Below are positions 1 to 64,000 of a DNA stretch of 64,000 nt, in pieces. The stretch is taken from contig LVBD01000049.1 of the NCBI GenBank assembly GCA_001604275.1, positions 1 to 64,000 on the forward strand. Direction: 5' to 3'. Source of the DNA: Spirochaetales bacterium Spiro_02. GTDB lineage: Bacteria; Spirochaetota; Spirochaetia; Sphaerochaetales; Sphaerochaetaceae. Each line of letters opens with the position of its first letter. The stretch's first letter is position 1. Position numbers and translations under genes: made by a program. The notes under the pieces were generated by a model that saw nothing but the letters and a program-made list of their open reading frames with translations, was not told the origin of the DNA and ran no database searches.

Positions 1-120
1 AAATTACCCTCTATTCATGAATACCCAATTGAATCTTACCCACCATAAACAGCGAATAACCCATGATTACCTATTAATTGCCTTTAGGATAATCAGTTGG
101 TAGCCATTCTTTATGTTTTT
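1..120. other. AT-rich DNA abutting truncated oppA
   Basis: The first ~120 bases are clearly AT-richer than the following 11 kb and carry no convincing gene. The short motif TACCC or a near variant recurs at about 5, 22, 37, 58 and 68. The composition changes around 120-130, exactly where OppA-like coding sequence begins, with an in-frame stop (TAA) at 90-92. This looks like the edge of inserted or rearranged DNA. An assembly join is an alternative explanation. Confidence 0.4.
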
Positions 121-179
121 GCTGCGGAACTCAGGTTACGACTTGGGCCGGAACTTCCTGGTCCGCTCCGTCCGCTGCG

Positions 180-1040
180 TTGCAGTTGAACCAGACGGTC
201 GAGGATCCGAAACTCCGAGCGTTGTTCCAGAACAAGGATTTCCGAAAGGCTTTATCGATAGCCGCGGACCGCGAGGAAATCTGCAGCCTCGTGTTCGATG
301 GATTTTCCGAACCGACGCAGGCGTCTCCGGCTTCTGGAGCCCAAGGGTATTCCCAGGCATGGACGAAGAAATGGACCGAATACGATCCGGCCCAGGCCAG
401 GAAGATACTGGAAAGCATCGGCTTGAAGATGGGTTCCGACGGGTATTTCGATTACGCCGACGGGAGTGATCTGCTCATCGAGATTCTTTCGTACGACGAG
501 ACTTCCGAAACCTCGAAAGTGGCCGAACTGCTGACCGAGAAGTATTTCAAGAACGTCGGTATCAAAGCTACCTTCTCGGTTCGCGACCGTTCGTTGATCG
601 ACGACCTTTCCCGAGCCAACAAGCTGGTAGCGGTTCTGAGTCCTGTCGCTCCGATGGAGACGATCAGCATTTCGCTCCGTCCCGATACGCTCGTCCCTGT
701 ACGGAACTATGCCGTTTGGTACGGAACGTACGGCGATTGGTATTCCACCGACGGGAAGACGGGTATGGAGCCGACCGGCGACATGAAGAAGCTGATCGAT
801 CTGTATCGCGATATGCTCTCCGCGACCGACAAGGCGTCGATCAATAAGATCGCCGCGGAAATGCTCAAGCTGCATGAGGAGAACATCTGGCAGATCGGGT
901 ATGCTTCCGATTCCCCCACGTTGTTCGCAGTGAACAACGATTTGAAGAACTTCCCGATGTCTTCAATCTATTGCGACGAGTTCCGCGGTCTGGGCATCGC
1001 CCATATGCATACCGCGTATTTCGCCTCGGACAAGCAGTGA
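180..1040 (+). pseudogene. 5'-truncated periplasmic solute-binding protein (OppA-like, SBP family 5)
   Basis: This is the C-terminal part of an extracellular family 5 substrate-binding protein, the ligand-capturing partner of the oppBCDF genes that follow. The motif LQLNQTVEDPKLRALFQ and the next ~270 residues match the C-terminal lobe of such proteins; full-length members have ~550-650 residues. The same frame stays open upstream to the stop at 90-92, and OppA-like residues (TTWAGTSWSAPSAA) are readable from about 135. The first usable start codon, TTG at 180, therefore lies inside the domain. Signal peptide and N-terminal lobe are missing, so the product is probably non-functional as it stands. 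The missing half could be outside the window or lost by insertion. Confidence 0.75.
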
Positions 1041-1052
1041 TCATGGCAGTGT

Positions 1053-1095
1053 CCGTCGTCCGGAGGATAGCTCAACCTTCTCCGGACGGCGGTTT
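1053..1095 (+). terminator. Stem-loop between oppA and oppB
   Basis: Arms 1053-1065 and 1080-1092 pair over 13 bp with a single G-U pair, around a 14-nt loop, and are followed by only TTT. The weak T-tract suggests a partial terminator or mRNA-stabilising hairpin. Such hairpins commonly raise binding-protein expression above that of the permease genes. Confidence 0.65.
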
Positions 1096-1128
1096 GCATC
1101 GAATGAATCGGTAGTTTTCTGACAAGGT

Positions 1129-2142
1129 ATGAATATGCAAATGCTCAAATACATCTGGAGGAGATTCCTCCTGATGATTCCTACAGTCCTGATCATCTCA
1201 TTCGTGGTGTTCTTCATCATACAGCTTCCGCCGGGAGACTATGTTTCGAGCTATATCGCAAAGATGAGCGCGGAGGGGGAGATATTCACGCAGGAAATGA
1301 TCGATGAAATGCGTGCCGAATACGGCCTTGATCGGCCTTGGTACATCCAGTACTTCTACTGGATGATGGACATCCTGTTTCATGGTGATTTCGGTTACTC
1401 TTTCTCCTATCTCCGACCGGTCTGGGATGTGATCATGGATCGCCTCGGACTGACGATCGCCGTATCACTGATCACAATGGCTTTTACCTATCTTGTGTCG
1501 CTTCCGATCGGAATCTATAGTGCGAACCATCAGTATTCCGTTGGCGACTATCTGTTCACGTTCATCGGATTCCTCGGCATGGCGGCGCCGAATTTCCTGC
1601 TCGCAATCATACTCATGTATGCGTCGTACGTCTGGACCGGAACGCCGTATATCGGACTGTTCAGCCAGGAAATGCTCCAGAACGGAATCCATCTCTATAA
1701 TTTCGGGGAATTCCTCAAGCGCCTGATCATACCGGTCATCGTCATCGGAACCTCAGGGACCTGCGGTGTCATCAGGACCGTCCGGGCACAGATGCTCGAC
1801 GAACAGTCGAAGCAATACACGTTGACTGCCAGGGCGAAAGGGGTATCCGAGCGCAAGATCACCTACAAATACTGCCTGAGAGCCGCGATCAACCCCGTAG
1901 TCAGCGGCCTGTCCAATTCCCTGTCGAGCATATTCACTGGATCCACCATTTCCGCGATCGTCATGAATCTCGCTATCCAGGGCCCTGTCCTCTATACGGC
2001 GCTCAAGAACCAGGACATGTATCTCGCCGGAACGATTCTGTTGGTCCAGGCGGTACTGATCGTCATCGGGACTTTGCTCTCCGATATCGCCCTCGGGCTG
2101 CTCGATCCGAGGATTCGCTTCGAACAACAGAAAGAGGATTGA
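1129..2142 (+). CDS. oppB: Peptide/oligosaccharide ABC transporter permease (OppB-like)
   Basis: Inner-membrane permease subunit of a dipeptide/oligopeptide-type (or oligosaccharide) ABC importer. The 337-residue protein has an N-terminal membrane helix (~13-33), a short periplasmic segment and further helices from ~105. The cytoplasmic EAA loop at ~233-255 (ARAKGVSERKITYKYCLRAA) contacts the ATPases. Length and layout match the OppB/DppB family. It is preceded by AAGG near the ATG and lies 88 bases after oppA, separated by the stem-loop. The substrate cannot be read from sequence: family members carry peptides, nickel or plant-cell-wall oligosaccharides. Confidence 0.9.
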   Translation: MNMQMLKYIWRRFLLMIPTVLIISFVVFFIIQLPPGDYVSSYIAKMSAEGEIFTQEMIDEMRAEYGLDRPWYIQYFYWMMDILFHGDFGYSFSYLRPVWDVIMDRLGLTIAVSLITMAFTYLVSLPIGIYSANHQYSVGDYLFTFIGFLGMAAPNFLLAIILMYASYVWTGTPYIGLFSQEMLQNGIHLYNFGEFLKRLIIPVIVIGTSGTCGVIRTVRAQMLDEQSKQYTLTARAKGVSERKITYKYCLRAAINPVVSGLSNSLSSIFTGSTISAIVMNLAIQGPVLYTALKNQDMYLAGTILLVQAVLIVIGTLLSDIALGLLDPRIRFEQQKED

Positions 2143-2145
2143 GCC

Positions 2146-3258
2146 ATGTCGGAGAAAAAAAGGAAGAACCATCAGAATGACGAATCATATTTTCTCGCTT
2201 CGCAATGGACGTTGATGCGCCGCAAGCTGATGAAGCACGGCCTAGCCAGGTTCAGCATGGTTCTGCTCGGTCTCCTGTACTGTATCGCTATTTTCGGCAA
2301 TTTCGTCGCACCGTCCGATCTTGTGGCGTACAATGCGAAAACGAAGAACTGTCCTCCGACGAAGATCCATTGGGTTCATGAAGGCGATTTCATCGGACCG
2401 TTCGTATACGGTTTGGAATCCGAGCGGAACATGGAGACGTTCCAGCTCGAGTATCGGGAGGATACGGCTCGAATCTATCGGATACGTTGGTTCGTGGATG
2501 GACCGGAATACAAGTTCTGGGGGCTTTTTCCGACGACCAAGCATCTGTTCGGAGTGGAGGATGACGGATATCTGTTCCTGTTCGGTTCCGATTCGATGGG
2601 CCGGGATCTTTTTTCCAGAGTAATTCTTGGCAGCCAGGTATCATTGACAATTCCGTTCGTCGGGACGGTAATCAGCTTCGTGCTCGGCGTTCTGATCGGT
2701 TCTGCTTCCGGCTACTTCGGCGGAGTTGTCGATACCGTCGTCCAGCGGATCATCGAGGTGCTCTCGTCGTTTCCGAGCATTCCGTTGTGGATGGCTTTGT
2801 CGGCCGCCATTCCGTCCGATATCCCTGTTGTCCGGATGTATCTGTATATCACGATCATCATATCGTTGCTGTCGTGGACGAAGCTCGCGAGGATCGTTCG
2901 AGGAAAATTCATTTCGCTGAGGAATGAAGATTTCGTCACGGCGGCGAAACTCGCTGGCGTCAGTGACCTGCAGATCATGCTAAAGCATCTCGTTCCGGGA
3001 TTCATGAGTTATCTTATCGTCAATCTGACGCTCGAGATACCGAGTATGATCATCGGAGAGACCTCGATGAGTTTCCTCGGCTTGGGAATCCGTTCTCCAG
3101 CGACCAGTTGGGGCGTGCTGCTGCAGGAGGCGCAGGACATCTCCAGTATCGCAAGTTATCCGTGGCGGTTGATTCCGTTGATTGCGGTCGTCGTGACTGT
3201 TCTCGCTTTCAATTTCCTCGGGGATGGTCTGCGGGATGCCGCTGACCCGTACAAATAG
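2146..3258 (+). CDS. oppC: Peptide/oligosaccharide ABC transporter permease (OppC-like)
   Basis: Second inner-membrane permease subunit, pairing with OppB to form the channel. At 370 residues it is longer than a typical DppC (~300) because ~100 residues are inserted between the first membrane helix (~34-52) and the transporter core, probably in the periplasm. The EAA loop (TAAKLAGVSDLQIMLKHLVP) is at ~265-285, followed by the family signature MIIGETSMSFLGLGI. The start is 3 bases after the oppB stop, so the pair is translationally coupled. Confidence 0.9.
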   Translation: MSEKKRKNHQNDESYFLASQWTLMRRKLMKHGLARFSMVLLGLLYCIAIFGNFVAPSDLVAYNAKTKNCPPTKIHWVHEGDFIGPFVYGLESERNMETFQLEYREDTARIYRIRWFVDGPEYKFWGLFPTTKHLFGVEDDGYLFLFGSDSMGRDLFSRVILGSQVSLTIPFVGTVISFVLGVLIGSASGYFGGVVDTVVQRIIEVLSSFPSIPLWMALSAAIPSDIPVVRMYLYITIIISLLSWTKLARIVRGKFISLRNEDFVTAAKLAGVSDLQIMLKHLVPGFMSYLIVNLTLEIPSMIIGETSMSFLGLGIRSPATSWGVLLQEAQDISSIASYPWRLIPLIAVVVTVLAFNFLGDGLRDAADPYK

Positions 3259-3274
3259 GAGAAGGTGGGCTGTG

Positions 3275-4297
3275 ATGGACAGACGTACGGAAGACCGTGT
3301 GCCGGTGGTGCAGGTAAAGAATCTTACGATCGATATCCCGATGGACGAAGGGGTTCTTACCCCAGTCAGGGGCGTATCATTTTCCATTCATGAGGGGGAG
3401 ACGCTTGGGCTCGTCGGCGAGTCGGGATGCGGTAAGAGCTTGACGAGCAAAGCGATTCTGGGAATCAACGACAAGAAATGCAGGACAGGCGGGGAAATCC
3501 TGTTTTCCGAAGCCGACCATGTCCTTGATCTTCTGAAACTGAAATATGGAAGCGAAGAGATTCGCAAGATACGCGGGGAACGCGCTTCCATGATATTCCA
3601 GGAACCGATGGTGGCGTTCCATCCGATGTATACGATCGGTGCGCAGATCAACGAGTGTACGAGACTGCATATCACCTCAGACAAGGTCAAGTCCAAGGAG
3701 ATCACGCTGGACATGATGAAGCGTGTAGGAATCGCCAACGCAGAGAAGCGTTACGACCAGTATCCGCATGAATTCTCAGGCGGCATGCTCCAGCGGGCGT
3801 TGATCGCGATGGCGCTGGTATGTCGGCCTGCGTTGCTGATCGCCGATGAGCCGACGACGGCGCTTGACGTGACGATCCAGGCCCAGATTCTTGAATTGAT
3901 GAAATCCCTGCAGAAAGAGTTCGATATGTCGATCCTGTTCATTACGCATGATCTCGGTGTTGTCGCGAACATGTGTGACCGAGTGGCGGTGATGTATCTG
4001 GGCAAGATCGTTGAGGAGGCCTCGGTCCGTGAAATATACAAGAATCCGAAGCATCCGTATACGAAAGGGTTGATTGGATCTGTCCACAAGGTCGGGACAC
4101 ATAATCAGTCGAAACTCTTTTCGATCGACGGAACAGTTCCTCTGGCATTGAATCTTCCGAAGCGGTGCGGCTTCTATGAACGATGCAGCTCCCGCATCGA
4201 AGGCGTCTGCAACCGCCTGGAACCTGGACGAACGATGCTTGACGATGATCATAGCGTGAATTGCTTCCTCTATGACAAGGAGAATATCCATGGCTGA
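3275..4297 (+). CDS. oppD: Peptide ABC transporter ATP-binding protein (OppD-like)
   Basis: Cytoplasmic ATPase powering the OppBC channel. It contains Walker A (GESGCGKS), the ABC signature FSGGMLQRALIA, Walker B (LLIADEPTTALD) and an H-loop (ITHD). The C-terminal oligopeptide-transporter extension carries the cysteine cluster RCGFYERC...GVC. I chose ATG 3275 because AGGAGAAGG lies just upstream; earlier in-frame starts overlap the oppC coding end. It overlaps oppF by 8 bases. Confidence 0.92.
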   Translation: MDRRTEDRVPVVQVKNLTIDIPMDEGVLTPVRGVSFSIHEGETLGLVGESGCGKSLTSKAILGINDKKCRTGGEILFSEADHVLDLLKLKYGSEEIRKIRGERASMIFQEPMVAFHPMYTIGAQINECTRLHITSDKVKSKEITLDMMKRVGIANAEKRYDQYPHEFSGGMLQRALIAMALVCRPALLIADEPTTALDVTIQAQILELMKSLQKEFDMSILFITHDLGVVANMCDRVAVMYLGKIVEEASVREIYKNPKHPYTKGLIGSVHKVGTHNQSKLFSIDGTVPLALNLPKRCGFYERCSSRIEGVCNRLEPGRTMLDDDHSVNCFLYDKENIHG

Positions 4298-5348
4298 TAC
4301 GATACTGGAAGTGCGGAACATCACGAAATGCTTCAATTCGAAGAAAGTCAGCGTCAAGGCGTTGACCGATGTGAGCTTTGACATCGGCAAAGGGGAGACG
4401 ATCGGTATCGTGGGTGAGTCGGGTTGTGGAAAGACAACGCTGGGGAGATGCATTGTCCGTGCGATCGAAGCTACTTCCGGCAATGTCTACTATACGACGG
4501 AGGATGGCCGTCGTGTCGATTTCCTCAAGGTTTCGCATACGGAAATGAAGAAGATCAGGAAAGATATCCAGATGATCTTCCAGGATCCGTATTCATCGCT
4601 GGATCCTCGGATGACGGTGCTGGACATCATCTCGGAACCGCTGAAGGCGAACTTCCCCAAGATGTCGAAAGCGGAATTGGAAGCCAGAGTGGTCGAAATC
4701 GCCGGAAAAACAGGTCTCAACACCAGCTATCTCAAGCGGTATCCCCATGCGTTCTCGGGGGGGCAGCGACAGAGGATCGGCATAGCGCGAGCTTTGGTTC
4801 TGCACCCGAAGATCATTGTCTGCGACGAAGCGGTATCCGCTTTGGACGTATCCATACAGGCTCAGGTCATCAATCTGCTCAAGGAGCTTCAGCGAGAGAT
4901 GGATCTGACGTACATCTTCATCAGCCATGATCTTTCCGTCGTCGAGTATATTTCGGATCGGGTGGGCGTAATGTACCTTGGCCGGCTTGTCGAATATGCC
5001 GATACCGTAGATCTCTATAGCGATCCGAAGCATCCGTATACTGAAGCATTGCTTTCCGCAGTTCCGGTCGCCGACCCGGATGTCGTAGTAGAACGGTTGC
5101 CTCTGAGCGGGGAGATACCGAATCCCGCCAATCCTCCGACTGGTTGCTATTTCCATCCGAGATGCCGATATTGCATCGACCAGTGCAGGGAGACGTCCCC
5201 CGTGCTGATGGATGTCGGCGGAGGCCATTTCGTAGCTTGTCACCGAGCCCATGAACTCAAATTGAAAGGCATCAAGTATGAGGCTGTGGCATTGGAAGCT
5301 GCAGGTACGACGTCCAGGGACGGTTGTCCGGAGGTCGATCATGAATGA
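4290..5348 (+). CDS. oppF: Peptide ABC transporter ATP-binding protein (OppF-like)
   Basis: Second ATPase subunit of the importer. Motifs are Walker A (GESGCGKTT), signature FSGGQRQRIGIARAL, Walker B (IIVCDEAVSALD) and H-loop (ISHD). The C-terminal region has the CYFHPRCRYCIDQC cysteine cluster typical of this family. The start at ATG 4290 is supported by AAGGAG upstream; the earlier in-frame ATG at 4272 lies before that ribosome-binding site. Its 3' end overlaps the HAD gene by 8 bases. Confidence 0.92.
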   Translation: MADTILEVRNITKCFNSKKVSVKALTDVSFDIGKGETIGIVGESGCGKTTLGRCIVRAIEATSGNVYYTTEDGRRVDFLKVSHTEMKKIRKDIQMIFQDPYSSLDPRMTVLDIISEPLKANFPKMSKAELEARVVEIAGKTGLNTSYLKRYPHAFSGGQRQRIGIARALVLHPKIIVCDEAVSALDVSIQAQVINLLKELQREMDLTYIFISHDLSVVEYISDRVGVMYLGRLVEYADTVDLYSDPKHPYTEALLSAVPVADPDVVVERLPLSGEIPNPANPPTGCYFHPRCRYCIDQCRETSPVLMDVGGGHFVACHRAHELKLKGIKYEAVALEAAGTTSRDGCPEVDHE

Positions 5349-5892
5349 GCGAAGGATCATCATCTTCATCGACAGCGGGGATACGCTGATCGACGAAGCG
5401 ACCGAAGTTCGCGATGGGCGAGGAATCGTGGTGCATGCATCGTTGATAGAAGGAGCTGCGGATGCGTTGCGGACGCTACATGAACACGGCTATCGGATCG
5501 CATTGGTCGCCGATGGCGAGAAGGCTTCGTTCGACAATGTCTATCGGGAAAACGGGCTTGGTGATTGCTTCGAAACCCGTGTGATCTCCCAGATCGTAGG
5601 CGTCCAGAAACCCGCTGAGGAGATGTTCCGTACTGCAATGGAACAGATGGGATTGTCTGATCGTGATAAACGGAATATCATAATGGTCGGAAACAACTTG
5701 CGAAAGGACATCCTTGGTGCCAACCGGTTCGGCATCACTTCCGTGTGGCTTGATTGGTCTCCCCGGTATTTCCATGAAGCCCGGACTGAAGCTGAATTTC
5801 CGAACCACATCATTCACAGTCCTTCTGAACTGGTTGGACTTGTTGAACGTCTTGAATCCGGTTCCGGCGCTTTGCGGGAGGTTGATGCATGA
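5341..5892 (+). CDS. HAD-superfamily hydrolase-like protein
   Basis: A 183-residue haloacid-dehalogenase-fold protein. Motif I reads DSGDT (D11-T15): the nucleophile Asp is present, but the +2 position, normally the general acid/base Asp, is Gly. Later motifs include a Lys in QKPAEEMF and the acidic-loop region GNNLRKDILGA. With glycine at +2 it may be a weak or altered phosphatase, or a non-catalytic HAD. The ATG at 5341 overlaps the oppF stop, and its own stop overlaps the next start (ATGA at 5889), so it belongs to the transporter operon and probably acts on the imported solute. That role is inferred from context only. Confidence 0.7.
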   Translation: MNERRIIIFIDSGDTLIDEATEVRDGRGIVVHASLIEGAADALRTLHEHGYRIALVADGEKASFDNVYRENGLGDCFETRVISQIVGVQKPAEEMFRTAMEQMGLSDRDKRNIIMVGNNLRKDILGANRFGITSVWLDWSPRYFHEARTEAEFPNHIIHSPSELVGLVERLESGSGALREVDA

Positions 5893-6551
5893 CAGATTCG
5901 GAGCTTGCCCGTCGGTACAGGCCGTGGTTTCATTTTGATGTGGCGGAACCGTTTTCCGTCGATGGAGTCGGCTATACGGTGTTTCGGAAGACGATGCGAA
6001 GCGATTCGTTTCCAAAACGGAGCGTCATCGTCCGCTCTGGCGTGGAATGCGTCATTGAGTATGCCGTGTATTTCGATTACGATATACAGCATCTCTATGA
6101 TCTTGAGCATGTATGGATATCAGTCGGAAATGACGGTCGTGTGGTGGATGCTGAAGCGAGCTTCCATGGGAGATATCTCAAAGCCTTGGTGCTCAATCCG
6201 ATGCCGTTCCATGATGGAACACATCTCAATATCTATTCCCAACCCGGCAAGCATGCGTTCATGCCTTCCGGGGAATTGTTCCGCCTGGTGCCGGATTGGT
6301 TCGAATGCTGCAACATTGGAGCCGGCGAAGCCGGACTTCTTGCCATGGAACTGTTTTCCGGTCGCATCTCGACTTCCGAATCGATAGACAGGAGCGTTCG
6401 CGCGTATATCCGTGAGAAATTCGCGTTCGAGCCTACGCTGGAATTCGAGCAACGCCCGGTCAGCGAGGATTTGTATATGCCTTGGGAATATCTGTTCGAG
6501 GAGATTCCCCGGCGCGTGGAGACTCAGTTGCAGATGATTCTGTCCCGCTGA
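5889..6551 (+). CDS. Conserved-looking protein of unknown function, last gene of opp operon
   Basis: I do not recognise this 220-residue soluble protein. It is rich in aromatic residues and has no signal peptide or membrane helix. Notable segments are YDLEHVWISV (~70-80), DAEASFHGRY (~90) and YSQPGKHAFMPS (~118-130). The order EH, then S-x-HG, then a GKHA-like motif recalls the GDWEH...SxH...GSHA layout of Vps62-like proteins, but that is only a visual resemblance. It overlaps the HAD gene by 4 bases (ATGA) and ends just before the promoter of the MFS gene. A role linked to the transported compound is possible. Confidence 0.6.
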   Translation: MTDSELARRYRPWFHFDVAEPFSVDGVGYTVFRKTMRSDSFPKRSVIVRSGVECVIEYAVYFDYDIQHLYDLEHVWISVGNDGRVVDAEASFHGRYLKALVLNPMPFHDGTHLNIYSQPGKHAFMPSGELFRLVPDWFECCNIGAGEAGLLAMELFSGRISTSESIDRSVRAYIREKFAFEPTLEFEQRPVSEDLYMPWEYLFEEIPRRVETQLQMILSR

Positions 6552-6558
6552 ACAATGC

Positions 6559-6587
6559 TTGACACTTTCCGACAGGTTCTGTAGCAT
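6559..6587 (+). promoter_or_regulatory. Promoter for the MFS transporter
   Basis: TTGACA (6559-6564), a 17-base spacer and TAGCAT (6582-6587) form a near-consensus housekeeping promoter 8 bases after the previous gene. The predicted transcript would start at about 6594 and carry AAGGAG before the ATG at 6624. Confidence 0.65.
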
Positions 6588-6623
6588 CCTCGCATACGAG
6601 CCATATACAAGGAGTCCCCGCCG

Positions 6624-7787
6624 ATGGCGACCATTTTGCTTGTGGTGATCTATCTTTCGTTCATCAGTCTCGGTCTGCCCGATTCCCTGTTAGGTTCGGC
6701 GTGGCCGGTCATGGGACAGGAACTTGGCGTGCCCGTTTCGTATGCCGGAGTGCTATCCATGATCGTCAGTGGCGGTACGATCGTTTCGAGTCTGTTCAGC
6801 GGTCATGTGCTTTCTCGTTTTGGAACCGCGAAGGTGACGTTGGCGAGTGTGGCGATGACGGCGGTCGCCTTGCTAGGATTCTCGTTCGGGGGCTCGTTCA
6901 TGGCGCTCTGTCTGCTGGCACTTCCTCTCGGTCTTGGTGCCGGTTCCGTCGATTCCGGCTTGAATAGTTTCGTCGCCTCCCATTTCAAGGCCCGCCATAT
7001 GAGCTGGCTGCATTGTTTCTGGGGAATCGGAGCTTCGTTGAGTCCGCTGATCATGTCCGCATGGATCGCTCGTGACGGACAATGGCGGAATGGGTATCTG
7101 ACAGTTTCGATCCTGCAATCAATACTCGTGCTGATACTGGCCGTAGCTCTGCCGTTGTGGAAACGGGTGGAACGCCAGACCGGTTTCGATACGGAACGGA
7201 CCGTGGAGTTGCAGCGGATCCACATCGCGCGAGCTTCGCTCTGGCCCGCATTGCTCTCGTTCTTCTGTTATTGCTCCATCGAGACGACGACTGGTGTCTG
7301 GGGAGCTTCCTATCTGGTATGGAGTAGAGGCCTTGAGGCGGCGACAGCTGCCAGATGGGTCTCGTTGTTCTATCTCGGAATCACAGCAGGCCGGTTCCTG
7401 GCTGGATTCGCGACGATGAAGTTCTCCGCTCCGACATTGATTCTAGTCGGTCAGGCGCTGTGCGGCATCGGTGCTACTGTCCTGCTGCTTCCGCTTCCCG
7501 ATTCGTTTGCGGCATTCGGGATGGCTTGCGTTGGATTCGGCTTGGCTCCGATCTTCCCTGCGATGCTCCAGGAGACCCCCTCCCGTTTCGGCCTGGAGCG
7601 GGCGCAGAAGAACATGGGTTACCAGATGGCTGCGGCGTATATCGGCAGTACGTTCACTCCACCGCTGTTCGGGCTTGTGTCCAGCCGCCTTTCCTTGTCG
7701 TCGCTTCCGTATCTTCAGCTTTTTTTCCTGGTCGTGATGATTTTCAGTTGCGGAATCATCAACCGGCAGATGGGGCGCAGTTTATGA
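6624..7787 (+). CDS. Major facilitator superfamily transporter (sugar/fucose-permease-like)
   Basis: A 387-residue integral membrane protein with about 12 hydrophobic helices. The first half carries the loop SGHVLSRFGTAKV between helices 2 and 3, a variant of the MFS A-motif, and LPLGLGAGSVDSGLNSFVA, typical of the FHS/fucose-permease-like branch. A likely role is proton-coupled import or export of a small sugar-like solute; the substrate is not deducible. It has its own TTGACA promoter and a good AAGGAG site, so expression is separable from the opp operon. Confidence 0.85.
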   Translation: MATILLVVIYLSFISLGLPDSLLGSAWPVMGQELGVPVSYAGVLSMIVSGGTIVSSLFSGHVLSRFGTAKVTLASVAMTAVALLGFSFGGSFMALCLLALPLGLGAGSVDSGLNSFVASHFKARHMSWLHCFWGIGASLSPLIMSAWIARDGQWRNGYLTVSILQSILVLILAVALPLWKRVERQTGFDTERTVELQRIHIARASLWPALLSFFCYCSIETTTGVWGASYLVWSRGLEAATAARWVSLFYLGITAGRFLAGFATMKFSAPTLILVGQALCGIGATVLLLPLPDSFAAFGMACVGFGLAPIFPAMLQETPSRFGLERAQKNMGYQMAAAYIGSTFTPPLFGLVSSRLSLSSLPYLQLFFLVVMIFSCGIINRQMGRSL

Positions 7788-7852
7788 TGGTATGTGCGCA
7801 TATATCCGCTGATTCCGATTTATGATATTCTGAGGAAGGTCTAGGAGAAATC

Positions 7853-8986
7853 ATGGAGAATTTCGGATCAGGTCCTGTACGGTCCATCATGATCAAGCCT
7901 GCCTCTTCCGCATGCAATCTCGGTTGTGACTACTGCTTCTATAAAGACGAGGCAGACAACCGCTCTGTATCGTGTCATCCATTTATGGACGAACGGACGG
8001 TCGCTTCCTTGGTGGAAAAGAGCCTGCATGGAGCGCAAGCCGTCACGTTCGCTTTTCAAGGCGGTGAACCGTCTCTCGTCGGTCTTGCATGGTTCCGGCG
8101 TTTCGTGGAGATCGTCAAGGATAGAAATCTGCAGGGAATTCCCGTCAACTATGGATTCCAGACCAACGGAACGTTGCTGGATGATGACTGGGGCCGGTTC
8201 TTTTTCGAGAATCAGTTTCTGGTCGGGATATCTTGCGACGGATTCTCGAAGCTCCACAACCTGTATCGGAAGCGTCTCGATTCGAAGAAAAGCAGCGACG
8301 CGGTCTTCCACGGCATCGATGCTATGGTCAGAAACGGCGTGGCTCTGAATGTCCTGACTGTCGTCACGAATGCTGTCGCAGATAATTTCGATGCTTTGTG
8401 GGATTTCTTTCTGTCGAAAGGGCTCCTGTTTCAGCAGTATATCGCCTGTCTGGATCCATTGGATGGCGAGGGCAATCGGTTTCTCGATCCCGTCGTCTAC
8501 GGACGATTCCTGATCCGTCTTGCAAGGAAATGGGTCGCTTCGCTACAGAGCCCTAAACCGGTCTCGATTCGTCTGTTCGATAATTTCATCAGCATCTTGA
8601 TGGGATATCCTCCCGAAGCATGCGATATGAACGGACACTGTTCCATCCAGTACGTCGTCGAAAGCGACGGAACCGTCTATCCGTGCGATTTTTATTGTCT
8701 CGACCGATATGAATTGGGCAATATCAATGAACATACGATTACCCAACTGGATCGGCGTCGCGACGAAATCAATTTCCTGCATGAGGCGGATTCGATCCAC
8801 GAGGACTGCGTATCCTGTCCTATTTTTTCGGTATGTCGGGCAGGATGCAAGAGAAATCGCGATGCCTCGAATAAATTTCGGTTCTGCGAGAGCTACAGGA
8901 TGCTGTTCGCAACAATGGGCGATACGTTTGTCGAAATCGCCCGATGGATGTCGGAGCATGAAGAGAAAAACACGACCATACGGTGA
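7853..8986 (+). CDS. Anaerobic sulfatase-maturating radical SAM enzyme (anSME)
   Basis: A radical SAM enzyme with a SPASM domain that converts an active-site Cys or Ser of sulfatases to formylglycine without oxygen. The radical SAM cluster motif CNLGCDYC has C21, C25 and C28, and the glycine-rich motif GGEP follows at 70-73. C-terminal SPASM cysteines are C257, C263, C278, C282, C319, C322, C328, C332 and C345. The Asp after C278 (YPCDFY) matches the proposed catalytic Asp. Its 377 residues are normal for the family. No sulfatase gene lies in the window, so the client is elsewhere. The 3' end overlaps the following dehydrogenase gene by 29 bases. Confidence 0.88.
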   Translation: MENFGSGPVRSIMIKPASSACNLGCDYCFYKDEADNRSVSCHPFMDERTVASLVEKSLHGAQAVTFAFQGGEPSLVGLAWFRRFVEIVKDRNLQGIPVNYGFQTNGTLLDDDWGRFFFENQFLVGISCDGFSKLHNLYRKRLDSKKSSDAVFHGIDAMVRNGVALNVLTVVTNAVADNFDALWDFFLSKGLLFQQYIACLDPLDGEGNRFLDPVVYGRFLIRLARKWVASLQSPKPVSIRLFDNFISILMGYPPEACDMNGHCSIQYVVESDGTVYPCDFYCLDRYELGNINEHTITQLDRRRDEINFLHEADSIHEDCVSCPIFSVCRAGCKRNRDASNKFRFCESYRMLFATMGDTFVEIARWMSEHEEKNTTIR

Positions 8987-9797
8987 CACGATTCTCATTA
9001 CTGGCGCGAGCAGCGGCATCGGACGAAGCTGCTCGCTTCGGTTCGCCCGCGCAGGGTATGTCGTGTATGCGGTTTCCCGGCACTGCGAGGAAGGTGTGGA
9101 GTTGGTGGGTGATGGTCGGATCATTTCCATGCGGATGGATGTGAACGACAGCGACTCCGTCGCCGCCGTGATAGCTGGAATCCCGGATCTCGGGATCGTT
9201 CTCCATTGTGCTGGGTTCGGTATCTCAGGTCCCGCCGAAGATACGCCGCTTGATCTGGTACGGAGCCAGTTCGAAACAAATTATTTCGGGATATTGCGAG
9301 TAAATGCATTCGCATTGCCGCTTCTTCGGCGGAGAGGCCGTTCCCTTGTCATGGCCATCGGTTCCATCGCCGGTCGTGTTCCGATTCCGTTTCAATCTCA
9401 GTATAGTTCGACGAAATACGCCGTATCCGCATATTTCGGCGCATTGCGTATCGAAGCCGGCCCGTTTGGAGTTCGGACCGTAGTCATCGAACCAGGCGAT
9501 ACCCGAACCGGTTTCACGGATCATCGTTCATCCTATGAACCGACCGGCTCCCCGTATGCCGAGGCCTGTCGTCGCGCAGTCGGACAGATGGAACGCGACG
9601 AGCGTTCAGGCAAGGATCCCGATACCGTCGCCCAAGTCGCGTTACGGATGGCATCGCGAAAGAATCCTCCGCCGAAGGTCGTGGTTGGCTTCGGCTACAG
9701 AGTGCTTGTGTTTCTGGCGAGAGTGCTCCCCGACAGGGTGGTCCTTCGTTTGCTCGGCCTGATATACCATGTCGGAGGTCGCCCCCACGTTTCCTGA
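8958..9797 (+). CDS. Short-chain dehydrogenase/reductase
   Basis: NAD(P)-dependent classical SDR of 279 residues. It has the Rossmann motif TGASSGIG at the N-terminus, the NAG-equivalent HCAGFG, the catalytic Ser region (AIGSIAG) and the YxxxK pair in YSSTKYA. The C-terminus is hydrophobic (VLVFLARVLPDRVVLRLLGL), which suggests membrane association as in some lipid-type SDRs. The start at 8958 puts the glycine-rich motif at the usual N-terminal position and lies within the end of the anSME gene, implying coupled translation. Its substrate is unknown. Confidence 0.85.
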   Translation: MKRKTRPYGDTILITGASSGIGRSCSLRFARAGYVVYAVSRHCEEGVELVGDGRIISMRMDVNDSDSVAAVIAGIPDLGIVLHCAGFGISGPAEDTPLDLVRSQFETNYFGILRVNAFALPLLRRRGRSLVMAIGSIAGRVPIPFQSQYSSTKYAVSAYFGALRIEAGPFGVRTVVIEPGDTRTGFTDHRSSYEPTGSPYAEACRRAVGQMERDERSGKDPDTVAQVALRMASRKNPPPKVVVGFGYRVLVFLARVLPDRVVLRLLGLIYHVGGRPHVS

Positions 9798-9867
9798 ACT
9801 TTCGTACATGTACATTCGTGCGATTGCGTGATACCATGCATCACGAAGTTCGTATGAGGAGTCGGTC

Positions 9868-11166
9868 GTGGGGAGAAGGACAAGGGACGGCAGCGCATCT
9901 GGAGCATCACAGGCTCTGGAACAGTTGCGGAACATGCATGTCGAACTACGGAATCTCTACCATCTTTGCTACGAGATAGACGCTGCGGGGCAGGAAATAG
10001 TCCAAGGGATGGTCGGTTCTATTCTCGACAGGATTGAACGTATCGACATGTTTCCTCGCAAGCGGATGGAGTTGCTGAACGTCTGTTATGGTATCGATAC
10101 GTATCTCTCTCTCCATGGCTGTGTTCCGGTCGCAAGCTGGAATGATGTATACGGACGGATGACGAGGCTGTTCTGGGATCTTGCGAGATCCGTCGGCGAC
10201 CAGCATTGGATCGCAGGTCTGCTGTGCGAACAGCTCCGATTCGATGCTATGGGGTGGCATCTTCCACTGATAGTCGGCGCGGGTGATTTTCTTGCTGACG
10301 AGCAGTTGTCGTTCGTCATTGATAGATTGATGGAGTTCGCTCGGCACGAGCAACGGCGCGAATCATACCTGTATCTTGCCGGGTACCTTTCCCGCATAGT
10401 CGATCGATTCAATGAATATTCCGAACAAGTCGTGGCTTTGTACAACGATGATCCGCCTCCCTCGCAATGTCTGTATATCGCCGATGCTCTTTCAGATTCG
10501 GATCCAAAGCAAGCTATGGAATGGCTCGACAGGATCCAGGCCAAGGTGCTGCCGGGAGATCAGGAAATCGTACGTCTGCGTATCTTGCGGACCTGTTTCC
10601 ATGTTCTTGAGAAGTGGAACCAGGAGGAAGCTGTGGCGAGGGCTTTGTTCCGTATCCGCTATACGTTGGCCGATGCCAAACAGCTGTTCGATGCGATCCC
10701 TGCCGATCGTCTGGATGCCGCGGTGTCTGCGGAAGTCGAGTATTGCTTTTCTTGTAAAGGAATACATCCTGGCATGATGCTTTTTCTCTGTCTGTATGCA
10801 GGATTCGGGACATTGGATCGATATGTCTTGAGCCATATCGACGATTTGAATGAGTTCGCATATTCGGACTTCTCCCATGCGGAACTGCTTCCTCATGCGA
10901 TGAATCTTGAGGACAGTGGCTATTATGCTTCGGCAACCGTTCTGTATCGTATCATGGTACTGAACATCCTTGTCAGACGACTCGACCAGCAGGCTCAGCG
11001 GCGGGGTGTCGACTATCTGGTCAGATTGAGGAGGCTGTCCCGACTGATGGGTTCCTGGCGGAGAACCGGGTTCAGCCACAGCCAATATCTCAGGTTTCTG
11101 AAAAAGAACTATTCTGATATCGCTTCGTTCTGGTCCGGATACGATGAAGCTGTCGCATCGCATTGA
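9868..11166 (+). CDS. Hypothetical helical protein (432 aa)
   Basis: I do not recognise this protein. It is predicted soluble, without a signal peptide, and is almost entirely amphipathic helix, as in TPR-like or alpha-solenoid proteins. The last ~70 residues (LYRIMVLNILVRR...YLVRLRRLSRL...HSQYLRFLKKNY...FW) resemble the terminal helical repeat of DUF6880/SWIM-associated proteins, by eye only. The GTG start at 9868 is chosen for AGGAG at 9857-9861. Its last 58 bases overlap the 3' end of the convergent integrase. Confidence 0.6.
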   Translation: MGRRTRDGSASGASQALEQLRNMHVELRNLYHLCYEIDAAGQEIVQGMVGSILDRIERIDMFPRKRMELLNVCYGIDTYLSLHGCVPVASWNDVYGRMTRLFWDLARSVGDQHWIAGLLCEQLRFDAMGWHLPLIVGAGDFLADEQLSFVIDRLMEFARHEQRRESYLYLAGYLSRIVDRFNEYSEQVVALYNDDPPPSQCLYIADALSDSDPKQAMEWLDRIQAKVLPGDQEIVRLRILRTCFHVLEKWNQEEAVARALFRIRYTLADAKQLFDAIPADRLDAAVSAEVEYCFSCKGIHPGMMLFLCLYAGFGTLDRYVLSHIDDLNEFAYSDFSHAELLPHAMNLEDSGYYASATVLYRIMVLNILVRRLDQQAQRRGVDYLVRLRRLSRLMGSWRRTGFSHSQYLRFLKKNYSDIASFWSGYDEAVASH

Positions 11167-12398
11167 TGATCCGAGGGAACCCCTTCAGGGTCCGGCCCGG
11201 GGATGAACGGTAGGATGTTCAATTCCTGTGCGATTTCCACCGATTTCCTAGCACGTTCGGTCAGATGCGTGTACAGGTCGCTCATGCTCGTGCCGCTATG
11301 ACCGATGGTCAATCGCAATAGCTGTTCATCGATGCTTCCACGTAGCATGGTGTTGGCCATATGTCTGAACGAATGGAACGAAATATTCCGTTTTTCGAGT
11401 TCCCGCTCGTCCATGATTTCTGATCGTATGAGCGCATCTCTGAGTTTTTCGCTAAAATAATGACTCGAAACCGGCCCTCCCGTTCGTTTGCTCCAGAATA
11501 CCAATGTTTCTTTTGATAGATGCAGATTCGCGTGAGCAAGAGTAAGAAGCTGGTCGCAGAGATAGCGGGGGCAGGGGACCTCGCGCGACTTCTTGCCTTT
11601 CGGTGCTTTTCTTCCTGCAAGGTTTGCATATGCTTCGTCGACAAGAATGAGTCCATCCTTGATTTGCCTGGTTGTCAGAGCTCGCAGTTCTCCGCTGCGC
11701 ATTCCGGTGATCACGGATACCGCAGATGCAAGATAGATACGTGGGTCGCAATGCTCTTTCATGTAGGAAAGGAGCGTGCTCAGCTCCGTTTCGCTGAGTA
11801 TGCCCCGTTCATTCTGTTGCTTCTGCATCATCGGGAGTGTCTTGATGGTTCCTGTCGGAAGCAATCCATCGTTTTCCGCGTTGCGAAGCGCTATGAGGAT
11901 CGTAGACATCGCTAGATTGATAGTCGCATTGGCGATCGTTCCTTGTTTTACAAGCTGGTATTGAATGTTCCGTAGATGTTTCATCCGTACCCCCATTATA
12001 GAAAGTCCGGTCGGAACCAATGGTAGGACATGATTTTTCAACAAGATCGAACGGGTATATGCATAGTCCTTGCTGATCGCCCCTGGATTGATCGTGTTCT
12101 TTCTCTCGATGTACAAGGACGTGTCGTAGTCCCAGAACCGGATGAGATACTCCTTCAGATTCTGATCAGCGACAGTCTGTCCGGCTATTCCTTGTTCAAG
12201 CGCTTTCTGGCAGATGCGTACGGCTTCGTCTCGACGTTTGATCGGCCGGTCTGTATGGTCGCCGAGGCGCTTGCGGAGCGCTTCGACACTTTTTTTGCTC
12301 ATTCTGGCGCCGGTTTCTGGATCGCGAAACATGACATACCAATATGCCCGTTCTTTTCTTGATATTCTGCAGAGTGTGTAGGGGGCGCTGTTGTTCAT
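11109..12398 (-). CDS. Tyrosine recombinase / phage-type integrase
   Basis: A full-length 429-residue site-specific recombinase. The N-terminus (1-70) looks like an AP2-type arm-binding domain, residues ~85-185 like the SAM-like core-binding domain, and ~200-390 is catalytic. Catalytic residues appear intact: R234 (TGMRSGE), a Lys around 265-270, H342-x-x-R345 (HSFRH), H367 (IGHSG) and the nucleophile Y376 (SDLYTHL). AAGGAGG precedes the ATG at 12398. No excisionase, transposase or cargo gene is adjacent; upstream lies only AT-rich DNA. It is probably the remnant or minimal form of an integrative element. Confidence 0.92.
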   Translation of the reverse strand: MNNSAPYTLCRISRKERAYWYVMFRDPETGARMSKKSVEALRKRLGDHTDRPIKRRDEAVRICQKALEQGIAGQTVADQNLKEYLIRFWDYDTSLYIERKNTINPGAISKDYAYTRSILLKNHVLPLVPTGLSIMGVRMKHLRNIQYQLVKQGTIANATINLAMSTILIALRNAENDGLLPTGTIKTLPMMQKQQNERGILSETELSTLLSYMKEHCDPRIYLASAVSVITGMRSGELRALTTRQIKDGLILVDEAYANLAGRKAPKGKKSREVPCPRYLCDQLLTLAHANLHLSKETLVFWSKRTGGPVSSHYFSEKLRDALIRSEIMDERELEKRNISFHSFRHMANTMLRGSIDEQLLRLTIGHSGTSMSDLYTHLTERARKSVEIAQELNILPFIPGPDPEGVPSDHQCDATASSYPDQNEAISE

Positions 12399-12935
12399 AG
12401 TAGATCAACCTCCTTTTTCCGATTTTTTGTTTGCTCAATTATTTGTTCAATAATGGAAAAAAATGAATTCAAACCTAGTATATTCTTATTATTTATATTT
12501 TTCAATATAAATAAATAGATGAATTAATCAGTTTGCTTTCTAAAATATCTTCCTACTATTCAAAAGTAGGTATATAAATTCTGATAGAATAATTTTGATA
12601 TGAATATATATGTAATATGCAATGAATATACGTATAATATACGAAATTATTTAATTAACATTTTATGTATTAAATTGCAAATATTTCTAATATTTTGAGA
12701 AAATAATGAATATTTAGCATTATTTATACGATATAATATATTAATTTTTTTATATTGTTGATTTGTGTCATTAGTAAACCGGTAAAATAAAATTTTTAAA
12801 TGGTGAATGTATTTATTTAAATTTATTCTATATAAATTCATATTCATATAATTATGCGGTTACAAATTATAATAAATTTGATATTCAAAAAAATGAAAAC
12901 AAGCTCAAGTTGCTCACACGATCCGAGACATGAAG
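12399..12935. other. AT-rich intergenic block without genes
   Basis: From ~12420 to ~12895 the sequence is extremely AT-rich, in sharp contrast to both sides. Small open frames here (for example 12647-12847 on the minus strand) are low-complexity Asn/Ile/Tyr strings with no credible ribosome-binding site and are not called. Two perfect short inverted repeats are visible: 12438-12443 with 12449-12454, and CCTACT 12552-12557 with AGTAGG 12565-12570. It plausibly holds the integrase promoter and recombination or regulatory sites of a decayed element. Confidence 0.6.
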
Positions 12936-12966
12936 AAGACAAAGATCCGGCATAGCTGACGGATCT
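12936..12966 (-). terminator. Rho-independent terminator of the purine operon
   Basis: On the minus strand, AGATCCG (12966-12960) pairs with CGGATCT (12949-12943) across a 10-nt loop, and a T-rich run (TTTGTCTTC) follows. It lies ~45 bases after the purL stop. Confidence 0.6.
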
Positions 12967-13008
12967 CAACGTAGAGTCTGAAAGAGGGAATATGGAAGGA
13001 GCGAAGTG

Positions 13009-16000
13009 TTAGGTCCGGAAGTAATCGACAGCGCCCCGAAATAGCCTATCGTCATAGGTGAAATCCGTATTTGCATATAGATGTCTGCCGATGCGTTCGG
13101 CATGCGCCATGCGGCCGAACACTCTTCCGTCTGGACTGGTGATACCTTCCACAGCCAGCGTCGAACCATTTGGATTGCAGGATATGTCCATCGTCGCTGC
13201 ATTGGCGGCATCGACATACTGCGTCGCTATCTGCCCATGTTCAATCAATTGTGAAAGCAATGGGGATTCGCAGACGAAACGTCCTTCGCCATGGCTGATC
13301 GGCAACACAATGCGTTCTCCTGCCGAATAATGCATGAGCCAAGGACTGAGCGTAGAAGCGACGCGGGTGGCGACAAGCGACGACTGATGTCTGCCGATCG
13401 TATTGAACGTCAGTGTCGGACAGTGTTCATCCATCTCCTTGATCGTTCCGAACGGAACGAGACCAAGCTTGATCAATGCCTGAAATCCGTTGCAAATACC
13501 CAAAATCAGTCCATCCTGCCGATGTAGCAGTGCTTCGACAGCATCACTGATCATGCTGTTGCGGAGGAACGCTGCGATGAATTTCCCCGAGCCGTCGGGC
13601 TCGTCGCCGCCGGAAAAACCTCCGGGAATGAACAGTATCTGGCTATTTGCAAGCTCCTGGGCGAACCGGTTCGCACAATCCAATACAGCGGCTGCATTCA
13701 GATTGCGGACTACGAAGATGTTTGTCTCGGCTCCCACTGCCTTGAATGCCGCAGAACTTTCATATTCACAGTTGGTACCAGGAAATACTGGAATTAGTAC
13801 ACGTGGTTTTGCCACAGCTGCTCCGTTGTGTCTGTATCGTGACAACGACCGATAGGAAAGGGTTGGCGGAGTCTCGGACACTGGATCGCTACAGCGTAGG
13901 GGATATACCGATTCGAGACTTCCTTCGTACCAATGTTGCGCGTCGAGAAGGTCGATCGAGCGATCGGACAAAGTGCTCGAGAAAGTCCATGATTCAGTCG
14001 TCTTTCCGATGCAGAGCCCGATATCCGGTTTCGTTGAAACTTCCAGAAGCAACGAACCGATTTCCGGTTCGAATAGCATGGCTTCGGAACACGTATCGTT
14101 CAATACGACGCCTATGCGATTGCCCAGACTCATCTTTACCAAGGCTTCAGCAAGTCCGAAGCGGCTCAGCGCCCATGCGGATCGGACGATTCCCAGCCCC
14201 ATCATTTGTCTGGCGTCGGACATCACTTTCCTGAAGCTCTCGGGAACAGGTTTCGTTCCGTCGTGATCCGGACGCAGCAATACGAGGAACGACCCAGGAC
14301 ATTTGAATTCCTGACTGACGACGGAATCGACCGAACCTATGGAGACAGCAAAACTGACAAGTGTCGGCGGAACATCCAAATCGCCGAACGAACCGCTCAT
14401 GGAATCCTTGCCTCCGATCGCCGCTACGTTGAAATCCATTTGTGCGTCGAAAGCGCCGAGTAGTGCGGCAAGTGGCTGCCCCCAACGTTCAGGATCCCTT
14501 CCAGGTCTCCCAAAATATTCCTGTAACGAAAGATATGCCGTACTGGGATCGGCACCGGTCGCCGCAAGTTTCGCAAGGGAATGGACGACCGACAGATAGG
14601 CGCCCGTATAGGGATCCTGCTCGCAAAGATATGGATCGAAGCCCCATGCCATTGTCGAACAGCTCTGTGTCTCCCCGGCAAGAACGGGCAACTTGGCGAC
14701 CATCGCTTGGGATGGCGTCTTCTGATACGTGCCTCCGAAAGGCATCAGGACAGTTCCCGCTCCGATCGTAGAATCGAAACGAGACGATAGACCCTGTTTC
14801 GAACAGACGTTCAGATCTTCAAGCACAGACTTGAGTCGTTCCTCGATCGACCCGAAGTGTGACGACCGATTTTCAACCGCCGTTCTTTTGTTCGAGGAGG
14901 GAACAGCTATGGCGACATGCTTCTCCGCACCGTTTCTATCCAGAAAACCCCGGTCGATGTCCACGACGGTTCTGCCTCGATGATGCATTCGTAGACGTCG
15001 GTCCGCAGTGACTGTCGCCACTACTGTCGCTTCTAGATTCTCGTTCGCAGCAAGTTCGGAAAAACGGCGAACATCTTCCGGATTGAGTACGACTGCCATG
15101 CGTTCCTGAGATTCGCTGATCGCGATCTCCGTGCTGTCCAGACCGGCGTATTTCTTCGGTACGGCATCCAGGTCGATGGAGAGGCCGGAAGCAAGCTCGC
15201 CGATCGCGACGGAAACCCCGCCGGCTCCGAAGTCGTTGCATCGTTTGATCATCCGCGCAGCTTCCCGATTGCGGAACAACCGCTGGAGTTTCCGCTCTTC
15301 CGGAGCATTGCCTTTCTGGACTTCCGCACCGCAGGCTGTCAGGGAGCTGTCGTCATGACGCTTTGAAGAACCTGTGGCGCCTCCGCAGCCATCTCTCCCG
15401 GTCCTGCCTCCGAGCAGGACGACAACATCCCCTGGTTGCGGAGCAGCTCTTCTGACATGGGAAGCCGGCGCCGCGCCGATCACCGCACCGAGTTCCAGAT
15501 GCTTCGCGACATACCCGGGATGGTATATTTCCTCAACAATTCCGGTGGCAAGTCCGATCTGATTGCCATAGCTGCTGTAGCCTGCCGCCGACCCGAGCGC
15601 GATTTGTCGTTGAGCGAGCTTTCCTGTCAAAGTCCGATCCATCGGAGTCCGCGGATCCCCGGATCCTGAAATCCGCATTGCTTGATAGACATAGCCTCGT
15701 CCGGAAAGCGGATCTCTGATCGCTCCTCCGATGCATGTGGCCGCACCGCCGAACGGCTCGATTTCCGTGGGATGGTTGTGAGTCTCGTTCTTGAATAGGA
15801 CCAGCCAGTCCTGTATCTCGCCATCGACATCGACGGCGGTCTGTATCGTGCAGGCATTGATCTCTTCGGAGATATCGACACCCCGTACGATACCTGATTC
15901 CTGCAGATATTTCGAAGCGCGAGTCGCTATGTCCATCAGCGTCGGGGGCTGAGAGGCTCCCATCCGGGTTCGAAGCGCGATGTATCGGTTCCATGCGTCC

Positions 16001-16734
16001 TTGACACGGTCGTCTTCGATCCTGACCGAATCTATGGAGGTTCTGAATGTCGTATGCCTGCAATGATCCGACCAATAGGTATCGATGACTTTGAGTTCCG
16101 TCAGCGTAGGATCCCTACGTTCGTCGGTGAAATAGTCGCGCAGCATCCGTAGGTCGGCGTCGTCCATCGCCAGTCCCATGGTCCGGTGGAGCTGTTCCAG
16201 GGCTGTGTCGTCTATTCCCCGGAAACCGACGATCAAGGGGTGATCGTCCGGAACATTCGAAACATCATCAAAATTTCCCGCCGCTTCAAGCGAAGCTTCG
16301 CGACTTTCCACCGGGTTGATCAGGTATGTCTTGATGGCTTGGATATCCTGTTGCGTCAGTTCCCCGTCCAGAAGATAGATCGTCGCGGTTCTGACACGTG
16401 GCCGTTCGCACCGTCCGATCAGCTGGATGCACTGTTCGCAGGAATCGGCTCTCTGATCGAATTGTCCGGGAAGATACTCGACAGCGAACATGCCTGTCGC
16501 CTGACTGGAAACGTCCGAGAGGCTCTGATAGTACAGATCTACCTGGGGTTCAGCGAAAACGGTCGTCGTGCACAGCTCGAACAATTCGTCCGAAACGCCT
16601 TCCACGTCATAACGATGGAGAATCCGCACATCCCGAAGTCCTATGATTCCAAGGAAAAGCGCGATCTCCGAACGGAGTGCTTTCGCCTGTGTGGCGAAAG
16701 CGGAACGTTTTTCTACATACAGTCTTTTGATCAT
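13009..16734 (-). CDS. purL: Phosphoribosylformylglycinamidine synthase, single-chain PurL
   Basis: Catalyses step 4 of purine synthesis, FGAR + glutamine + ATP to FGAM. At 1241 residues it is the large single-chain form with synthetase and glutaminase fused, rather than the three-subunit PurS/PurL/PurQ type. The N-terminal PurS-like domain is followed by tandem AIRS-like synthetase halves (THNHPTEIEPFGGAATCIGG; GGKDSMSG). The C-terminal class I glutaminase (~980-1241) contains PVFPGTNCEYE and the nucleophile Cys in GICNGFQ. The start overlaps the purD stop by 4 bases (ATGA). It is the last gene of the operon. Confidence 0.95.
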   Translation of the reverse strand: MIKRLYVEKRSAFATQAKALRSEIALFLGIIGLRDVRILHRYDVEGVSDELFELCTTTVFAEPQVDLYYQSLSDVSSQATGMFAVEYLPGQFDQRADSCEQCIQLIGRCERPRVRTATIYLLDGELTQQDIQAIKTYLINPVESREASLEAAGNFDDVSNVPDDHPLIVGFRGIDDTALEQLHRTMGLAMDDADLRMLRDYFTDERRDPTLTELKVIDTYWSDHCRHTTFRTSIDSVRIEDDRVKDAWNRYIALRTRMGASQPPTLMDIATRASKYLQESGIVRGVDISEEINACTIQTAVDVDGEIQDWLVLFKNETHNHPTEIEPFGGAATCIGGAIRDPLSGRGYVYQAMRISGSGDPRTPMDRTLTGKLAQRQIALGSAAGYSSYGNQIGLATGIVEEIYHPGYVAKHLELGAVIGAAPASHVRRAAPQPGDVVVLLGGRTGRDGCGGATGSSKRHDDSSLTACGAEVQKGNAPEERKLQRLFRNREAARMIKRCNDFGAGGVSVAIGELASGLSIDLDAVPKKYAGLDSTEIAISESQERMAVVLNPEDVRRFSELAANENLEATVVATVTADRRLRMHHRGRTVVDIDRGFLDRNGAEKHVAIAVPSSNKRTAVENRSSHFGSIEERLKSVLEDLNVCSKQGLSSRFDSTIGAGTVLMPFGGTYQKTPSQAMVAKLPVLAGETQSCSTMAWGFDPYLCEQDPYTGAYLSVVHSLAKLAATGADPSTAYLSLQEYFGRPGRDPERWGQPLAALLGAFDAQMDFNVAAIGGKDSMSGSFGDLDVPPTLVSFAVSIGSVDSVVSQEFKCPGSFLVLLRPDHDGTKPVPESFRKVMSDARQMMGLGIVRSAWALSRFGLAEALVKMSLGNRIGVVLNDTCSEAMLFEPEIGSLLLEVSTKPDIGLCIGKTTESWTFSSTLSDRSIDLLDAQHWYEGSLESVYPLRCSDPVSETPPTLSYRSLSRYRHNGAAVAKPRVLIPVFPGTNCEYESSAAFKAVGAETNIFVVRNLNAAAVLDCANRFAQELANSQILFIPGGFSGGDEPDGSGKFIAAFLRNSMISDAVEALLHRQDGLILGICNGFQALIKLGLVPFGTIKEMDEHCPTLTFNTIGRHQSSLVATRVASTLSPWLMHYSAGERIVLPISHGEGRFVCESPLLSQLIEHGQIATQYVDAANAATMDISCNPNGSTLAVEGITSPDGRVFGRMAHAERIGRHLYANTDFTYDDRLFRGAVDYFRT

Positions 16735-17996
16735 GATAGCTGCTCCAATGCCGATCTGCCGATGTCAGAACGAAATGCGGCGTGCTCGAATCGTACGGTA
16801 TCGACGCCCCGGTACGCAGCTTCGACTGCTTGTTCCAGCGTGGGACGCACCGCCACTACCGACAGCACCCGACCTCCAGCGGTCACGACCCCGCGATCAG
16901 TCCTGCGGGTTCCGGCATGGAAATACAGGACGTCTGCGGAACAGTCGAACGAAATCTGTTTCTCCATCTCATAGGAAACCGGATATCCCCCGCTGGCAAT
17001 GACGACGCAACAGGCGCTGTCCGGACTGAAACGCACGTCGCAGTGCTCGAGCGTCCCGTTCTCTACGGCGAGCATGGTCGTCAGCAAGTCGCTTTGCAGC
17101 AATGGAAGGATCACCTGGGCCTCGGGATCTCCGAAACGACAATTGTATTCAATGACTTTCGGTCCTTCGACGGTGAGCATCAGGCCGAAATATAAGCACC
17201 CTTTGAACGGGCATCCCTCCTGCTCCATGGCTCTGATCGTCGGGATGAAAATCTGTTCCATGCACTGGCTGGCGATAGCTTCGGTGTACCAAGGATTGGG
17301 GGCGATCGTCCCCATTCCTCCTGTATTCGGACCAACATCACCGTCCAGCGCCCGCTTGTGATCCATGGACGAGATCATCGGAACGATATGCTTGCCGTCG
17401 GTGAAGGCGAGGACGGAAACCTCGGGTCCAGTGAGAAATTCCTCGATGACCACTGTTCCTCCGCTGGTTCCGAAGACCTTGTCGACCATCATGGTCGTGA
17501 CGGCTTCGACGGCCTGCCGCTCATCCATGGCGATGACGACCCCTTTCCCCAGCGCAAGTCCGTCCGCCTTTACGACGATCGGGTATCGCTGGGTTTTCAA
17601 ATATGCCACGGCTTGCTCATAGGAGTCGAACGTGCGGTATGCCGCGGTAGGGATCTTGTATCGGGACATCAGATTTTTTGCGAACGCTTTGCTGCTCTCG
17701 ATCCGAGCGGCTTTCGCTTCAGGGCCGAAGCATGGGATGCCGATGCCGTGGAGCCGATCCACGAGCCCGAGCGCAAGCGGATCGTCTGGAGCCACGACAG
17801 CGAAATCGACAGGTTGTGACTGAGCGAAACAAACGATCGCATCGAGATCCTTTGCCGCGATCGGAACGCAAGTGGCGATCTCCTCCATGCCTGCATTGCC
17901 GGGCAGTGCCCATATGGTACCGACGGCAGGGTTCTTTCTCAGACTCCATGCAAGTGCATGCTCCCTGCCTCCGCCTCCGATCAGCAGAATATTCAT
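16731..17996 (-). CDS. purD: Phosphoribosylamine-glycine ligase
   Basis: ATP-grasp ligase that joins glycine to phosphoribosylamine (step 2, GAR synthetase). It begins MNILLIGGGGREHALAW. The ATP-grasp core includes YPIVVKADGLALGKGV and the metal-binding segment EYNCRFGDPEAQ. Its 421 residues are typical. AAGGAGAG precedes the ATG. It sits 24 bases after purV and overlaps purL by 4 bases. Confidence 0.96.
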   Translation of the reverse strand: MNILLIGGGGREHALAWSLRKNPAVGTIWALPGNAGMEEIATCVPIAAKDLDAIVCFAQSQPVDFAVVAPDDPLALGLVDRLHGIGIPCFGPEAKAARIESSKAFAKNLMSRYKIPTAAYRTFDSYEQAVAYLKTQRYPIVVKADGLALGKGVVIAMDERQAVEAVTTMMVDKVFGTSGGTVVIEEFLTGPEVSVLAFTDGKHIVPMISSMDHKRALDGDVGPNTGGMGTIAPNPWYTEAIASQCMEQIFIPTIRAMEQEGCPFKGCLYFGLMLTVEGPKVIEYNCRFGDPEAQVILPLLQSDLLTTMLAVENGTLEHCDVRFSPDSACCVVIASGGYPVSYEMEKQISFDCSADVLYFHAGTRRTDRGVVTAGGRVLSVVAVRPTLEQAVEAAYRGVDTVRFEHAAFRSDIGRSALEQLS

Positions 17997-18020
17997 CAGA
18001 CGTCTCTCCTTTTTCGAAAA

Positions 18021-19196
18021 TCAGTGGTGGAACAGCCTGACGCCGGTAAATGCCATCGTCATGCCATGTTCGTCGCACGCTTGGATCACGACATCGTCGC
18101 GCAACGATCCTCCCGGTTCGCTGATATAGGAAACTCCGCTTCTTGCCGCTCGATCGATATTGTCGCGGAACGGAAAGAACGCATCGCTGGCAAGCGAGAC
18201 ATTGGAAACTTTTGCAAGCCAGTTCCGCTTTTCCTGCTTGGGTAGGGGATCCGGACATTTTGTGAAGTAACGCTGCCAGATGCCGTCGTCGAAGAGGGAT
18301 GTCTCCGCTTCATCGGCGAGATACTGTTCGATCGCATTGTCCTTGTCATTGCGGCTGAGCTTGCTCTGGAACGGCAAATCGAGGACGTTCGGGTGTTGGC
18401 GAAGCCGCCAAAGATCGGCCTTGTCGGCCGCGAGTCTGGTACAATGGATACGGGACTGTTGTCCCGCCCCGACACCGATCGTCTGTCCGTCGAAGGCGAA
18501 GCAGACCGAATTGGATTGCGTGTATTTCAATGCGATCATCGCGACCAGCAGATCGCGGACCGCTTCCGGGGGGAGCGCCTTGTTCCTGGTAACGATATTG
18601 TCCAGCATCTTGGGAACGATCGCAATATCATTGCGTCGTTGTTCGAACGTAACACCGAATACCGTTCGTCGATCGACTGGGGAGGGTTCGAACGTCGGAT
18701 CGATTTGCACGACCGAATATGCTCCTTTCTTTTTTTTCGACAGGATCGCCAGCGCCGCGTCGGTGTATCCAGGGGCGATCACTCCGTCGGAAACTTCGCG
18801 ATTGATGCATTTTGCGGTACTTTCGTCGCATGTGTCGCTCAGCGCGATGAAATCGCCGAATGAGGACATTCTGTCCGCGCCCCTGGCACGGACGTATGCC
18901 ACGGCAAGCGGGGAGAGTGCCTCGCTTGTGACGAAATACATCCGTCTTTCGCTCTCAGAAAGCGGTAGCGCGATTGCGGCGCCCGCAGGGCTGACATGCT
19001 TGAACGAAGTGGCAGCCGCAAGGCCCGTGGCCTGTTTGAGTTCCCTGACGAGCTGCCATCCGTTGAGGGCGTCGAGCAGATTGATGTATCCGACGTTGCC
19101 ATTGAGCACCTGCAGTGGAAGATCGCCTTCCGCTACGGATATGCTCGCAGGTTTCTGGTTCGGATTGCATCCGTATTTCAACATAAGTTGTTCCAT
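18021..19196 (-). CDS. purH: Stand-alone AICAR formyltransferase (PurV/PurH1 type)
   Basis: Catalyses step 9, transfer of a formyl group to AICAR to give FAICAR. At 391 residues this corresponds only to the AICARFT part of PurH: there is no N-terminal MGS-like IMP cyclohydrolase domain. Recognisable segments are MLKYGCNPNQKPA, TSFKHVSPAGAAIA, the Asp region GDFIALSD and SDAFFPFRDNID near the C-terminus. The ATG at 19196 is chosen because GGAGGG lies 6 bases upstream; a TTG start two codons earlier is possible. The missing cyclohydrolase step is supplied by the gene immediately upstream. The symbol purH is used for the activity; purV or purH1 is also used for this form. Confidence 0.9.
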   Translation of the reverse strand: MEQLMLKYGCNPNQKPASISVAEGDLPLQVLNGNVGYINLLDALNGWQLVRELKQATGLAAATSFKHVSPAGAAIALPLSESERRMYFVTSEALSPLAVAYVRARGADRMSSFGDFIALSDTCDESTAKCINREVSDGVIAPGYTDAALAILSKKKKGAYSVVQIDPTFEPSPVDRRTVFGVTFEQRRNDIAIVPKMLDNIVTRNKALPPEAVRDLLVAMIALKYTQSNSVCFAFDGQTIGVGAGQQSRIHCTRLAADKADLWRLRQHPNVLDLPFQSKLSRNDKDNAIEQYLADEAETSLFDDGIWQRYFTKCPDPLPKQEKRNWLAKVSNVSLASDAFFPFRDNIDRAARSGVSYISEPGGSLRDDVVIQACDEHGMTMAFTGVRLFHH

Positions 19197-19208
19197 GGTC
19201 AACCCTCC

Positions 19209-19901
19209 TTATTCCGCATTCCTGTTGATGATGTACGACTGTCGTGTGCCATCGGCGCGGAACACGACGGAATAGAGCGCCACTCGGTTACTCTTGTCCA
19301 GCGCATCCCAGACCCTGAGGCTCCAGGCGGTCAGGTCGCCGCAAATCTTGACGGGCTTCGGCTCTCCCTCATAAGACGGCAGCGGCTTCCCGTCGCATCG
19401 GTAGGTATGGAGCAGATGACCTGTGCCGACTTGCGGATCGTCGTAGGAGAAGCTGTACCGTGCGCAACCGGCTTCGCTTTTTTTGAGGATCGACAGCTCA
19501 TAACCGTACGGTCGAGCGATGTGGAACACGGCGCTGATGCGAGGCGTGAAGTTCGGTTCGTCCGGTTCATATCGACGGTCTCGTAGCGCCGTACGCATGT
19601 CGTTTCCTTGAGAAATCGCCGCGACTATCGTATCGGTCTGGTCACCGTTGCTCACGACCATATCGTCGCCACATAGCCGTACCGGCGTGTAGATGATCAG
19701 GGATGGATCCGTCATCTTGGACGGGTCATGCGCCTGTGTCCTGATGCCGTCGGAGGTTTCGATGAATATCCTGTTGCGGCTGTTCTCGCTGCGTCCCATG
19801 ATAAAATAGGTGGCGGCAGGTTCCCCTTTGTCGGTCAATCCGACCAATAGCCCTCTTCCTGGATACGAAGTGCCTTTCAGCGCCTGTTCAATGCTCTGCA
19901 T
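19209..19901 (-). CDS. purO: IMP cyclohydrolase, PurO-like
   Basis: Closes FAICAR to IMP (step 10). The 230-residue protein matches the archaeal-type PurO/IMP_cyclohyd family: PGRGLLVGL near the N-terminus, YFIMGRSENSRNRIF at ~32-46, then YTPVRLCGDDMVVSNGDQTD. This family is unrelated to the MGS-like cyclohydrolase domain of bacterial PurH. The ATG at 19901 is preceded by GGGGAGG and overlaps the purN stop by 14 bases. Location between purN and the stand-alone formyltransferase strongly supports the role. Confidence 0.88.
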   Translation of the reverse strand: MQSIEQALKGTSYPGRGLLVGLTDKGEPAATYFIMGRSENSRNRIFIETSDGIRTQAHDPSKMTDPSLIIYTPVRLCGDDMVVSNGDQTDTIVAAISQGNDMRTALRDRRYEPDEPNFTPRISAVFHIARPYGYELSILKKSEAGCARYSFSYDDPQVGTGHLLHTYRCDGKPLPSYEGEPKPVKICGDLTAWSLRVWDALDKSNRVALYSVVFRADGTRQSYIINRNAE

Positions 19902-20508
19902 CTGGATCCTCCCCAAGTTCGCTACAGACTTTCTCGGCCGCCTGCCAGAGCAATTGCCGCTCGGCTTCGACCATGATACGTTCTTGTAGGCTTTGTGGCG
20001 TGTCATCGTCAAGTACGGCCACGGCTTTCTGGAGGATGATCGGCCCTCCATCCGGAATCTCGTTGACGAAATGCACCGTCGCGCCGCTCACCTTTACACC
20101 TCTGTCGAGCGCCGCCTTGTGGACCTTCAGGCCATACATCCCTTTGCCGCAGAACGAAGGAATCAGCGATGGATGCACGTTGATGATCCGGTTCGGATAC
20201 CGTTCGACGAACTGAAGGCCGAGGATGGAGAGAAAGCCGGCGAGGACGATCAGATCGATGCGTCGGCAGTCCAGCGCGTCGAGAAGCGCTTGTTCGAATT
20301 CCTTTCGGGACGTGAATGTTTTTCTGTCGATGCACACAGCCTCGACGGACGCCCGTCTGGCGCGTTCGAGGGCGAACGCTCCCTCGGTATCCGATATCAC
20401 GGAAACGATTGTTCCGCTGATGAGTCTGCCGTCCGCCTGGGCGTCGAGCAAAGCCTGGAGATTCGTGCCGCCTCCGCTGGCCAGTACTGCGATCCGTCGC
20501 TTCTTCAT
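19888..20508 (-). CDS. purN: Phosphoribosylglycinamide formyltransferase
   Basis: Transfers formyl from 10-formyl-THF to GAR (step 3). It has the N-terminal loop ASGGGTNLQALLD, the catalytic Asn/His in INVHPSLIPSF and the Asp in IPDGGPI. Its 206 residues are normal. The start overlaps the purM stop by 4 bases. The operon therefore relies on folate-dependent PurN for this step; PurT is not present here. Confidence 0.95.
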   Translation of the reverse strand: MKKRRIAVLASGGGTNLQALLDAQADGRLISGTIVSVISDTEGAFALERARRASVEAVCIDRKTFTSRKEFEQALLDALDCRRIDLIVLAGFLSILGLQFVERYPNRIINVHPSLIPSFCGKGMYGLKVHKAALDRGVKVSGATVHFVNEIPDGGPIILQKAVAVLDDDTPQSLQERIMVEAERQLLWQAAEKVCSELGEDPDAEH

Positions 20509-21554
20509 CGGAGAACTACCGGCTCCTGTCCGGAAGCGATCGTGCCGATCCTATATGCGGGAACGCCATCGGCGGCAAGCCGATCCAGTGCCTTTGCTTC
20601 ATCGTCCGGAGAAATCACCACGCACATTCCGACGCCCATGTTGAACGTATTGAACATATCGTGTTCGTCGATTCGTCCATTGCTGCGGATTACATCGAAG
20701 ATAGGAGGAATGCGTAGCGACGATTTCTCGATGACGGCGCACATGCCGTCCGGCAGACATCGAGGGATATTTTCATAGAAGCCTCCGCCTGTAATGTGCG
20801 CTACCGATTTGACCGTCACCGTTTCGAACAGAGCGAGCATCGGTTTGACATAGATGCTCGTCGGACGAAGCAGAGCTTCGCCGAGCGTCTCGTCCAATGG
20901 TTCCGGGCGTTTGTCCAGCGCGGACTGATCTTCATCGAGACGGAAGATGCTGCGTACCAGCGAAAAACCGTTGGAATGGACGCCAGAGGAGGGGAGTGCG
21001 ATCAAGATGTCCCCGGCTTCGACCGAATTTCGATCGAGCATCAGATCCTTTTCGACGATTCCTACGGAAAAACCTGCGAGATCATATTCGTTCTCAGGAT
21101 AGAAGCCAGGCATTTCTGCGGTCTCTCCTCCGATGAGCGCGCATCCGGCCTGCACGCACCCTTCGGCGACTCCTGAAACGATCTCCGCTACTTTCTCAGG
21201 TATGTTTTTGCCGAGCGCGATATAGTCGAGGAAGAACAGGGGTTTCGCTCCGCAGCAGATGATGTCGTTGACGCACATCGCGACGCAGTCGATCCCCACC
21301 GTGTCGTGCCGCTCCATCATGAAGGCGATCTTGAGTTTCGTTCCGACCCCGTCCGTGCCGCCGACGAGCAACGGATGTCGATACTTGTCGGCTCCGGGAT
21401 CGAAGATGCCGCCGAATCCTCCGATTCCATCGACCACAGACGGCACGGCGGTCCGTGCGATGTGCCGCTTCATCAATTCGACCGCTCGATACCCGGCGGT
21501 GATGTCTACTCCGCTTTCGCGGTAGCTTTTACTGTAGCTGTTCTGTCCGTTCAT
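20505..21554 (-). CDS. purM: Phosphoribosylformylglycinamidine cyclo-ligase (AIR synthetase)
   Basis: Converts FGAM to AIR with ATP (step 5). AIRS-family features include YRESGVDITAGYRAVELMK at the N-terminus, VGGTDGVGTKLKIAF, CVNDIICCGAKPLFFLDY, GCALIGGETAEMPGFY and HITGGGFYENIPR. Its length of 349 residues is standard. It lies 50 bases after purF and overlaps purN. Confidence 0.96.
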   Translation of the reverse strand: MNGQNSYSKSYRESGVDITAGYRAVELMKRHIARTAVPSVVDGIGGFGGIFDPGADKYRHPLLVGGTDGVGTKLKIAFMMERHDTVGIDCVAMCVNDIICCGAKPLFFLDYIALGKNIPEKVAEIVSGVAEGCVQAGCALIGGETAEMPGFYPENEYDLAGFSVGIVEKDLMLDRNSVEAGDILIALPSSGVHSNGFSLVRSIFRLDEDQSALDKRPEPLDETLGEALLRPTSIYVKPMLALFETVTVKSVAHITGGGFYENIPRCLPDGMCAVIEKSSLRIPPIFDVIRSNGRIDEHDMFNTFNMGVGMCVVISPDDEAKALDRLAADGVPAYRIGTIASGQEPVVLR

Positions 21555-21604
21555 AGGCGTTTCCTTCCGATGTTCCGGTGTCGGGACCGTTCATCGTCCG
21601 ACAT

Positions 21605-23053
21605 CTATCTGGATCCTTGCGTCGGAATTTTCTGCGAGTACTTGTCTTTTCCTATTTTCTGCGGCGGATCGCATGGGTAGGCTCCGGTAAAGCATGCGGC
21701 GCAGAACCCTTTGCTTTCTCCCAACGGGGAGAGTTTCGTCACATTCTCGGGGCCAAGGAATCCGATCGAATCTACATCGAGCATCTCCTTCATCTGCCGT
21801 TCGTCGTACTTATGGGCGAATAGATTCTCGCTGGAATCGATATCCGTGCCGAAATAGCAGGGGTGAAGGAACTTCGGCGCCGAAGACCTGAAATGAACCT
21901 CTTTCGCTCCCGCTTCGCGCACCAGCTTGACGATCCTTCGGCTGGTCGTTCCTCTGACGATCGAGTCGTCGATCAAGATGACACGCTTGCCGGCGACGGT
22001 GGAGGCGATCGGATTGAGCTTGATCCTGACCTGGTTCTCCCTGTCTTGCTGGGTGGGCTGGATGAACGTCCTGCCGATATATTTGTTCTTGATCAATCCG
22101 ACTCCGTACGGGATTCCCGACTGCCGGGCATAGCCGATCGCCGCGTCGATGCCGGAATCGGGAACCCCGATGACGACATCCGCCTGGACCGGATGCTCCA
22201 GCGCAAGAAAGGCTCCCGCACGCTGGCGGGCTTCATGGACCGAGATGCCGTCGATCAGGCTGTCGGGACGGGCGAAGTAGATCAGTTCGAAGACGCAGAG
22301 AGCCGGTTCCTTCGTACCGGAATGATCGGTGTTCGATCGGATACCGTCTCCGTCGATGACGACGATCTCTCCCGGCCGAACGTCTCTGAGAAACCGTGCG
22401 CCGACGGCGTCGAGTGCACAAGTCTCCGACGAAACGACATACCCCCCGTCCAGTTCTCCGATGCATAGCGGGCGGAACCCCCAAGGGTCGCGTGCGGCGA
22501 TCAATTTCGTCGGAGACATGATGACGAGCGAATACGCTCCCGCTATTTCGTCCATCGTCCGGTTAACGGCATCTTCCAGCGATGGCAGGACCAACCGGTG
22601 CTTCGTGATCGTATAGGCTATGACTTCGGTGTCGCTGGTCGTATGGAAGATCGAACCGTTGCGCTCCAGCTCGTCGCGAAGCTTTGCGTCGTTGGTCAGA
22701 TTCCCGTTGTGGGCAAGGGCGATCCTGCCGTTGCGGTGGGTGATCACCAACGGCTGCACGTTGAGCCTGTCAGCGGAGCCTGTCGTCGCATATCTGACAT
22801 GTCCGACGGTCATTCTCCCCGAGCCAAGTTTCGTCAGCGCATCGCCGGAAAACACGTCTCCTACCAGTCCGATATCCTTGTGGGCGGAGATGACCCCTCC
22901 GTCGTTGATGGCGATTCCGCATCCTTCCTGCCCTCGATGCTGCAGCGCATACAGCCCGTAGTAGGTGAGGGCGGCCACATCCATGTCTCGCGTCGCATAG
23001 ATTCCGAAGACGCCGCATTCCTCTCTCGGCTTGTCGAAGTACATGCCTGTCAC
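21605..23053 (-). CDS. purF: Amidophosphoribosyltransferase
   Basis: First committed step: PRPP + glutamine to phosphoribosylamine. An N-terminal Ntn-hydrolase glutaminase domain starts at C13 after a short propeptide ([12 protein letters not shown]). The C-terminal phosphoribosyltransferase domain carries the PRPP loop [16 protein letters not shown]. Further cysteines in the C-terminal part ([10 protein letters not shown]) fit the Fe-S-containing B. subtilis-type enzyme. The GTG start at 23053 overlaps the purC stop as GTGA; an ATG three codons later is an alternative. Confidence 0.95.
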
Positions 23054-23760
23054 GCCCCCATCAGTCGTCTGAGAATTTCCTGATAGGCGTCCTCGACATG
23101 CCCGAGATCCCTGCGGAATCGATCCTTGTCAAGCTTTTCCCCTGTCTCCGTGTCCCAGAACCTGCAGGTATCGGGGGAGATTTCGTCGGCGAGAATGACC
23201 GTACCATCCGACGTTTTTCCAAATTCCAGTTTAAAATCGATCAACTCGATCTTCAGATCCTGCAGGTATCCGCAAAGGATCCTGTTGATCCTGAACGAAT
23301 AGTCGGCGATCAGACGCAGTTCCTCTTCCGAGGCCAGTCCCATAGCTTTGATATGGTACTCGTTGATCATCGGATCACCCAGTTCGTCGTCCTTATAACA
23401 ATATTCCAGGACGGTGGAGGAGAGTTTCGTTCCTTCGGGCAACCCGAGACGTTTCGACAGCGAACCTGCGGCTATGTTCCGCACGATCACCTCGATCGGG
23501 ATGATCTTCACTTTTCGGACAGCCGTCTCGCGGTCGGATATCTGCCGGACATAATGGGTCGGTATCCCGTTGTCCTCGATCAAGCGCATCAGATGGTTCG
23601 TCACCCTGTTGTTGATGACTCCCTTCCCAGCGATTGTCCCTTTCTTCAGACCATTGAACGCCGTCGCATCGTCCTTGTATTCGACGACATAGATTTCCGG
23701 ATCCGTGGTGGCGAAGACTTTCTTCGCCTTGCCTTCATATACCTGATTTGTCCTGTCCAT
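23050..23760 (-). CDS. purC: SAICAR synthetase (PurC)
   Basis: Joins aspartate to CAIR (step 7). The 236-residue short bacterial form begins [14 protein letters not shown] and contains [31 protein letters not shown] and [14 protein letters not shown], all family signatures. It follows purE by 63 bases and overlaps purF by 4 bases. Confidence 0.96.
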
Positions 23761-23823
23761 ATTCCTGCTCCCTGAAATTCGGATTCGAACGATTGTGAAT
23801 CGATGAAAAAAGCCGTCGTCAGG

Positions 23824-24318
23824 TCATTGAACCTGTACGGCGGCTTGGATCGCAGCATCCTTGCGCAGTACCGACTGCAGCTGTTCCTGCTTCATTTTCA
23901 CAAGCTTGTGGGCAAGGCTTTGGTTTTCCACAGCGAGTATCTGCGCGGCGAGTATCGCGGCGTTCGCAGCTCCATCGACAGCGACGGTGGCCACAGGAAC
24001 CCCGCTAGGCATCTGAACGGTAGCCAGCAATGCATCCAGTCCACCCAGCGATGCGCTGAGCGGAATTCCGATGACCGGCAGGATCGTTCCTCCGGCGATC
24101 ACTCCCGCCAGGTGCGCCGCCTTTCCCGCCGCTGCGATGACGACTCCGAATCCTGCGTCGTACGCGCCGCGAGCGAAATCGGCTACGACCTGCGGAGCTC
24201 GATGCGCGGAATACACATGCGTTTCGAACGGAATTCCAAGCTGTTTCAACATCTCCATCGCGGGATTGACAAACGGGAAATCGCTATCGCTTCCCATGAT
24301 GACGGCGACTTTTTTCAT
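23824..24318 (-). CDS. purE: N5-carboxyaminoimidazole ribonucleotide mutase (class I-like PurE)
   Basis: Carboxylation step of the pathway. MGSDSDFPF, YSAHRAP and AAGKAAHLAGVIAGGT are PurE signatures and look closer to class I (N5-CAIR mutase) than class II. No purK, the usual partner of class I enzymes, is present in this operon. The ATG at 24318 has AGGAG upstream; an earlier in-frame ATG at 24342 lies before that site. First gene of the operon, 164 residues. Confidence 0.93.
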   Translation of the reverse strand: MKKVAVIMGSDSDFPFVNPAMEMLKQLGIPFETHVYSAHRAPQVVADFARGAYDAGFGVVIAAAGKAAHLAGVIAGGTILPVIGIPLSASLGGLDALLATVQMPSGVPVATVAVDGAANAAILAAQILAVENQSLAHKLVKMKQEQLQSVLRKDAAIQAAVQVQ

Positions 24319-24335
24319 CGTGCTCCTCATAAAAT

Positions 24336-24344
24336 GCAACAAAT
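24336..24344. promoter_or_regulatory. GCAACAA half-site in the purE leader
   Basis: GCAACAAAT on the plus strand (TTTGTTGC on the transcript). It is about 31 bases downstream of the predicted pur start and 23 bp, roughly two helical turns, from the next copy. Confidence 0.4.
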
Positions 24345-24358
24345 AGGTGGGTTGACTT

Positions 24359-24367
24359 GCAACAAAA
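24359..24367. promoter_or_regulatory. GCAACAA half-site just after the predicted pur transcription start
   Basis: GCAACAAAA lies about 9-17 bases downstream of the predicted start, a position suited to roadblock or repression. It has the same orientation as the copy at 24336. Confidence 0.4.
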
Positions 24368-24381
24368 TGTACGATGCCTCG

Positions 24382-24410
24382 GTTATATCATGATTGAAAA
24401 AAAGAATCAA
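24382..24410 (-). promoter_or_regulatory. Promoter of the purine operon
   Basis: On the minus strand TTGATT (24410-24405), a 17-base spacer and TATAAC (24387-24382) give a strong housekeeping-type promoter. Initiation is expected near 24375, giving a ~57-base leader before purE. Confidence 0.7.
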
Positions 24411-24430
24411 ACGGTTCTGCGGAAAATTAT

Positions 24431-24446
24431 GCAACAAAATTGTTGC
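24431..24446. promoter_or_regulatory. Palindromic GCAACAA-AA-TTGTTGC operator upstream of pur promoter
   Basis: A perfect 7-bp inverted repeat with a 2-bp centre, centred ~63 bases upstream of the predicted start. It shares its half-site with two copies downstream of the start. This suggests binding by a dimeric regulator, possibly with DNA looping. It does not match the E. coli PurR box or the B. subtilis PurBox by eye. Confidence 0.5.
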
Positions 24447-24517
24447 GCATGAGTGTCGCGATACGCTCCAACTCCCTCACGCTTCGTACATTCAGTCTAG
24501 CTCGACAGCTCCCCCAA

Positions 24518-24554
24518 CAATGACCCTGCAATGACCCTTACCTACAATGACCCT
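24518..24554. repeat. Three copies of CAATGACCCT
   Basis: The 10-mer CAATGACCCT occurs at 24518-24527, 24529-24538 and 24545-24554, directly after the sbcC stop. It may be replication slippage or a binding-site cluster; the function is unknown. Confidence 0.6.
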
Positions 24555-24559
24555 GCTCT

Positions 24560-27500
24560 TTATTCGCGAGTACAGCCTGGCCCCGAGAGCCGGCTCGTAC
24601 CGCCCGATCCCTTGATGACCTGGATTCTGGTGGGGATTCGTTCCCTGAGAGCCGGAACATGGCTGATCAGTCCGATCAGCTTTCCATCGTCGCGGAGCAT
24701 GGACAATGCGTCCAGCGCCGTATCGAGCGTCTGTTCGTCGAGTGTGCCGAAGCCTTCGTCGAGAAACAGAGAGTCGATACGGACATGCCGGCTCGCCATC
24801 TGTGAAAGGGCGAGGGCGAGTGCAAGACTGATCAAGAAACTTTCTCCTCCGGAAAGGTTCTTCGTCGTCCGAATCTCTCCCCCTTGATAGTTGTCGACCA
24901 CCGAGATGTCGAGCGCTTCCGTGTCGGAACGCACCAGCAGATACCGGTCGGTCATGACGGTGAGTTTCCGGTTCGCATGGGCGAGCAACTGGTCGAATGT
25001 GATGCCCTGCGCATAGTTCCTGAACTTTTTTCCGTCGCTCGAACCGATCAGCGCATAGAGAGCGTCCCATGTTTCGAGAATTTTGTTCTGCCGTGCGACC
25101 TCAAGGACGGAACGCTCCTTTTTTTCGTTCAGCTCGCGGTTTTCTTCGAGTTTTCTCCGAAGCGCTCCGATCCTGAGCAACGATTCTTCGTACTCCTTGC
25201 GAGTCTGCCTCTGGATCGATGGAAGCGTCGACTCATTGTCGAACTGGGCGTCCGGTCGCCGCGCCGCATGTTCCGATAGACTCGCAGCGACTTCATTCGC
25301 TTCGGCCTCCATCTTGAGTCGTCTGGTACGTAAAGCTTCCGCTTTCCGTTTCAACACGCTCTCGTCGACTTCCGTCAGCAACGAATCGACGAATTCCTGC
25401 CGGCATGTGAATCCATGCTCGCCAAGACGCGCCGTAAACGATGCATCCCGCTGGACAAGGGTAGCCCGTGCATCGGAAAGACTGCTTTTCAGTTCCTCCA
25501 CGCGCTCCTGTGTCGAAATATATTTCGTCTCGATCTCCGTAAGGCGGGTTCTGGACTGTTCAGTCAGCAAGGATGCGAGCGAAAGTTCCTGTTCGATTCT
25601 CGTTTCCTCGGCGTCGCAGTCCTTGTCGGCGAACAGGATGGAACGTTCCTTACGTAGCGATGTGATTCGGTTGTTCGCGTCGTCTTCCTTCTCCATTGCA
25701 TCCGAAAGTCGGCTGTTGCAATGCAAGAGCGCCTGGTTGCGTTCTTCCATCTTCATGGAAAGGGCACCAATGGCGGAAGTCGCCCCTTCGCATATCGTTC
25801 TACGGGAGCGAAACAGCTGTTCCCTGTCCGTAAGTCCGTCTCTCGCTCGGGAGATTTCCTGGGGGGTAGCGAGCGAATATGCGCCAGCTAGGCTTCCGAG
25901 CTCCGTTTCGACGGCAGCGATTGCACGGATACGTTCCGTCTCCAGTTCCTGATGCCCCGCACTCGTCTGCCGAAGCAGGCTTTTTGTTCGGGACAGTTCT
26001 TCGGCGCGTGTGTCGGCGATGCGTCTGGCCGACTCGGCTTGCTCGTTTGATACAGCCACCGCTTCCTGCGCTTCCTCCATGGAATGCCCCAGGGTTTCCT
26101 GATCGTCGATCTTTTTCTGAATTTCGTCGTAGGACGTCCGGAGCGCTTCGAGTTCTTCCGTATGCCGTGACATGAGCGAATGGTCGTCTTCTTTGTCCAA
26201 CCGCCTGCCGAGAGCCGACTCAAGGCGTTCCATTTCTTCTTGAAGCGTCCGAATCGATGTTCGAAGGTTTTCCGTCTCGGTTTCCTGCATTCCGAGGCGG
26301 CGGTGCAAGGCCTCCGATGTCTGTCGGGCGGACTCCAATTCCCGTTCCGATGTTTCGGGGGCCGTCCCGTCTGTTTCTTGTTCGCTTTGCGGTAGCGGCG
26401 CATCCTGGAACCGCAGGTACGGATGATGCTCCGAGCCGCAGACGGGGCAGGGCTGTCCTTCGGACAATTCCTCCCTGATCCGGAGGATGTCGCGATAGCG
26501 CCGCGACATGTCGAGAGTCCGCTGCAGCGCGGAGATCAGTCGCCGATTCGTCTCCGACAAATCTTTCGTCGCTTGGAGTTCCCGTTCCGTGTCCGCAAGG
26601 TTTGCCTCGTCGTCGCTCTTTTTTTGTCGCAACTGGATGAACCGCCGGACTTTCTCAAGCGAATCCTCCGCTCGAGCACGTGATTCCGCTACTTCCCGCG
26701 ATTGCTGGTGAAGCGGCCTGCCGTCCCCATGGCGGCTCAGTTCGGCATGTTCCTGTTTGAGCGATTCAAGCCGGTGCTTGTTTTGTTGCGATTCGACTTG
26801 TCGCATATCGAGCTCTTGCAGGGCGAATTCAAGATTCTGCTGCAGTTTTCCGATCGAGGCTTCGAGTTCTGAGATCGTCCGCTCAACAGCTTGTTGCTTT
26901 CTCGTCATCTGTTCCAGTTTGTCCAGTCGTTCGATCAGGAGGGGAAGGACGCCAGTCAGCGGTGCATCTTCGGCATGGCTTTCCACATATGCGCGCGCCT
27001 GTTGCGTTTCGGCGACGATCCGGTCTATTTCCTGACTGATCGACTCGATCTGCAGAAGTGTCGCGTCGCATTCGCTCCGGAGCGCTTCTGTCTCCTGGCT
27101 TCTCAGCAGATGCTCTTCGGCCGCTCGTTTGATCAGTATTTCTTTTTCACGTACCACTTTCAAAAGGCTCGACAACGCTTTGTGTTCCGAATGTTTGTCG
27201 GAGAGCACTCGCAACGTTTCTTCGTATGTGTGCCGTGCGTGCTCCTCGCTGGCCTTCAGTTCGAGAAGCTCATGTTCCAGCTGGTCGTGTTGGATGGCGG
27301 ATTGCTCGACTGATGCCGCGGACCGCTGCAATTCCTCCCAGTCGGCAGCCAGCGGGCGAGCCTTCTCGTATCTGGACAATCTCTCCGATTCCGGAATGAA
27401 CGCACGTTCGTCTTCGGTGAGCCGCTCGATGGACTGTGAAAGAACTTCCTGTCGATACCGAAGCGTTGCGCCCTCATCATACCAGCGAATGGCCTGCTCG

Positions 27501-28225
27501 ACGAGGGAGAGCCGGCTACCCAGCAGAGCGGACGTTTCTTCCAGCCGCTTGCTTTCGTCGTGGATTGCGGAAAGTTCTTCTTCCGTCAGCGGAACGATTC
27601 CGTCAAGCTCCCGCCGCAGGTGCTCAAGTGTTTCTTTCTCTGTTCTGTACCGTACTTGGACGGCGATCGAGATATCCGAATAGATGCCGGTTCCTGTGAT
27701 CTGCTCAAGGATCGGCCCCCTTTGGTCGCTTCCTGCCTGGAGAAACGCGGCGAACTGTCCCTGTGCGAGCATCACGGATCTGGAGAATTGGTCGAATTCC
27801 ATTCCGACGAGCCGTATGATCGTCTCGTCGGCCTCCTTGAGCGTGGATGCAAGAATCTTGCCGGAGGTTGCGTCTGATATCTCCCGTTTCTGGTCTTGAA
27901 GCGCACCGGTAGCCAGCGTTCGCGCCCTGCGTTGGCTGAATAGGCTTCTGAATGTTCCCTCCGACGTGGCGAAGGTCACTTCGCTGAAGCACTCTCCGCA
28001 TCCCCGCGTCATGATATCGTTCGTCGACTTGTTGATTCTCTGCAATCGCGGAGTCCTGCCATAGAGCGCCAGAGAGATCGCATCCAGGATCGTCGTCTTT
28101 CCGCTACCCGTCGGCCCCGTGATGACGAACAGTCCATTCTGAAGAAATGCTTCTGAGGTGAAATCGATGCTCCAGGTCCCTTCAAGCGAGTTAAGATTCT
28201 TCAGGCGTAGCGATAAAATTCTCAT
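24560..28225 (-). CDS. sbcC: Exonuclease subunit SbcC (Rad50-like)
   Basis: Large SMC-like ATPase that works with SbcD to open and degrade hairpin or protein-blocked DNA ends. The 1221-residue chain has an N-terminal Walker A (GPTGSGKTT), a long coiled coil interrupted near residue ~590 by the zinc-hook CPVC (EGQPCPVCGSEHHP), and a second coiled coil. The C-terminal ABC signature NLSGGESFLISLALAL and Walker B SLFLDEGFGTLD follow. It starts 3 bases after sbcD. Confidence 0.95.
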   Translation of the reverse strand: MRILSLRLKNLNSLEGTWSIDFTSEAFLQNGLFVITGPTGSGKTTILDAISLALYGRTPRLQRINKSTNDIMTRGCGECFSEVTFATSEGTFRSLFSQRRARTLATGALQDQKREISDATSGKILASTLKEADETIIRLVGMEFDQFSRSVMLAQGQFAAFLQAGSDQRGPILEQITGTGIYSDISIAVQVRYRTEKETLEHLRRELDGIVPLTEEELSAIHDESKRLEETSALLGSRLSLVEQAIRWYDEGATLRYRQEVLSQSIERLTEDERAFIPESERLSRYEKARPLAADWEELQRSAASVEQSAIQHDQLEHELLELKASEEHARHTYEETLRVLSDKHSEHKALSSLLKVVREKEILIKRAAEEHLLRSQETEALRSECDATLLQIESISQEIDRIVAETQQARAYVESHAEDAPLTGVLPLLIERLDKLEQMTRKQQAVERTISELEASIGKLQQNLEFALQELDMRQVESQQNKHRLESLKQEHAELSRHGDGRPLHQQSREVAESRARAEDSLEKVRRFIQLRQKKSDDEANLADTERELQATKDLSETNRRLISALQRTLDMSRRYRDILRIREELSEGQPCPVCGSEHHPYLRFQDAPLPQSEQETDGTAPETSERELESARQTSEALHRRLGMQETETENLRTSIRTLQEEMERLESALGRRLDKEDDHSLMSRHTEELEALRTSYDEIQKKIDDQETLGHSMEEAQEAVAVSNEQAESARRIADTRAEELSRTKSLLRQTSAGHQELETERIRAIAAVETELGSLAGAYSLATPQEISRARDGLTDREQLFRSRRTICEGATSAIGALSMKMEERNQALLHCNSRLSDAMEKEDDANNRITSLRKERSILFADKDCDAEETRIEQELSLASLLTEQSRTRLTEIETKYISTQERVEELKSSLSDARATLVQRDASFTARLGEHGFTCRQEFVDSLLTEVDESVLKRKAEALRTRRLKMEAEANEVAASLSEHAARRPDAQFDNESTLPSIQRQTRKEYEESLLRIGALRRKLEENRELNEKKERSVLEVARQNKILETWDALYALIGSSDGKKFRNYAQGITFDQLLAHANRKLTVMTDRYLLVRSDTEALDISVVDNYQGGEIRTTKNLSGGESFLISLALALALSQMASRHVRIDSLFLDEGFGTLDEQTLDTALDALSMLRDDGKLIGLISHVPALRERIPTRIQVIKGSGGTSRLSGPGCTRE

Positions 28226-28228
28226 CGC

Positions 28229-29461
28229 CTACTCCTCGCTCCCGCAAGTCAGGACCGAATGATAGATTTCAGCGAACGCGGCCTGCAGGCCGGTTCTCTG
28301 GCATTGGTCGATGCCGTTGTCCTCCATGCAGCGTTTGAATACTTGTATCGGAGTCATGAACTCGAGGTTCTGCGCCTGCTCCTGCTGGCGCAAGATAGCC
28401 TGGGCTTTCCGCAGATTCTTGACCGCGATGATTTCCATCGTCGTCCGAGGGCGTTCCATCCGTTCGATGCGGTGCGAGAGGTCATCGATGATTTCATCGC
28501 CATCATAGTCGATTTCGATCCAGGTGGGAAGCGCTTTTGCTGTCGGCGCATCCGAAGAAAGTATGGAGAGACGTTCTTCTATCTGCCGGAGATCTCCGCA
28601 GATGCGTACCAGATGCCTGAAAACAGGAATCTCGAGCGTCTTGACGTCCGGTGGCTGACCCGCTTCCAGATCCGCAATGCATACCTGCTTGCGCTGTGCC
28701 GCTTCGCCAAAGCCCATCGGCAACGGGGAGCCGCTGTACCTGATATTCTCCATTCCTCCTACGCATTGCGGAACGTGAAGATGTCCAAGGGCCATGTAGC
28801 ATGCCGCAGCGGGAAAGACCGATGGGGAAATATGGCTCAGCGAGCCGACGTACAGATCCCGCACGCCGTCCCCATCGACCGTCGCGCCGCCCGCCGTGAA
28901 AAGATGGGCCATGCCCACTACCGGAATGTCCCGACCATCGAGGATTTCGAGCATCTGCCGTTCGCAGGACCGGAACCTGGCGGCGACCGCTTCGTGATAC
29001 GCCTGCATCTTGTCCTGCGATGTTTCCAGTTCGGATGACAGGCGGATATCCTTGTCATGGAGAAACGGAACCGCGATGACGCCGAGCATCGGACTGCCAT
29101 GCCGATTTTCTAGCAGCAACGCTTCTTCCCGGGCCGTGACGACGTGGATGTTGAAGTACTTGAGCAACGCAGCCGGAGCGCCAAGCAATACCGGGCTGTC
29201 ATGATTACCGGAAATGATGACGGCATGCGAACAGCCGGTTTCCGAAAGTTTCCCAAGGAACTCAAAGTATTCCCGTTGGACGTTCGCTCCGGGTGTCGTC
29301 GTGTCGAAGATATCGCCGCTGACAAGCAGAACATCGATCTGTTCGTCGCGGATCGTTTCGTGAAGCCAGGAAAGGAATGCAGAGTATTCCGAAGACCTTC
29401 TTCTTCCGTACAACTGGCGCCCGAGATGCCAGTCGGACGTGTGGAGGATCCGTATCGCCAT
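28229..29461 (-). CDS. sbcD: Exonuclease subunit SbcD (Mre11-like)
   Basis: Calcineurin-like metallophosphoesterase nuclease, partner of SbcC. Metal-binding motifs are HTSDWHLGR, VSGDIFDTTTP, SGNHDSP and a later His motif (ALGHLHVPQ). Its 410 residues match SbcD. It is tightly linked to sbcC (3-base gap) and follows smpB by 22 bases. Confidence 0.95.
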   Translation of the reverse strand: MAIRILHTSDWHLGRQLYGRRRSSEYSAFLSWLHETIRDEQIDVLLVSGDIFDTTTPGANVQREYFEFLGKLSETGCSHAVIISGNHDSPVLLGAPAALLKYFNIHVVTAREEALLLENRHGSPMLGVIAVPFLHDKDIRLSSELETSQDKMQAYHEAVAARFRSCERQMLEILDGRDIPVVGMAHLFTAGGATVDGDGVRDLYVGSLSHISPSVFPAAACYMALGHLHVPQCVGGMENIRYSGSPLPMGFGEAAQRKQVCIADLEAGQPPDVKTLEIPVFRHLVRICGDLRQIEERLSILSSDAPTAKALPTWIEIDYDGDEIIDDLSHRIERMERPRTTMEIIAVKNLRKAQAILRQQEQAQNLEFMTPIQVFKRCMEDNGIDQCQRTGLQAAFAEIYHSVLTCGSEE

Positions 29462-29483
29462 ATCGCTCCCGCCTTGCCTGATG

Positions 29484-29957
29484 TCAGTAATTGAGCTGCT
29501 TCAGTTCCCTGCGGGCGTCCCGGTTCATATCCCGTTCCTTGATCGCATCCCGCTTGTCATGCAGCTGTTTGCCCCGGCACAACGATACCTGCACCTTGAC
29601 TAGGTTCCCTTTCAGGTAGACTTTCGTCGGAACAAGCGTGAACCCTTTCTCCTCGACCTTTCGTTTCAAGCGCTTGATTTCCTGCTTGTGTGCGAGGAGC
29701 CTGCGGTCCTGGTCTGTCCGATGGTTGAAGATGCTGGCGTTCTTGTATGGCTGGATGGTGAATCCGACCAGCACGAGGCCTCCGGTGGTGATCTTCACAT
29801 AGCTGTCGACGAAACTGAACCGGCCTTCGCGGATCGACTTGACTTCCGTTCCGGCTAAGGAAATGCCGCATTCGAGATCCTCGACGACTTCGTAGTTGAA
29901 ATATGCTTTCTTGTTGACTTGCAGGACTTTCACGTCCGACTTGGAAAACTTTGCCAT
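29484..29957 (-). CDS. smpB: SsrA-binding protein SmpB
   Basis: tmRNA-binding protein required for trans-translation rescue of stalled ribosomes. The 157-residue protein has NKKAYFNYEVVEDLECGISLAGTEVKSIREG-type opening segments and the KLHDKRDAIKERD-type basic C-terminal tail (QLHDKRDAIKERDMNRD). The ATG at 29957 lies 2 bases after the upstream stop; further in-frame upstream codons are inside the previous gene. The ssrA RNA gene is not in the window. Confidence 0.95.
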   Translation of the reverse strand: MAKFSKSDVKVLQVNKKAYFNYEVVEDLECGISLAGTEVKSIREGRFSFVDSYVKITTGGLVLVGFTIQPYKNASIFNHRTDQDRRLLAHKQEIKRLKRKVEEKGFTLVPTKVYLKGNLVKVQVSLCRGKQLHDKRDAIKERDMNRDARRELKQLNY

Positions 29958-29959
29958 GA

Positions 29960-31453
29960 TCACTCCCAGGCGATTCGCATGCCGGTGTATTCCCCGCACG
30001 CGTTCGGTTCGATCGCACCGACCGTGTCGATCCCGATGTCGCTCGGGCTGTTGACGAACGAACCGCCCTTGACGATTCTATCGGTGTCGAGGGAGAACGT
30101 ATCCGCGATACCGAGCAACCGCTCGTACGCTCCGCCGAGCCTGGCAAGGGGAAGGAACGGCGTCGAAGTGAATTCCCAGACACCGCCGAGCATCGCCGAC
30201 GGGGAGGATTCGTCCGTATCCACGGTAAGCAACGCTTTGGCGTACGCCTTGTCCTGGACATTCAGCGCCGCCCTCGTCCATTGCGCTTCCGAGGGAAGAT
30301 GGACGTTCCTGCCGCTTGCCTCGCTGAGCCATTCGCAGAAAGCGACCGCCGCGCGATAGCTGATGTTTCTGATCGGACGATTCGTCGGTAGCGTCGTGGT
30401 CGGGAAAATCCCGGCAAGGTAATATTCGTCTACCTGTCCGTCCGCGATCAACTGCTGTAGGTTCGCTTTGCTCCAGTACGGGTTGCTTTCAATGAACAGC
30501 GCCCATTGATACTCCGACACTTCGTTTGCGGCGATCGAGAATCCGGCGGGAGAAACGGGAACGCCGGCGGAAGTGACAGCGGGCCAGATGGCGGGGAAGG
30601 AGTCTCCCATGACGAATTCGGCCGGTTCATAGGCAAAGCCTTTGATCGTCATGTCCCCGACGGTCAGCGATGTCGGTTGAGGCTTCTCGGCCAAGACGGT
30701 ACCCTCCAGACCTGTGACGGAGCTGGGGCCTCCGGTGTCGCTGAACAGATCTTCGGCGACGGCGAGCAGCGTGCCGGTCGTTTCGGTATCATTCGGCAAT
30801 CCTGCCTTGGAAAGGATGTCGAGCGCAATCAATGCGTCGGAGCGCATCGTGGCGCTGGTGATGAAAGCACAGGAAAGGGTCCATGCATCTTCGACGAGGG
30901 CGTTTAGCCTTGTCGAAGGGGCCAGTTCGTTCGACAGAACCGCCATATCCGAGGCCCATTGGCTGAACAGGGGAGGAAAGTGATACCTGTCGTCATAGTC
31001 CGTGACCGCCGACCATGCGGCTACTTCCGAAAGGAACGTGCCGGTAAGCCGCTCGAGTCCTTCCTCCGTGATCGAAATAGAGTCGTTCTCGACCGTCTGT
31101 TTTCGCGGCGCCAGCCAGGTGAAGAACACCGGATGTCCGACTTCTACCGTCTTTGTCTGGAGTGTCAGCCCGTCCTTGGAAAAGAGGACTTCGTGCGTAC
31201 CGCTTTCGATGAAGGTCTCGAACGGCGTCCCCCCACGATAGATTCCATCCACCGTTACGGCTACCGATGAAACAGGGCTGGTGAATGTCACCTTCTTGCC
31301 TCCGTGGACGATGCCTGGAAGGAATCCAATGAGAAACACCGCCAAAGCGACCAGCAGGATGGATATGACGAGGATGTAGACACCTGGGCGAACACCCAGG
31401 ACTGAAGGGAGTTTCACAGGTTCGACATCCGGTAGTTGGACAGGCTTTTTCAT
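29960..31453 (-). CDS. Membrane-anchored PEGA / FGE-sulfatase-like domain protein
   Basis: A 497-residue protein with one membrane helix near the N-terminus (~28-48), then a PEGA domain (~55-125; VAVTVDGIYRGGTPFE) and a middle region of unclear fold. The C-terminal SUMF1/FGE-like domain (~270-497) shows ANEVSEYQWALFIE, FPTTTLPTNRPIRNISYRAAVAFCEWLSEASGRNVHLPSEAQWTRAA-type segments and a final GMRIAWE. The topology suggests a periplasmic sensor or cell-surface binding role rather than formylglycine synthesis; only one cysteine (C486) lies near the expected catalytic pair. No ribosome-binding site is at usual distance: a TTGACA/TACCTT promoter ends 7 bases before the ATG. Confidence 0.75.
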   Translation of the reverse strand: MKKPVQLPDVEPVKLPSVLGVRPGVYILVISILLVALAVFLIGFLPGIVHGGKKVTFTSPVSSVAVTVDGIYRGGTPFETFIESGTHEVLFSKDGLTLQTKTVEVGHPVFFTWLAPRKQTVENDSISITEEGLERLTGTFLSEVAAWSAVTDYDDRYHFPPLFSQWASDMAVLSNELAPSTRLNALVEDAWTLSCAFITSATMRSDALIALDILSKAGLPNDTETTGTLLAVAEDLFSDTGGPSSVTGLEGTVLAEKPQPTSLTVGDMTIKGFAYEPAEFVMGDSFPAIWPAVTSAGVPVSPAGFSIAANEVSEYQWALFIESNPYWSKANLQQLIADGQVDEYYLAGIFPTTTLPTNRPIRNISYRAAVAFCEWLSEASGRNVHLPSEAQWTRAALNVQDKAYAKALLTVDTDESSPSAMLGGVWEFTSTPFLPLARLGGAYERLLGIADTFSLDTDRIVKGGSFVNSPSDIGIDTVGAIEPNACGEYTGMRIAWE

Positions 31454-31460
31454 ACGCTAC

Positions 31461-31489
31461 AAGGTACTCTCCCCGCTACAACTTGTCAA
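31461..31489 (-). promoter_or_regulatory. Promoter for the FGE-like gene, predicted leaderless
   Basis: On the minus strand TTGACA (31489-31484), a 17-base spacer and TACCTT (31466-31461). Only 7 bases separate the -10 from the ATG at 31453, so transcription should begin at or next to the start codon. The -35 overlaps that of the lepB promoter. Confidence 0.6.
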
Positions 31490-31511
31490 CTCGCCCCGAT
31501 TGTGGTACTTT
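31483..31511 (+). promoter_or_regulatory. Promoter for lepB, predicted leaderless
   Basis: TTGTCA (31483-31488), a 17-base spacer and TACTTT (31506-31511), with exactly 7 bases to the ATG at 31519 and no Shine-Dalgarno sequence. It mirrors the divergent promoter on the other strand. Confidence 0.6.
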
Positions 31512-31518
31512 CCAGAAC

Positions 31519-32520
31519 ATGGACGAATTCTTGTCAACGATCGAACGGTCGGCCGAACGGTATCTGACCGTCCGCAAAGCGAAGAAAGCCGCGCTTGTGG
31601 CCGCCAGGAAACCCAGGACATTCTGGGGTGAAGTGAAAGGGTGGCTCGATGCGCTCGTGTTCGCCGTCGTCGCCGTCCTGCTGATCAATCAGTATCTCTT
31701 CCAGTTGTTCGTCATTCCGTCTCCTTCCATGGAGAAGACGTTGCTGATCGGCGACAGGGTGTTCGTCAACAAGAACTCCTACGGGTTCGAGCTGTACCCG
31801 GGCGGAAAGAAGATCCTCACCGGACACAGACAGCCGCAGCGCGATCAGATCATTACGTTCTATAATCCGAACTATGTTTCGAAAGGGCCTGTGTACGATA
31901 TCCTGACGCAGATCCTATACATGGGCACGTTGTCCTTGGTGAACATCGATGTCGACGAGGAGGGAAACCCGCGGGAACGTCTCTACGTCAAGCGCGCCGC
32001 CGCCATGAGCGGCGATGTGGTCAGATTCTTCGAAGGGAACGTGGATATCAAGCCGGCTGGAACCGACGCGTTCCGGAGCGAAAGTTCCTTCCGTGCCGAC
32101 AATGGACTGTCTAGCGGACCGAACCGGCTGGTGGATCCCGACATCTACGATGGCCTGAAAGCCTATGCGGCGTTGATCGGCTATCAGGAAAAGGGGCTGA
32201 CGTCGGCGCCGCAGCATCTGTTGACTTCCTATCAGAAAGTCAAGGACTATACTGGCCCCGGCGACGAATATCAAGTCAACGCCAGCAAATTCCGGACCCA
32301 GCATCTGCTCGATCCCTCCGATTTTTCCGTGAGAAGCTCCTACGGAAGATACCGTCAGGGGATCTATGTTCCCGCCCATCATGTGCTTCCGCTTGGGGAC
32401 AACCGGGACAACTCCTTGGACGGCCGATATTTCGGGCCCGTCGATACCGACAAGGTCAACGGGCGGGTGATCGCCCGGTTCTGGCCTCCTCGTCGGATGG
32501 ATATCCTGACCGACGACTGA
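31519..32520 (+). CDS. lepB: Signal peptidase I
   Basis: Membrane-bound serine protease that removes signal peptides from exported proteins. It has a membrane helix at ~44-64, the catalytic Ser S70 in IPSPSMEKTL, the Lys region ERLYVKRAAAMSGD and the C-terminal box LPLGDNRDNSLDGRYFG. At 333 residues it is longer than minimal forms because of an insertion of ~100 residues between the Lys box and the C-terminal box. The ATG at 31519 is chosen from the promoter geometry; a TTG at 31483 overlaps the -35. hemW follows 7 bases later. Confidence 0.93.
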   Translation: MDEFLSTIERSAERYLTVRKAKKAALVAARKPRTFWGEVKGWLDALVFAVVAVLLINQYLFQLFVIPSPSMEKTLLIGDRVFVNKNSYGFELYPGGKKILTGHRQPQRDQIITFYNPNYVSKGPVYDILTQILYMGTLSLVNIDVDEEGNPRERLYVKRAAAMSGDVVRFFEGNVDIKPAGTDAFRSESSFRADNGLSSGPNRLVDPDIYDGLKAYAALIGYQEKGLTSAPQHLLTSYQKVKDYTGPGDEYQVNASKFRTQHLLDPSDFSVRSSYGRYRQGIYVPAHHVLPLGDNRDNSLDGRYFGPVDTDKVNGRVIARFWPPRRMDILTDD

Positions 32521-32527
32521 GCTGGAG

Positions 32528-33772
32528 ATGAAGATCGCCTCGTCGGTTCCTTCAGGCCTGTTCCATTCCGGTTTTCCTGTCTCTTTGTACATCCATGTGC
32601 CGTTCTGTGTTTCCAAATGCGACTACTGCGCGTTCTATTCGTTGCCGGCATGCAGATGGGACGGGGGCGGTTCTTCTCTGCGTACGGCCTATGTCGAGAG
32701 AATGGCCCGCGAGATCGAGTCCTGCGCCCTTGCGCTCGGCCGTCCGTTCGAGACTGTGTTCTTCGGAGGCGGCAACCCCGGTTGCCTGCGTTCCAATGAA
32801 CTGTCCCGGCTGCTAGAGGCCGCCTGCCTGTTCGGACGTCCCGGAGAATGCACCGTGGAGATGAATCCGGAATCGCTCGACATGTCGTTCCTGCCGGTTC
32901 TAGGCCGATACGCCGACCGGCTGAGCATGGGGGTCCAAAGTCTCGATGCTCAGGTGTTGTCAGCGCTTGGGCGCAACACCTCGCTCTCCCGCGTCGTAGG
33001 AGGGATCGGTAACGCCGTGGAACTGAGAAGACGGTACGGTGTGAAACTGAGTTTCGATCTCATGACCTGTGTTCCGGGACAGGATGAGGCTTCCGCATTG
33101 AACGATATCGATTCATTGGTCGCTACGGCGGAACCTGAGCATCTGTCTCTGTATTGTCTGTCGGTGGAGGAAGGGACTCCTCTGGCAATGCGGGCGCATG
33201 AACTAGAGGAATGGGACCAGACACGGATGTTGCTTGCCTGCTGGCAGCGGCTGTCCCTGCTTGGGTATGAACATTACGAGGTTTCGAATTTCGCACAGAA
33301 AGGGAACCGATGCCTGCACAACAGTCGCTACTGGGCGCTGGAACAGTATGTCGGATTGGGTCCGGCGGCAGCCGGTACTGCGTTCTGTGAAGAAGGAATC
33401 GTCAGATGGGGATGTCCGGCGGATGTCGTTGCGTATTGCGCAGGTCGGCCGTTCTCCGGTTATCGCCATGAGTTCCTTTCCAAGGAAGAAGAATTGGAGG
33501 AGTATCTGCTCGTCGCATTGCGAGTCAAAGAAGGAATCAACTTCGATGCGTTCGCAACACGGTTCGGGTTTTCGTTCGGGGAACTGCTCGACAGCGAGTG
33601 TCTGCGTACGCTGACCGACGGCTCGTATGTGGTGGGGACGACTTCCTTCGCTTGCACCGAAAACGGCTGGATGGTCCTGGACGATCTCGTTTTGCGTCTG
33701 GCGCTTGCAGCGGATCGAGTCAGGCATTCGAAAAACGGTGATTGTCCCGTCGAACCCCCTGTAGCCCCTTGA
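32528..33772 (+). CDS. hemW: HemW-like radical SAM protein (coproporphyrinogen oxidase family)
   Basis: Radical SAM protein related to HemN, most likely HemW, a heme chaperone rather than an oxidase. It carries YIHVPFC and the cluster motif CVSKCDYC, then FFGGGNPGCL (usually GGGTPS), EMNPESLDM and MGVQSLDAQVLSALGR. Its 414 residues are typical or slightly long. It is co-transcribed with lepB. The annotation as HemW rather than HemN rests on the CxxxCxxC without the extra HemN cysteine and on the length. Confidence 0.85.
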   Translation: MKIASSVPSGLFHSGFPVSLYIHVPFCVSKCDYCAFYSLPACRWDGGGSSLRTAYVERMAREIESCALALGRPFETVFFGGGNPGCLRSNELSRLLEAACLFGRPGECTVEMNPESLDMSFLPVLGRYADRLSMGVQSLDAQVLSALGRNTSLSRVVGGIGNAVELRRRYGVKLSFDLMTCVPGQDEASALNDIDSLVATAEPEHLSLYCLSVEEGTPLAMRAHELEEWDQTRMLLACWQRLSLLGYEHYEVSNFAQKGNRCLHNSRYWALEQYVGLGPAAAGTAFCEEGIVRWGCPADVVAYCAGRPFSGYRHEFLSKEEELEEYLLVALRVKEGINFDAFATRFGFSFGELLDSECLRTLTDGSYVVGTTSFACTENGWMVLDDLVLRLALAADRVRHSKNGDCPVEPPVAP

Positions 33773-33796
33773 CACCGATTTTTGCCGTATGATAAC
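33769..33796 (+). promoter_or_regulatory. Promoter for yebC-ruvCAB
   Basis: TTGACA (33769-33774), a 16-base spacer and GATAAC (33791-33796), overlapping the end of hemW. The leader of ~50 bases carries AAAGAGG before the yebC ATG. Confidence 0.65.
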
Positions 33797-33853
33797 GTTA
33801 CGAGGATTCGTATCCGAAAACAACCGCAATCTATTTCTATAAAGAGGTTCAAT

Positions 33854-34597
33854 ATGTCCGGCCACAGCAAATGGGCAACTATCAAGCACAAGAAGGGTCT
33901 TGCTGACGCGAAACGCGGTCAGAAGTTCACGAAGTTGATCAAGGAGATTTCAGTCGCAGCCAAAATGGGCGGACCTGACCCTGACAGCAATGCCCGTCTT
34001 CGCACCGCGATCATCAAGGCGCGCGCAGAGAACATGCCCAAGGATAACATCGATCGTGCGATTAAGAAGGGCTCAGGGGAAATGGGCGCCTCCACGTTCT
34101 ACGAACTAACATACGAAGGATATGCTCCTGGCGGAGTGGCCATCATCATCGATACGTTGACCGACAACAAGAATCGAACCGCGGCGGATGTGCGCAGCAC
34201 GCTGACCAAGCTCGGAGGCTCCCTTGGTGCGACCGGATGCGTTTCCTATATGTTCCAGACCAAGGGTGTCATTACCTATGACGCTACGAAATATTCCGAG
34301 GACGACATTCTTGAAGCCGCGTTGGAAAACGGAGCGGAGGATGTCGCGACCGAAGACGGCACGATCGAAGTGACCACCAGCGCAGCCGATTTCGCCAATG
34401 TCCTGGAAGCGATGCAGGCTGCAGGTTTCGAGCAGGATAGCGCCGAAGTGGAAAAGATCGCCGATACCACGGTGCAGCTTGAAACTGAACGGGCGCGCAA
34501 GGTCATGAGAATCGTCGACAAGCTTGAGGAGTTGGACGATGTCCAACAAGTATCCACCAACCTCGATTTGCCTGACGATTACGAGGACGAAGAATAA
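33854..34597 (+). CDS. yebC: YebC/PmpR family protein
   Basis: A 247-residue protein of the YebC/TACO1 family, known as DNA-binding transcription regulators and as translation factors for proline-rich stretches. Signature MSGHSKWATIKHKKG at the N-terminus and KGSGE further in. The start at 33854 fits the conserved N-terminus and an AAAGAGG site. It stands just upstream of ruvC, a very common arrangement. Confidence 0.95.
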   Translation: MSGHSKWATIKHKKGLADAKRGQKFTKLIKEISVAAKMGGPDPDSNARLRTAIIKARAENMPKDNIDRAIKKGSGEMGASTFYELTYEGYAPGGVAIIIDTLTDNKNRTAADVRSTLTKLGGSLGATGCVSYMFQTKGVITYDATKYSEDDILEAALENGAEDVATEDGTIEVTTSAADFANVLEAMQAAGFEQDSAEVEKIADTTVQLETERARKVMRIVDKLEELDDVQQVSTNLDLPDDYEDEE

Positions 34598-34601
34598 CTT
34601 C

Positions 34602-35093
34602 ATGCGTATCCTGGGAATAGATCCAGGGTTTGCTCAGACAGGCTGGGGCGTGGTCGATGTGTTCGGCCAGCGTTACCGGCCTGTTTCTTTTGGAGTGGTG
34701 AAGACTACGACGCAAGACGGGCAGGCCGAACGTATCCATGAGATAGCCACTGAAATCGGACGGATCGCCTCTTCGTTCAATGTCGAGCGAGTGGGGATGG
34801 AAGACATCTATTTTGCAAAGAATGTCAGTAGCGCCATCACCGTGGCGAAAGTGATCGGGGCGATCACCCATCAGCTGCTTTCCCAAGAATTGCCTGTCCG
34901 GCTCTTTTCACCCCCGCAGATCAAGACGACGGTCACTGGCTACGGAAACTCCGAGAAGAACCAGGTCCAGGAGATGATGCGGCTGATGCTCGGGATGGAG
35001 AGCATCCCTAAGCCCGACCACGCCGCCGATGCATTGGCGGCTGCGATATGTCTCGCTACATTCAGTACGACGGAAGTGAGGATTCTCAAATGA
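34602..35093 (+). CDS. ruvC: Holliday junction endonuclease RuvC
   Basis: Dimeric nuclease that cuts Holliday junctions. Acidic catalytic residues are visible in GIDPG (D7), MEDIYF and the C-terminal DHAADALAAA. Its 163 residues are typical. The start at 34602 is the methionine of the conserved MRILGIDPG; the gene begins 4 bases after yebC and overlaps ruvA as ATGA. Confidence 0.95.
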   Translation: MRILGIDPGFAQTGWGVVDVFGQRYRPVSFGVVKTTTQDGQAERIHEIATEIGRIASSFNVERVGMEDIYFAKNVSSAITVAKVIGAITHQLLSQELPVRLFSPPQIKTTVTGYGNSEKNQVQEMMRLMLGMESIPKPDHAADALAAAICLATFSTTEVRILK

Positions 35094-35728
35094 TCAACGC
35101 AGTCATCGGTGATATCGTCTATGTCTCGGCGCAGGAGCTGGTGCTTCGATGCGGCCATGTCGAGTATTCCCTCGTCATTTCCTCCCAGACGGCAAGCCGA
35201 CTGTCCCAGTTGCAGGGTGACCAGCGCAGGAACCTTAGGATGCTGACATGGCTGCAGCATCGTGAGGATGCGATGACGCTGTTCGGATTCTCCGACGAGC
35301 AGGAACGGATCGTGTTCACCCAACTGCAGACGGTTCCTGGTATCGGACCACGTCAAGCCATGAAGATACTCGGCGGAGTCAGCCTGAGGAACCTGATCAA
35401 GGCGCTCGACGAAGGCGACCTAAAGACGCTCTCGCGGATTCCTGGAGTCGGAAACAAGACCGGACAGAAACTGATTCTCGCCCTTCGCAATGTACTGGTT
35501 CTCGACGATGATGCGTCGGAGCCCGGTACGCAGGTCCGCAAGAAAGGCGAAGTGGACAAGAAATGGTCGGAACTCGCTGAAGCTTTGGCTGAAATGGGGT
35601 ATGATAAGAAGAAAGTAACGGAAACGCTCTCCAGACTCGTGGACGAGCATGCTCCGCAACTTGAGGCGATGGGCCAGCATGAAGCGGAAGAGACGCTCTT
35701 TCGCTATGCGATCATCGCACTGGGGTGA
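35090..35728 (+). CDS. ruvA: Holliday junction branch migration protein RuvA
   Basis: DNA-binding subunit that loads RuvB on four-way junctions. An N-terminal OB fold is followed by tandem helix-hairpin-helix motifs (LQTVPGIGPRQAMKI and LSRIPGVGNKTGQKL) and a C-terminal domain that contacts RuvB. It has 212 residues. The start is coupled to the ruvC stop. Confidence 0.95.
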   Translation: MINAVIGDIVYVSAQELVLRCGHVEYSLVISSQTASRLSQLQGDQRRNLRMLTWLQHREDAMTLFGFSDEQERIVFTQLQTVPGIGPRQAMKILGGVSLRNLIKALDEGDLKTLSRIPGVGNKTGQKLILALRNVLVLDDDASEPGTQVRKKGEVDKKWSELAEALAEMGYDKKKVTETLSRLVDEHAPQLEAMGQHEAEETLFRYAIIALG

Positions 35729-35731
35729 TAC

Positions 35732-36817
35732 ATGGCAAGCGATGAATTCGATGATTTTGAGACTTCCTTGAAAGACTTGGACGGTTTGCGCCAGAATTCC
35801 CTCATGTCTACTTCGTTTCAGGGCGAAGCGGATGCGCAGGAGAACATGCTCCGTCCCAAGATGCTCTGCGATTTCCAGGGACAGGATCGTATCAAGGACA
35901 ATCTGTCGGTGTTCATCAAGGCCGCACGGGAACGCAACGAGGCGTTGGATCATGTGTTCCTCATCGGCCCCCCCGGCTTGGGCAAGACGACACTTGCCTC
36001 GATCATCGCCAACGAAATGGGTGCGGAAATCCGCATGACCAGTGCGCCCGCTTTGGACAAGCCGAAGGATCTCGCCGGCATCCTGACCAATGTCACCGAG
36101 GGGAGCGTGTTCTTCATCGACGAGATCCATCGCCTGAAGCCGGCCTTGGAGGAGATGCTCTATATCGCCATGGAGGATTTCGAGATTGATTGGGTGATCG
36201 GCCAAGGGCCGGCGGCACGTACGATGCGCATCCCGTTGCCGCATTTCACCCTCGTCGGCGCCACCACCAAGGCTGGGCAGGTGTCTTCTCCGTTGCACAG
36301 CCGTTTCGGCATTACCTGTCACATCGAATTCTACAACGAGCAGGAACTGGCGAACATCATTACCCGTTCGGCTCAGATCATCAATACTGCGATCGAACCT
36401 GAGGCCGTCCTGCTGCTCGCGAAATGCGCCCGTGGCACTCCGAGGATCGCCAACCGGCTGTTGCGGAGACTGCGGGATTTCGCCGACGTCCTGGGCGACG
36501 GTGTGATTACCCCCGACATCGTCCATCACAGCATGGATCGGCTCGGCATCGATCTCAACGGCCTTGAGGAACAGGACCGAAACATCCTTCGGACGATCAT
36601 CGAGTTCTATGGCGGAGGCCCTGTGGGCGCCGAGACGCTGTCAATCTCCGTCGGAGAGGCGATTGAATCGCTAGAAGATTTCTATGAACCGTATTTGATC
36701 CAGAAAGGATATCTGAAACGCACTCCCCGTGGTCGGATGGTCACCATGAAGGCGTATGAATTGCTCAATCTCCCGTGCCAGAGGAATATCGATGAAAACC
36801 AAGGACTTCTCTTTTGA
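35732..36817 (+). CDS. ruvB: Holliday junction helicase RuvB
   Basis: AAA+ motor of branch migration. Walker [10 protein letters not shown] at 79-87, Walker [10 protein letters not shown], sensor region [10 protein letters not shown] and the arginine-finger/winged-helix C-terminal part. 361 residues with an N-terminal extension of about 40 acidic residues. It begins 3 bases after ruvA, and queA starts inside its 3' end. Confidence 0.96.
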
Positions 36818-37832
36818 TCTTCCCGCCGACTTGATCGCGCAGACCCCTGCGGATCGTCGCGGAACAAGCCGGCTGCTGGTAGTCGATCGAAAAACGGGGG
36901 CGTGGACAGATACGTCGATGACGGAGTTCCCGAACTTCCTGCAGCCCGGATCGTTGCTTGTCGTCAACAACAGTCGTGTGCGGAAAGCCAGGGTATACGG
37001 GGAAAGCGAGACCGGAGGCCGCGTCGAGTTCCTGTTCCTCGAGGAGAATCTGGACCATTCATGGCAGGCGATGGTGACCAAGAGCAAGAAACAGAAGCCG
37101 GGCAAGCGATTCCGGTTCCAGGATTTTTCCGGCATTGTCGTGGACGAAGGGGAGATCGTCAGCGCCAACGATGACGGAACCCGGACCATCCGATTCAGCC
37201 ATCCGCTCGACGAGTCGTTCTTCCATCGGTGCGGGCATGTGCCTCTGCCGCCGTATATCAAGCGGGAAGATACGTTCAGCGACGAGACCCGCTACCAGAC
37301 TGTCTATGCGAAGCAGGAAGGATCCGTCGCTGCGCCGACCGCCGGACTGCATTTCACCGAGGATATCCTTTCCGAGATACGAAGCAGGGGTGTGGAGATC
37401 GTTGAAATTACGCTCCATGTGGGCCCCGGGACATTCCTTCCTGTCCGTACCGTAACGCTGGAGGACCATCACATGCATTTCGAACGGTACGAGATCAGCA
37501 AGGAGACCGCCCGAGCCATCAATTCGGCGAAAGCGGAGGGGCGGAAGATCGTGGCGACAGGAACCACCAGCGTCCGTACGCTGGAATCCGCTTGGAACGT
37601 CCGTACGAGAACCGTGGAGCCGGGAGAAGGAAGAACGAATCTGTTCATCATGCCCGGTTTCGAATTCCATGCGGTCGATCAGTTGCTGACGAATTTCCAT
37701 ACGCCGGAATCCACGTTGCTCGTCCTTGTATCCGCGTTCGCCGGAAAAGACCATGTGCTCGCCGCATATCGGCACGCCGTCGAAGAACGGTACCGGTTCT
37801 TCTCGTACGGGGACGCTACGTTCTTCCTCTAG
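36792..37832 (+). CDS. queA: tRNA preQ1 ribosyltransferase-isomerase QueA
   Basis: Transfers the ribosyl part of S-adenosylmethionine to preQ1 in tRNA to form epoxyqueuosine. The 346-residue protein begins [20 protein letters not shown] and carries [31 protein letters not shown] and FHTPESTLL. The ATG at 36792 has GAGGA upstream and overlaps ruvB by 26 bases. tgt, the preceding enzyme of queuosine insertion, is in this window at 62.4 kb. Its stop is shared with tmk as a CTAG. Confidence 0.95.
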
Positions 37833-38452
37833 TCGAGGATGCCGTCGTTGCGAAGTACCTCGGCGACTTGTCTGGCGATCGTTTCGCGGGCGAGCGTTCC
37901 ATCGAGCCTGACGAACCGCACCCCTCCGGGCAACTCGCTGAATATTCGTTCATAGTTGGATCGGACCGTCAGCAGGAAGTCCCTGCGTTCGAACAGTTCC
38001 AGTTCACTGCCTCGGCTTTCGATCCTCCGCATGCATTCTTCGACCGGCGTGTCGATGTAGAATATGAAACGAGGGGCGGGGAACTGGTTGAGTTGCTGGA
38101 TGCGCTCGAACCCGCATTCGACCGACTGATAGGCGAGGGACGAGTAGAGATACCGGTCGCTGATCACAAGCTGTCCGGCCTCAAGTTTGCCGACGATGCC
38201 TGTCACAGGATTGTTCAGATGGTCTTCCCTGTCGGCGGCGTAGAGCATCGCAAGGGCGAGGGGAGTCGTGACCACCTGTTTCTGCAGGACGCTGCGTACC
38301 AGCCGTCCGATCGGGTTTGAAGTAGGTTCGAACGTCGCATGGCAGCTTCGTTCCTGTCTGTCGCAGGTCTCGGCGAGCAGTTTCATCTGCGTGGTGGTTC
38401 CTGCGCCGTCCAGACCTTCGAACACAATGAAGTTATGCAAAACGGTATTCAT
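37829..38452 (-). CDS. tmk: Thymidylate kinase
   Basis: Phosphorylates dTMP to dTDP. P-loop FEGLDGAGTTTQ (12-22): the lysine normally at position 19 is Thr. The DR-Y segment is ISDRYLYSSLAYQ, and LPAPRFIFYIDTPVEECMRRI is also typical. The start at 38452 is preferred because a TTGTTA/TATCAT promoter overlaps the upstream ATG at 38485, and GGAGG lies in the resulting leader. It converges on queA. Confidence 0.88.
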   Translation of the reverse strand: MNTVLHNFIVFEGLDGAGTTTQMKLLAETCDRQERSCHATFEPTSNPIGRLVRSVLQKQVVTTPLALAMLYAADREDHLNNPVTGIVGKLEAGQLVISDRYLYSSLAYQSVECGFERIQQLNQFPAPRFIFYIDTPVEECMRRIESRGSELELFERRDFLLTVRSNYERIFSELPGGVRFVRLDGTLARETIARQVAEVLRNDGILD

Positions 38453-38483
38453 CGTATGAAAAACGCCTCCGGATTGTCGTAAC

Positions 38484-38512
38484 ATGATACACGGAAATTC
38501 AATCCATAACAA
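38484..38512 (-). promoter_or_regulatory. Promoter for tmk
   Basis: Minus strand TTGTTA (38512-38507), a 17-base spacer and TATCAT (38489-38484). The transcript would start ~38477 and carry GGAGG 13 bases before the tmk ATG. Confidence 0.55.
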
Positions 38513-38544
38513 GGAAACAATACGGAGAAACTCTAGAATAGATA

Positions 38545-38573
38545 CTGTCAAAACGGAATAATGAAGGTATACT
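38545..38573 (+). promoter_or_regulatory. Promoter for tamB-bamA
   Basis: CTGTCA (38545-38550), a 17-base spacer and TATACT (38568-38573), divergent from tmk. The ~65-base leader includes a CTTCG/CGAAG hairpin of unknown significance before the ATG at 38644. Confidence 0.55.
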
Positions 38574-38643
38574 TGTATCAACGCGCGCCCTTCGTCGGGT
38601 CCTCGCCGAAGATGTTTTCTGAACAAAGGAATACGCAGTCCTG

Positions 38644-41600
38644 ATGAGATACCATACGACGCCCATGACGATTTTCTTCTCCGTCCTGTTGCTGGCGCTC
38701 TGCGTAAGCCTTGTCTGGATAGGAGTGTCCGTGCTTGGACTGAAGGATCCGGGTGCCATATTCGCCGCAGACCTGATTTCCTCGTTCGACGGGGATTCCG
38801 ACATTCGTGTGGAGTTCTCGTCCCTGGACAGGACGTTCTGGCGAGCGATCGTTGTGCACGACTTGTCTGTTTCCGTCAAGGACGGCGCAGGGCTATGGCA
38901 TCACATTGCCGACGCACGGAAAGTGACGCTGTCCACGTCGCTGCAGCGCCTCGCGTGGTCATTCCTCTTCGGGAGGAACTCATTGTCCGTGGGAGTGGAA
39001 GGACTGTCCATCGATCTGGACGATGCAGTCGTTTCCGCCTTTTCCTCCATACGGACTGCAGGAGCTCTGGACGCGGAGGAGGGTTCCGTCCCCGACGATG
39101 CGCTCGCCGCATGGCTGGGACGGACAGCCTTTTCCATCGAGCTGCAGGATGGATCCGCTCTCGTCGATATCGGACAGGCGGACCTTTCTTTTTCTGGGAT
39201 GTCGGGGGCGCTGTCCGTGGGTCCTGCGCTTTCACTGGATGGCCTGTCGCTGGATGTTTCCTCAGTCGCAGGTGCCTATGGAGCTTCCGTGTCTCTGGAT
39301 ATCGCACGGGTTTCCGTTTCATTGCGGAAGCAGCGTTCCGCAGGCTATCGGGCGGTTCTTTCCATCGCATCCTGCGACATATCGGATTCCGGGGGCGGCT
39401 TCCATGGGACGGGGCGGAACCTTCGCCTCCAGTCGGATATTTCCGAAACGCTTTCGTCTGCGGTTGCTTCAGCCGTTCTGAATTTCGGTCTGGATTCGCT
39501 GTCCGCCTCCGCAGGGAATGCTTCGGTCGATGTCTCCTCTGTCTCCGGCGTAGTTTCCCTGGACCTCGGAGCCGATGTGTCGCTGGAAGGTTCGCTGAAT
39601 CTGGCGGGATTCTCCGCTGCGCTATCCGATGAAGCCAGTGAGATCCTTGTCACATCCAGATCCCTGGATGCGACGGTTTCGACAGCATCGGACGCCGCCG
39701 TGATCCTTGGCCTCAGTTCGTCCGGTGACGACCTGCTCGAGATCGGTCGCGATGGTACGGAGCTTGTCGCGGTATCCGGCTTTCTAGGCCGATTGGAAAT
39801 CTCCGACACGATGGATAAGATCGGCGGCGGAGTGCAGTGGGAGGCTCTGAATGTTCCGCAGGTGTCCAATTTCAGTTTTTTGGCCGATGAACTTCAGACC
39901 TTGCCGTTCGCATCGATATCCAGCACAGGAGCCCAGGCGAACTTCTCCTATTCGAGAATGACGGACTCTATCGTTGCAGAGCTGTATTCGGCGTTCTCCA
40001 GCGATCTGACATGGACGGTGCCTTCATCCGCTTCCGGCCGGTTGACGGCGAGCTGCGATTTCGATTTGTCCGGCGGAGATTTCAGCATGTACGCAGATGT
40101 CTCGTCGCTGTCCGTCGATTCCATTCCGGGAGAGACTGCTGCGCACTATCGCTGGGTACGTTCAAATCCGGATCGCTCCGTCATGACATTGGATCTGGCG
40201 AACGAACAGGCCGGTCTGGCTGTCAGCGCGACATATGAGCCGACTGCAAAACAGCGTCTCGAGGCGAAAGTCCGGCTCGCCGGATTCGCCCCCGCGACGT
40301 TCCGACGGTTGCTCGGAGGTTCCGTTCCGCTTCTCGAGGCATATGTCGACGACTCTACCCGGCTGGTCGGCAACGTGCAGCTTGAAGCGACTCCCGGGGC
40401 GGGTGACGTATTCGGCTGGGACGGGCGCGGCTCGTTCGAGTTGGGTATCATCGACCTAAAGGTGGGCAAACGGTTCTTCAACGGCGCGACCACGTTCGCA
40501 GGTTCCTTGCAGGATGATCAGCTTGATGTCGGGACCTTCACCGCGACGACCGAAGGATACCGCTTGCAGTACGCCGGAGGCCTTGTCCTTGACAATTTCC
40601 TGCCTGAAGGAGAGCTGATCCTCTCCACCGCGGAGGACGGCCGTAGGTTGCTAAGGATCGATTTTTCACTGATCCCCCCCGATGGGTATTCGTTCGCGAT
40701 CGATTCGGAATTCGCCCCGCACCTGTCCATGACTGGGAGGACGAACTGGCAGACTGGGGGTATCGTCAACAGCGAGGCGATCCTCAACGCATGGGGGAGC
40801 GGATATCCCCTTTCCCTGACCGTCGATTTCTCGACGTTCGGGCTTCGGCTCGCGACGGAAGGACTGTCGTTGTCCGCAGTTCTGAACGACGGAGGAGCTG
40901 GGAGAATCAGGATCATGGCGGACGACTTCCGCCTGCCGAGGTTCTCCGACGCCTTGTCCGTGGAACACCCGCTCGACATTTCCGCTACGATGGCGCTGGA
41001 CGTGCCGCTCGATACCTACGACTGGACGTTCCTGGCTTCGGATGTCCTGGTCCGCAATCTTCCCGCGCCAGAGGATGTCGGAACTTTGGCTTTCTCTATC
41101 CAGGCCTCGGACCAGCGGCTCGTCGTCTCCGATATCATCTGGGACTCTGGCACCAACGTGCCTCTGGAAGGGACGCTCGCAATTTCGAGCGATTCCTTGG
41201 AGCGTCTTGCGGCAGGAGATTTCTCCGGTTTCTCAGGGACGCTCTATTGTTCCGGAGGTGATGCCGAGAGCGCGTCGGTCTCGCTTTTCTCCGATTCCGA
41301 TGGACTGATCAAGGGGCTGGTGGATCTCTCGACGCTGGATGTCGGTCGTTTCTCTTCCTCTTTGGGAGGCTTGTCCCTGGATCTTTCCGTCGTCGGTTCC
41401 TCCGATTTGCATCGGACTCTGGATCTGGACGGTTTCGCAAGCATGGTAAGTAAGGATCTCGCTGCGAATCCGACGCATCTGGAGACTTCGGTGCGGATTC
41501 ATGACGATCTCATTTCTTTGGATGGCATTTCATTCGTCCACAATGACTTGGTGTTTGGAGACGGGAACGTTTCCCTCGATACCGTGACCGGTGATCTGAC

Positions 41601-43506
41601 GTTGTCCGTCGAGGCGTCCTATACGGTCTTCAACATGGATCGTCCGCGTGGGTATGGTCTGGATATGAGCGTTTCTTCGTCTCTCCCGTTGTCCGGCGGC
41701 ATGTTCGCTCTGCCTGATTCTGTTTTGCGACTGGTGGATAGCTTCCGCGCTATTGTAAGCGGAACTTCCGGCGAAGACATGCTTTCGATGGATATCGGGG
41801 TGAAGAACGTGGTCGTCGGTTCCGACTATACGATGCCGGATGCGACGTATCGCCTGTCGATGCATGATGGCGTCGCCTCGCTGTCCGGTGGAAAAGCGGG
41901 CGAAGAGGACAATATAGTCGGTTCCTATCATTTTTCCGACGGAACTCTCGATCTGACGGTACGACCTCCGTTCCTGTTCGGTTTTACGGCGAAAGGGACG
42001 TTGACGAGGCAGCATGTCTCCATGGCGCTGACGGACATTTTCTTTCCGTTGCCGCTGGTGAACATCACGTTCCGCAAACCGATCGTCTGGTTCCTCGAGG
42101 GCGACATCCGCGGGGAACTTCGGATTGAAGGCGAGACGATGGATCCGAACTTCTATGGCATGCTCTGGGCGGATCGGATAGACGGCACGACGTTCTGGCT
42201 TCCTCAAGACGTCCTGTCGATCAAGAATCCCGTGGTGACGATCGAAGAGGGATACGCCACCACCAGCTGGTCGATCTTGACCAGCACGAATACGGAGACA
42301 GGAAAGACTGTGCAGGGATTGAGCAAGGCTTCCTGCGCGTTGGACGGCTGGGCGCTTGACTATTACCAGATCGAGGCGAAGCTGGAGGACGACCCTGTCT
42401 ATATCTGGCTTCCGATCCTGAACGCCGGCGTCAATGTAAAAGGATATGCGACTGGGGACCTGACTATCTACGGGGAAGGCTATGAATGCTGGCTCTCAGG
42501 TCCCGCCACTGTCAGCGACATGTCGATCAGCTTCGATATTTCAGGGCTTCCTTCCTGGTATGTCAGCACAGGCGTCACGTCGACCGACATGCAGGTTGTC
42601 ACCGGCAAGAACGTCAATCTGTATTTTCCGTCCGAGGATTCCCCCATTCTGTCCGTTACGATGGACGAAGGGCAGAAGGCGGCCTTCGCTTTCGACCATA
42701 GGAAGAACCAGTTGTCGGTGGATGGCGAGGTCGGGTTCCGGACAGGTGAGATCTACTACTTCCAGAAGAACTTCTATGTGACCGAAGGTTCCTTCCGGTT
42801 CCGGACCGACGCGTTCACCCAGCGGATAGTGCCGACGATCAACCTGAGGGCGCGCATCAGGGATTTCGATACTTCCGGTGACAAAGTGGACATATATCTG
42901 ATTCTGCAGGATTCCACGCTGGATAATCTTTCCCCGCGCTTTGAAAGCGTTCCGACGCTTTCGACGCAGGAGATTCTCCAGATTCTCGGCCAGAGCATCC
43001 TGCCGACCACCGCGTACGGGCAGGCGAACATGTCGACGGTCGTTTCTCTTGCCGCTACGGCGACCGACGTGATATCCCGTCTTGGGTTGATCGATACGGG
43101 GTCGTCAGGTCTCGCACGGACGATCAAGGAGTCCCTCGGGCTCGATATGTTTACAATCAGGAGTAACATTGTCCAGAATCTGTTGTTTGACGTATTGCCC
43201 GGGACTGATCTCGTTTCGTCGTCGGCGACACCGCTCGCAAGATATCTCGACAATACGACCGTCTTCCTTGGCAAATACCTCGGGAGGGATTTCTTCCTCC
43301 AGGGAATGATACACTTTTCCGCCGCCAGCAACGACAAAGGGACCGCTTCGTTCCTTGCCGATGATCTGGACGTGGATATGGAGCTGTCGGTTGAATGGGC
43401 CAATCCTATGGCCACGTTCTCGATTTTCACGCAACCTGAAGAGTTGTCGCTTTTCAGCATTTTGGATACTATTGGATTCAGTGCGACCAAACGCATCGAG
43501 TTCTAG
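38644..43506 (+). CDS. tamB: TamB-like translocation/assembly protein (DUF490)
   Basis: A 1620-residue inner-membrane-anchored periplasmic protein of the AsmA/TamB family, which bridges to the outer membrane for protein insertion or lipid transport. One N-terminal membrane helix (~8-30), then very long beta-rich repeats rich in Ser, Asp and Leu. The conserved TamB C-terminal domain occupies roughly 1230-1620 (GSFRFRTDAFTQRIVPTINLRARI). There is no strong ribosome-binding site. It is directly upstream of bamA, the common diderm arrangement. Confidence 0.88.
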   Translation: MRYHTTPMTIFFSVLLLALCVSLVWIGVSVLGLKDPGAIFAADLISSFDGDSDIRVEFSSLDRTFWRAIVVHDLSVSVKDGAGLWHHIADARKVTLSTSLQRLAWSFLFGRNSLSVGVEGLSIDLDDAVVSAFSSIRTAGALDAEEGSVPDDALAAWLGRTAFSIELQDGSALVDIGQADLSFSGMSGALSVGPALSLDGLSLDVSSVAGAYGASVSLDIARVSVSLRKQRSAGYRAVLSIASCDISDSGGGFHGTGRNLRLQSDISETLSSAVASAVLNFGLDSLSASAGNASVDVSSVSGVVSLDLGADVSLEGSLNLAGFSAALSDEASEILVTSRSLDATVSTASDAAVILGLSSSGDDLLEIGRDGTELVAVSGFLGRLEISDTMDKIGGGVQWEALNVPQVSNFSFLADELQTLPFASISSTGAQANFSYSRMTDSIVAELYSAFSSDLTWTVPSSASGRLTASCDFDLSGGDFSMYADVSSLSVDSIPGETAAHYRWVRSNPDRSVMTLDLANEQAGLAVSATYEPTAKQRLEAKVRLAGFAPATFRRLLGGSVPLLEAYVDDSTRLVGNVQLEATPGAGDVFGWDGRGSFELGIIDLKVGKRFFNGATTFAGSLQDDQLDVGTFTATTEGYRLQYAGGLVLDNFLPEGELILSTAEDGRRLLRIDFSLIPPDGYSFAIDSEFAPHLSMTGRTNWQTGGIVNSEAILNAWGSGYPLSLTVDFSTFGLRLATEGLSLSAVLNDGGAGRIRIMADDFRLPRFSDALSVEHPLDISATMALDVPLDTYDWTFLASDVLVRNLPAPEDVGTLAFSIQASDQRLVVSDIIWDSGTNVPLEGTLAISSDSLERLAAGDFSGFSGTLYCSGGDAESASVSLFSDSDGLIKGLVDLSTLDVGRFSSSLGGLSLDLSVVGSSDLHRTLDLDGFASMVSKDLAANPTHLETSVRIHDDLISLDGISFVHNDLVFGDGNVSLDTVTGDLTLSVEASYTVFNMDRPRGYGLDMSVSSSLPLSGGMFALPDSVLRLVDSFRAIVSGTSGEDMLSMDIGVKNVVVGSDYTMPDATYRLSMHDGVASLSGGKAGEEDNIVGSYHFSDGTLDLTVRPPFLFGFTAKGTLTRQHVSMALTDIFFPLPLVNITFRKPIVWFLEGDIRGELRIEGETMDPNFYGMLWADRIDGTTFWLPQDVLSIKNPVVTIEEGYATTSWSILTSTNTETGKTVQGLSKASCALDGWALDYYQIEAKLEDDPVYIWLPILNAGVNVKGYATGDLTIYGEGYECWLSGPATVSDMSISFDISGLPSWYVSTGVTSTDMQVVTGKNVNLYFPSEDSPILSVTMDEGQKAAFAFDHRKNQLSVDGEVGFRTGEIYYFQKNFYVTEGSFRFRTDAFTQRIVPTINLRARIRDFDTSGDKVDIYLILQDSTLDNLSPRFESVPTLSTQEILQILGQSILPTTAYGQANMSTVVSLAATATDVISRLGLIDTGSSGLARTIKESLGLDMFTIRSNIVQNLLFDVLPGTDLVSSSATPLARYLDNTTVFLGKYLGRDFFLQGMIHFSAASNDKGTASFLADDLDVDMELSVEWANPMATFSIFTQPEELSLFSILDTIGFSATKRIEF

Positions 43507-43538
43507 CAAGCGTTTCCAAAGACATGCAAGGAGATAGA

Positions 43539-46103
43539 ATGGCAAAGAAATTTCTGTCGGTGTTTCTCACCGTGGTGATAATGGCAAGCATCCCGCTTTT
43601 TTCAGCATCCGATGAATCCTCGACCTGGTGGCTAGGTCGACCGATGGTGAAATTCAGCTATGAAGGTCTCCAGAATGTTCCTGTGTCGAATGTGGACGAT
43701 CTAACGTTCCCGTATCTGGGCAAAGCGTTCACAAACGATACGTTCAATGAACTGCAGGCGAATCTCTATGCATCCGATTATTTCAGTTACTTCGAGGCGG
43801 AGGCGTTGCCGACGGGAGAGTCGGACAAGGATCTTGAGATTCTGTTCCGCTTCACGGAGCTTCCGCAGGTATCGCAGATCGTTTTCGTCGGGCAGGCGGG
43901 ACTCAAGGAACGCGAGCTTTCCCGGGCGATATCCTTGAAAGTAGGTGACTTCGCCACAAAGCAGCAGTTTGATCTCGCCACAAATGCTCTGATCTCCCAT
44001 TATCGGGAGAAAGGATATGATCAGGCCTCCGTTTCCTCGGAATATCAGATTGACGAAGCCACCAACAAGGTCGTGGTCACGTTCACGATCGACGAAGGCG
44101 TGCAGTCGAAAGTCGTCGAAATTCTTTTCGAAGGAAACGACAATATCCCGTCCACGACGCTCAAGCGACAGATCAGCAGCAAGGTGCAGTCCTTGTTCAA
44201 TACTGGAAACTTCAGCGAACAGACGGCGAAGAACGACAGTACTGCCATCGAGCAGTTCTACCAGAAGAACGGCTATATCGATGCAAAAGTCACCGATGTC
44301 CGTTTCGAGGATGTCAGCACGGCGGAGGATTCCACCAAGCGCATCAGGATCGTGTATGTCGTTTCGGAAGGGGAACCGTGGACGCTTGGTTCCATTTCCG
44401 TGGAAGGCAATGCGATTTTCAGCGACGAGACCATCCAGTCGCAGTTCAGCATGAAGTCGGGCGATGTCCTTGACATCCAACAGGTGAATTCGGAGATATC
44501 CAAGGTCGCGGATCTCTATTGGAACGAAGGATACATCTACAACAACATCAATATTTCCGAATCCCAGAATACAGAGCTCCATACTGTGGACTTCCTCGTG
44601 ACGATCACCGAGCAGGGACAGGCTGTGGTGGAGGATATCCTGATAAACGGCCTGACCAAGACGAAACCGTATGTGTTCGAACGGGAGCTGACGATCAAGG
44701 TCGGCGATGTCTTCAGCAAGGCCAAGATGATCCAAAGCGGACAGAACATATACAACACCGGCTTGGTCACCGATGTCCAGTTCAACATTCTGTACGGCAG
44801 TGAAGATGGAAAGGTCGTCCTGGAGTTCACAGTCGTGGAGGGCAACCAGATGGACATCCAGTTCGGCGCGACATTCGGCGGAAATGTCGATGGATTTCCG
44901 GTGTCCGGGTTCGTCCAGTGGTCGGACAAGAACCTTGGTGGAACCGGGCGCGATCTGGCGATCGCTACGAACATCAGTCCTGATACGCAGAGCCTCCAGT
45001 TCTCGTTCAATGACGATTGGGTCGGCAGTCGCCGCTGGTCGAACGGATTGACGCTGACGTTCGAACGAAGCATCAAGAGCGATACGCTCCAACGTGGCGT
45101 GGGTTCGGGATACTATGACGGACGTGACTCCGGCCACGAGACCTGGCCGCTTGGGTACAATAGCTATCTGGAGTATGCGGCGGCTGACAAGCAGACTCCG
45201 CTCTCGCAATATCTGATGAGCTATGAATACTACCGAATCGCTTTGGGGTATAGCACAGGCTATACCTTCATGTTCGATGCAGGACGACTTTCCATTTCGG
45301 TCGGAAGCTCTTTAGGCCTGAACCGTGCGTTCTACGACGAGAACATTTACGATCCATACGAACAGCTGATCCAGAGATATCATGAGAGGTGGCAGTTCTC
45401 CAACCGAATGTCGCTGTATTTCACCTGGGACGGACGCGACTTGATCGAGAATACGACCAAAGGATATTTGCTCAGCCAGCAGTTCTCGTATGCTGGCGGC
45501 GTGTTGTTCGGACTGTCCAACTACATCAAGACATCGACCAGCGCCAGCGGCTATCTGACCCTTTTCACGATTCCCGGCGAAAAACCGTACAACGGCGTGC
45601 TGAGCCTCTCGTCTTCGGTCAGCTTCATGCTTCCCCAGTATTCCAATTTGGGCGGCTATGAAGATTGGGGGTGGTATCCGGCGAAATCAGGTGCGACGAA
45701 ATACGAGATGCTCTATATTGATGGAATGAACATCGGCCGAGGGTTCACTCCTGTCTTCGATCAGTCGTTCCTGTGGGACAACATGCTTGAGTTCAGCATT
45801 CCCGTCGTTCAGAACGTTCTCGCCGCCGAAGCGTTCGTCAGCGCTACAGGCGTTACTTCCGAGCTTGAAGATGTATTCGGGAGCTTCTCGAACATCAACT
45901 GGTATTTCGCTGCGGGAGCCGGAATCAAGCTGAAGATTCCTGGATTCCCGCTCGGTCTGTATCTGGTGAAGAACGCGGCGTTCAATGTCGACGACTACAC
46001 GAAACCCGGCGAGTTCTCCTGGGTCAAGGGAGATATTTTCAAGGGTGATTCCGCAACCAGCGGCATGAAACTGGTTCTTGCGATCACTACCAGCTTGTTC
46101 TGA
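43539..46103 (+). CDS. bamA: Outer-membrane assembly factor BamA (Omp85)
   Basis: Outer-membrane protein insertase. The 854-residue product has a signal peptide (~1-25), a run of POTRA repeats to about residue 420 and a C-terminal 16-strand barrel. It contains repeated DEG...VxEILFEGN-type POTRA segments and ends in a beta-signal with terminal Phe (KLVLAITTSLF). The ATG at 43539 follows AAGGAG. Five POTRA-sized repeats favour BamA over TamA, although adjacency to tamB makes a TamA-like role possible. Confidence 0.92.
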   Translation: MAKKFLSVFLTVVIMASIPLFSASDESSTWWLGRPMVKFSYEGLQNVPVSNVDDLTFPYLGKAFTNDTFNELQANLYASDYFSYFEAEALPTGESDKDLEILFRFTELPQVSQIVFVGQAGLKERELSRAISLKVGDFATKQQFDLATNALISHYREKGYDQASVSSEYQIDEATNKVVVTFTIDEGVQSKVVEILFEGNDNIPSTTLKRQISSKVQSLFNTGNFSEQTAKNDSTAIEQFYQKNGYIDAKVTDVRFEDVSTAEDSTKRIRIVYVVSEGEPWTLGSISVEGNAIFSDETIQSQFSMKSGDVLDIQQVNSEISKVADLYWNEGYIYNNINISESQNTELHTVDFLVTITEQGQAVVEDILINGLTKTKPYVFERELTIKVGDVFSKAKMIQSGQNIYNTGLVTDVQFNILYGSEDGKVVLEFTVVEGNQMDIQFGATFGGNVDGFPVSGFVQWSDKNLGGTGRDLAIATNISPDTQSLQFSFNDDWVGSRRWSNGLTLTFERSIKSDTLQRGVGSGYYDGRDSGHETWPLGYNSYLEYAAADKQTPLSQYLMSYEYYRIALGYSTGYTFMFDAGRLSISVGSSLGLNRAFYDENIYDPYEQLIQRYHERWQFSNRMSLYFTWDGRDLIENTTKGYLLSQQFSYAGGVLFGLSNYIKTSTSASGYLTLFTIPGEKPYNGVLSLSSSVSFMLPQYSNLGGYEDWGWYPAKSGATKYEMLYIDGMNIGRGFTPVFDQSFLWDNMLEFSIPVVQNVLAAEAFVSATGVTSELEDVFGSFSNINWYFAAGAGIKLKIPGFPLGLYLVKNAAFNVDDYTKPGEFSWVKGDIFKGDSATSGMKLVLAITTSLF

Positions 46104-46129
46104 CACGGCATTGGCATTTGTGATATACT
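46100..46129 (+). promoter_or_regulatory. Putative promoter upstream of mutS
   Basis: CTGACA (46100-46105), an 18-base spacer and TATACT (46124-46129), overlapping the bamA stop. Its start site would fall at the beginning of the terminator stem at 46133, so the transcript might escape full hairpin formation. Confidence 0.45.
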
Positions 46130-46132
46130 TTG

Positions 46133-46173
46133 CCCGTCGCATGGTTCGTTTCCGGCCTATGCGGCGGGTTTTT
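46133..46173 (+). terminator. Rho-independent terminator after bamA
   Basis: CCCGTCGCAT (46133-46142) pairs with ATGCGGCGGG (46159-46168) over 10 bp with one G-U pair, followed by TTTTT. It separates tamB-bamA from mutS. Confidence 0.8.
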
Positions 46174-46196
46174 CGTACCGGTATTCAGGAGGCAGG

Positions 46197-48854
46197 ATGG
46201 CTGACCAGGCGAAAGAAGAGAAGATGACGCCGATGATGCGTCAGTATCATGATATCAAGGCCGAGCACCAGGATAAGGTGCTGTTCTTTCGGCTTGGTGA
46301 TTTCTACGAGATGTTCATGGAGGATGCCGAGGAAGTGTCCCGGCTGCTCAATCTGACATTGACCCAGCGAGCCGGTGTGCCGATGTGCGGCATTCCGTTC
46401 CATGCTGCGAAAAACTACATCAAACGATTACTCGACGAAGGGAAGAAAATCGCTATCTGCGAACAGCTCGAATTGCCGGATTCTCCCCGCCAGCTGGCCA
46501 GACGCGATGTCGTGCAGGTGATCACCCCCGCTACCGTAGTTGACGATGATTTTCTCGACTCCTTCTCCAACAACTATCTTTTGGCTGTTTCCTGCGCTTC
46601 AGATGGAATGCTGGTCAGCTATGCGGATATTTCGACCGGTGAGTTCTGCTTGCAGCATCTTCCTTCGGATCAGCGCTATATATCGCTTCGGACTTTGTTC
46701 GAGCAGATACGTCCTCGGGAAATACTAGTCGATGAAGACGATTATTTTACCCGTGAGGATTTCTCTCAAGTCGCCGACGAGTCCGGCGCCATGGTCACGA
46801 AGTTGCCTGCATGGCATTTTTCCGTATCCGAAGGGTTTTCATTGCTCTGCGCGCAGGCTGGGACAGGTTCATTGAAAAGTTTTGGCATAGCCGACAATGA
46901 ACCGGCTCTCGCCCCTGCCGCAGCATTGATGCGCTACCTGAGCAATACCGCCATGACCAGTCTCGGACAGATCGCCTCGTTCACGCTGATCGATGACAGT
47001 GTGAATCTGAAGATCGATGAGTCCAGCAGAAAAAATCTGGAGATAGTATCGAATCTCCAGGACGGTTCATCCCATTTTTCGGTGTTCGAAGCAGTGAACA
47101 GGACCCGCACGGCAGGGGGGGCGAGGATGCTCAAGAACTGGTTGTCCGCGCCGCTTGCCGATAGACATCGGATAGAATCTCGGCTGGATTGGGTCGCATG
47201 GTTCGTATCCGATAAGGATGAGCTCGCCAGGGTTCGGAAAATTCTCGGTTCGACGCTCGATCTCGTGCGTCTGACCAGCAGGGTTGCGATGAAACGCGCG
47301 ATGCCGCATGACCTGGTCTCCATCAAGCAGACTGCGTCGAGTTTTTTCGCTTTGGTTGAGGAACATTTCGATCGGTACGGTACGTTGCTCGATTCACATC
47401 TCTCCTCAGACCGGCTCGATGAGATAGTCGGGTTATGCGAGACGATAGGCAGGGCTATCAACGAGCAATGCTTCGGGCAGTTCGTCGAAGGTCAGGTAAT
47501 CGTCGACGGATACGATGAAGAGCTTGATTCCTTGAGGTCGCTTCGGGACCACGGCGAAGACGTCATGAAGGAATACTTGGCGAAAGTGAAGCTTGAGACT
47601 GGCATCACTACGCTACGCCTTTCATACAATAAGATCATCGGCCATTTTCTCGAAGTCTCAAAAGGACAGGTTGACAAGGTGCCTGCTTCGTTCTATCGAA
47701 AGCAGACGCTGGTCAATGCGGAACGTTTCACGACCGATGAACTGATCGAGTGCGAGACGAGGATTCTGCGTGCGGCCGGGGACGCCGAACGCAGAGAGCG
47801 GTATCTGTACGAGCTGTTGCTCGACAGAACGTCCGGCGCCATCGATGACTTGGTCGCTCTCGGCAGATTCCTCAGCGAGGTCGATTGTTATCAGAGTTTC
47901 GCAATGATCGCGTCCGAGGCCGGATACGTTCGCCCTGAATTCGTGGACGCCGATGTCCTGGAGGTAGAACAAGGGCGGCATCCCGTAGTTGAACGCCAGC
48001 TTCCGCCTGGTTCGTTCGTCGCCAACGGGCTTTCTCTGACAGATTCGGGTTCCCGGTTCTGCTTGATCACCGGACCGAACATGGCTGGAAAATCGACATA
48101 CCTGAGACAGAACGCCTTGATCGTGTTGCTCGCCCAGTGCGGTTCGTATGTTCCTGCGGCGAAAGTACGGATGGGAATCGTCGACAAACTGTTCTGCCGG
48201 GTAGGAGCTTCGGACAATCTCGCTCGAGGAGAGTCCACTTTCCTCGTGGAAATGCAGGAGGCGGCCTACATATTGCGGACAGCCACGGCGAAGAGTCTGG
48301 TGATCATGGACGAGATCGGGCGGGGAACCAGTACGCAGGACGGCATGTCGATCGCCTATGCCGTGATGCGCAAGCTGATCGAGCTCGACTCGAAGACGCT
48401 GTTCGCAACCCATTACCATGAATTGACCATGTTGGATACGACCGGCGTCCAGCTGTTGACGCTGGAAGTCTCGGAACATCGGAACAACATAGTGTTCCTC
48501 CGGAAAATCAGGACGGGCGTTGCCAATTCCTCTTACGGGTTGCATGTAGCTCGCATGGCCGGCATTCCTTCCGACGTAATTCATGCCGCCTCCGCTTTTC
48601 AGAAACAGCATTTCGCCGACTATTCCCTTGCTGGAGACGACCTTCAGCTGGATCTGTTTCTCGGTGGCTCGTCCATCTCCGAGCCGCTTGCGCATGACGA
48701 TGGTAATTTTCCATCCGATGCTCGGTACGACCGTGTGGAGGAAAAGATCCTCCAGCCGCTTGAGTTGTTCCCTCTTGAAAAATCGACTCCGATCCAGGCG
48801 ATGTTGCTGCTCGGTCAGCTACAGGGGGAGCTGGCGGCGCTGAAAGACATGTGA
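46197..48854 (+). CDS. mutS: DNA mismatch repair protein MutS
   Basis: Mismatch recognition ATPase. The 885-residue protein has the mismatch-binding FYEMF motif (~residues 37-41), lever and clamp domains, and a C-terminal ABC-type ATPase. Walker A GPNMAGKSTYLRQ is at ~625, followed by the RVGASDNLARGESTF signature, Walker B LVIMDEIGRGTST and HYHELT. AGGAGGC precedes the ATG. It is followed closely by comF. Confidence 0.97.
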   Translation: MADQAKEEKMTPMMRQYHDIKAEHQDKVLFFRLGDFYEMFMEDAEEVSRLLNLTLTQRAGVPMCGIPFHAAKNYIKRLLDEGKKIAICEQLELPDSPRQLARRDVVQVITPATVVDDDFLDSFSNNYLLAVSCASDGMLVSYADISTGEFCLQHLPSDQRYISLRTLFEQIRPREILVDEDDYFTREDFSQVADESGAMVTKLPAWHFSVSEGFSLLCAQAGTGSLKSFGIADNEPALAPAAALMRYLSNTAMTSLGQIASFTLIDDSVNLKIDESSRKNLEIVSNLQDGSSHFSVFEAVNRTRTAGGARMLKNWLSAPLADRHRIESRLDWVAWFVSDKDELARVRKILGSTLDLVRLTSRVAMKRAMPHDLVSIKQTASSFFALVEEHFDRYGTLLDSHLSSDRLDEIVGLCETIGRAINEQCFGQFVEGQVIVDGYDEELDSLRSLRDHGEDVMKEYLAKVKLETGITTLRLSYNKIIGHFLEVSKGQVDKVPASFYRKQTLVNAERFTTDELIECETRILRAAGDAERRERYLYELLLDRTSGAIDDLVALGRFLSEVDCYQSFAMIASEAGYVRPEFVDADVLEVEQGRHPVVERQLPPGSFVANGLSLTDSGSRFCLITGPNMAGKSTYLRQNALIVLLAQCGSYVPAAKVRMGIVDKLFCRVGASDNLARGESTFLVEMQEAAYILRTATAKSLVIMDEIGRGTSTQDGMSIAYAVMRKLIELDSKTLFATHYHELTMLDTTGVQLLTLEVSEHRNNIVFLRKIRTGVANSSYGLHVARMAGIPSDVIHAASAFQKQHFADYSLAGDDLQLDLFLGGSSISEPLAHDDGNFPSDARYDRVEEKILQPLELFPLEKSTPIQAMLLLGQLQGELAALKDM

Positions 48855-48908
48855 TGAACGATTTTGCGGTGGTTGAATCATGTCGCAGGATATCGGTATT
48901 GGTAGGGC

Positions 48909-49688
48909 ATGACGTGCGGCCGGTTCATTCATGCATCTCTCGGTTTTTTTGGACGATGCGCTTTGTGCGGCGTGCCATTGTCGACCGATGAGGAACATGC
49001 CGGGCCTTCGTCCATCTGTTCCGACTGCTGGAGAGCCCTCCTTTCATGGATGTACGATTCCTACGCCGTGCGCTGCCTGCGGTGCGGTGCGGTCCGGCTT
49101 ATTGACGAGATACCGTGTCGGCGATGCTCAGGCACCATATTCGATGAGACGGACGGAAAGCATATCTGCTGCGGACCGTACCGAGGGGACGGCAAAACGC
49201 TGCTGGTAGCTTATAAGTTCCATGGTCGCAAAGGGCTGGCGCAGGTTGTCGCCGCATTGTTCGAAAAGGAACTGAAGTCCATCTACGGCACTGCGCCGCT
49301 GTGCCTGATTCCTGTTCCATCGTCGCTGGCGAATAGGAAGCGGAGGGGATGGGACCAAATGGAGCTGGTGTGCTTCGCATTGGCGAAGAATGAAGGGTGG
49401 TTCGTCGTTCCGGCGCTTGAACGGCAGGAGGGAGGAACCGAGCAGAAGACACTCACTCGTGGGCAACGGTTGGCGCAGGCCCGCCTAGGCTTTCGTGTCG
49501 GTTCCGAAGGAATACGCGGTTTGCGTTCGGTTGCACTGCGCAGCTACGGTGTCCGATTCATCGTAGTGGACGACGTGTGCACCACAGGCGCCACGTTGCG
49601 GGCATGTCGAGCTTCGGTCGCCTCAGTGCTGGAGAAAATGCCGGGAATCCGTGCCACTGTGGATGAACTGTCGTTGTGCGAGGCCTGA
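48909..49688 (+). CDS. comF: ComF family phosphoribosyltransferase-like protein
   Basis: A 259-residue protein with N-terminal CxxC pairs (CALCG, CSDC, CLRCG, CRRC) forming a zinc-binding region. A PRTase fold follows with the PRPP loop FIVVDDVCTTGATLRAC. ComF proteins take part in DNA uptake in competent bacteria, but homologues are widespread and their role is unsettled. No clear ribosome-binding site is seen; a weak TTGAAT-18-TATTGG promoter ends 6 bases before the ATG. Confidence 0.85.
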   Translation: MTCGRFIHASLGFFGRCALCGVPLSTDEEHAGPSSICSDCWRALLSWMYDSYAVRCLRCGAVRLIDEIPCRRCSGTIFDETDGKHICCGPYRGDGKTLLVAYKFHGRKGLAQVVAALFEKELKSIYGTAPLCLIPVPSSLANRKRRGWDQMELVCFALAKNEGWFVVPALERQEGGTEQKTLTRGQRLAQARLGFRVGSEGIRGLRSVALRSYGVRFIVVDDVCTTGATLRACRASVASVLEKMPGIRATVDELSLCEA

Positions 49689-49774
49689 CGGAAGGGCATT
49701 TTGTCTTGTTTTTCCTGAAGTCACGCTGTTTTTGCCCGATTGAAACCGATCTATCATGAAAATCGATCGGGAGA

Positions 49775-49803
49775 TTGACAAAAGGGGATCGATAGCGTAT
49801 CTT
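49775..49803 (+). promoter_or_regulatory. Promoter of the rimP-nusA-infB operon
   Basis: TTGACA (49775-49780), a 17-base spacer and TATCTT (49798-49803). Initiation is expected near 49810, giving a leader of about 110 bases that contains a terminator-like hairpin. Confidence 0.7.
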
Positions 49804-49828
49804 TCTGATAGCTTAGTTGTGTTTTTTG

Positions 49829-49857
49829 GGATCGCGAAAACGCCGATCCTTTTTTTT
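49829..49857 (+). terminator. Terminator-like hairpin in the rimP leader (possible attenuator)
   Basis: GGATCG (49829-49834) pairs with CGATCC (49844-49849), with an inner CG/CG, an AAAA loop and one bulged base, followed by eight T residues. It sits only ~20 bases after the predicted start and ~65 bases before rimP. It may attenuate the operon, or end transcripts from comF. Confidence 0.7.
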
Positions 49858-49921
49858 GGCCTGAATCTTCCAGTAGAACAAGACGATCCCACTAGAAGCA
49901 CAGCGATATGACAGGATAGGT

Positions 49922-50422
49922 ATGCTTCAGAAAGGAATTGAAAACGACGAGCTGTTCCGCGAATTCGCTCCGTTGCTTGCTCCGATGGGAATCACCATCG
50001 TGGATGTCGGCCGCACCGAGCATGGACGGACTAGCTCCGTAAGTATCATCATCAAGACGGATGACCATGAGGTGACGATCGACGATTGTGCGAAAGTCTA
50101 TAACCTGGTCTATCCCCGGCTTGAATTGAAGACCGGCGACAGGGATCTTCAGCTGGAGGTTTCGACGCCTGGCTTGCAGAGGAATCTGCACGACGTCTAT
50201 GAATTCGGACTGTTCGTCGGACGCAGGGTCCGTCTGTACGACCTGACGCGTTCCGCATGGGTTTCCGGCATCATCTCGCGGGTGGACGATTCGTCCGTAG
50301 CGCTGGACGATACGACCGTGGAGGACAGGACCGAGAACTTGGGAACCTGTGTGGTCCCATACGAACAGATACAGAAAGCCAAATTAGATTACAGATGGGA
50401 GGATGTTCCAGATGTCCAGTGA
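49922..50422 (+). CDS. rimP: Ribosome maturation factor RimP
   Basis: Assists assembly of the 30S subunit. Its 166 residues match the family: VVDVGRTEHGRTSSVSIIIKTDDHEVTIDDCAKVYNLV-type N-domain segments, RDLQLEVSTPGLQRNL and a C-terminal SH3-like domain. It is the first gene of the canonical rimP-nusA-infB-rbfA-truB order, with AGGATAGG before the ATG. Confidence 0.93.
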   Translation: MLQKGIENDELFREFAPLLAPMGITIVDVGRTEHGRTSSVSIIIKTDDHEVTIDDCAKVYNLVYPRLELKTGDRDLQLEVSTPGLQRNLHDVYEFGLFVGRRVRLYDLTRSAWVSGIISRVDDSSVALDDTTVEDRTENLGTCVVPYEQIQKAKLDYRWEDVPDVQ

Positions 50423-51878
50423 ATTAGGAGAAGCGATCCGCAGTATGGTGGCGGAGAAGGGTATATCCCAGGAACTCGTGATCAGTACCATAGAGGACAT
50501 TCTCCGTGCCGCATACAAGCGTAAGTTCGGAACCGATGAGAACGCGGTCATCCAGTTCAACGATGATTTCAGCGATGTGACGCTCAGCGCTCGCAAAACG
50601 ATCGTCGACGATGACGATTATTATCATGAAGTGACGGAAATTCCGATGAGCGATGCCGAAGAGCTGCACGAAGGATGCGAGATCGGCGATGAGCTGCTGG
50701 TTCCGATCAGTCTGAAGGATTTCGACCGCATCAGCGTACAGAGCGCCAAGCAGCGCGCCCATCAGTCGTTCCGAGATATTCAGAAGGATACGCTGTACAG
50801 CGAGTTCAAGGCCAAGGAAGGCCAGATGATCATCGGATACTACCAGCGGGAATCCAACGGGGATATCTTCGTCGATCTTGGTACTACGGAGGGGATCCTT
50901 CCTCGTCGAAACCAGAGTAGCAGAGAAGTCTATCGGAAGAACGATAAGATCAAATGCTATGTCGAGCGTGTCGAAAAGGCCGAGCGCGGTGTCCGTGTCG
51001 TCCTGTCGAGAACCAGTCCCGAGCTGGTCCGGCTACTCTTCGAGATGGAGGTTCCGGAAATCTACGACCACAGCATCGAAATTTTCAAGATCGTGCGAGA
51101 AGCCGGCTACAGGACCAAGATCGCCGTCTATTCGCATCGCGACGACATAGACCCCGTCGGTGCGTGCGTCGGTTTGAAAGGCATCAGGATTCAGACCATC
51201 ATGCGCGAGATCGAAGGTGAGAAGATCGATATACTGAAATACGATCCGAACCCGATGAACTTCATCAGGAATGCGTTGTCGCCCGCTGAGGTGAGGAACG
51301 TCATCATCACAGACAAGGATACGTTCCATGCGTTGGCAATCGTAGATGAGAACCAGTTGTCTCTGGCAATCGGCAAGCAGGGCTTGAACGTACGACTGGC
51401 GAACAAGCTGTGCGACTGGCTGATCGACGTTAAGACGGAAGCGCAGTTCGCTGAGATGGACATCGCTAACGACGCAAGGGAGCGTGCCGATGCGCTGTTC
51501 TCCGACGATGCGTATGGAGAGGCGGAAGCCGAGCCGCAGCAGATCGGGGCCGAGGATGATGAAATCCAGCTCTCTGACCTGCCGATCGACAAGGCGTTGC
51601 TTGACAAGCTCCATTTCCATGATATCTATACTGTCGAAGAATATGTGAATCTGCCGGAAGACGAAATCAAGGGGATGGGGGACATCTCTGAGGAAGAAAT
51701 CAAACAGTTGCACGATATCCTCGTCCAGTACGTCGATATCGTCGAGGAAGAGCACGTGGAGGAGCCCGACATACACTATACATGTCCTGAATGCGGGCAT
51801 CCTGTCACCCCTGACATGCAGACCTGCCCGAATTGTGGCGTGGGACTGAGTTTTGAGGAAGTCGATTACGAGGAGTAA
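50412..51878 (+). CDS. nusA: Transcription factor NusA with C-terminal zinc ribbon
   Basis: Elongation, pausing and antitermination factor that binds RNA polymerase. An N-terminal domain (to ~125) is followed by S1 (~135-200), KH1 and KH2 (~205-350; VGACVGLKGIRIQTI and LAIGKQGLNVRLA). An acidic helix-hairpin-helix-like region (~395-445) comes next. Residues ~457-480 then form CPECGH...CPNCG, a zinc-ribbon-type tail not part of the usual NusA. The start at 50412 is preferred because GGGAGG sits 9 bases upstream; an ATG at 50403 abuts the site. It overlaps rimP by 11 bases. Confidence 0.93.
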   Translation: MSSELGEAIRSMVAEKGISQELVISTIEDILRAAYKRKFGTDENAVIQFNDDFSDVTLSARKTIVDDDDYYHEVTEIPMSDAEELHEGCEIGDELLVPISLKDFDRISVQSAKQRAHQSFRDIQKDTLYSEFKAKEGQMIIGYYQRESNGDIFVDLGTTEGILPRRNQSSREVYRKNDKIKCYVERVEKAERGVRVVLSRTSPELVRLLFEMEVPEIYDHSIEIFKIVREAGYRTKIAVYSHRDDIDPVGACVGLKGIRIQTIMREIEGEKIDILKYDPNPMNFIRNALSPAEVRNVIITDKDTFHALAIVDENQLSLAIGKQGLNVRLANKLCDWLIDVKTEAQFAEMDIANDARERADALFSDDAYGEAEAEPQQIGAEDDEIQLSDLPIDKALLDKLHFHDIYTVEEYVNLPEDEIKGMGDISEEEIKQLHDILVQYVDIVEEEHVEEPDIHYTCPECGHPVTPDMQTCPNCGVGLSFEEVDYEE

Positions 51879-51910
51879 GAGTCTGTTGACAATACAATCG
51901 GAAGGAAATA

Positions 51911-54781
51911 ATGACGGAAGATAATACGAAACCTAAAGCTACATTGATCAAACACGCGAAGGCGCAGGCTGCCTCCGCTCCGACCGCGGAGCAGAAAGAG
52001 GATCAGTTGCGAACCACCGAGAAGAAAAAAGTCGTAGTGGTCAAGAAGAAGGTCGTGGTCGTCAGACCTCAACCTCGGATGACTGAGCCCGCAGAGGCCC
52101 AGGTCTCCGTGACTTCTGCGCAGCAGGACTCTTCCGTCCCCGATTCCAACCCGAAGAACGAGACGTTGGATTCCAAGGTTCCTTCCGATTCTCCCAGAAC
52201 GGTAAAAAGTCCGTCGGGTGTTCCACGTCAGGGGGGGGCGACCCGCCCTGTCGCTAGAACGGCAGATCGTCCCAATTCTCCGCTCCATACGGGGCCGGTG
52301 GTGATTCGGCCGACCAATCTGCCTCCGGTTCCGAACCAGGGCCAGACGGCCGCCGCGCATGCTCAGTGGAAGAACAATCCGAATAATCGCGACAGTTCCA
52401 CTTCGTCTTCCAGCACCGGAGGAGCTCCCCGTGTTGCCGGCATGGTCGGCGGACGCCCTGCGCCCGGCACCAGGCCGCCATATCAGGGAGGGACCCGAAG
52501 CGGCGGCTATCAGGGCCGCGATGGCAACGGCTATCAAGGTGGAGCGCGTAGCGGCGGGTATCAGGGCCGTGATAACGGCGGATACCAAGGCGGGGCGCCA
52601 CGGAGCGGCTATCAAGGCCGCGACAACGGTGGCTACCAAGGAGGCGCGCCACGTAGCGGCGGCTATCAAGGTCGCGAAAACGGCGGGTATGGTCAGCGTA
52701 CCGGCGGCTACCAAGGACAGGGAGGATCCCGTCCCGGTGGATATCAGGGAAGACCGGGGCAGGGCGGACGTCCAGGATTCGGAAGTCAGGGGGGACGGCC
52801 GGGCTTCGGCGGACCCAGACCCGGCGGTAGACCCGGCGGCGGCAACGGTGGAGGGGAGACCCTCGATTCACTTGCCCAGAAATCGACGAAAAAGGTCTTC
52901 AAGAAAAAAGATCAGGCTTCCTATAAGAAGCGGGATGCGGAGCAAGAGAAGGAATTCCAGATCCAGCGTCGCAAGGAGCAGATGGCGAAGGCCAATCCGA
53001 TCCCGAAGTCGATCGATATCGTCGATGTGATCACGGTCGGGGATCTCGCGAAGAAGATGAATCTGAAAGCGAGCGAAATTATTTCCAAGCTGTTCAAGAT
53101 GGGGATGATGGTGACAATCAACCAGCAGATCGACAGCGACACCGCCACCATCATCGCATCGGAATACGGTTGCGAAGTCCATCTTGTGTCTCTGTATGAC
53201 GAAACGTTGATCGCCAGCGAGGAGGACCATCCTGAAGATATGGTTCCTCGCGCTCCGATCGTTACGATCATGGGGCATGTCGACCATGGCAAGACGAAGC
53301 TGCTTGACGCGATCCGTTCCACCAATGTCGTGGCTGGCGAATTCGGCGGTATCACGCAGCACATCGGTGCGTACAAAGTATCCATTCCGGACAAGGGGGA
53401 CGTCGTGTTCCTCGATACCCCGGGACATGCCGCATTTACCATGATGCGTGCACGTGGAGCGCAAGTCACCGATATCGTCGTTCTGGTGGTCGCCGCCAAC
53501 GACGGGGTCATGCCTCAGACGCTGGAGGCGATCGATCATGCACGTGCGGCGAAAGTGCCCATCATTGTTGCGATCAACAAGGTAGATCTGCCGGATGCGA
53601 ATCCTGAACGTGTCATGCAGCAGTTGTCCGACCACGGTTTGATGCCGGAGGAATGGGGCGGACAGACGCTCTATTGCCAGATTTCCGCATTGAAGAAGCA
53701 GGGTATCGACGAACTGCTCGACACGATCCTGCTGCAGGCGGAGATGCTGGAACTCCGGGCGAATCCGAATGTGCGTGCCGAAGGCAAGGTGTTGGAGTCC
53801 CGCATTGACCCGGGACGCGGCATCGTGGCCTCCGTTCTGATCGAACGCGGTACGCTCAGACAGGGCGACTATTATGTCGCCGGAATTTATCCGGGACGTG
53901 TGCGAGCTATGTTCGACGATCATGGAGAGCGGATTCCAGAGGCTGGGCCTTCTACTCCGGTCGAGATCATCGGACTTTCCGACATTCCGTCCGCGGGCGA
54001 CCCGTTCCAAGTGACTGAAGACGAACGTCAGGCCAGACAGGTTGGAGCCAAGCGCCAGGAGCTCGAACGTCTCGGAAGCGGCAAGAACGCCAAGAAGGTT
54101 ACGCTTGAGAACCTCAACCAGGCGTTGGCAAGCGGCGAAATCCAGGATTTCAACGTTGTCATCAAAGGCGATGTGCAGGGATCTGTCGAGGCGTTGCAAA
54201 ATTCGCTTGAGAAACTGTCGACCGATGAGATTCGGCTGAATGTCATCCGTGCCAGCGCGGGCGCCATCATCGAGAGCGATATTACGCTCGCCAGCGCTTC
54301 GAACGCATTGGTCATCGGATTCAACGTTCGTCCTACGCCGAAGGCACAGGCTCTTGCGGAGCAGGAAAAGGTGGATATCCGCAAGTACAACATCATTTAT
54401 GATGTCGTCGACGATATCCGGCTTGCGATGGAAGGCATGCTGACTCCCGATACGAAGGAAGTCGACATCGGTTCCGTCGAAGTCCGCGATACCTTCAAGG
54501 TTCCCAAGGTCGGCGTTATCGCTGGATGTTATGTCCTGGACGGCAAGGTCAAGCGGAATGCTTTGGTGCGCGTCATCCGCGACAGCATTCAGATCAACAA
54601 GAACCTGATCAAACTGAATTCGCTCAAGCGCTTTAAGGATGATGCGAAGGAAGTTGCCGCGGGATATGAATGCGGTATCGGGCTTGAGAATTTCCAGGAT
54701 ATCCAGGTAGGAGATATTCTGGAAGTCGTCGAAACGGTGGAAGTCGCCAAGAAGTTGGATTCGTCCCAGGTGAATATATGA
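51911..54781 (+). CDS. infB: Translation initiation factor IF-2
   Basis: GTPase that places initiator tRNA on the ribosome. The 956-residue protein has a variable N-terminus containing basic stretches and Gly/Arg/Tyr/Gln-rich repeats (~195-315). The IF2-N element follows, then the G domain with GHVDHGKT (~455-462), DTPGHA and NKVD, then domains II-IV. GGAAGG precedes the ATG. It is coupled to rbfA by an ATGA overlap. Confidence 0.96.
52500..52780 (+). repeat. Tandem Gly-Tyr-Gln-Gly repeats inside infB
   Basis: About four degenerate copies of a ~19-20-residue unit, [19 protein letters not shown]-like, are followed by further GYQG and GR-rich sequence. The DNA copies are diverged at third positions. 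The segment is predicted disordered and RNA-binding-like (RGG/YGG type). Confidence 0.85.
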
Positions 54782-55179
54782 GCGAGTATAGCCAGAAGCG
54801 GATCGAAAGCAAGTTGATGGAGGCGATCAGCACGTTGATCGTCACCGGTGAGATCAAACAGCCGAACCTGAGCACTCTGTGCTCGGTGAGCCGTCTGGAG
54901 CTCTCCAAGGACAATGCGTATGCGACAGTCTACATTTCTTCTGTGCTGAGCGATGGTTCGTTGGAGAAAAGCGTCGCCGCGTTGCAGAGCGCGGCGGGTT
55001 TTATCCAGAAGCGTGTCGGAGCGTTCCTCAAGACTCGGAACACGCCGAAACTGACGTTCAAGGCTGATTTTTGCATCAAGGACGGTCAGAAAGTCAACGA
55101 ACTGATAGACAGTCTCGTGGATGATTCGCAGGACAAACCCCTCGACCTTGAGCTTCGAAAGGATGAAAATGGGCAATAG
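54778..55179 (+). CDS. rbfA: Ribosome-binding factor A
   Basis: Small KH-fold protein for 16S rRNA 5'-end maturation and cold growth. 133 residues, with SQKRIESKLMEAISTLI at the N-terminus and KRVGAFLKTRNTPKLTF toward the C-terminus, as in the family. It is in its normal place between infB and truB, overlapping infB by 4 bases and truB by 11. Confidence 0.92.
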   Translation: MSEYSQKRIESKLMEAISTLIVTGEIKQPNLSTLCSVSRLELSKDNAYATVYISSVLSDGSLEKSVAALQSAAGFIQKRVGAFLKTRNTPKLTFKADFCIKDGQKVNELIDSLVDDSQDKPLDLELRKDENGQ

Positions 55180-56074
55180 GCCTTCGATTCTGCTCGTTGC
55201 GAAAAGACCTGGAATCACATCGTTCGTTTCATTATATCCGATCAAACGGACCATTGATCCGAAGGTAGGCCACGCCGGAACGCTCGATAAGTTCGCGGAG
55301 GGGCTTCTGATCGCCTTGACCGGGGCCATGACGCGGCTCAATCCGCTGTTCTCTGGCTTGGACAAGGAATACGTTGCGACGATCCTGTTCGGTCAGCAGA
55401 CCGATACGCTTGATCCGGAAGGGATCGTCGTTCGTTCGGGACCGGTTCCGGAACTCGGTATGATCAAGGAAACGATCAAGAGGGCGTTCTTCGGTCAGCT
55501 CAAACAGATACCGCCTGAATATTCCGCTGTCCATGTCGATGGACGGCGATCCTATTCTCTAGCTCGCTCCGGCCACGTTCCGGATCTTCCTGCAAGGGAT
55601 ATCAGGATCGATGCCTTCGAAGTCCTGTCGTGGGACGCTCCGTTGCTTGTCGCCAGGATTGCAGTGAGCAAGGGGACCTACATTCGTTCCATAGCGAGAG
55701 ATCTTGGTCTCGCATGTGGATCCTGCGCCCGACTGGAACGTCTTGTCAGAACTAGGATCGGCCCGTACGAACTTGCCGAAGCGGTAGATCCCGAAGATCG
55801 CGGTGCGCTTGAAAACGCGGTGATTCATACGGAAGAACTGTTGGAGAGATTGCCGGTCTATGGTAGGATGGTAGTGGACGACGATGCTCTGTTCCCCTTG
55901 GCAAACGGGCGGATTCCCCGTCAGCAAGACATGGTTTCCATGGAGCTCGACCCGGACGATCGCTATGCAGGTTTGTATTCGCATGGCGGCCGACTGCACG
56001 CTGTGGCGTCTCTGAAGGAAGATGGATCAATCGATCGCATCATCGCCCAGATACCGGAACAGGAACGGAGATGA
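55169..56074 (+). CDS. truB: tRNA pseudouridine-55 synthase TruB
   Basis: Makes pseudouridine 55 in the T-loop of tRNAs. The catalytic motif KVGHAGTLDKFAEGLL has the nucleophilic Asp in TLD, then DKEYVATILFGQQTDTLDPEG. The 301-residue form lacks a clear PUA domain. The ATG at 55169 fits AAAGG 6 bases upstream; ATG 55163 is possible. It overlaps rbfA. Confidence 0.94.
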   Translation: MGNRPSILLVAKRPGITSFVSLYPIKRTIDPKVGHAGTLDKFAEGLLIALTGAMTRLNPLFSGLDKEYVATILFGQQTDTLDPEGIVVRSGPVPELGMIKETIKRAFFGQLKQIPPEYSAVHVDGRRSYSLARSGHVPDLPARDIRIDAFEVLSWDAPLLVARIAVSKGTYIRSIARDLGLACGSCARLERLVRTRIGPYELAEAVDPEDRGALENAVIHTEELLERLPVYGRMVVDDDALFPLANGRIPRQQDMVSMELDPDDRYAGLYSHGGRLHAVASLKEDGSIDRIIAQIPEQERR

Positions 56075-56106
56075 TTGAGGCTTCTCAGGATTCTTTGGAG
56101 GGTAGG

Positions 56107-56937
56107 ATGCGGATACACGATTTCCTCTACTTGGTGCAGAACCCGGTTCTCTGGAGAACCCCGATGGTCGTGACGATCGGGGTATATGACGGCATCCATC
56201 TTGGACATCTGGAGATACTTCGGACAGTCGTGGATACCGCCCAAGGGCACGTCGCTGAAAGTTGGGAGTCAATGGTAATCACGTTCGATCGCAACCCGAA
56301 GATGTTGAAAGGAACCCGCCCGACCTCCCGACCGCTGGCAACCCGGCGGCAGAATGAAGATTTCTTCACGAAAATCGGGATTGATCATCTTGTGGTGATT
56401 GACTTTTCTGATGAATTCAGTAGACTTTCTGGTGAAGAGTTCATCACCCTCGTCTGTAGCATTTGCGCAGTGAAGGCGATGGTAGTCGGAGAAGATTTCC
56501 GCTGCGGTGCCCCGGTTTCTGCTGCCGGTCCTGTTCAGCTGCAGGAATATTTGTCCCGACTCGCTCCGGAGGCTCGGTTGATCATCCCCCCGTTCGTATA
56601 TAATCATGACGGAGAGGTTGACAGCAGTTCCTTGGTGCGTGAAAACCTTCAAAAGGGCAGGCTGATAGCAGTCAGCGAAATGCTCGGCAGAGATTATGAG
56701 GTGGACTTGGCTCAATATCCTTCCAAGATCACCGAATCGTCACTGTTATTCCGCACAGGCCAGTTCATACAGCTCCTGCCGCCACCAGGGGCGTATGAGA
56801 CGTATTTGTGGCTTTCGGACGGAACGGAACTGTCTTCGAGGACGTTCATCGATGATCAGTTCCTAACGATTGTACCGGAAGTCTCGGAACTAGGGCCTGC
56901 GCGACCGGATCGCTTGTGTTTTATCAAGGAGTTGTAA
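56107..56937 (+). CDS. ribF: RibF-like FAD synthetase, apparently without flavokinase domain
   Basis: Nucleotidyltransferase of the RibF family, making FAD from FMN and [13 protein letters not shown] at 25-34 contains the HxGH site, and [13 protein letters not shown] matches the ISSTxIR signature. Normal bifunctional RibF has ~310 residues with a C-terminal riboflavin kinase domain marked by GRxLGxPTAN. Here the C-terminal ~85 residues lack that motif, so only the adenylyltransferase is supported. ATG 56107 is preferred for its GGAGGG site; ATG 56071, overlapping truB, is an alternative. Confidence 0.8.
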
Positions 56938-56938
56938 C

Positions 56939-57205
56939 ATGTTGACTAAGGAACAAAAGGCTGAAATCATCACCAAGTTCGGCGGAGCTGAAACGAATAC
57001 CGGTTCGAGCGCCGTTCAGATCGCGCTGTTGACCGCACGCATCAATGATCTGCAGGAGCATTTCAAGGCGAACCCGAAAGATCACGCTGGTCGCCGCGGT
57101 TTGCTCAAGATGGTTGGACAGCGCCGTCGGCTACTCAAGTATGTACGGGAAAACGATATCGAACAGTACCGTAATCTCCTGCAGCAGCTTGGTTTGAGAA
57201 AATAA
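56939..57205 (+). CDS. rpsO: 30S ribosomal protein S15
   Basis: Binds 16S rRNA in the platform of the small subunit. 88 residues, family standard, with [19 protein letters not shown] and [19 protein letters not shown]. It is followed by a strong terminator and then pnp, the classic rpsO-pnp order. Confidence 0.97.
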
Positions 57206-57240
57206 ATAGTAGGCGTCGTGTTGAATCTGAATGTTGATAA

Positions 57241-57287
57241 GGCTCCAGATTGCTCCCATCAGGGAGGTTTGGAGCTTTTTGTTTTTT
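57241..57287 (+). terminator. Rho-independent terminator after rpsO
   Basis: GCTCCA (57242-57247) pairs with TGGAGC (57270-57275), with an inner stem CTCCC (57253-57257)/GGGAG (57262-57266), followed by TTTTTGTTTTTT. It divides rpsO from pnp. Confidence 0.85.
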
Positions 57288-57367
57288 CGTGGTTGGCGAT
57301 GCAGAAGATGTAATTTAGAAATAAAGAACTAAAACAAAGAACGTAAAGAAGAAGAAAGGAATTGTAC

Positions 57368-59485
57368 ATGTCAGAAGTCAAGAAAGTTTCTGTAAGAATC
57401 GGAGAGCACGATCTGGTGCTCGAAACCGGCAAGATCGCGAAGCAGGCGAACGGCGCTGTCTATGCCCACTATGCGGGTAGTGCGGTGATCGCGACCGTCT
57501 GTTGCGGATCGGCTCCCAGCGAGCCACTCGACTATGTCCCCCTGCAGGTCGAGTACAACGAAAAGTATTATGCCGCCGGGAAGATCCCCGGAGGTTTCCT
57601 CAAGCGGGAATCCAGGCCGAAGGATAAGGAGATCCTTGTCAGTCGGTTGATCGACCGTCCAATGCGGCCGTTGTTCGACAAAGCGTTCGGTCGGGAGATC
57701 CAGATCGTTCCTACGGTCGTTTCCAGCGATCAGAGCAACACCCCCGACATCATCGCCATGGTGGCCGCCTCGGCGGCGGTGACGATCAGCGACATTCCGT
57801 TCGCCGGTCCCGTAGCCGCAGTGCGCATCGCATTGATCGGGGACCAGTATGTAGTCAATCCGACGTTCCAGCAGATCGGACAGGCGAAGCTCGATATCGT
57901 TGTCGCCGGTACCATGGATGGAATCACGATGGTAGAAGGCGGTGCGAAGGAAGTTTCTGAAGAAGTGATGCTGACGGCGATCGATACCGCCAAGCCCGTC
58001 ATCTCGGAATTGTGCAAGGTTCAGCTTGAGCTGCAGAAGATCGCCGGAAAAGAGAAACTTCCTGTGATGGAGATCAAGGAGGATCTCTCCTGGATGACCC
58101 CGGTCAGGGAAGCCGCATATCCGTTGATCAAGGAAGCCAGTTTCGTCAAAGGCAAGATGAATCGTTACGCCGCGCTTGATGCTGCCAAAGAGAAAATTAA
58201 TGCGCAGTTTGCTGATCTGATAGCCGAAGAGCAGAAGAGGGCAGGGCAGGTCGCCGGCATGTTCGACGATCTGGAATATACGATCCTCCGCAAGAGCATC
58301 CTCGATGACGGGTTGCGCACCGACGGCCGTACTGTCGAGCAGATTCGTCCGATCACATGCGAAGTCGGGTTGCTCGCCAGAACACACGGCAGTGCGCTGT
58401 TTACCCGAGGTGAAACTCAGAGCCTTGCAGTCACCACGTTGGGGACTACCAGCGACGAACAGATGTTCGATACGATAGATGGTGAAAAGAGCTACAGCTC
58501 ATTCATGCTCCATTATAACTTTCCCCCGTATTCCGTCGGGGAAACCGGCAGACTGACCACAGGTCGTCGGGAAATCGGGCACGGGCATCTCGCCCAGAGG
58601 GCCCTTGAAGCGGTCGTTCCGCCGAAAGACAAGTTTCCGTATACGATCCGTGTGGTGAGTGAGATCATGGAATCCAACGGTTCTTCATCGATGGCATCCG
58701 TATGCGGAGGCTGTCTATCGTTGATGGATGCCGGCGTTCCGATCCGCAAGCCGGTGGCCGGAATTGCGATGGGGCTGATCACCGAAGGCGCAGACTATTC
58801 CAGATATGTCGTCCTTTCCGACATCCTCGGCGAGGAGGATCATCTCGGCGACATGGATTTCAAGGTAGCCGGAACCGAGGACGGTATCACAGCGTTTCAG
58901 ATGGACATCAAGATTGCCGGTGTCACCAGTGAGATCATGAGCAAGGCGTTGCAACAGGCCAAGCGAGGCCGGATGCATATCCTCGGCATCATGAAAGATA
59001 CGTTGGCCGCTCCGAGAGCCGAGATTTCCGAGTATGCGCCGAAGATCCTTACTCTCAAGGTTGAGGAAGACAAGATCGGCGCCGTCATCGGTACCGGCGG
59101 AAAGACGATCAAAGGCATCGCCCAGCAGTCCGGCGCCGAAGTGAATATCGACGATGATGGGACCGTTACGATCTTTGGTCGGAACAATGCAAGCGCACAG
59201 CTGGCCAAGGATCTGGTGAAATCGATCGTAGAGGAGCCGGAAGTGGGCAGGATCTACCAAGGGACTGTCAAGCGGATCATGGATTTCGGCGCTTTCATCG
59301 AGATTCTTCCCGGCAAGGAAGGTCTGTGCCATATTTCCAAGCTTGCGAAGACTCGAGTGAACAACGTCAATGATGTTTTGACGCTCGGACAGGTCGTGCC
59401 AGTGAAGCTGATCGAGATCGACCGGATGGGTCGGCTCAATCTCAGCTACATCGATGCGATCACGGATCAGGAGCAGAAGAAGTAA
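57368..59485 (+). CDS. pnp: Polyribonucleotide nucleotidyltransferase (PNPase)
   Basis: 3'-5' phosphorolytic exoribonuclease of mRNA decay. Two RNase PH domains with a linker helical domain, then KH ([15 protein letters not shown]) and S1 ([19 protein letters not shown]). 705 residues is normal. The start at 57368 follows AAGGA; it begins [16 protein letters not shown]. It ends in TAATG with the dut start. Confidence 0.97.
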
Positions 59486-59934
59486 TGTCATACTCAGGTG
59501 TAATTGTCGGGCTCCGGCTTGAGCCGGGAGCCAGCGTCCCGGTCTATGCTTCCGATCTGGCCGCGGGCGCGGATCTCCGCGCCTGGCTGCCGGACGGGGA
59601 TCTGACGATCGAACCTGGGTCTCATATTCTCGTACCGACAGGCATCCGGATGGCGCTGCCTGTCGGATATGAAGCGCAGATCAGGCCTCGGTCCGGTCTC
59701 GCCGCGAAATTCGGTGTTACTGTGCTGAATGCTCCGGGAACGATCGATGCGGACTACCGTGGCGAAGTAAAAATTCTATTGATCAATCATGGCAAGTCCG
59801 ATTTCGTCGTTCACGACGGGGAGCGGATCGCCCAGATGGTCATTGCCCGCTGTGAGCGATGCCGGTTCGTCGAAACCGACTTGCTGGAGGATACCGCGAG
59901 AGGCGCCGGAGGTTTCGGTTCCACAGGAATATGA
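59485..59934 (+). CDS. dut: Deoxyuridine triphosphate nucleotidohydrolase
   Basis: Hydrolyses dUTP to dUMP and PPi, preventing uracil incorporation. All five motifs of the trimeric dUTPase are visible: [29 protein letters not shown] (catalytic Asp), ERIAQMV and [10 protein letters not shown]. 149 residues. The start shares a base with the pnp stop. Confidence 0.96.
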
Positions 59935-59952
59935 GAAATGGGAGCCGCTTCG

Positions 59953-61239
59953 ATGAAAGATAGAGCTTCCTATAGTCTGTTGTCTCGGTATATCGGAAAG
60001 GAATTTCTCCTATCCTTCGGGGTGGCGTTCATTTTCTTTTTCTTCATATTCTTTATCAATCAGATATTGCTGCTTGCACAGCGGATTCTCCTGAAGAACG
60101 TTGATATCGTATCCGTCCTTCGTCTTGTCGTGCTCGCAATTCCGCAGTTTCTCCTCTATACGATGCCGTTCAGTTCCCTCACCGCTGCGAGCATGGTAAT
60201 CGGAGATCTTTCGTCGAGAAACGAAATCCTTGCCATCCGGTCCGCCGGCATCGCTATCAGGCATGTCTTTTTGCCGATCATCGTCCTGTCGCTGATGCTT
60301 TCTGCGCTGACTTTCGCTGTCGCCGATATCCTGCTGCCTTGGAGCGCCGTCAAATATAAGGATCTCTACGGTTCCTTGATGCGGGAACTTCCTACGATCG
60401 AGTTGCAAAGCTATGGGGTGAATACCGTGGGAGGCAAAGTGCTTGTCAACGGACTTGTCGAGGATGCTGTAGTGCACGACATCGTTCTATTCGATATCTC
60501 CGACAAGAACGAGAGTCAGGTCGTCAGTGCTCCGACGGGTACGGTCGAACTCGTCGATATCGACAGGTTCGTATATCGACTTACGATGGACGCCCCGCTG
60601 ATACTTTCCACAGACGAGTCGGACCTTCAGTCCTGGAGTGTCTCAGAGGCGGAAAGCGCGACGTTCTATCTTGATTTTTCGAATCAGATACCGACCATGA
60701 CCGACTTGAGTCCTTCGCAACTTTCAACAAGGGATTTGCTTGCAGCGATCGGATTGCGGCGCAAGGATCTGGAAAACGAATATCGCTCGATCGCCAGACA
60801 ACTGAGGACGGCTCAGGAAGAACGAGCGAAACTTCTCTCGACGCTGGACGTTCCCCAAGCAAACGACGCCGATCCCCTTGAGGTCGCACGGACGCTGGAT
60901 ACGTTGGAGCGTGACATACGGAAGCTATCAGCGCAACGTCCTGTGAATTTCTACCACCAGTACTATCGTGCCGAGCTGCATAAGAAATTCGCCTTGTCCG
61001 CCGCATGTTTCTTTCTTGTATTCGTCGCTTTTCCGTTATCCTTCATTCGGGTGAAGCATGGACGATTGATCGGTTTCGGCTTGTCGATGCTAGTCGCATG
61101 CCTCTATTGGTTCCTGCTTTTTTTTGCACAGCTTAAGATCTTTGATGTCGCAGTCTCTCCCGGGTTCTTGATCTGGGCTCCTGATGCGATCATGTTCTGT
61201 TTCGGCGGTTTGATGCTGTTGACGATGAGGCGCCTATGA
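59953..61239 (+). CDS. lptF: LptF/LptG-family permease (first of pair)
   Basis: A YjgP/YjgQ inner-membrane permease, the type that with LptB extracts lipopolysaccharide or related lipids for transport to the outer membrane. N-terminal helices (YIGKEFLLSFGVAFIFFFFIFFI), a periplasmic beta-jellyroll region in the middle, an inserted coiled-coil-like stretch (~255-325) and C-terminal helices. ATG 59953 is preferred for GGGAG 8 bases upstream; ATG 59938 is possible. Which of the two permeases is F or G is tentative. Confidence 0.8.
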   Translation: MKDRASYSLLSRYIGKEFLLSFGVAFIFFFFIFFINQILLLAQRILLKNVDIVSVLRLVVLAIPQFLLYTMPFSSLTAASMVIGDLSSRNEILAIRSAGIAIRHVFLPIIVLSLMLSALTFAVADILLPWSAVKYKDLYGSLMRELPTIELQSYGVNTVGGKVLVNGLVEDAVVHDIVLFDISDKNESQVVSAPTGTVELVDIDRFVYRLTMDAPLILSTDESDLQSWSVSEAESATFYLDFSNQIPTMTDLSPSQLSTRDLLAAIGLRRKDLENEYRSIARQLRTAQEERAKLLSTLDVPQANDADPLEVARTLDTLERDIRKLSAQRPVNFYHQYYRAELHKKFALSAACFFLVFVAFPLSFIRVKHGRLIGFGLSMLVACLYWFLLFFAQLKIFDVAVSPGFLIWAPDAIMFCFGGLMLLTMRRL

Positions 61240-62324
61240 GATTGCTCGACCGATATGTTCTGTGGAGTATCCTCAAGGTCACACTTGTCACTCTGGCGCT
61301 TTGCACTTTGATGCTAGTCGGTGTGGATTTGTTCACCAACCTCGATTCATACTTGCAGAACGATGTTTCATGGGGGCAGATACTGAGGATGTCGGGACTG
61401 TATATCCCTCAGGCGATGTTGATCGTGATCGGTCCCGCCGCACTATTCTCGACCACGTATTTTCTTTCGATGCTCCAGGCGAACAACGAGATGATCTCGT
61501 TGCTCAATGCCGGGATTCCCTACAGGAGAATCCTTGCACCCTGTCTGATACTGGCGCTCCTGTTCAGCATTGGACAGTTCGCGTTGAACGAAACATTTGG
61601 GATCAAATGCGAGGTCAGGCGTGAGGTTCTGTCCGATGAATTGTTCGGACAGCGTTCCTCCTATGACAACCGGAATGTCACTTTGTCGGACGTCAACGGC
61701 GGGTTCGTGATCCACGCCGCAAGATATCGCGCGCAAGAGCGGAGGATCATTGACGTCGTGGTCGTGCTCCGAGACGATGCGGGGGCCATCCGTGGCCGTG
61801 TCGATGCCTCCAGAGGCGATTGGGACGAGGTTCTCGGCAGTTGGGTGCTCAAGGATGCGACTGTCTATCTGCTTGATCGGCAAGGGAATGAGGTCAGTTC
61901 GTACTACACGCCGGTCTTCGACGATATCGTGATCGATGTCGAGCCGGAACTATTTCGCAACCTCTCGGCTGATATCAAGACGATGGATCTGGATACCGCG
62001 GTCAGATATCTGCGGAGAATGAAATATCTTGAACCCTCCAGGTGGGTAGTATATAGTACGGAATTCTGGGAGCGAGTTCTTGGATGCGTTTCACCGTTCA
62101 TATTGATGCTGATCGCTTGTTCCATCAACTATCGGTTCAAGAAGAACGTACTGCTGTTCAGCATCATCTCGAGCCTGTGCGTCGCTGTCGTCTACTATGT
62201 CGTGCAGATGCTCACCTTGATTCTCGCCAAGCAGGGGGTGATTCCTCCTGTGTTCGGAATGCTCATTCCTATGATCGTCGTCTTCCTGCTTCCTTTGCTG
62301 GAAAGCCGGCTACTGCTTGCGTAG
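61236..62324 (+). CDS. lptG: LptF/LptG-family permease (second of pair)
   Basis: Partner permease of the previous gene, with which it overlaps by 4 bases. The 362-residue protein has the same plan: membrane helices at ~10-30, ~55-75 and ~100-120, a periplasmic domain and three C-terminal helices. ANNEMISLLNAGIPYRRIL is characteristic of the family cytoplasmic loop. Such pairs occur in spirochaetes, including ones lacking classical lipopolysaccharide, so the cargo may be another envelope lipid. Confidence 0.82.
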   Translation: MRLLDRYVLWSILKVTLVTLALCTLMLVGVDLFTNLDSYLQNDVSWGQILRMSGLYIPQAMLIVIGPAALFSTTYFLSMLQANNEMISLLNAGIPYRRILAPCLILALLFSIGQFALNETFGIKCEVRREVLSDELFGQRSSYDNRNVTLSDVNGGFVIHAARYRAQERRIIDVVVVLRDDAGAIRGRVDASRGDWDEVLGSWVLKDATVYLLDRQGNEVSSYYTPVFDDIVIDVEPELFRNLSADIKTMDLDTAVRYLRRMKYLEPSRWVVYSTEFWERVLGCVSPFILMLIACSINYRFKKNVLLFSIISSLCVAVVYYVVQMLTLILAKQGVIPPVFGMLIPMIVVFLLPLLESRLLLA

Positions 62325-62390
62325 GAGATGGAGAGTTCGGTATAACTGATTGATGTCGGCGGGATTCCGCTGTACGAAAGAGAGGTTCCC

Positions 62391-63515
62391 ATGTCCGGGA
62401 TTTTTACATTGACGCACCAAGATTCGCATTCTCATGCTCGCTGCGGCGTGGTCGATCTTCCCCACGGTCCGGTCCAGACTCCGGCGTTCATGCCCGTCGG
62501 TACCAACGGTACGGTCAAGGGCATCTACCATGACAAGGTCGAGGATATCGGCTACCGTCTGATCCTCGGGAACACCTATCATCTGTATCTGCGGCCCGGG
62601 TGCGATGTCCTGCGTCAGTTCGGTGGCCTGCATCGGTTTTCCAACTGGAACCACAATATTCTGACCGACAGCGGGGGATTCCAGGTTTTTTCTTTGTCCG
62701 GATTACGCAAGATCAAGGACGAAGGGGTGCATTTTCAAAGTCATATCGATGGCAGCCGGCATACTTTCACCCCTGAGAAAGTGGTCGATATCCAGAGCAT
62801 CATCGGTAGCGACATCGCCATGGTTCTCGATGTGTGCACGCCTCCGGATATCGAATATCGTGCGGCCAAGGAGGCCTGGCGTGTGACGAAACTCTGGGCA
62901 GAACGGTCCCTCACGCATAGGAACGAACTGGGCGAGCGCTTTCAAGGAAACCTCTTCGGTATCGTGCAGGGGAATTTCTACAAGGATCTTCGCAAGGAAA
63001 GTGCGGAAACACTCAGCGAAATGGATTTTCCCGGCATCGCCATCGGCGGATTATCAGTGGGGGAGGAGCCGGACGTCTTCAATGAATATCTTGCTTATAC
63101 CGCCGAATATGTGACGAAGGAAAAGCCGCGGTACGTGATGGGAATCGGAAGTCCTGACTATATCCTCGAAGCTGTCGAGAACGGCATCGATCTGTTCGAT
63201 TGTGTCTTGGCTACGCGGATGGCGAGGAACGGAGCGGTCTTCACCGACGACGGCGTGCTTGTGTTGAAGAAAGCCGTGAATAAATTCAGCGAAGAACCGC
63301 TGGATCCTGAATGTTCCTGCACCGCCTGTACGAAATATTCGCGCGCATATCTCCATCATATGGTAAAATGTAACGAGATGCTCGGCGGTATGCTGGCGAC
63401 GGAACACAATCTGACATATCTGTACCGGTTGATGCAACGGATACGCTCCGCGATCCTTGAGGATCGGTTCAAGGAATTCAAGAAGGAATATCTGGCGAGA
63501 TTCTATGGACGATGA
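62391..63515 (+). CDS. tgt: tRNA-guanine transglycosylase
   Basis: Exchanges guanine 34 of target tRNAs for preQ1. Substrate-binding DSGGFQVFS, IGGLSVGE and the nucleophile region LFDCVLATRMARNG are present. The zinc site is CSCTAC (C308, C310, C313) with a downstream His. 374 residues is normal. It works with queA, also in the window. Confidence 0.96.
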   Translation: MSGIFTLTHQDSHSHARCGVVDLPHGPVQTPAFMPVGTNGTVKGIYHDKVEDIGYRLILGNTYHLYLRPGCDVLRQFGGLHRFSNWNHNILTDSGGFQVFSLSGLRKIKDEGVHFQSHIDGSRHTFTPEKVVDIQSIIGSDIAMVLDVCTPPDIEYRAAKEAWRVTKLWAERSLTHRNELGERFQGNLFGIVQGNFYKDLRKESAETLSEMDFPGIAIGGLSVGEEPDVFNEYLAYTAEYVTKEKPRYVMGIGSPDYILEAVENGIDLFDCVLATRMARNGAVFTDDGVLVLKKAVNKFSEEPLDPECSCTACTKYSRAYLHHMVKCNEMLGGMLATEHNLTYLYRLMQRIRSAILEDRFKEFKKEYLARFYGR

Positions 63516-64000
63516 CGAAGTCGATCTGCAGCGCACATCAGGATCCATTGGACGTGATGGCTCCGCACGACGCGGGGCGCGAAACTCTATCGTCATCATG
63601 GTCTGCACATTGTTGTCGCGGCTGCTCGGCATCGTCAAGGCAAGGGCGATCAGCGGAGTCTTCGGTGCGACAGGAATTGCCGATGTCATCAACTTTACCT
63701 TCAACATTCCGAACAACTTCCGCAAGCTGTTCGCTGAAGGGGCGCTGACCTCCGCATATATCCCGGTGTTCTCGGCGAAACTTGAGGACGGTGCGGGACA
63801 GCTGGAGGAGTCGGAGAGATTGCTTTCCGCTCTCGTCACGTTCCAATTGCTTCTGTTCATCCCGCTGGCGGTCGTCTCCTGGATGTTCGGTCCGCAGATC
63901 ATCGGATTCCTTTCCGATTTTTCCGATCCAGCCCAGATCAGGCTTTCCGCCGGACTGTTGATATGGTTCATGGTCTTTCTCGCTACGATCAGCGTCGCTG
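63505..64000 (+). CDS. murJ: Lipid II flippase MurJ (MviN), 5' part
   Basis: N-terminal 165 residues of a MurJ/MviN protein, which flips the cell-wall precursor lipid II across the inner membrane. SRLLGIVKARAISGVFGA and NIPNNFRKLFAEGALTSAYI are strong family signatures, followed by hydrophobic helices. The ATG at 63505 overlaps the tgt stop by 11 bases. The frame is open to the window end, so the gene is incomplete here. Confidence 0.92.
   Translation, partial: MDDDEVDLQRTSGSIGRDGSARRGARNSIVIMVCTLLSRLLGIVKARAISGVFGATGIADVINFTFNIPNNFRKLFAEGALTSAYIPVFSAKLEDGAGQLEESERLLSALVTFQLLLFIPLAVVSWMFGPQIIGFLSDFSDPAQIRLSAGLLIWFMVFLATISVA

Follow-up and report, generated by a model that had tools for sequence, protein, structure and literature searches.

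A zinc ribbon at the C-terminus of NusA is widespread in Spirochaetota

The NusA protein encoded in the window, i.e., the whole stretch of 64,000 nucleotides from Spirochaetales bacterium Spiro_02 that was analysed, ends in a predicted Cys4 zinc ribbon. NusAs with such a C-terminal ribbon are widespread in Spirochaetota and not peculiar to this genome; the ribbon was present in 121 of the 159 complete Spirochaetota NusAs of a non-random sample. The NusA ribbon is real, conserved and lineage-wide, and it is undescribed in the papers reached: the literature searched, mostly titles and abstract openings, does not describe a NusA with a zinc ribbon. It is a variant of a known protein and does not represent a new system.

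The nusA gene and its C-terminal domains

The gene of NusA, a core elongation factor, usually stands in the order rimP-nusA-infB. In the window, nusA occupies 50403..51878 (+) as a stop-free ORF of 491 amino acids (aa), although the true start may be the in-frame ATG at 50412. It is the only nusA copy in the genome. Its product is identified as NusA by TIGR01953 (402.1 bits vs. a curated cut-off of 253.4) together with the NusA_N, S1 and KH domains, and PF08529 (NusA_N), PF00575 (S1), PF13184 (KH_5) and PF13248 (Zn_ribbon_3) were all above their Pfam cut-offs. The upstream neighbour is a rimP-like ORF (49922..50422, +), recognised by position and length in the order known from E. coli, and the downstream neighbour is infB (51911..54781, +), encoding IF2. 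Imperfect repeats in the N-terminal part of infB (52480-52760) code for a Gly/Tyr-rich (GGYQGR-like) sequence, a possible flexible partner region.

A single acidic-repeat-like helix-hairpin-helix (HhH) domain was located at aa 390-448 (51570..51746, +), with a match at E 2e-19 to an HhH profile built in this analysis and four helices within aa 397-443. The two-repeat model TIGR01954 (AR1-AR2) gave no match to the window NusA at E up to 1, in keeping with one HhH only, whereas the E. coli NusA used as a control scored 136.1 bits in two stretches. The structure look-up with the whole model, which barely probes the ribbon, returned NusA cores and, for the HhH (aa 385-443), the plastid RNA polymerase chain 8ras_A (Z 9.4, rmsd 1.4, 59 residues). 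Behind the HhH follow a disordered acidic linker (aa 448-455; 51744..51767, +), the zinc ribbon (aa 458-485; 51774..51857, +) and an acidic C-terminal end with the stop codon (51858..51878, +).

The cysteines of the ribbon are residues 461, 464, 475 and 478 (codons 51783-51836), spaced CxxC-x10-CxxC (CPEC-x10-CPNC), and the ribbon includes the conserved F484 and E485. The in-frame zinc-ribbon tail proposed in the initial annotation is borne out by the open frame and by PF13248, which matched aa 458-481 with 35.3 bits vs. a gathering cut-off of 27; its figure of about 13 residues between CPECGH and CPNCG must be corrected to eight (PVTPDMQT). In alignment A1, 82 of the 85 sequences matched PF13248 with an E-value of at most 0.01, and the chance level of CxxC-x8-18-CxxC was 15 in 200,000 random 130-residue sequences of NusA composition. 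In an AlphaFold2 model of the window NusA (85 sequences), pLDDT reached 93-95 in blocks covering aa 461-480 and stayed below 50 in the linker. As modelled, the ribbon is shown as a separately folding module behind a disordered acidic tether, and the predicted Cys4 site probably binds zinc. Ribbons of the PF13248, PF13240 and DZR types have the same CxxC-x10-CxxC arrangement; however, the NusA ribbon has a signature of its own (TxDMT...GLSFE and an acidic end) and is fixed to NusA. A frame error, which had been named as grounds for refutation, is not the case here, since the same kind of tail lies in the nusA frame in the window and in 120 further Spirochaetota NusAs, and the probability of a frame or assembly artefact is therefore negligible.

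Occurrence, conservation and loss of the ribbon

A NusA match was obtained in 383 of the 392 Spirochaetota genomes searched. The C-termini were read in a chosen, non-random subset (by genus and listed matches) and in named MAGs; the named nearest relatives are MAGs of Sphaerochaetaceae and other Spirochaetota. From 189 NusA translations 181 were kept, and after removal of duplicates there were 162 from Spirochaetota, of which 159 were complete; L043, L045 and L048, which end at a contig edge, are outside the 159. Those removed were duplicate genes (L050, L167, L170, L171 and L110), L111 (not NusA), L031 (last 300 residues equal to those of L006) and L032 (a tail shared with L006, identity beyond the tail not being shown), and no NusA was obtained for L051. 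The 17 complete NusAs of other phyla (Pseudomonadota, Bacillota, Fusobacteriota, Bacteroidota, Chlamydiota and Actinomycetota) came from E. coli and from nusA-holding records of a plasmid collection, with L185 and L188 set aside as incomplete as read. Several 'plasmid' records of this collection are chromosome-sized or hold nusA and are apparently misfiled (e.g., NZ_CP030101.1 and NZ_LT559118.1).

Within the class of the window, the ribbon was found in 16 of 21 sampled families, and the remaining five (f7, f11, f13, f16 and f21) gave only two-HhH NusAs. Outside this class 38 families were sampled; 16 of them had at least one ribbon row, one (f30) had two HhH, and 21 had neither. No ribbon occurred in the 17 complete NusAs of the six other phyla, a small and non-random sample. 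The statement that standard NusA lacks such a tail therefore agrees with these other phyla but not with Spirochaetota, in which the ribbon is the usual state; a tail common to many phyla, the second proposed ground for refutation, was not encountered in a sample of this size.

The invariance of the cysteines proves nothing, because they were used to select the rows. The ribbon is nevertheless better conserved than the neighbouring HhH, with mean top-residue fractions in alignment A1 of 0.74 against 0.43 (KH2, 0.77), and it has its own signature beyond the cysteines. Spacing of x10 was found in 116 of the 121 ribbons, and these have [YF] at -2, T at +8, D-M-T at +10 to +12, L at +21 and F at +23 (the latter in 113 of 116), followed by acidic residues. 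An aromatic residue lies no more than eight residues past the last Cys in 120 of the 121. Longer spacing between the Cys pairs was seen in L077, L100, L102, L104 and L166, with a motif length of 19, 22 or 23 instead of 18.

A few ribbon-less NusAs stand within otherwise ribbon-carrying families, namely L060 and L067 (genus g9), L009 (genus g8) and L056; the genomes of genus g9 are small, about 1.2 Mb. Such clean loss would fit a tail that is only a passive cap for stability or solubility, having no partner. However, the degree of conservation relative to the adjacent HhH and the signature outside the cysteines argue against this, and a passive cap is considered improbable. The Cys4 site itself is all-or-none, the only half-lost ribbon among the 38 ribbon-less NusAs being that of L083 (G028:C283), where a TGA stands at the fourth Cys codon and 32 further codons are open. 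Selenocysteine at this TGA was considered and rejected; as no SelB above the cut-off was found in the 83% complete draft genome G028, a mutation or a draft-genome error is likelier. An all-or-none site could also be expected of a redox or zinc switch, in which zinc loss by thiol oxidation or zinc shortage would alter NusA activity. Nothing in the data hints at sensing, however, and the site is kept in many families, probably of very different life styles, so that a switch is very unlikely.

Other sources and locations of the ribbon were also considered. A standalone ribbon acting in trans was searched for in seven ribbon-less genomes (G281, G318, G326, G203, G130, G008 and G246), and since the best matches (E 0.005) were inside ORFs of 904 and 934 aa, there is no clear NusA-type ribbon elsewhere in these genomes. 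Derivation of the ribbon by recent copying from a different protein encoded in the genome was rejected, with the next best match at E 0.04 and 33% identity. Plasmids and phages gave weak generic ribbons only (best E 0.02 for plasmids and 0.1 for phages, the latter among the matches listed), and plasmid or phage origin was likewise rejected; a search for viral carriers found none.

The ribbon and the second HhH domain

The ribbon stands where E. coli NusA and the NusAs of a related order have their second HhH (AR2). When HhH copies were counted by a profile of the HhH that follows KH2 (E <0.001), exactly one was present in all 121 ribbon NusAs, and the 38 ribbon-less Spirochaetota NusAs had two in 10 cases and one in 28. 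In the order of G203 (Spirochaetia), 46 genomes were searched, 41 gave matches and 30 loci were read (28 complete and 2 truncated). All 28 complete NusAs, some of which are also counted among the 159, had two HhH, no ribbon and no Cys after aa 350. Ribbon and second HhH were never found together in the sample (159 Spirochaetota NusAs and the G203 order). Since the ribbon NusAs all have one HhH and those of the G203 order two without a ribbon, the ribbon and the second HhH look like alternative C-terminal modules. The two-HhH NusAs of this order (f7, f11, f16, f21 and f60-f63) share the core, the first HhH and the acidic linkers with the window NusA and differ in the second HhH that replaces the ribbon. 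A duplicated HhH, in NusAs of 543-608 aa, was seen in L119, L123, L022, L028, L046 and L141 and in the order of G203. The second HhH is 28-45% identical to the first (eight Spirochaetota NusAs); the model of a two-HhH NusA was poor overall (pLDDT 60.6), with about 82-85 over the second HhH.

The NusA of E. coli, representing the gammaproteobacterial AR1-AR2 type, resembles that of the window in its NTD-S1-KH1-KH2 core, the HhH after KH2, the acidic C-terminal part and an extra module on a linker, but this module is a second HhH (AR2) instead of a zinc ribbon. Short NusAs, as in Bacillus (L173) and Thermotoga (chain 1hh2, 344 aa), share the core domains and have neither HhH nor ribbon. PMC7171158 restricts the possession of two AR domains to some gammaproteobacteria, E. 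coli included; if their second HhH counts as an AR domain, the two-HhH NusAs seen here in Neisseria and Spirochaetota extend this range. By TIGR01954, the two-HhH NusA L119 scored 16.6 bits vs. a cut-off of 48.15.

Mapping on a tree, as suggested in the initial annotation for C-terminal CxxC pairs, could be carried out with 179 NusAs. The ribbon label changed at least 12 times and the two-HhH label at least six times (the E. coli group counted too). The two-HhH rows of the window's class lie among ribbon rows, and outside the class L078 (two HhH) stands beside L104, one of the ribbons of longer spacing. A careful tree of 51 rows leaves the two-HhH rows unsettled, and a single clade of 18 two-HhH rows was not rejected (AU p 0.319). 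The modules have been exchanged at least once, perhaps on two or three occasions. The exclusivity of the two modules rests on few independent events, because the exchange in the class may be one event only. Moreover, 28 of the 38 ribbon-less NusAs carry neither module, and the role is therefore dispensable.

Possible function of the ribbon

It is quite possible, at a little less than an even chance, that the Cys4 zinc ribbon on the NusA C-terminus is a protein-docking module in the role of AR2. The ribbon would bind zinc and act at the AR2 position, offering the conserved Phe and acidic residues of its C-terminal edge to a partner in transcription, which could be the alpha CTD or another surface of RNA polymerase, NusG or IF2. 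Perhaps it also docks back on the KH domains, so that NusA would be held inactive off the polymerase. According to PMC7171158, E. coli AR2 has the alpha CTD, NusG-NTD, SuhB and lambda Q as binding partners and also masks KH1; all these contacts use a surface with W490/F491 at the extreme C-terminus. A WF pair stands at the C-terminal end of the E. coli, Legionella and Neisseria NusAs in the sample, and the spirochaete ribbon ends in a nearly invariant Phe with acidic residues behind it. The similarity favours a docking role. It fails for the two-HhH spirochaete NusAs, because their acidic end has no aromatic pair. In Borrelia burgdorferi, NusA was among the proteins co-purified with RNA polymerase, as reported in PMC7237435.

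The initial annotation had offered contact of the tail with RNA, ribosome or polymerase, which is plausible in general. Of these contacts, that with RNA has the least in its favour, since the net charge of the ribbon is -2 in the median (range -6 to +1) and the linker has a median of 49% Asp/Glu and a median of zero Lys/Arg. Although NusA itself binds RNA and nucleic acids are common targets of zinc ribbons, it is thus quite improbable that the ribbon adds to the RNA binding by S1-KH1-KH2. Contact with the ribosome or IF2, aiding transcription-translation coupling, is fairly unlikely as well. Ribosomal proteins often have zinc ribbons, infB directly adjoins nusA, and L32/L37e were among the weak matches of a PDB sequence search with the tail; however, these PDB matches are at chance level, and this gene order is also seen with ribbon-less NusAs. 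In E. coli, the C-terminal region of NusA is a binding site for domain I of IF2 (PMC12297416).

The docking role may be taken further. AR2 could have been functionally replaced in Spirochaetota by an unrelated fold, the zinc ribbon, which would recruit NusA to the polymerase and switch its RNA binding on or off, and one order would then have swapped the ribbon for a duplicated HhH; this extended scenario is doubtful. Were it true, a core transcription factor would accept unrelated folds as substitutes for one another at a single regulatory position. To our knowledge, C-terminal regulation of NusA is known mainly from AR1/AR2 of E. coli. If much of the phylum uses the ribbon, models of NusA autoinhibition and recruitment would not hold for spirochaetes, and the swap between ribbon and second HhH would be a natural experiment on what AR2-like modules must do.
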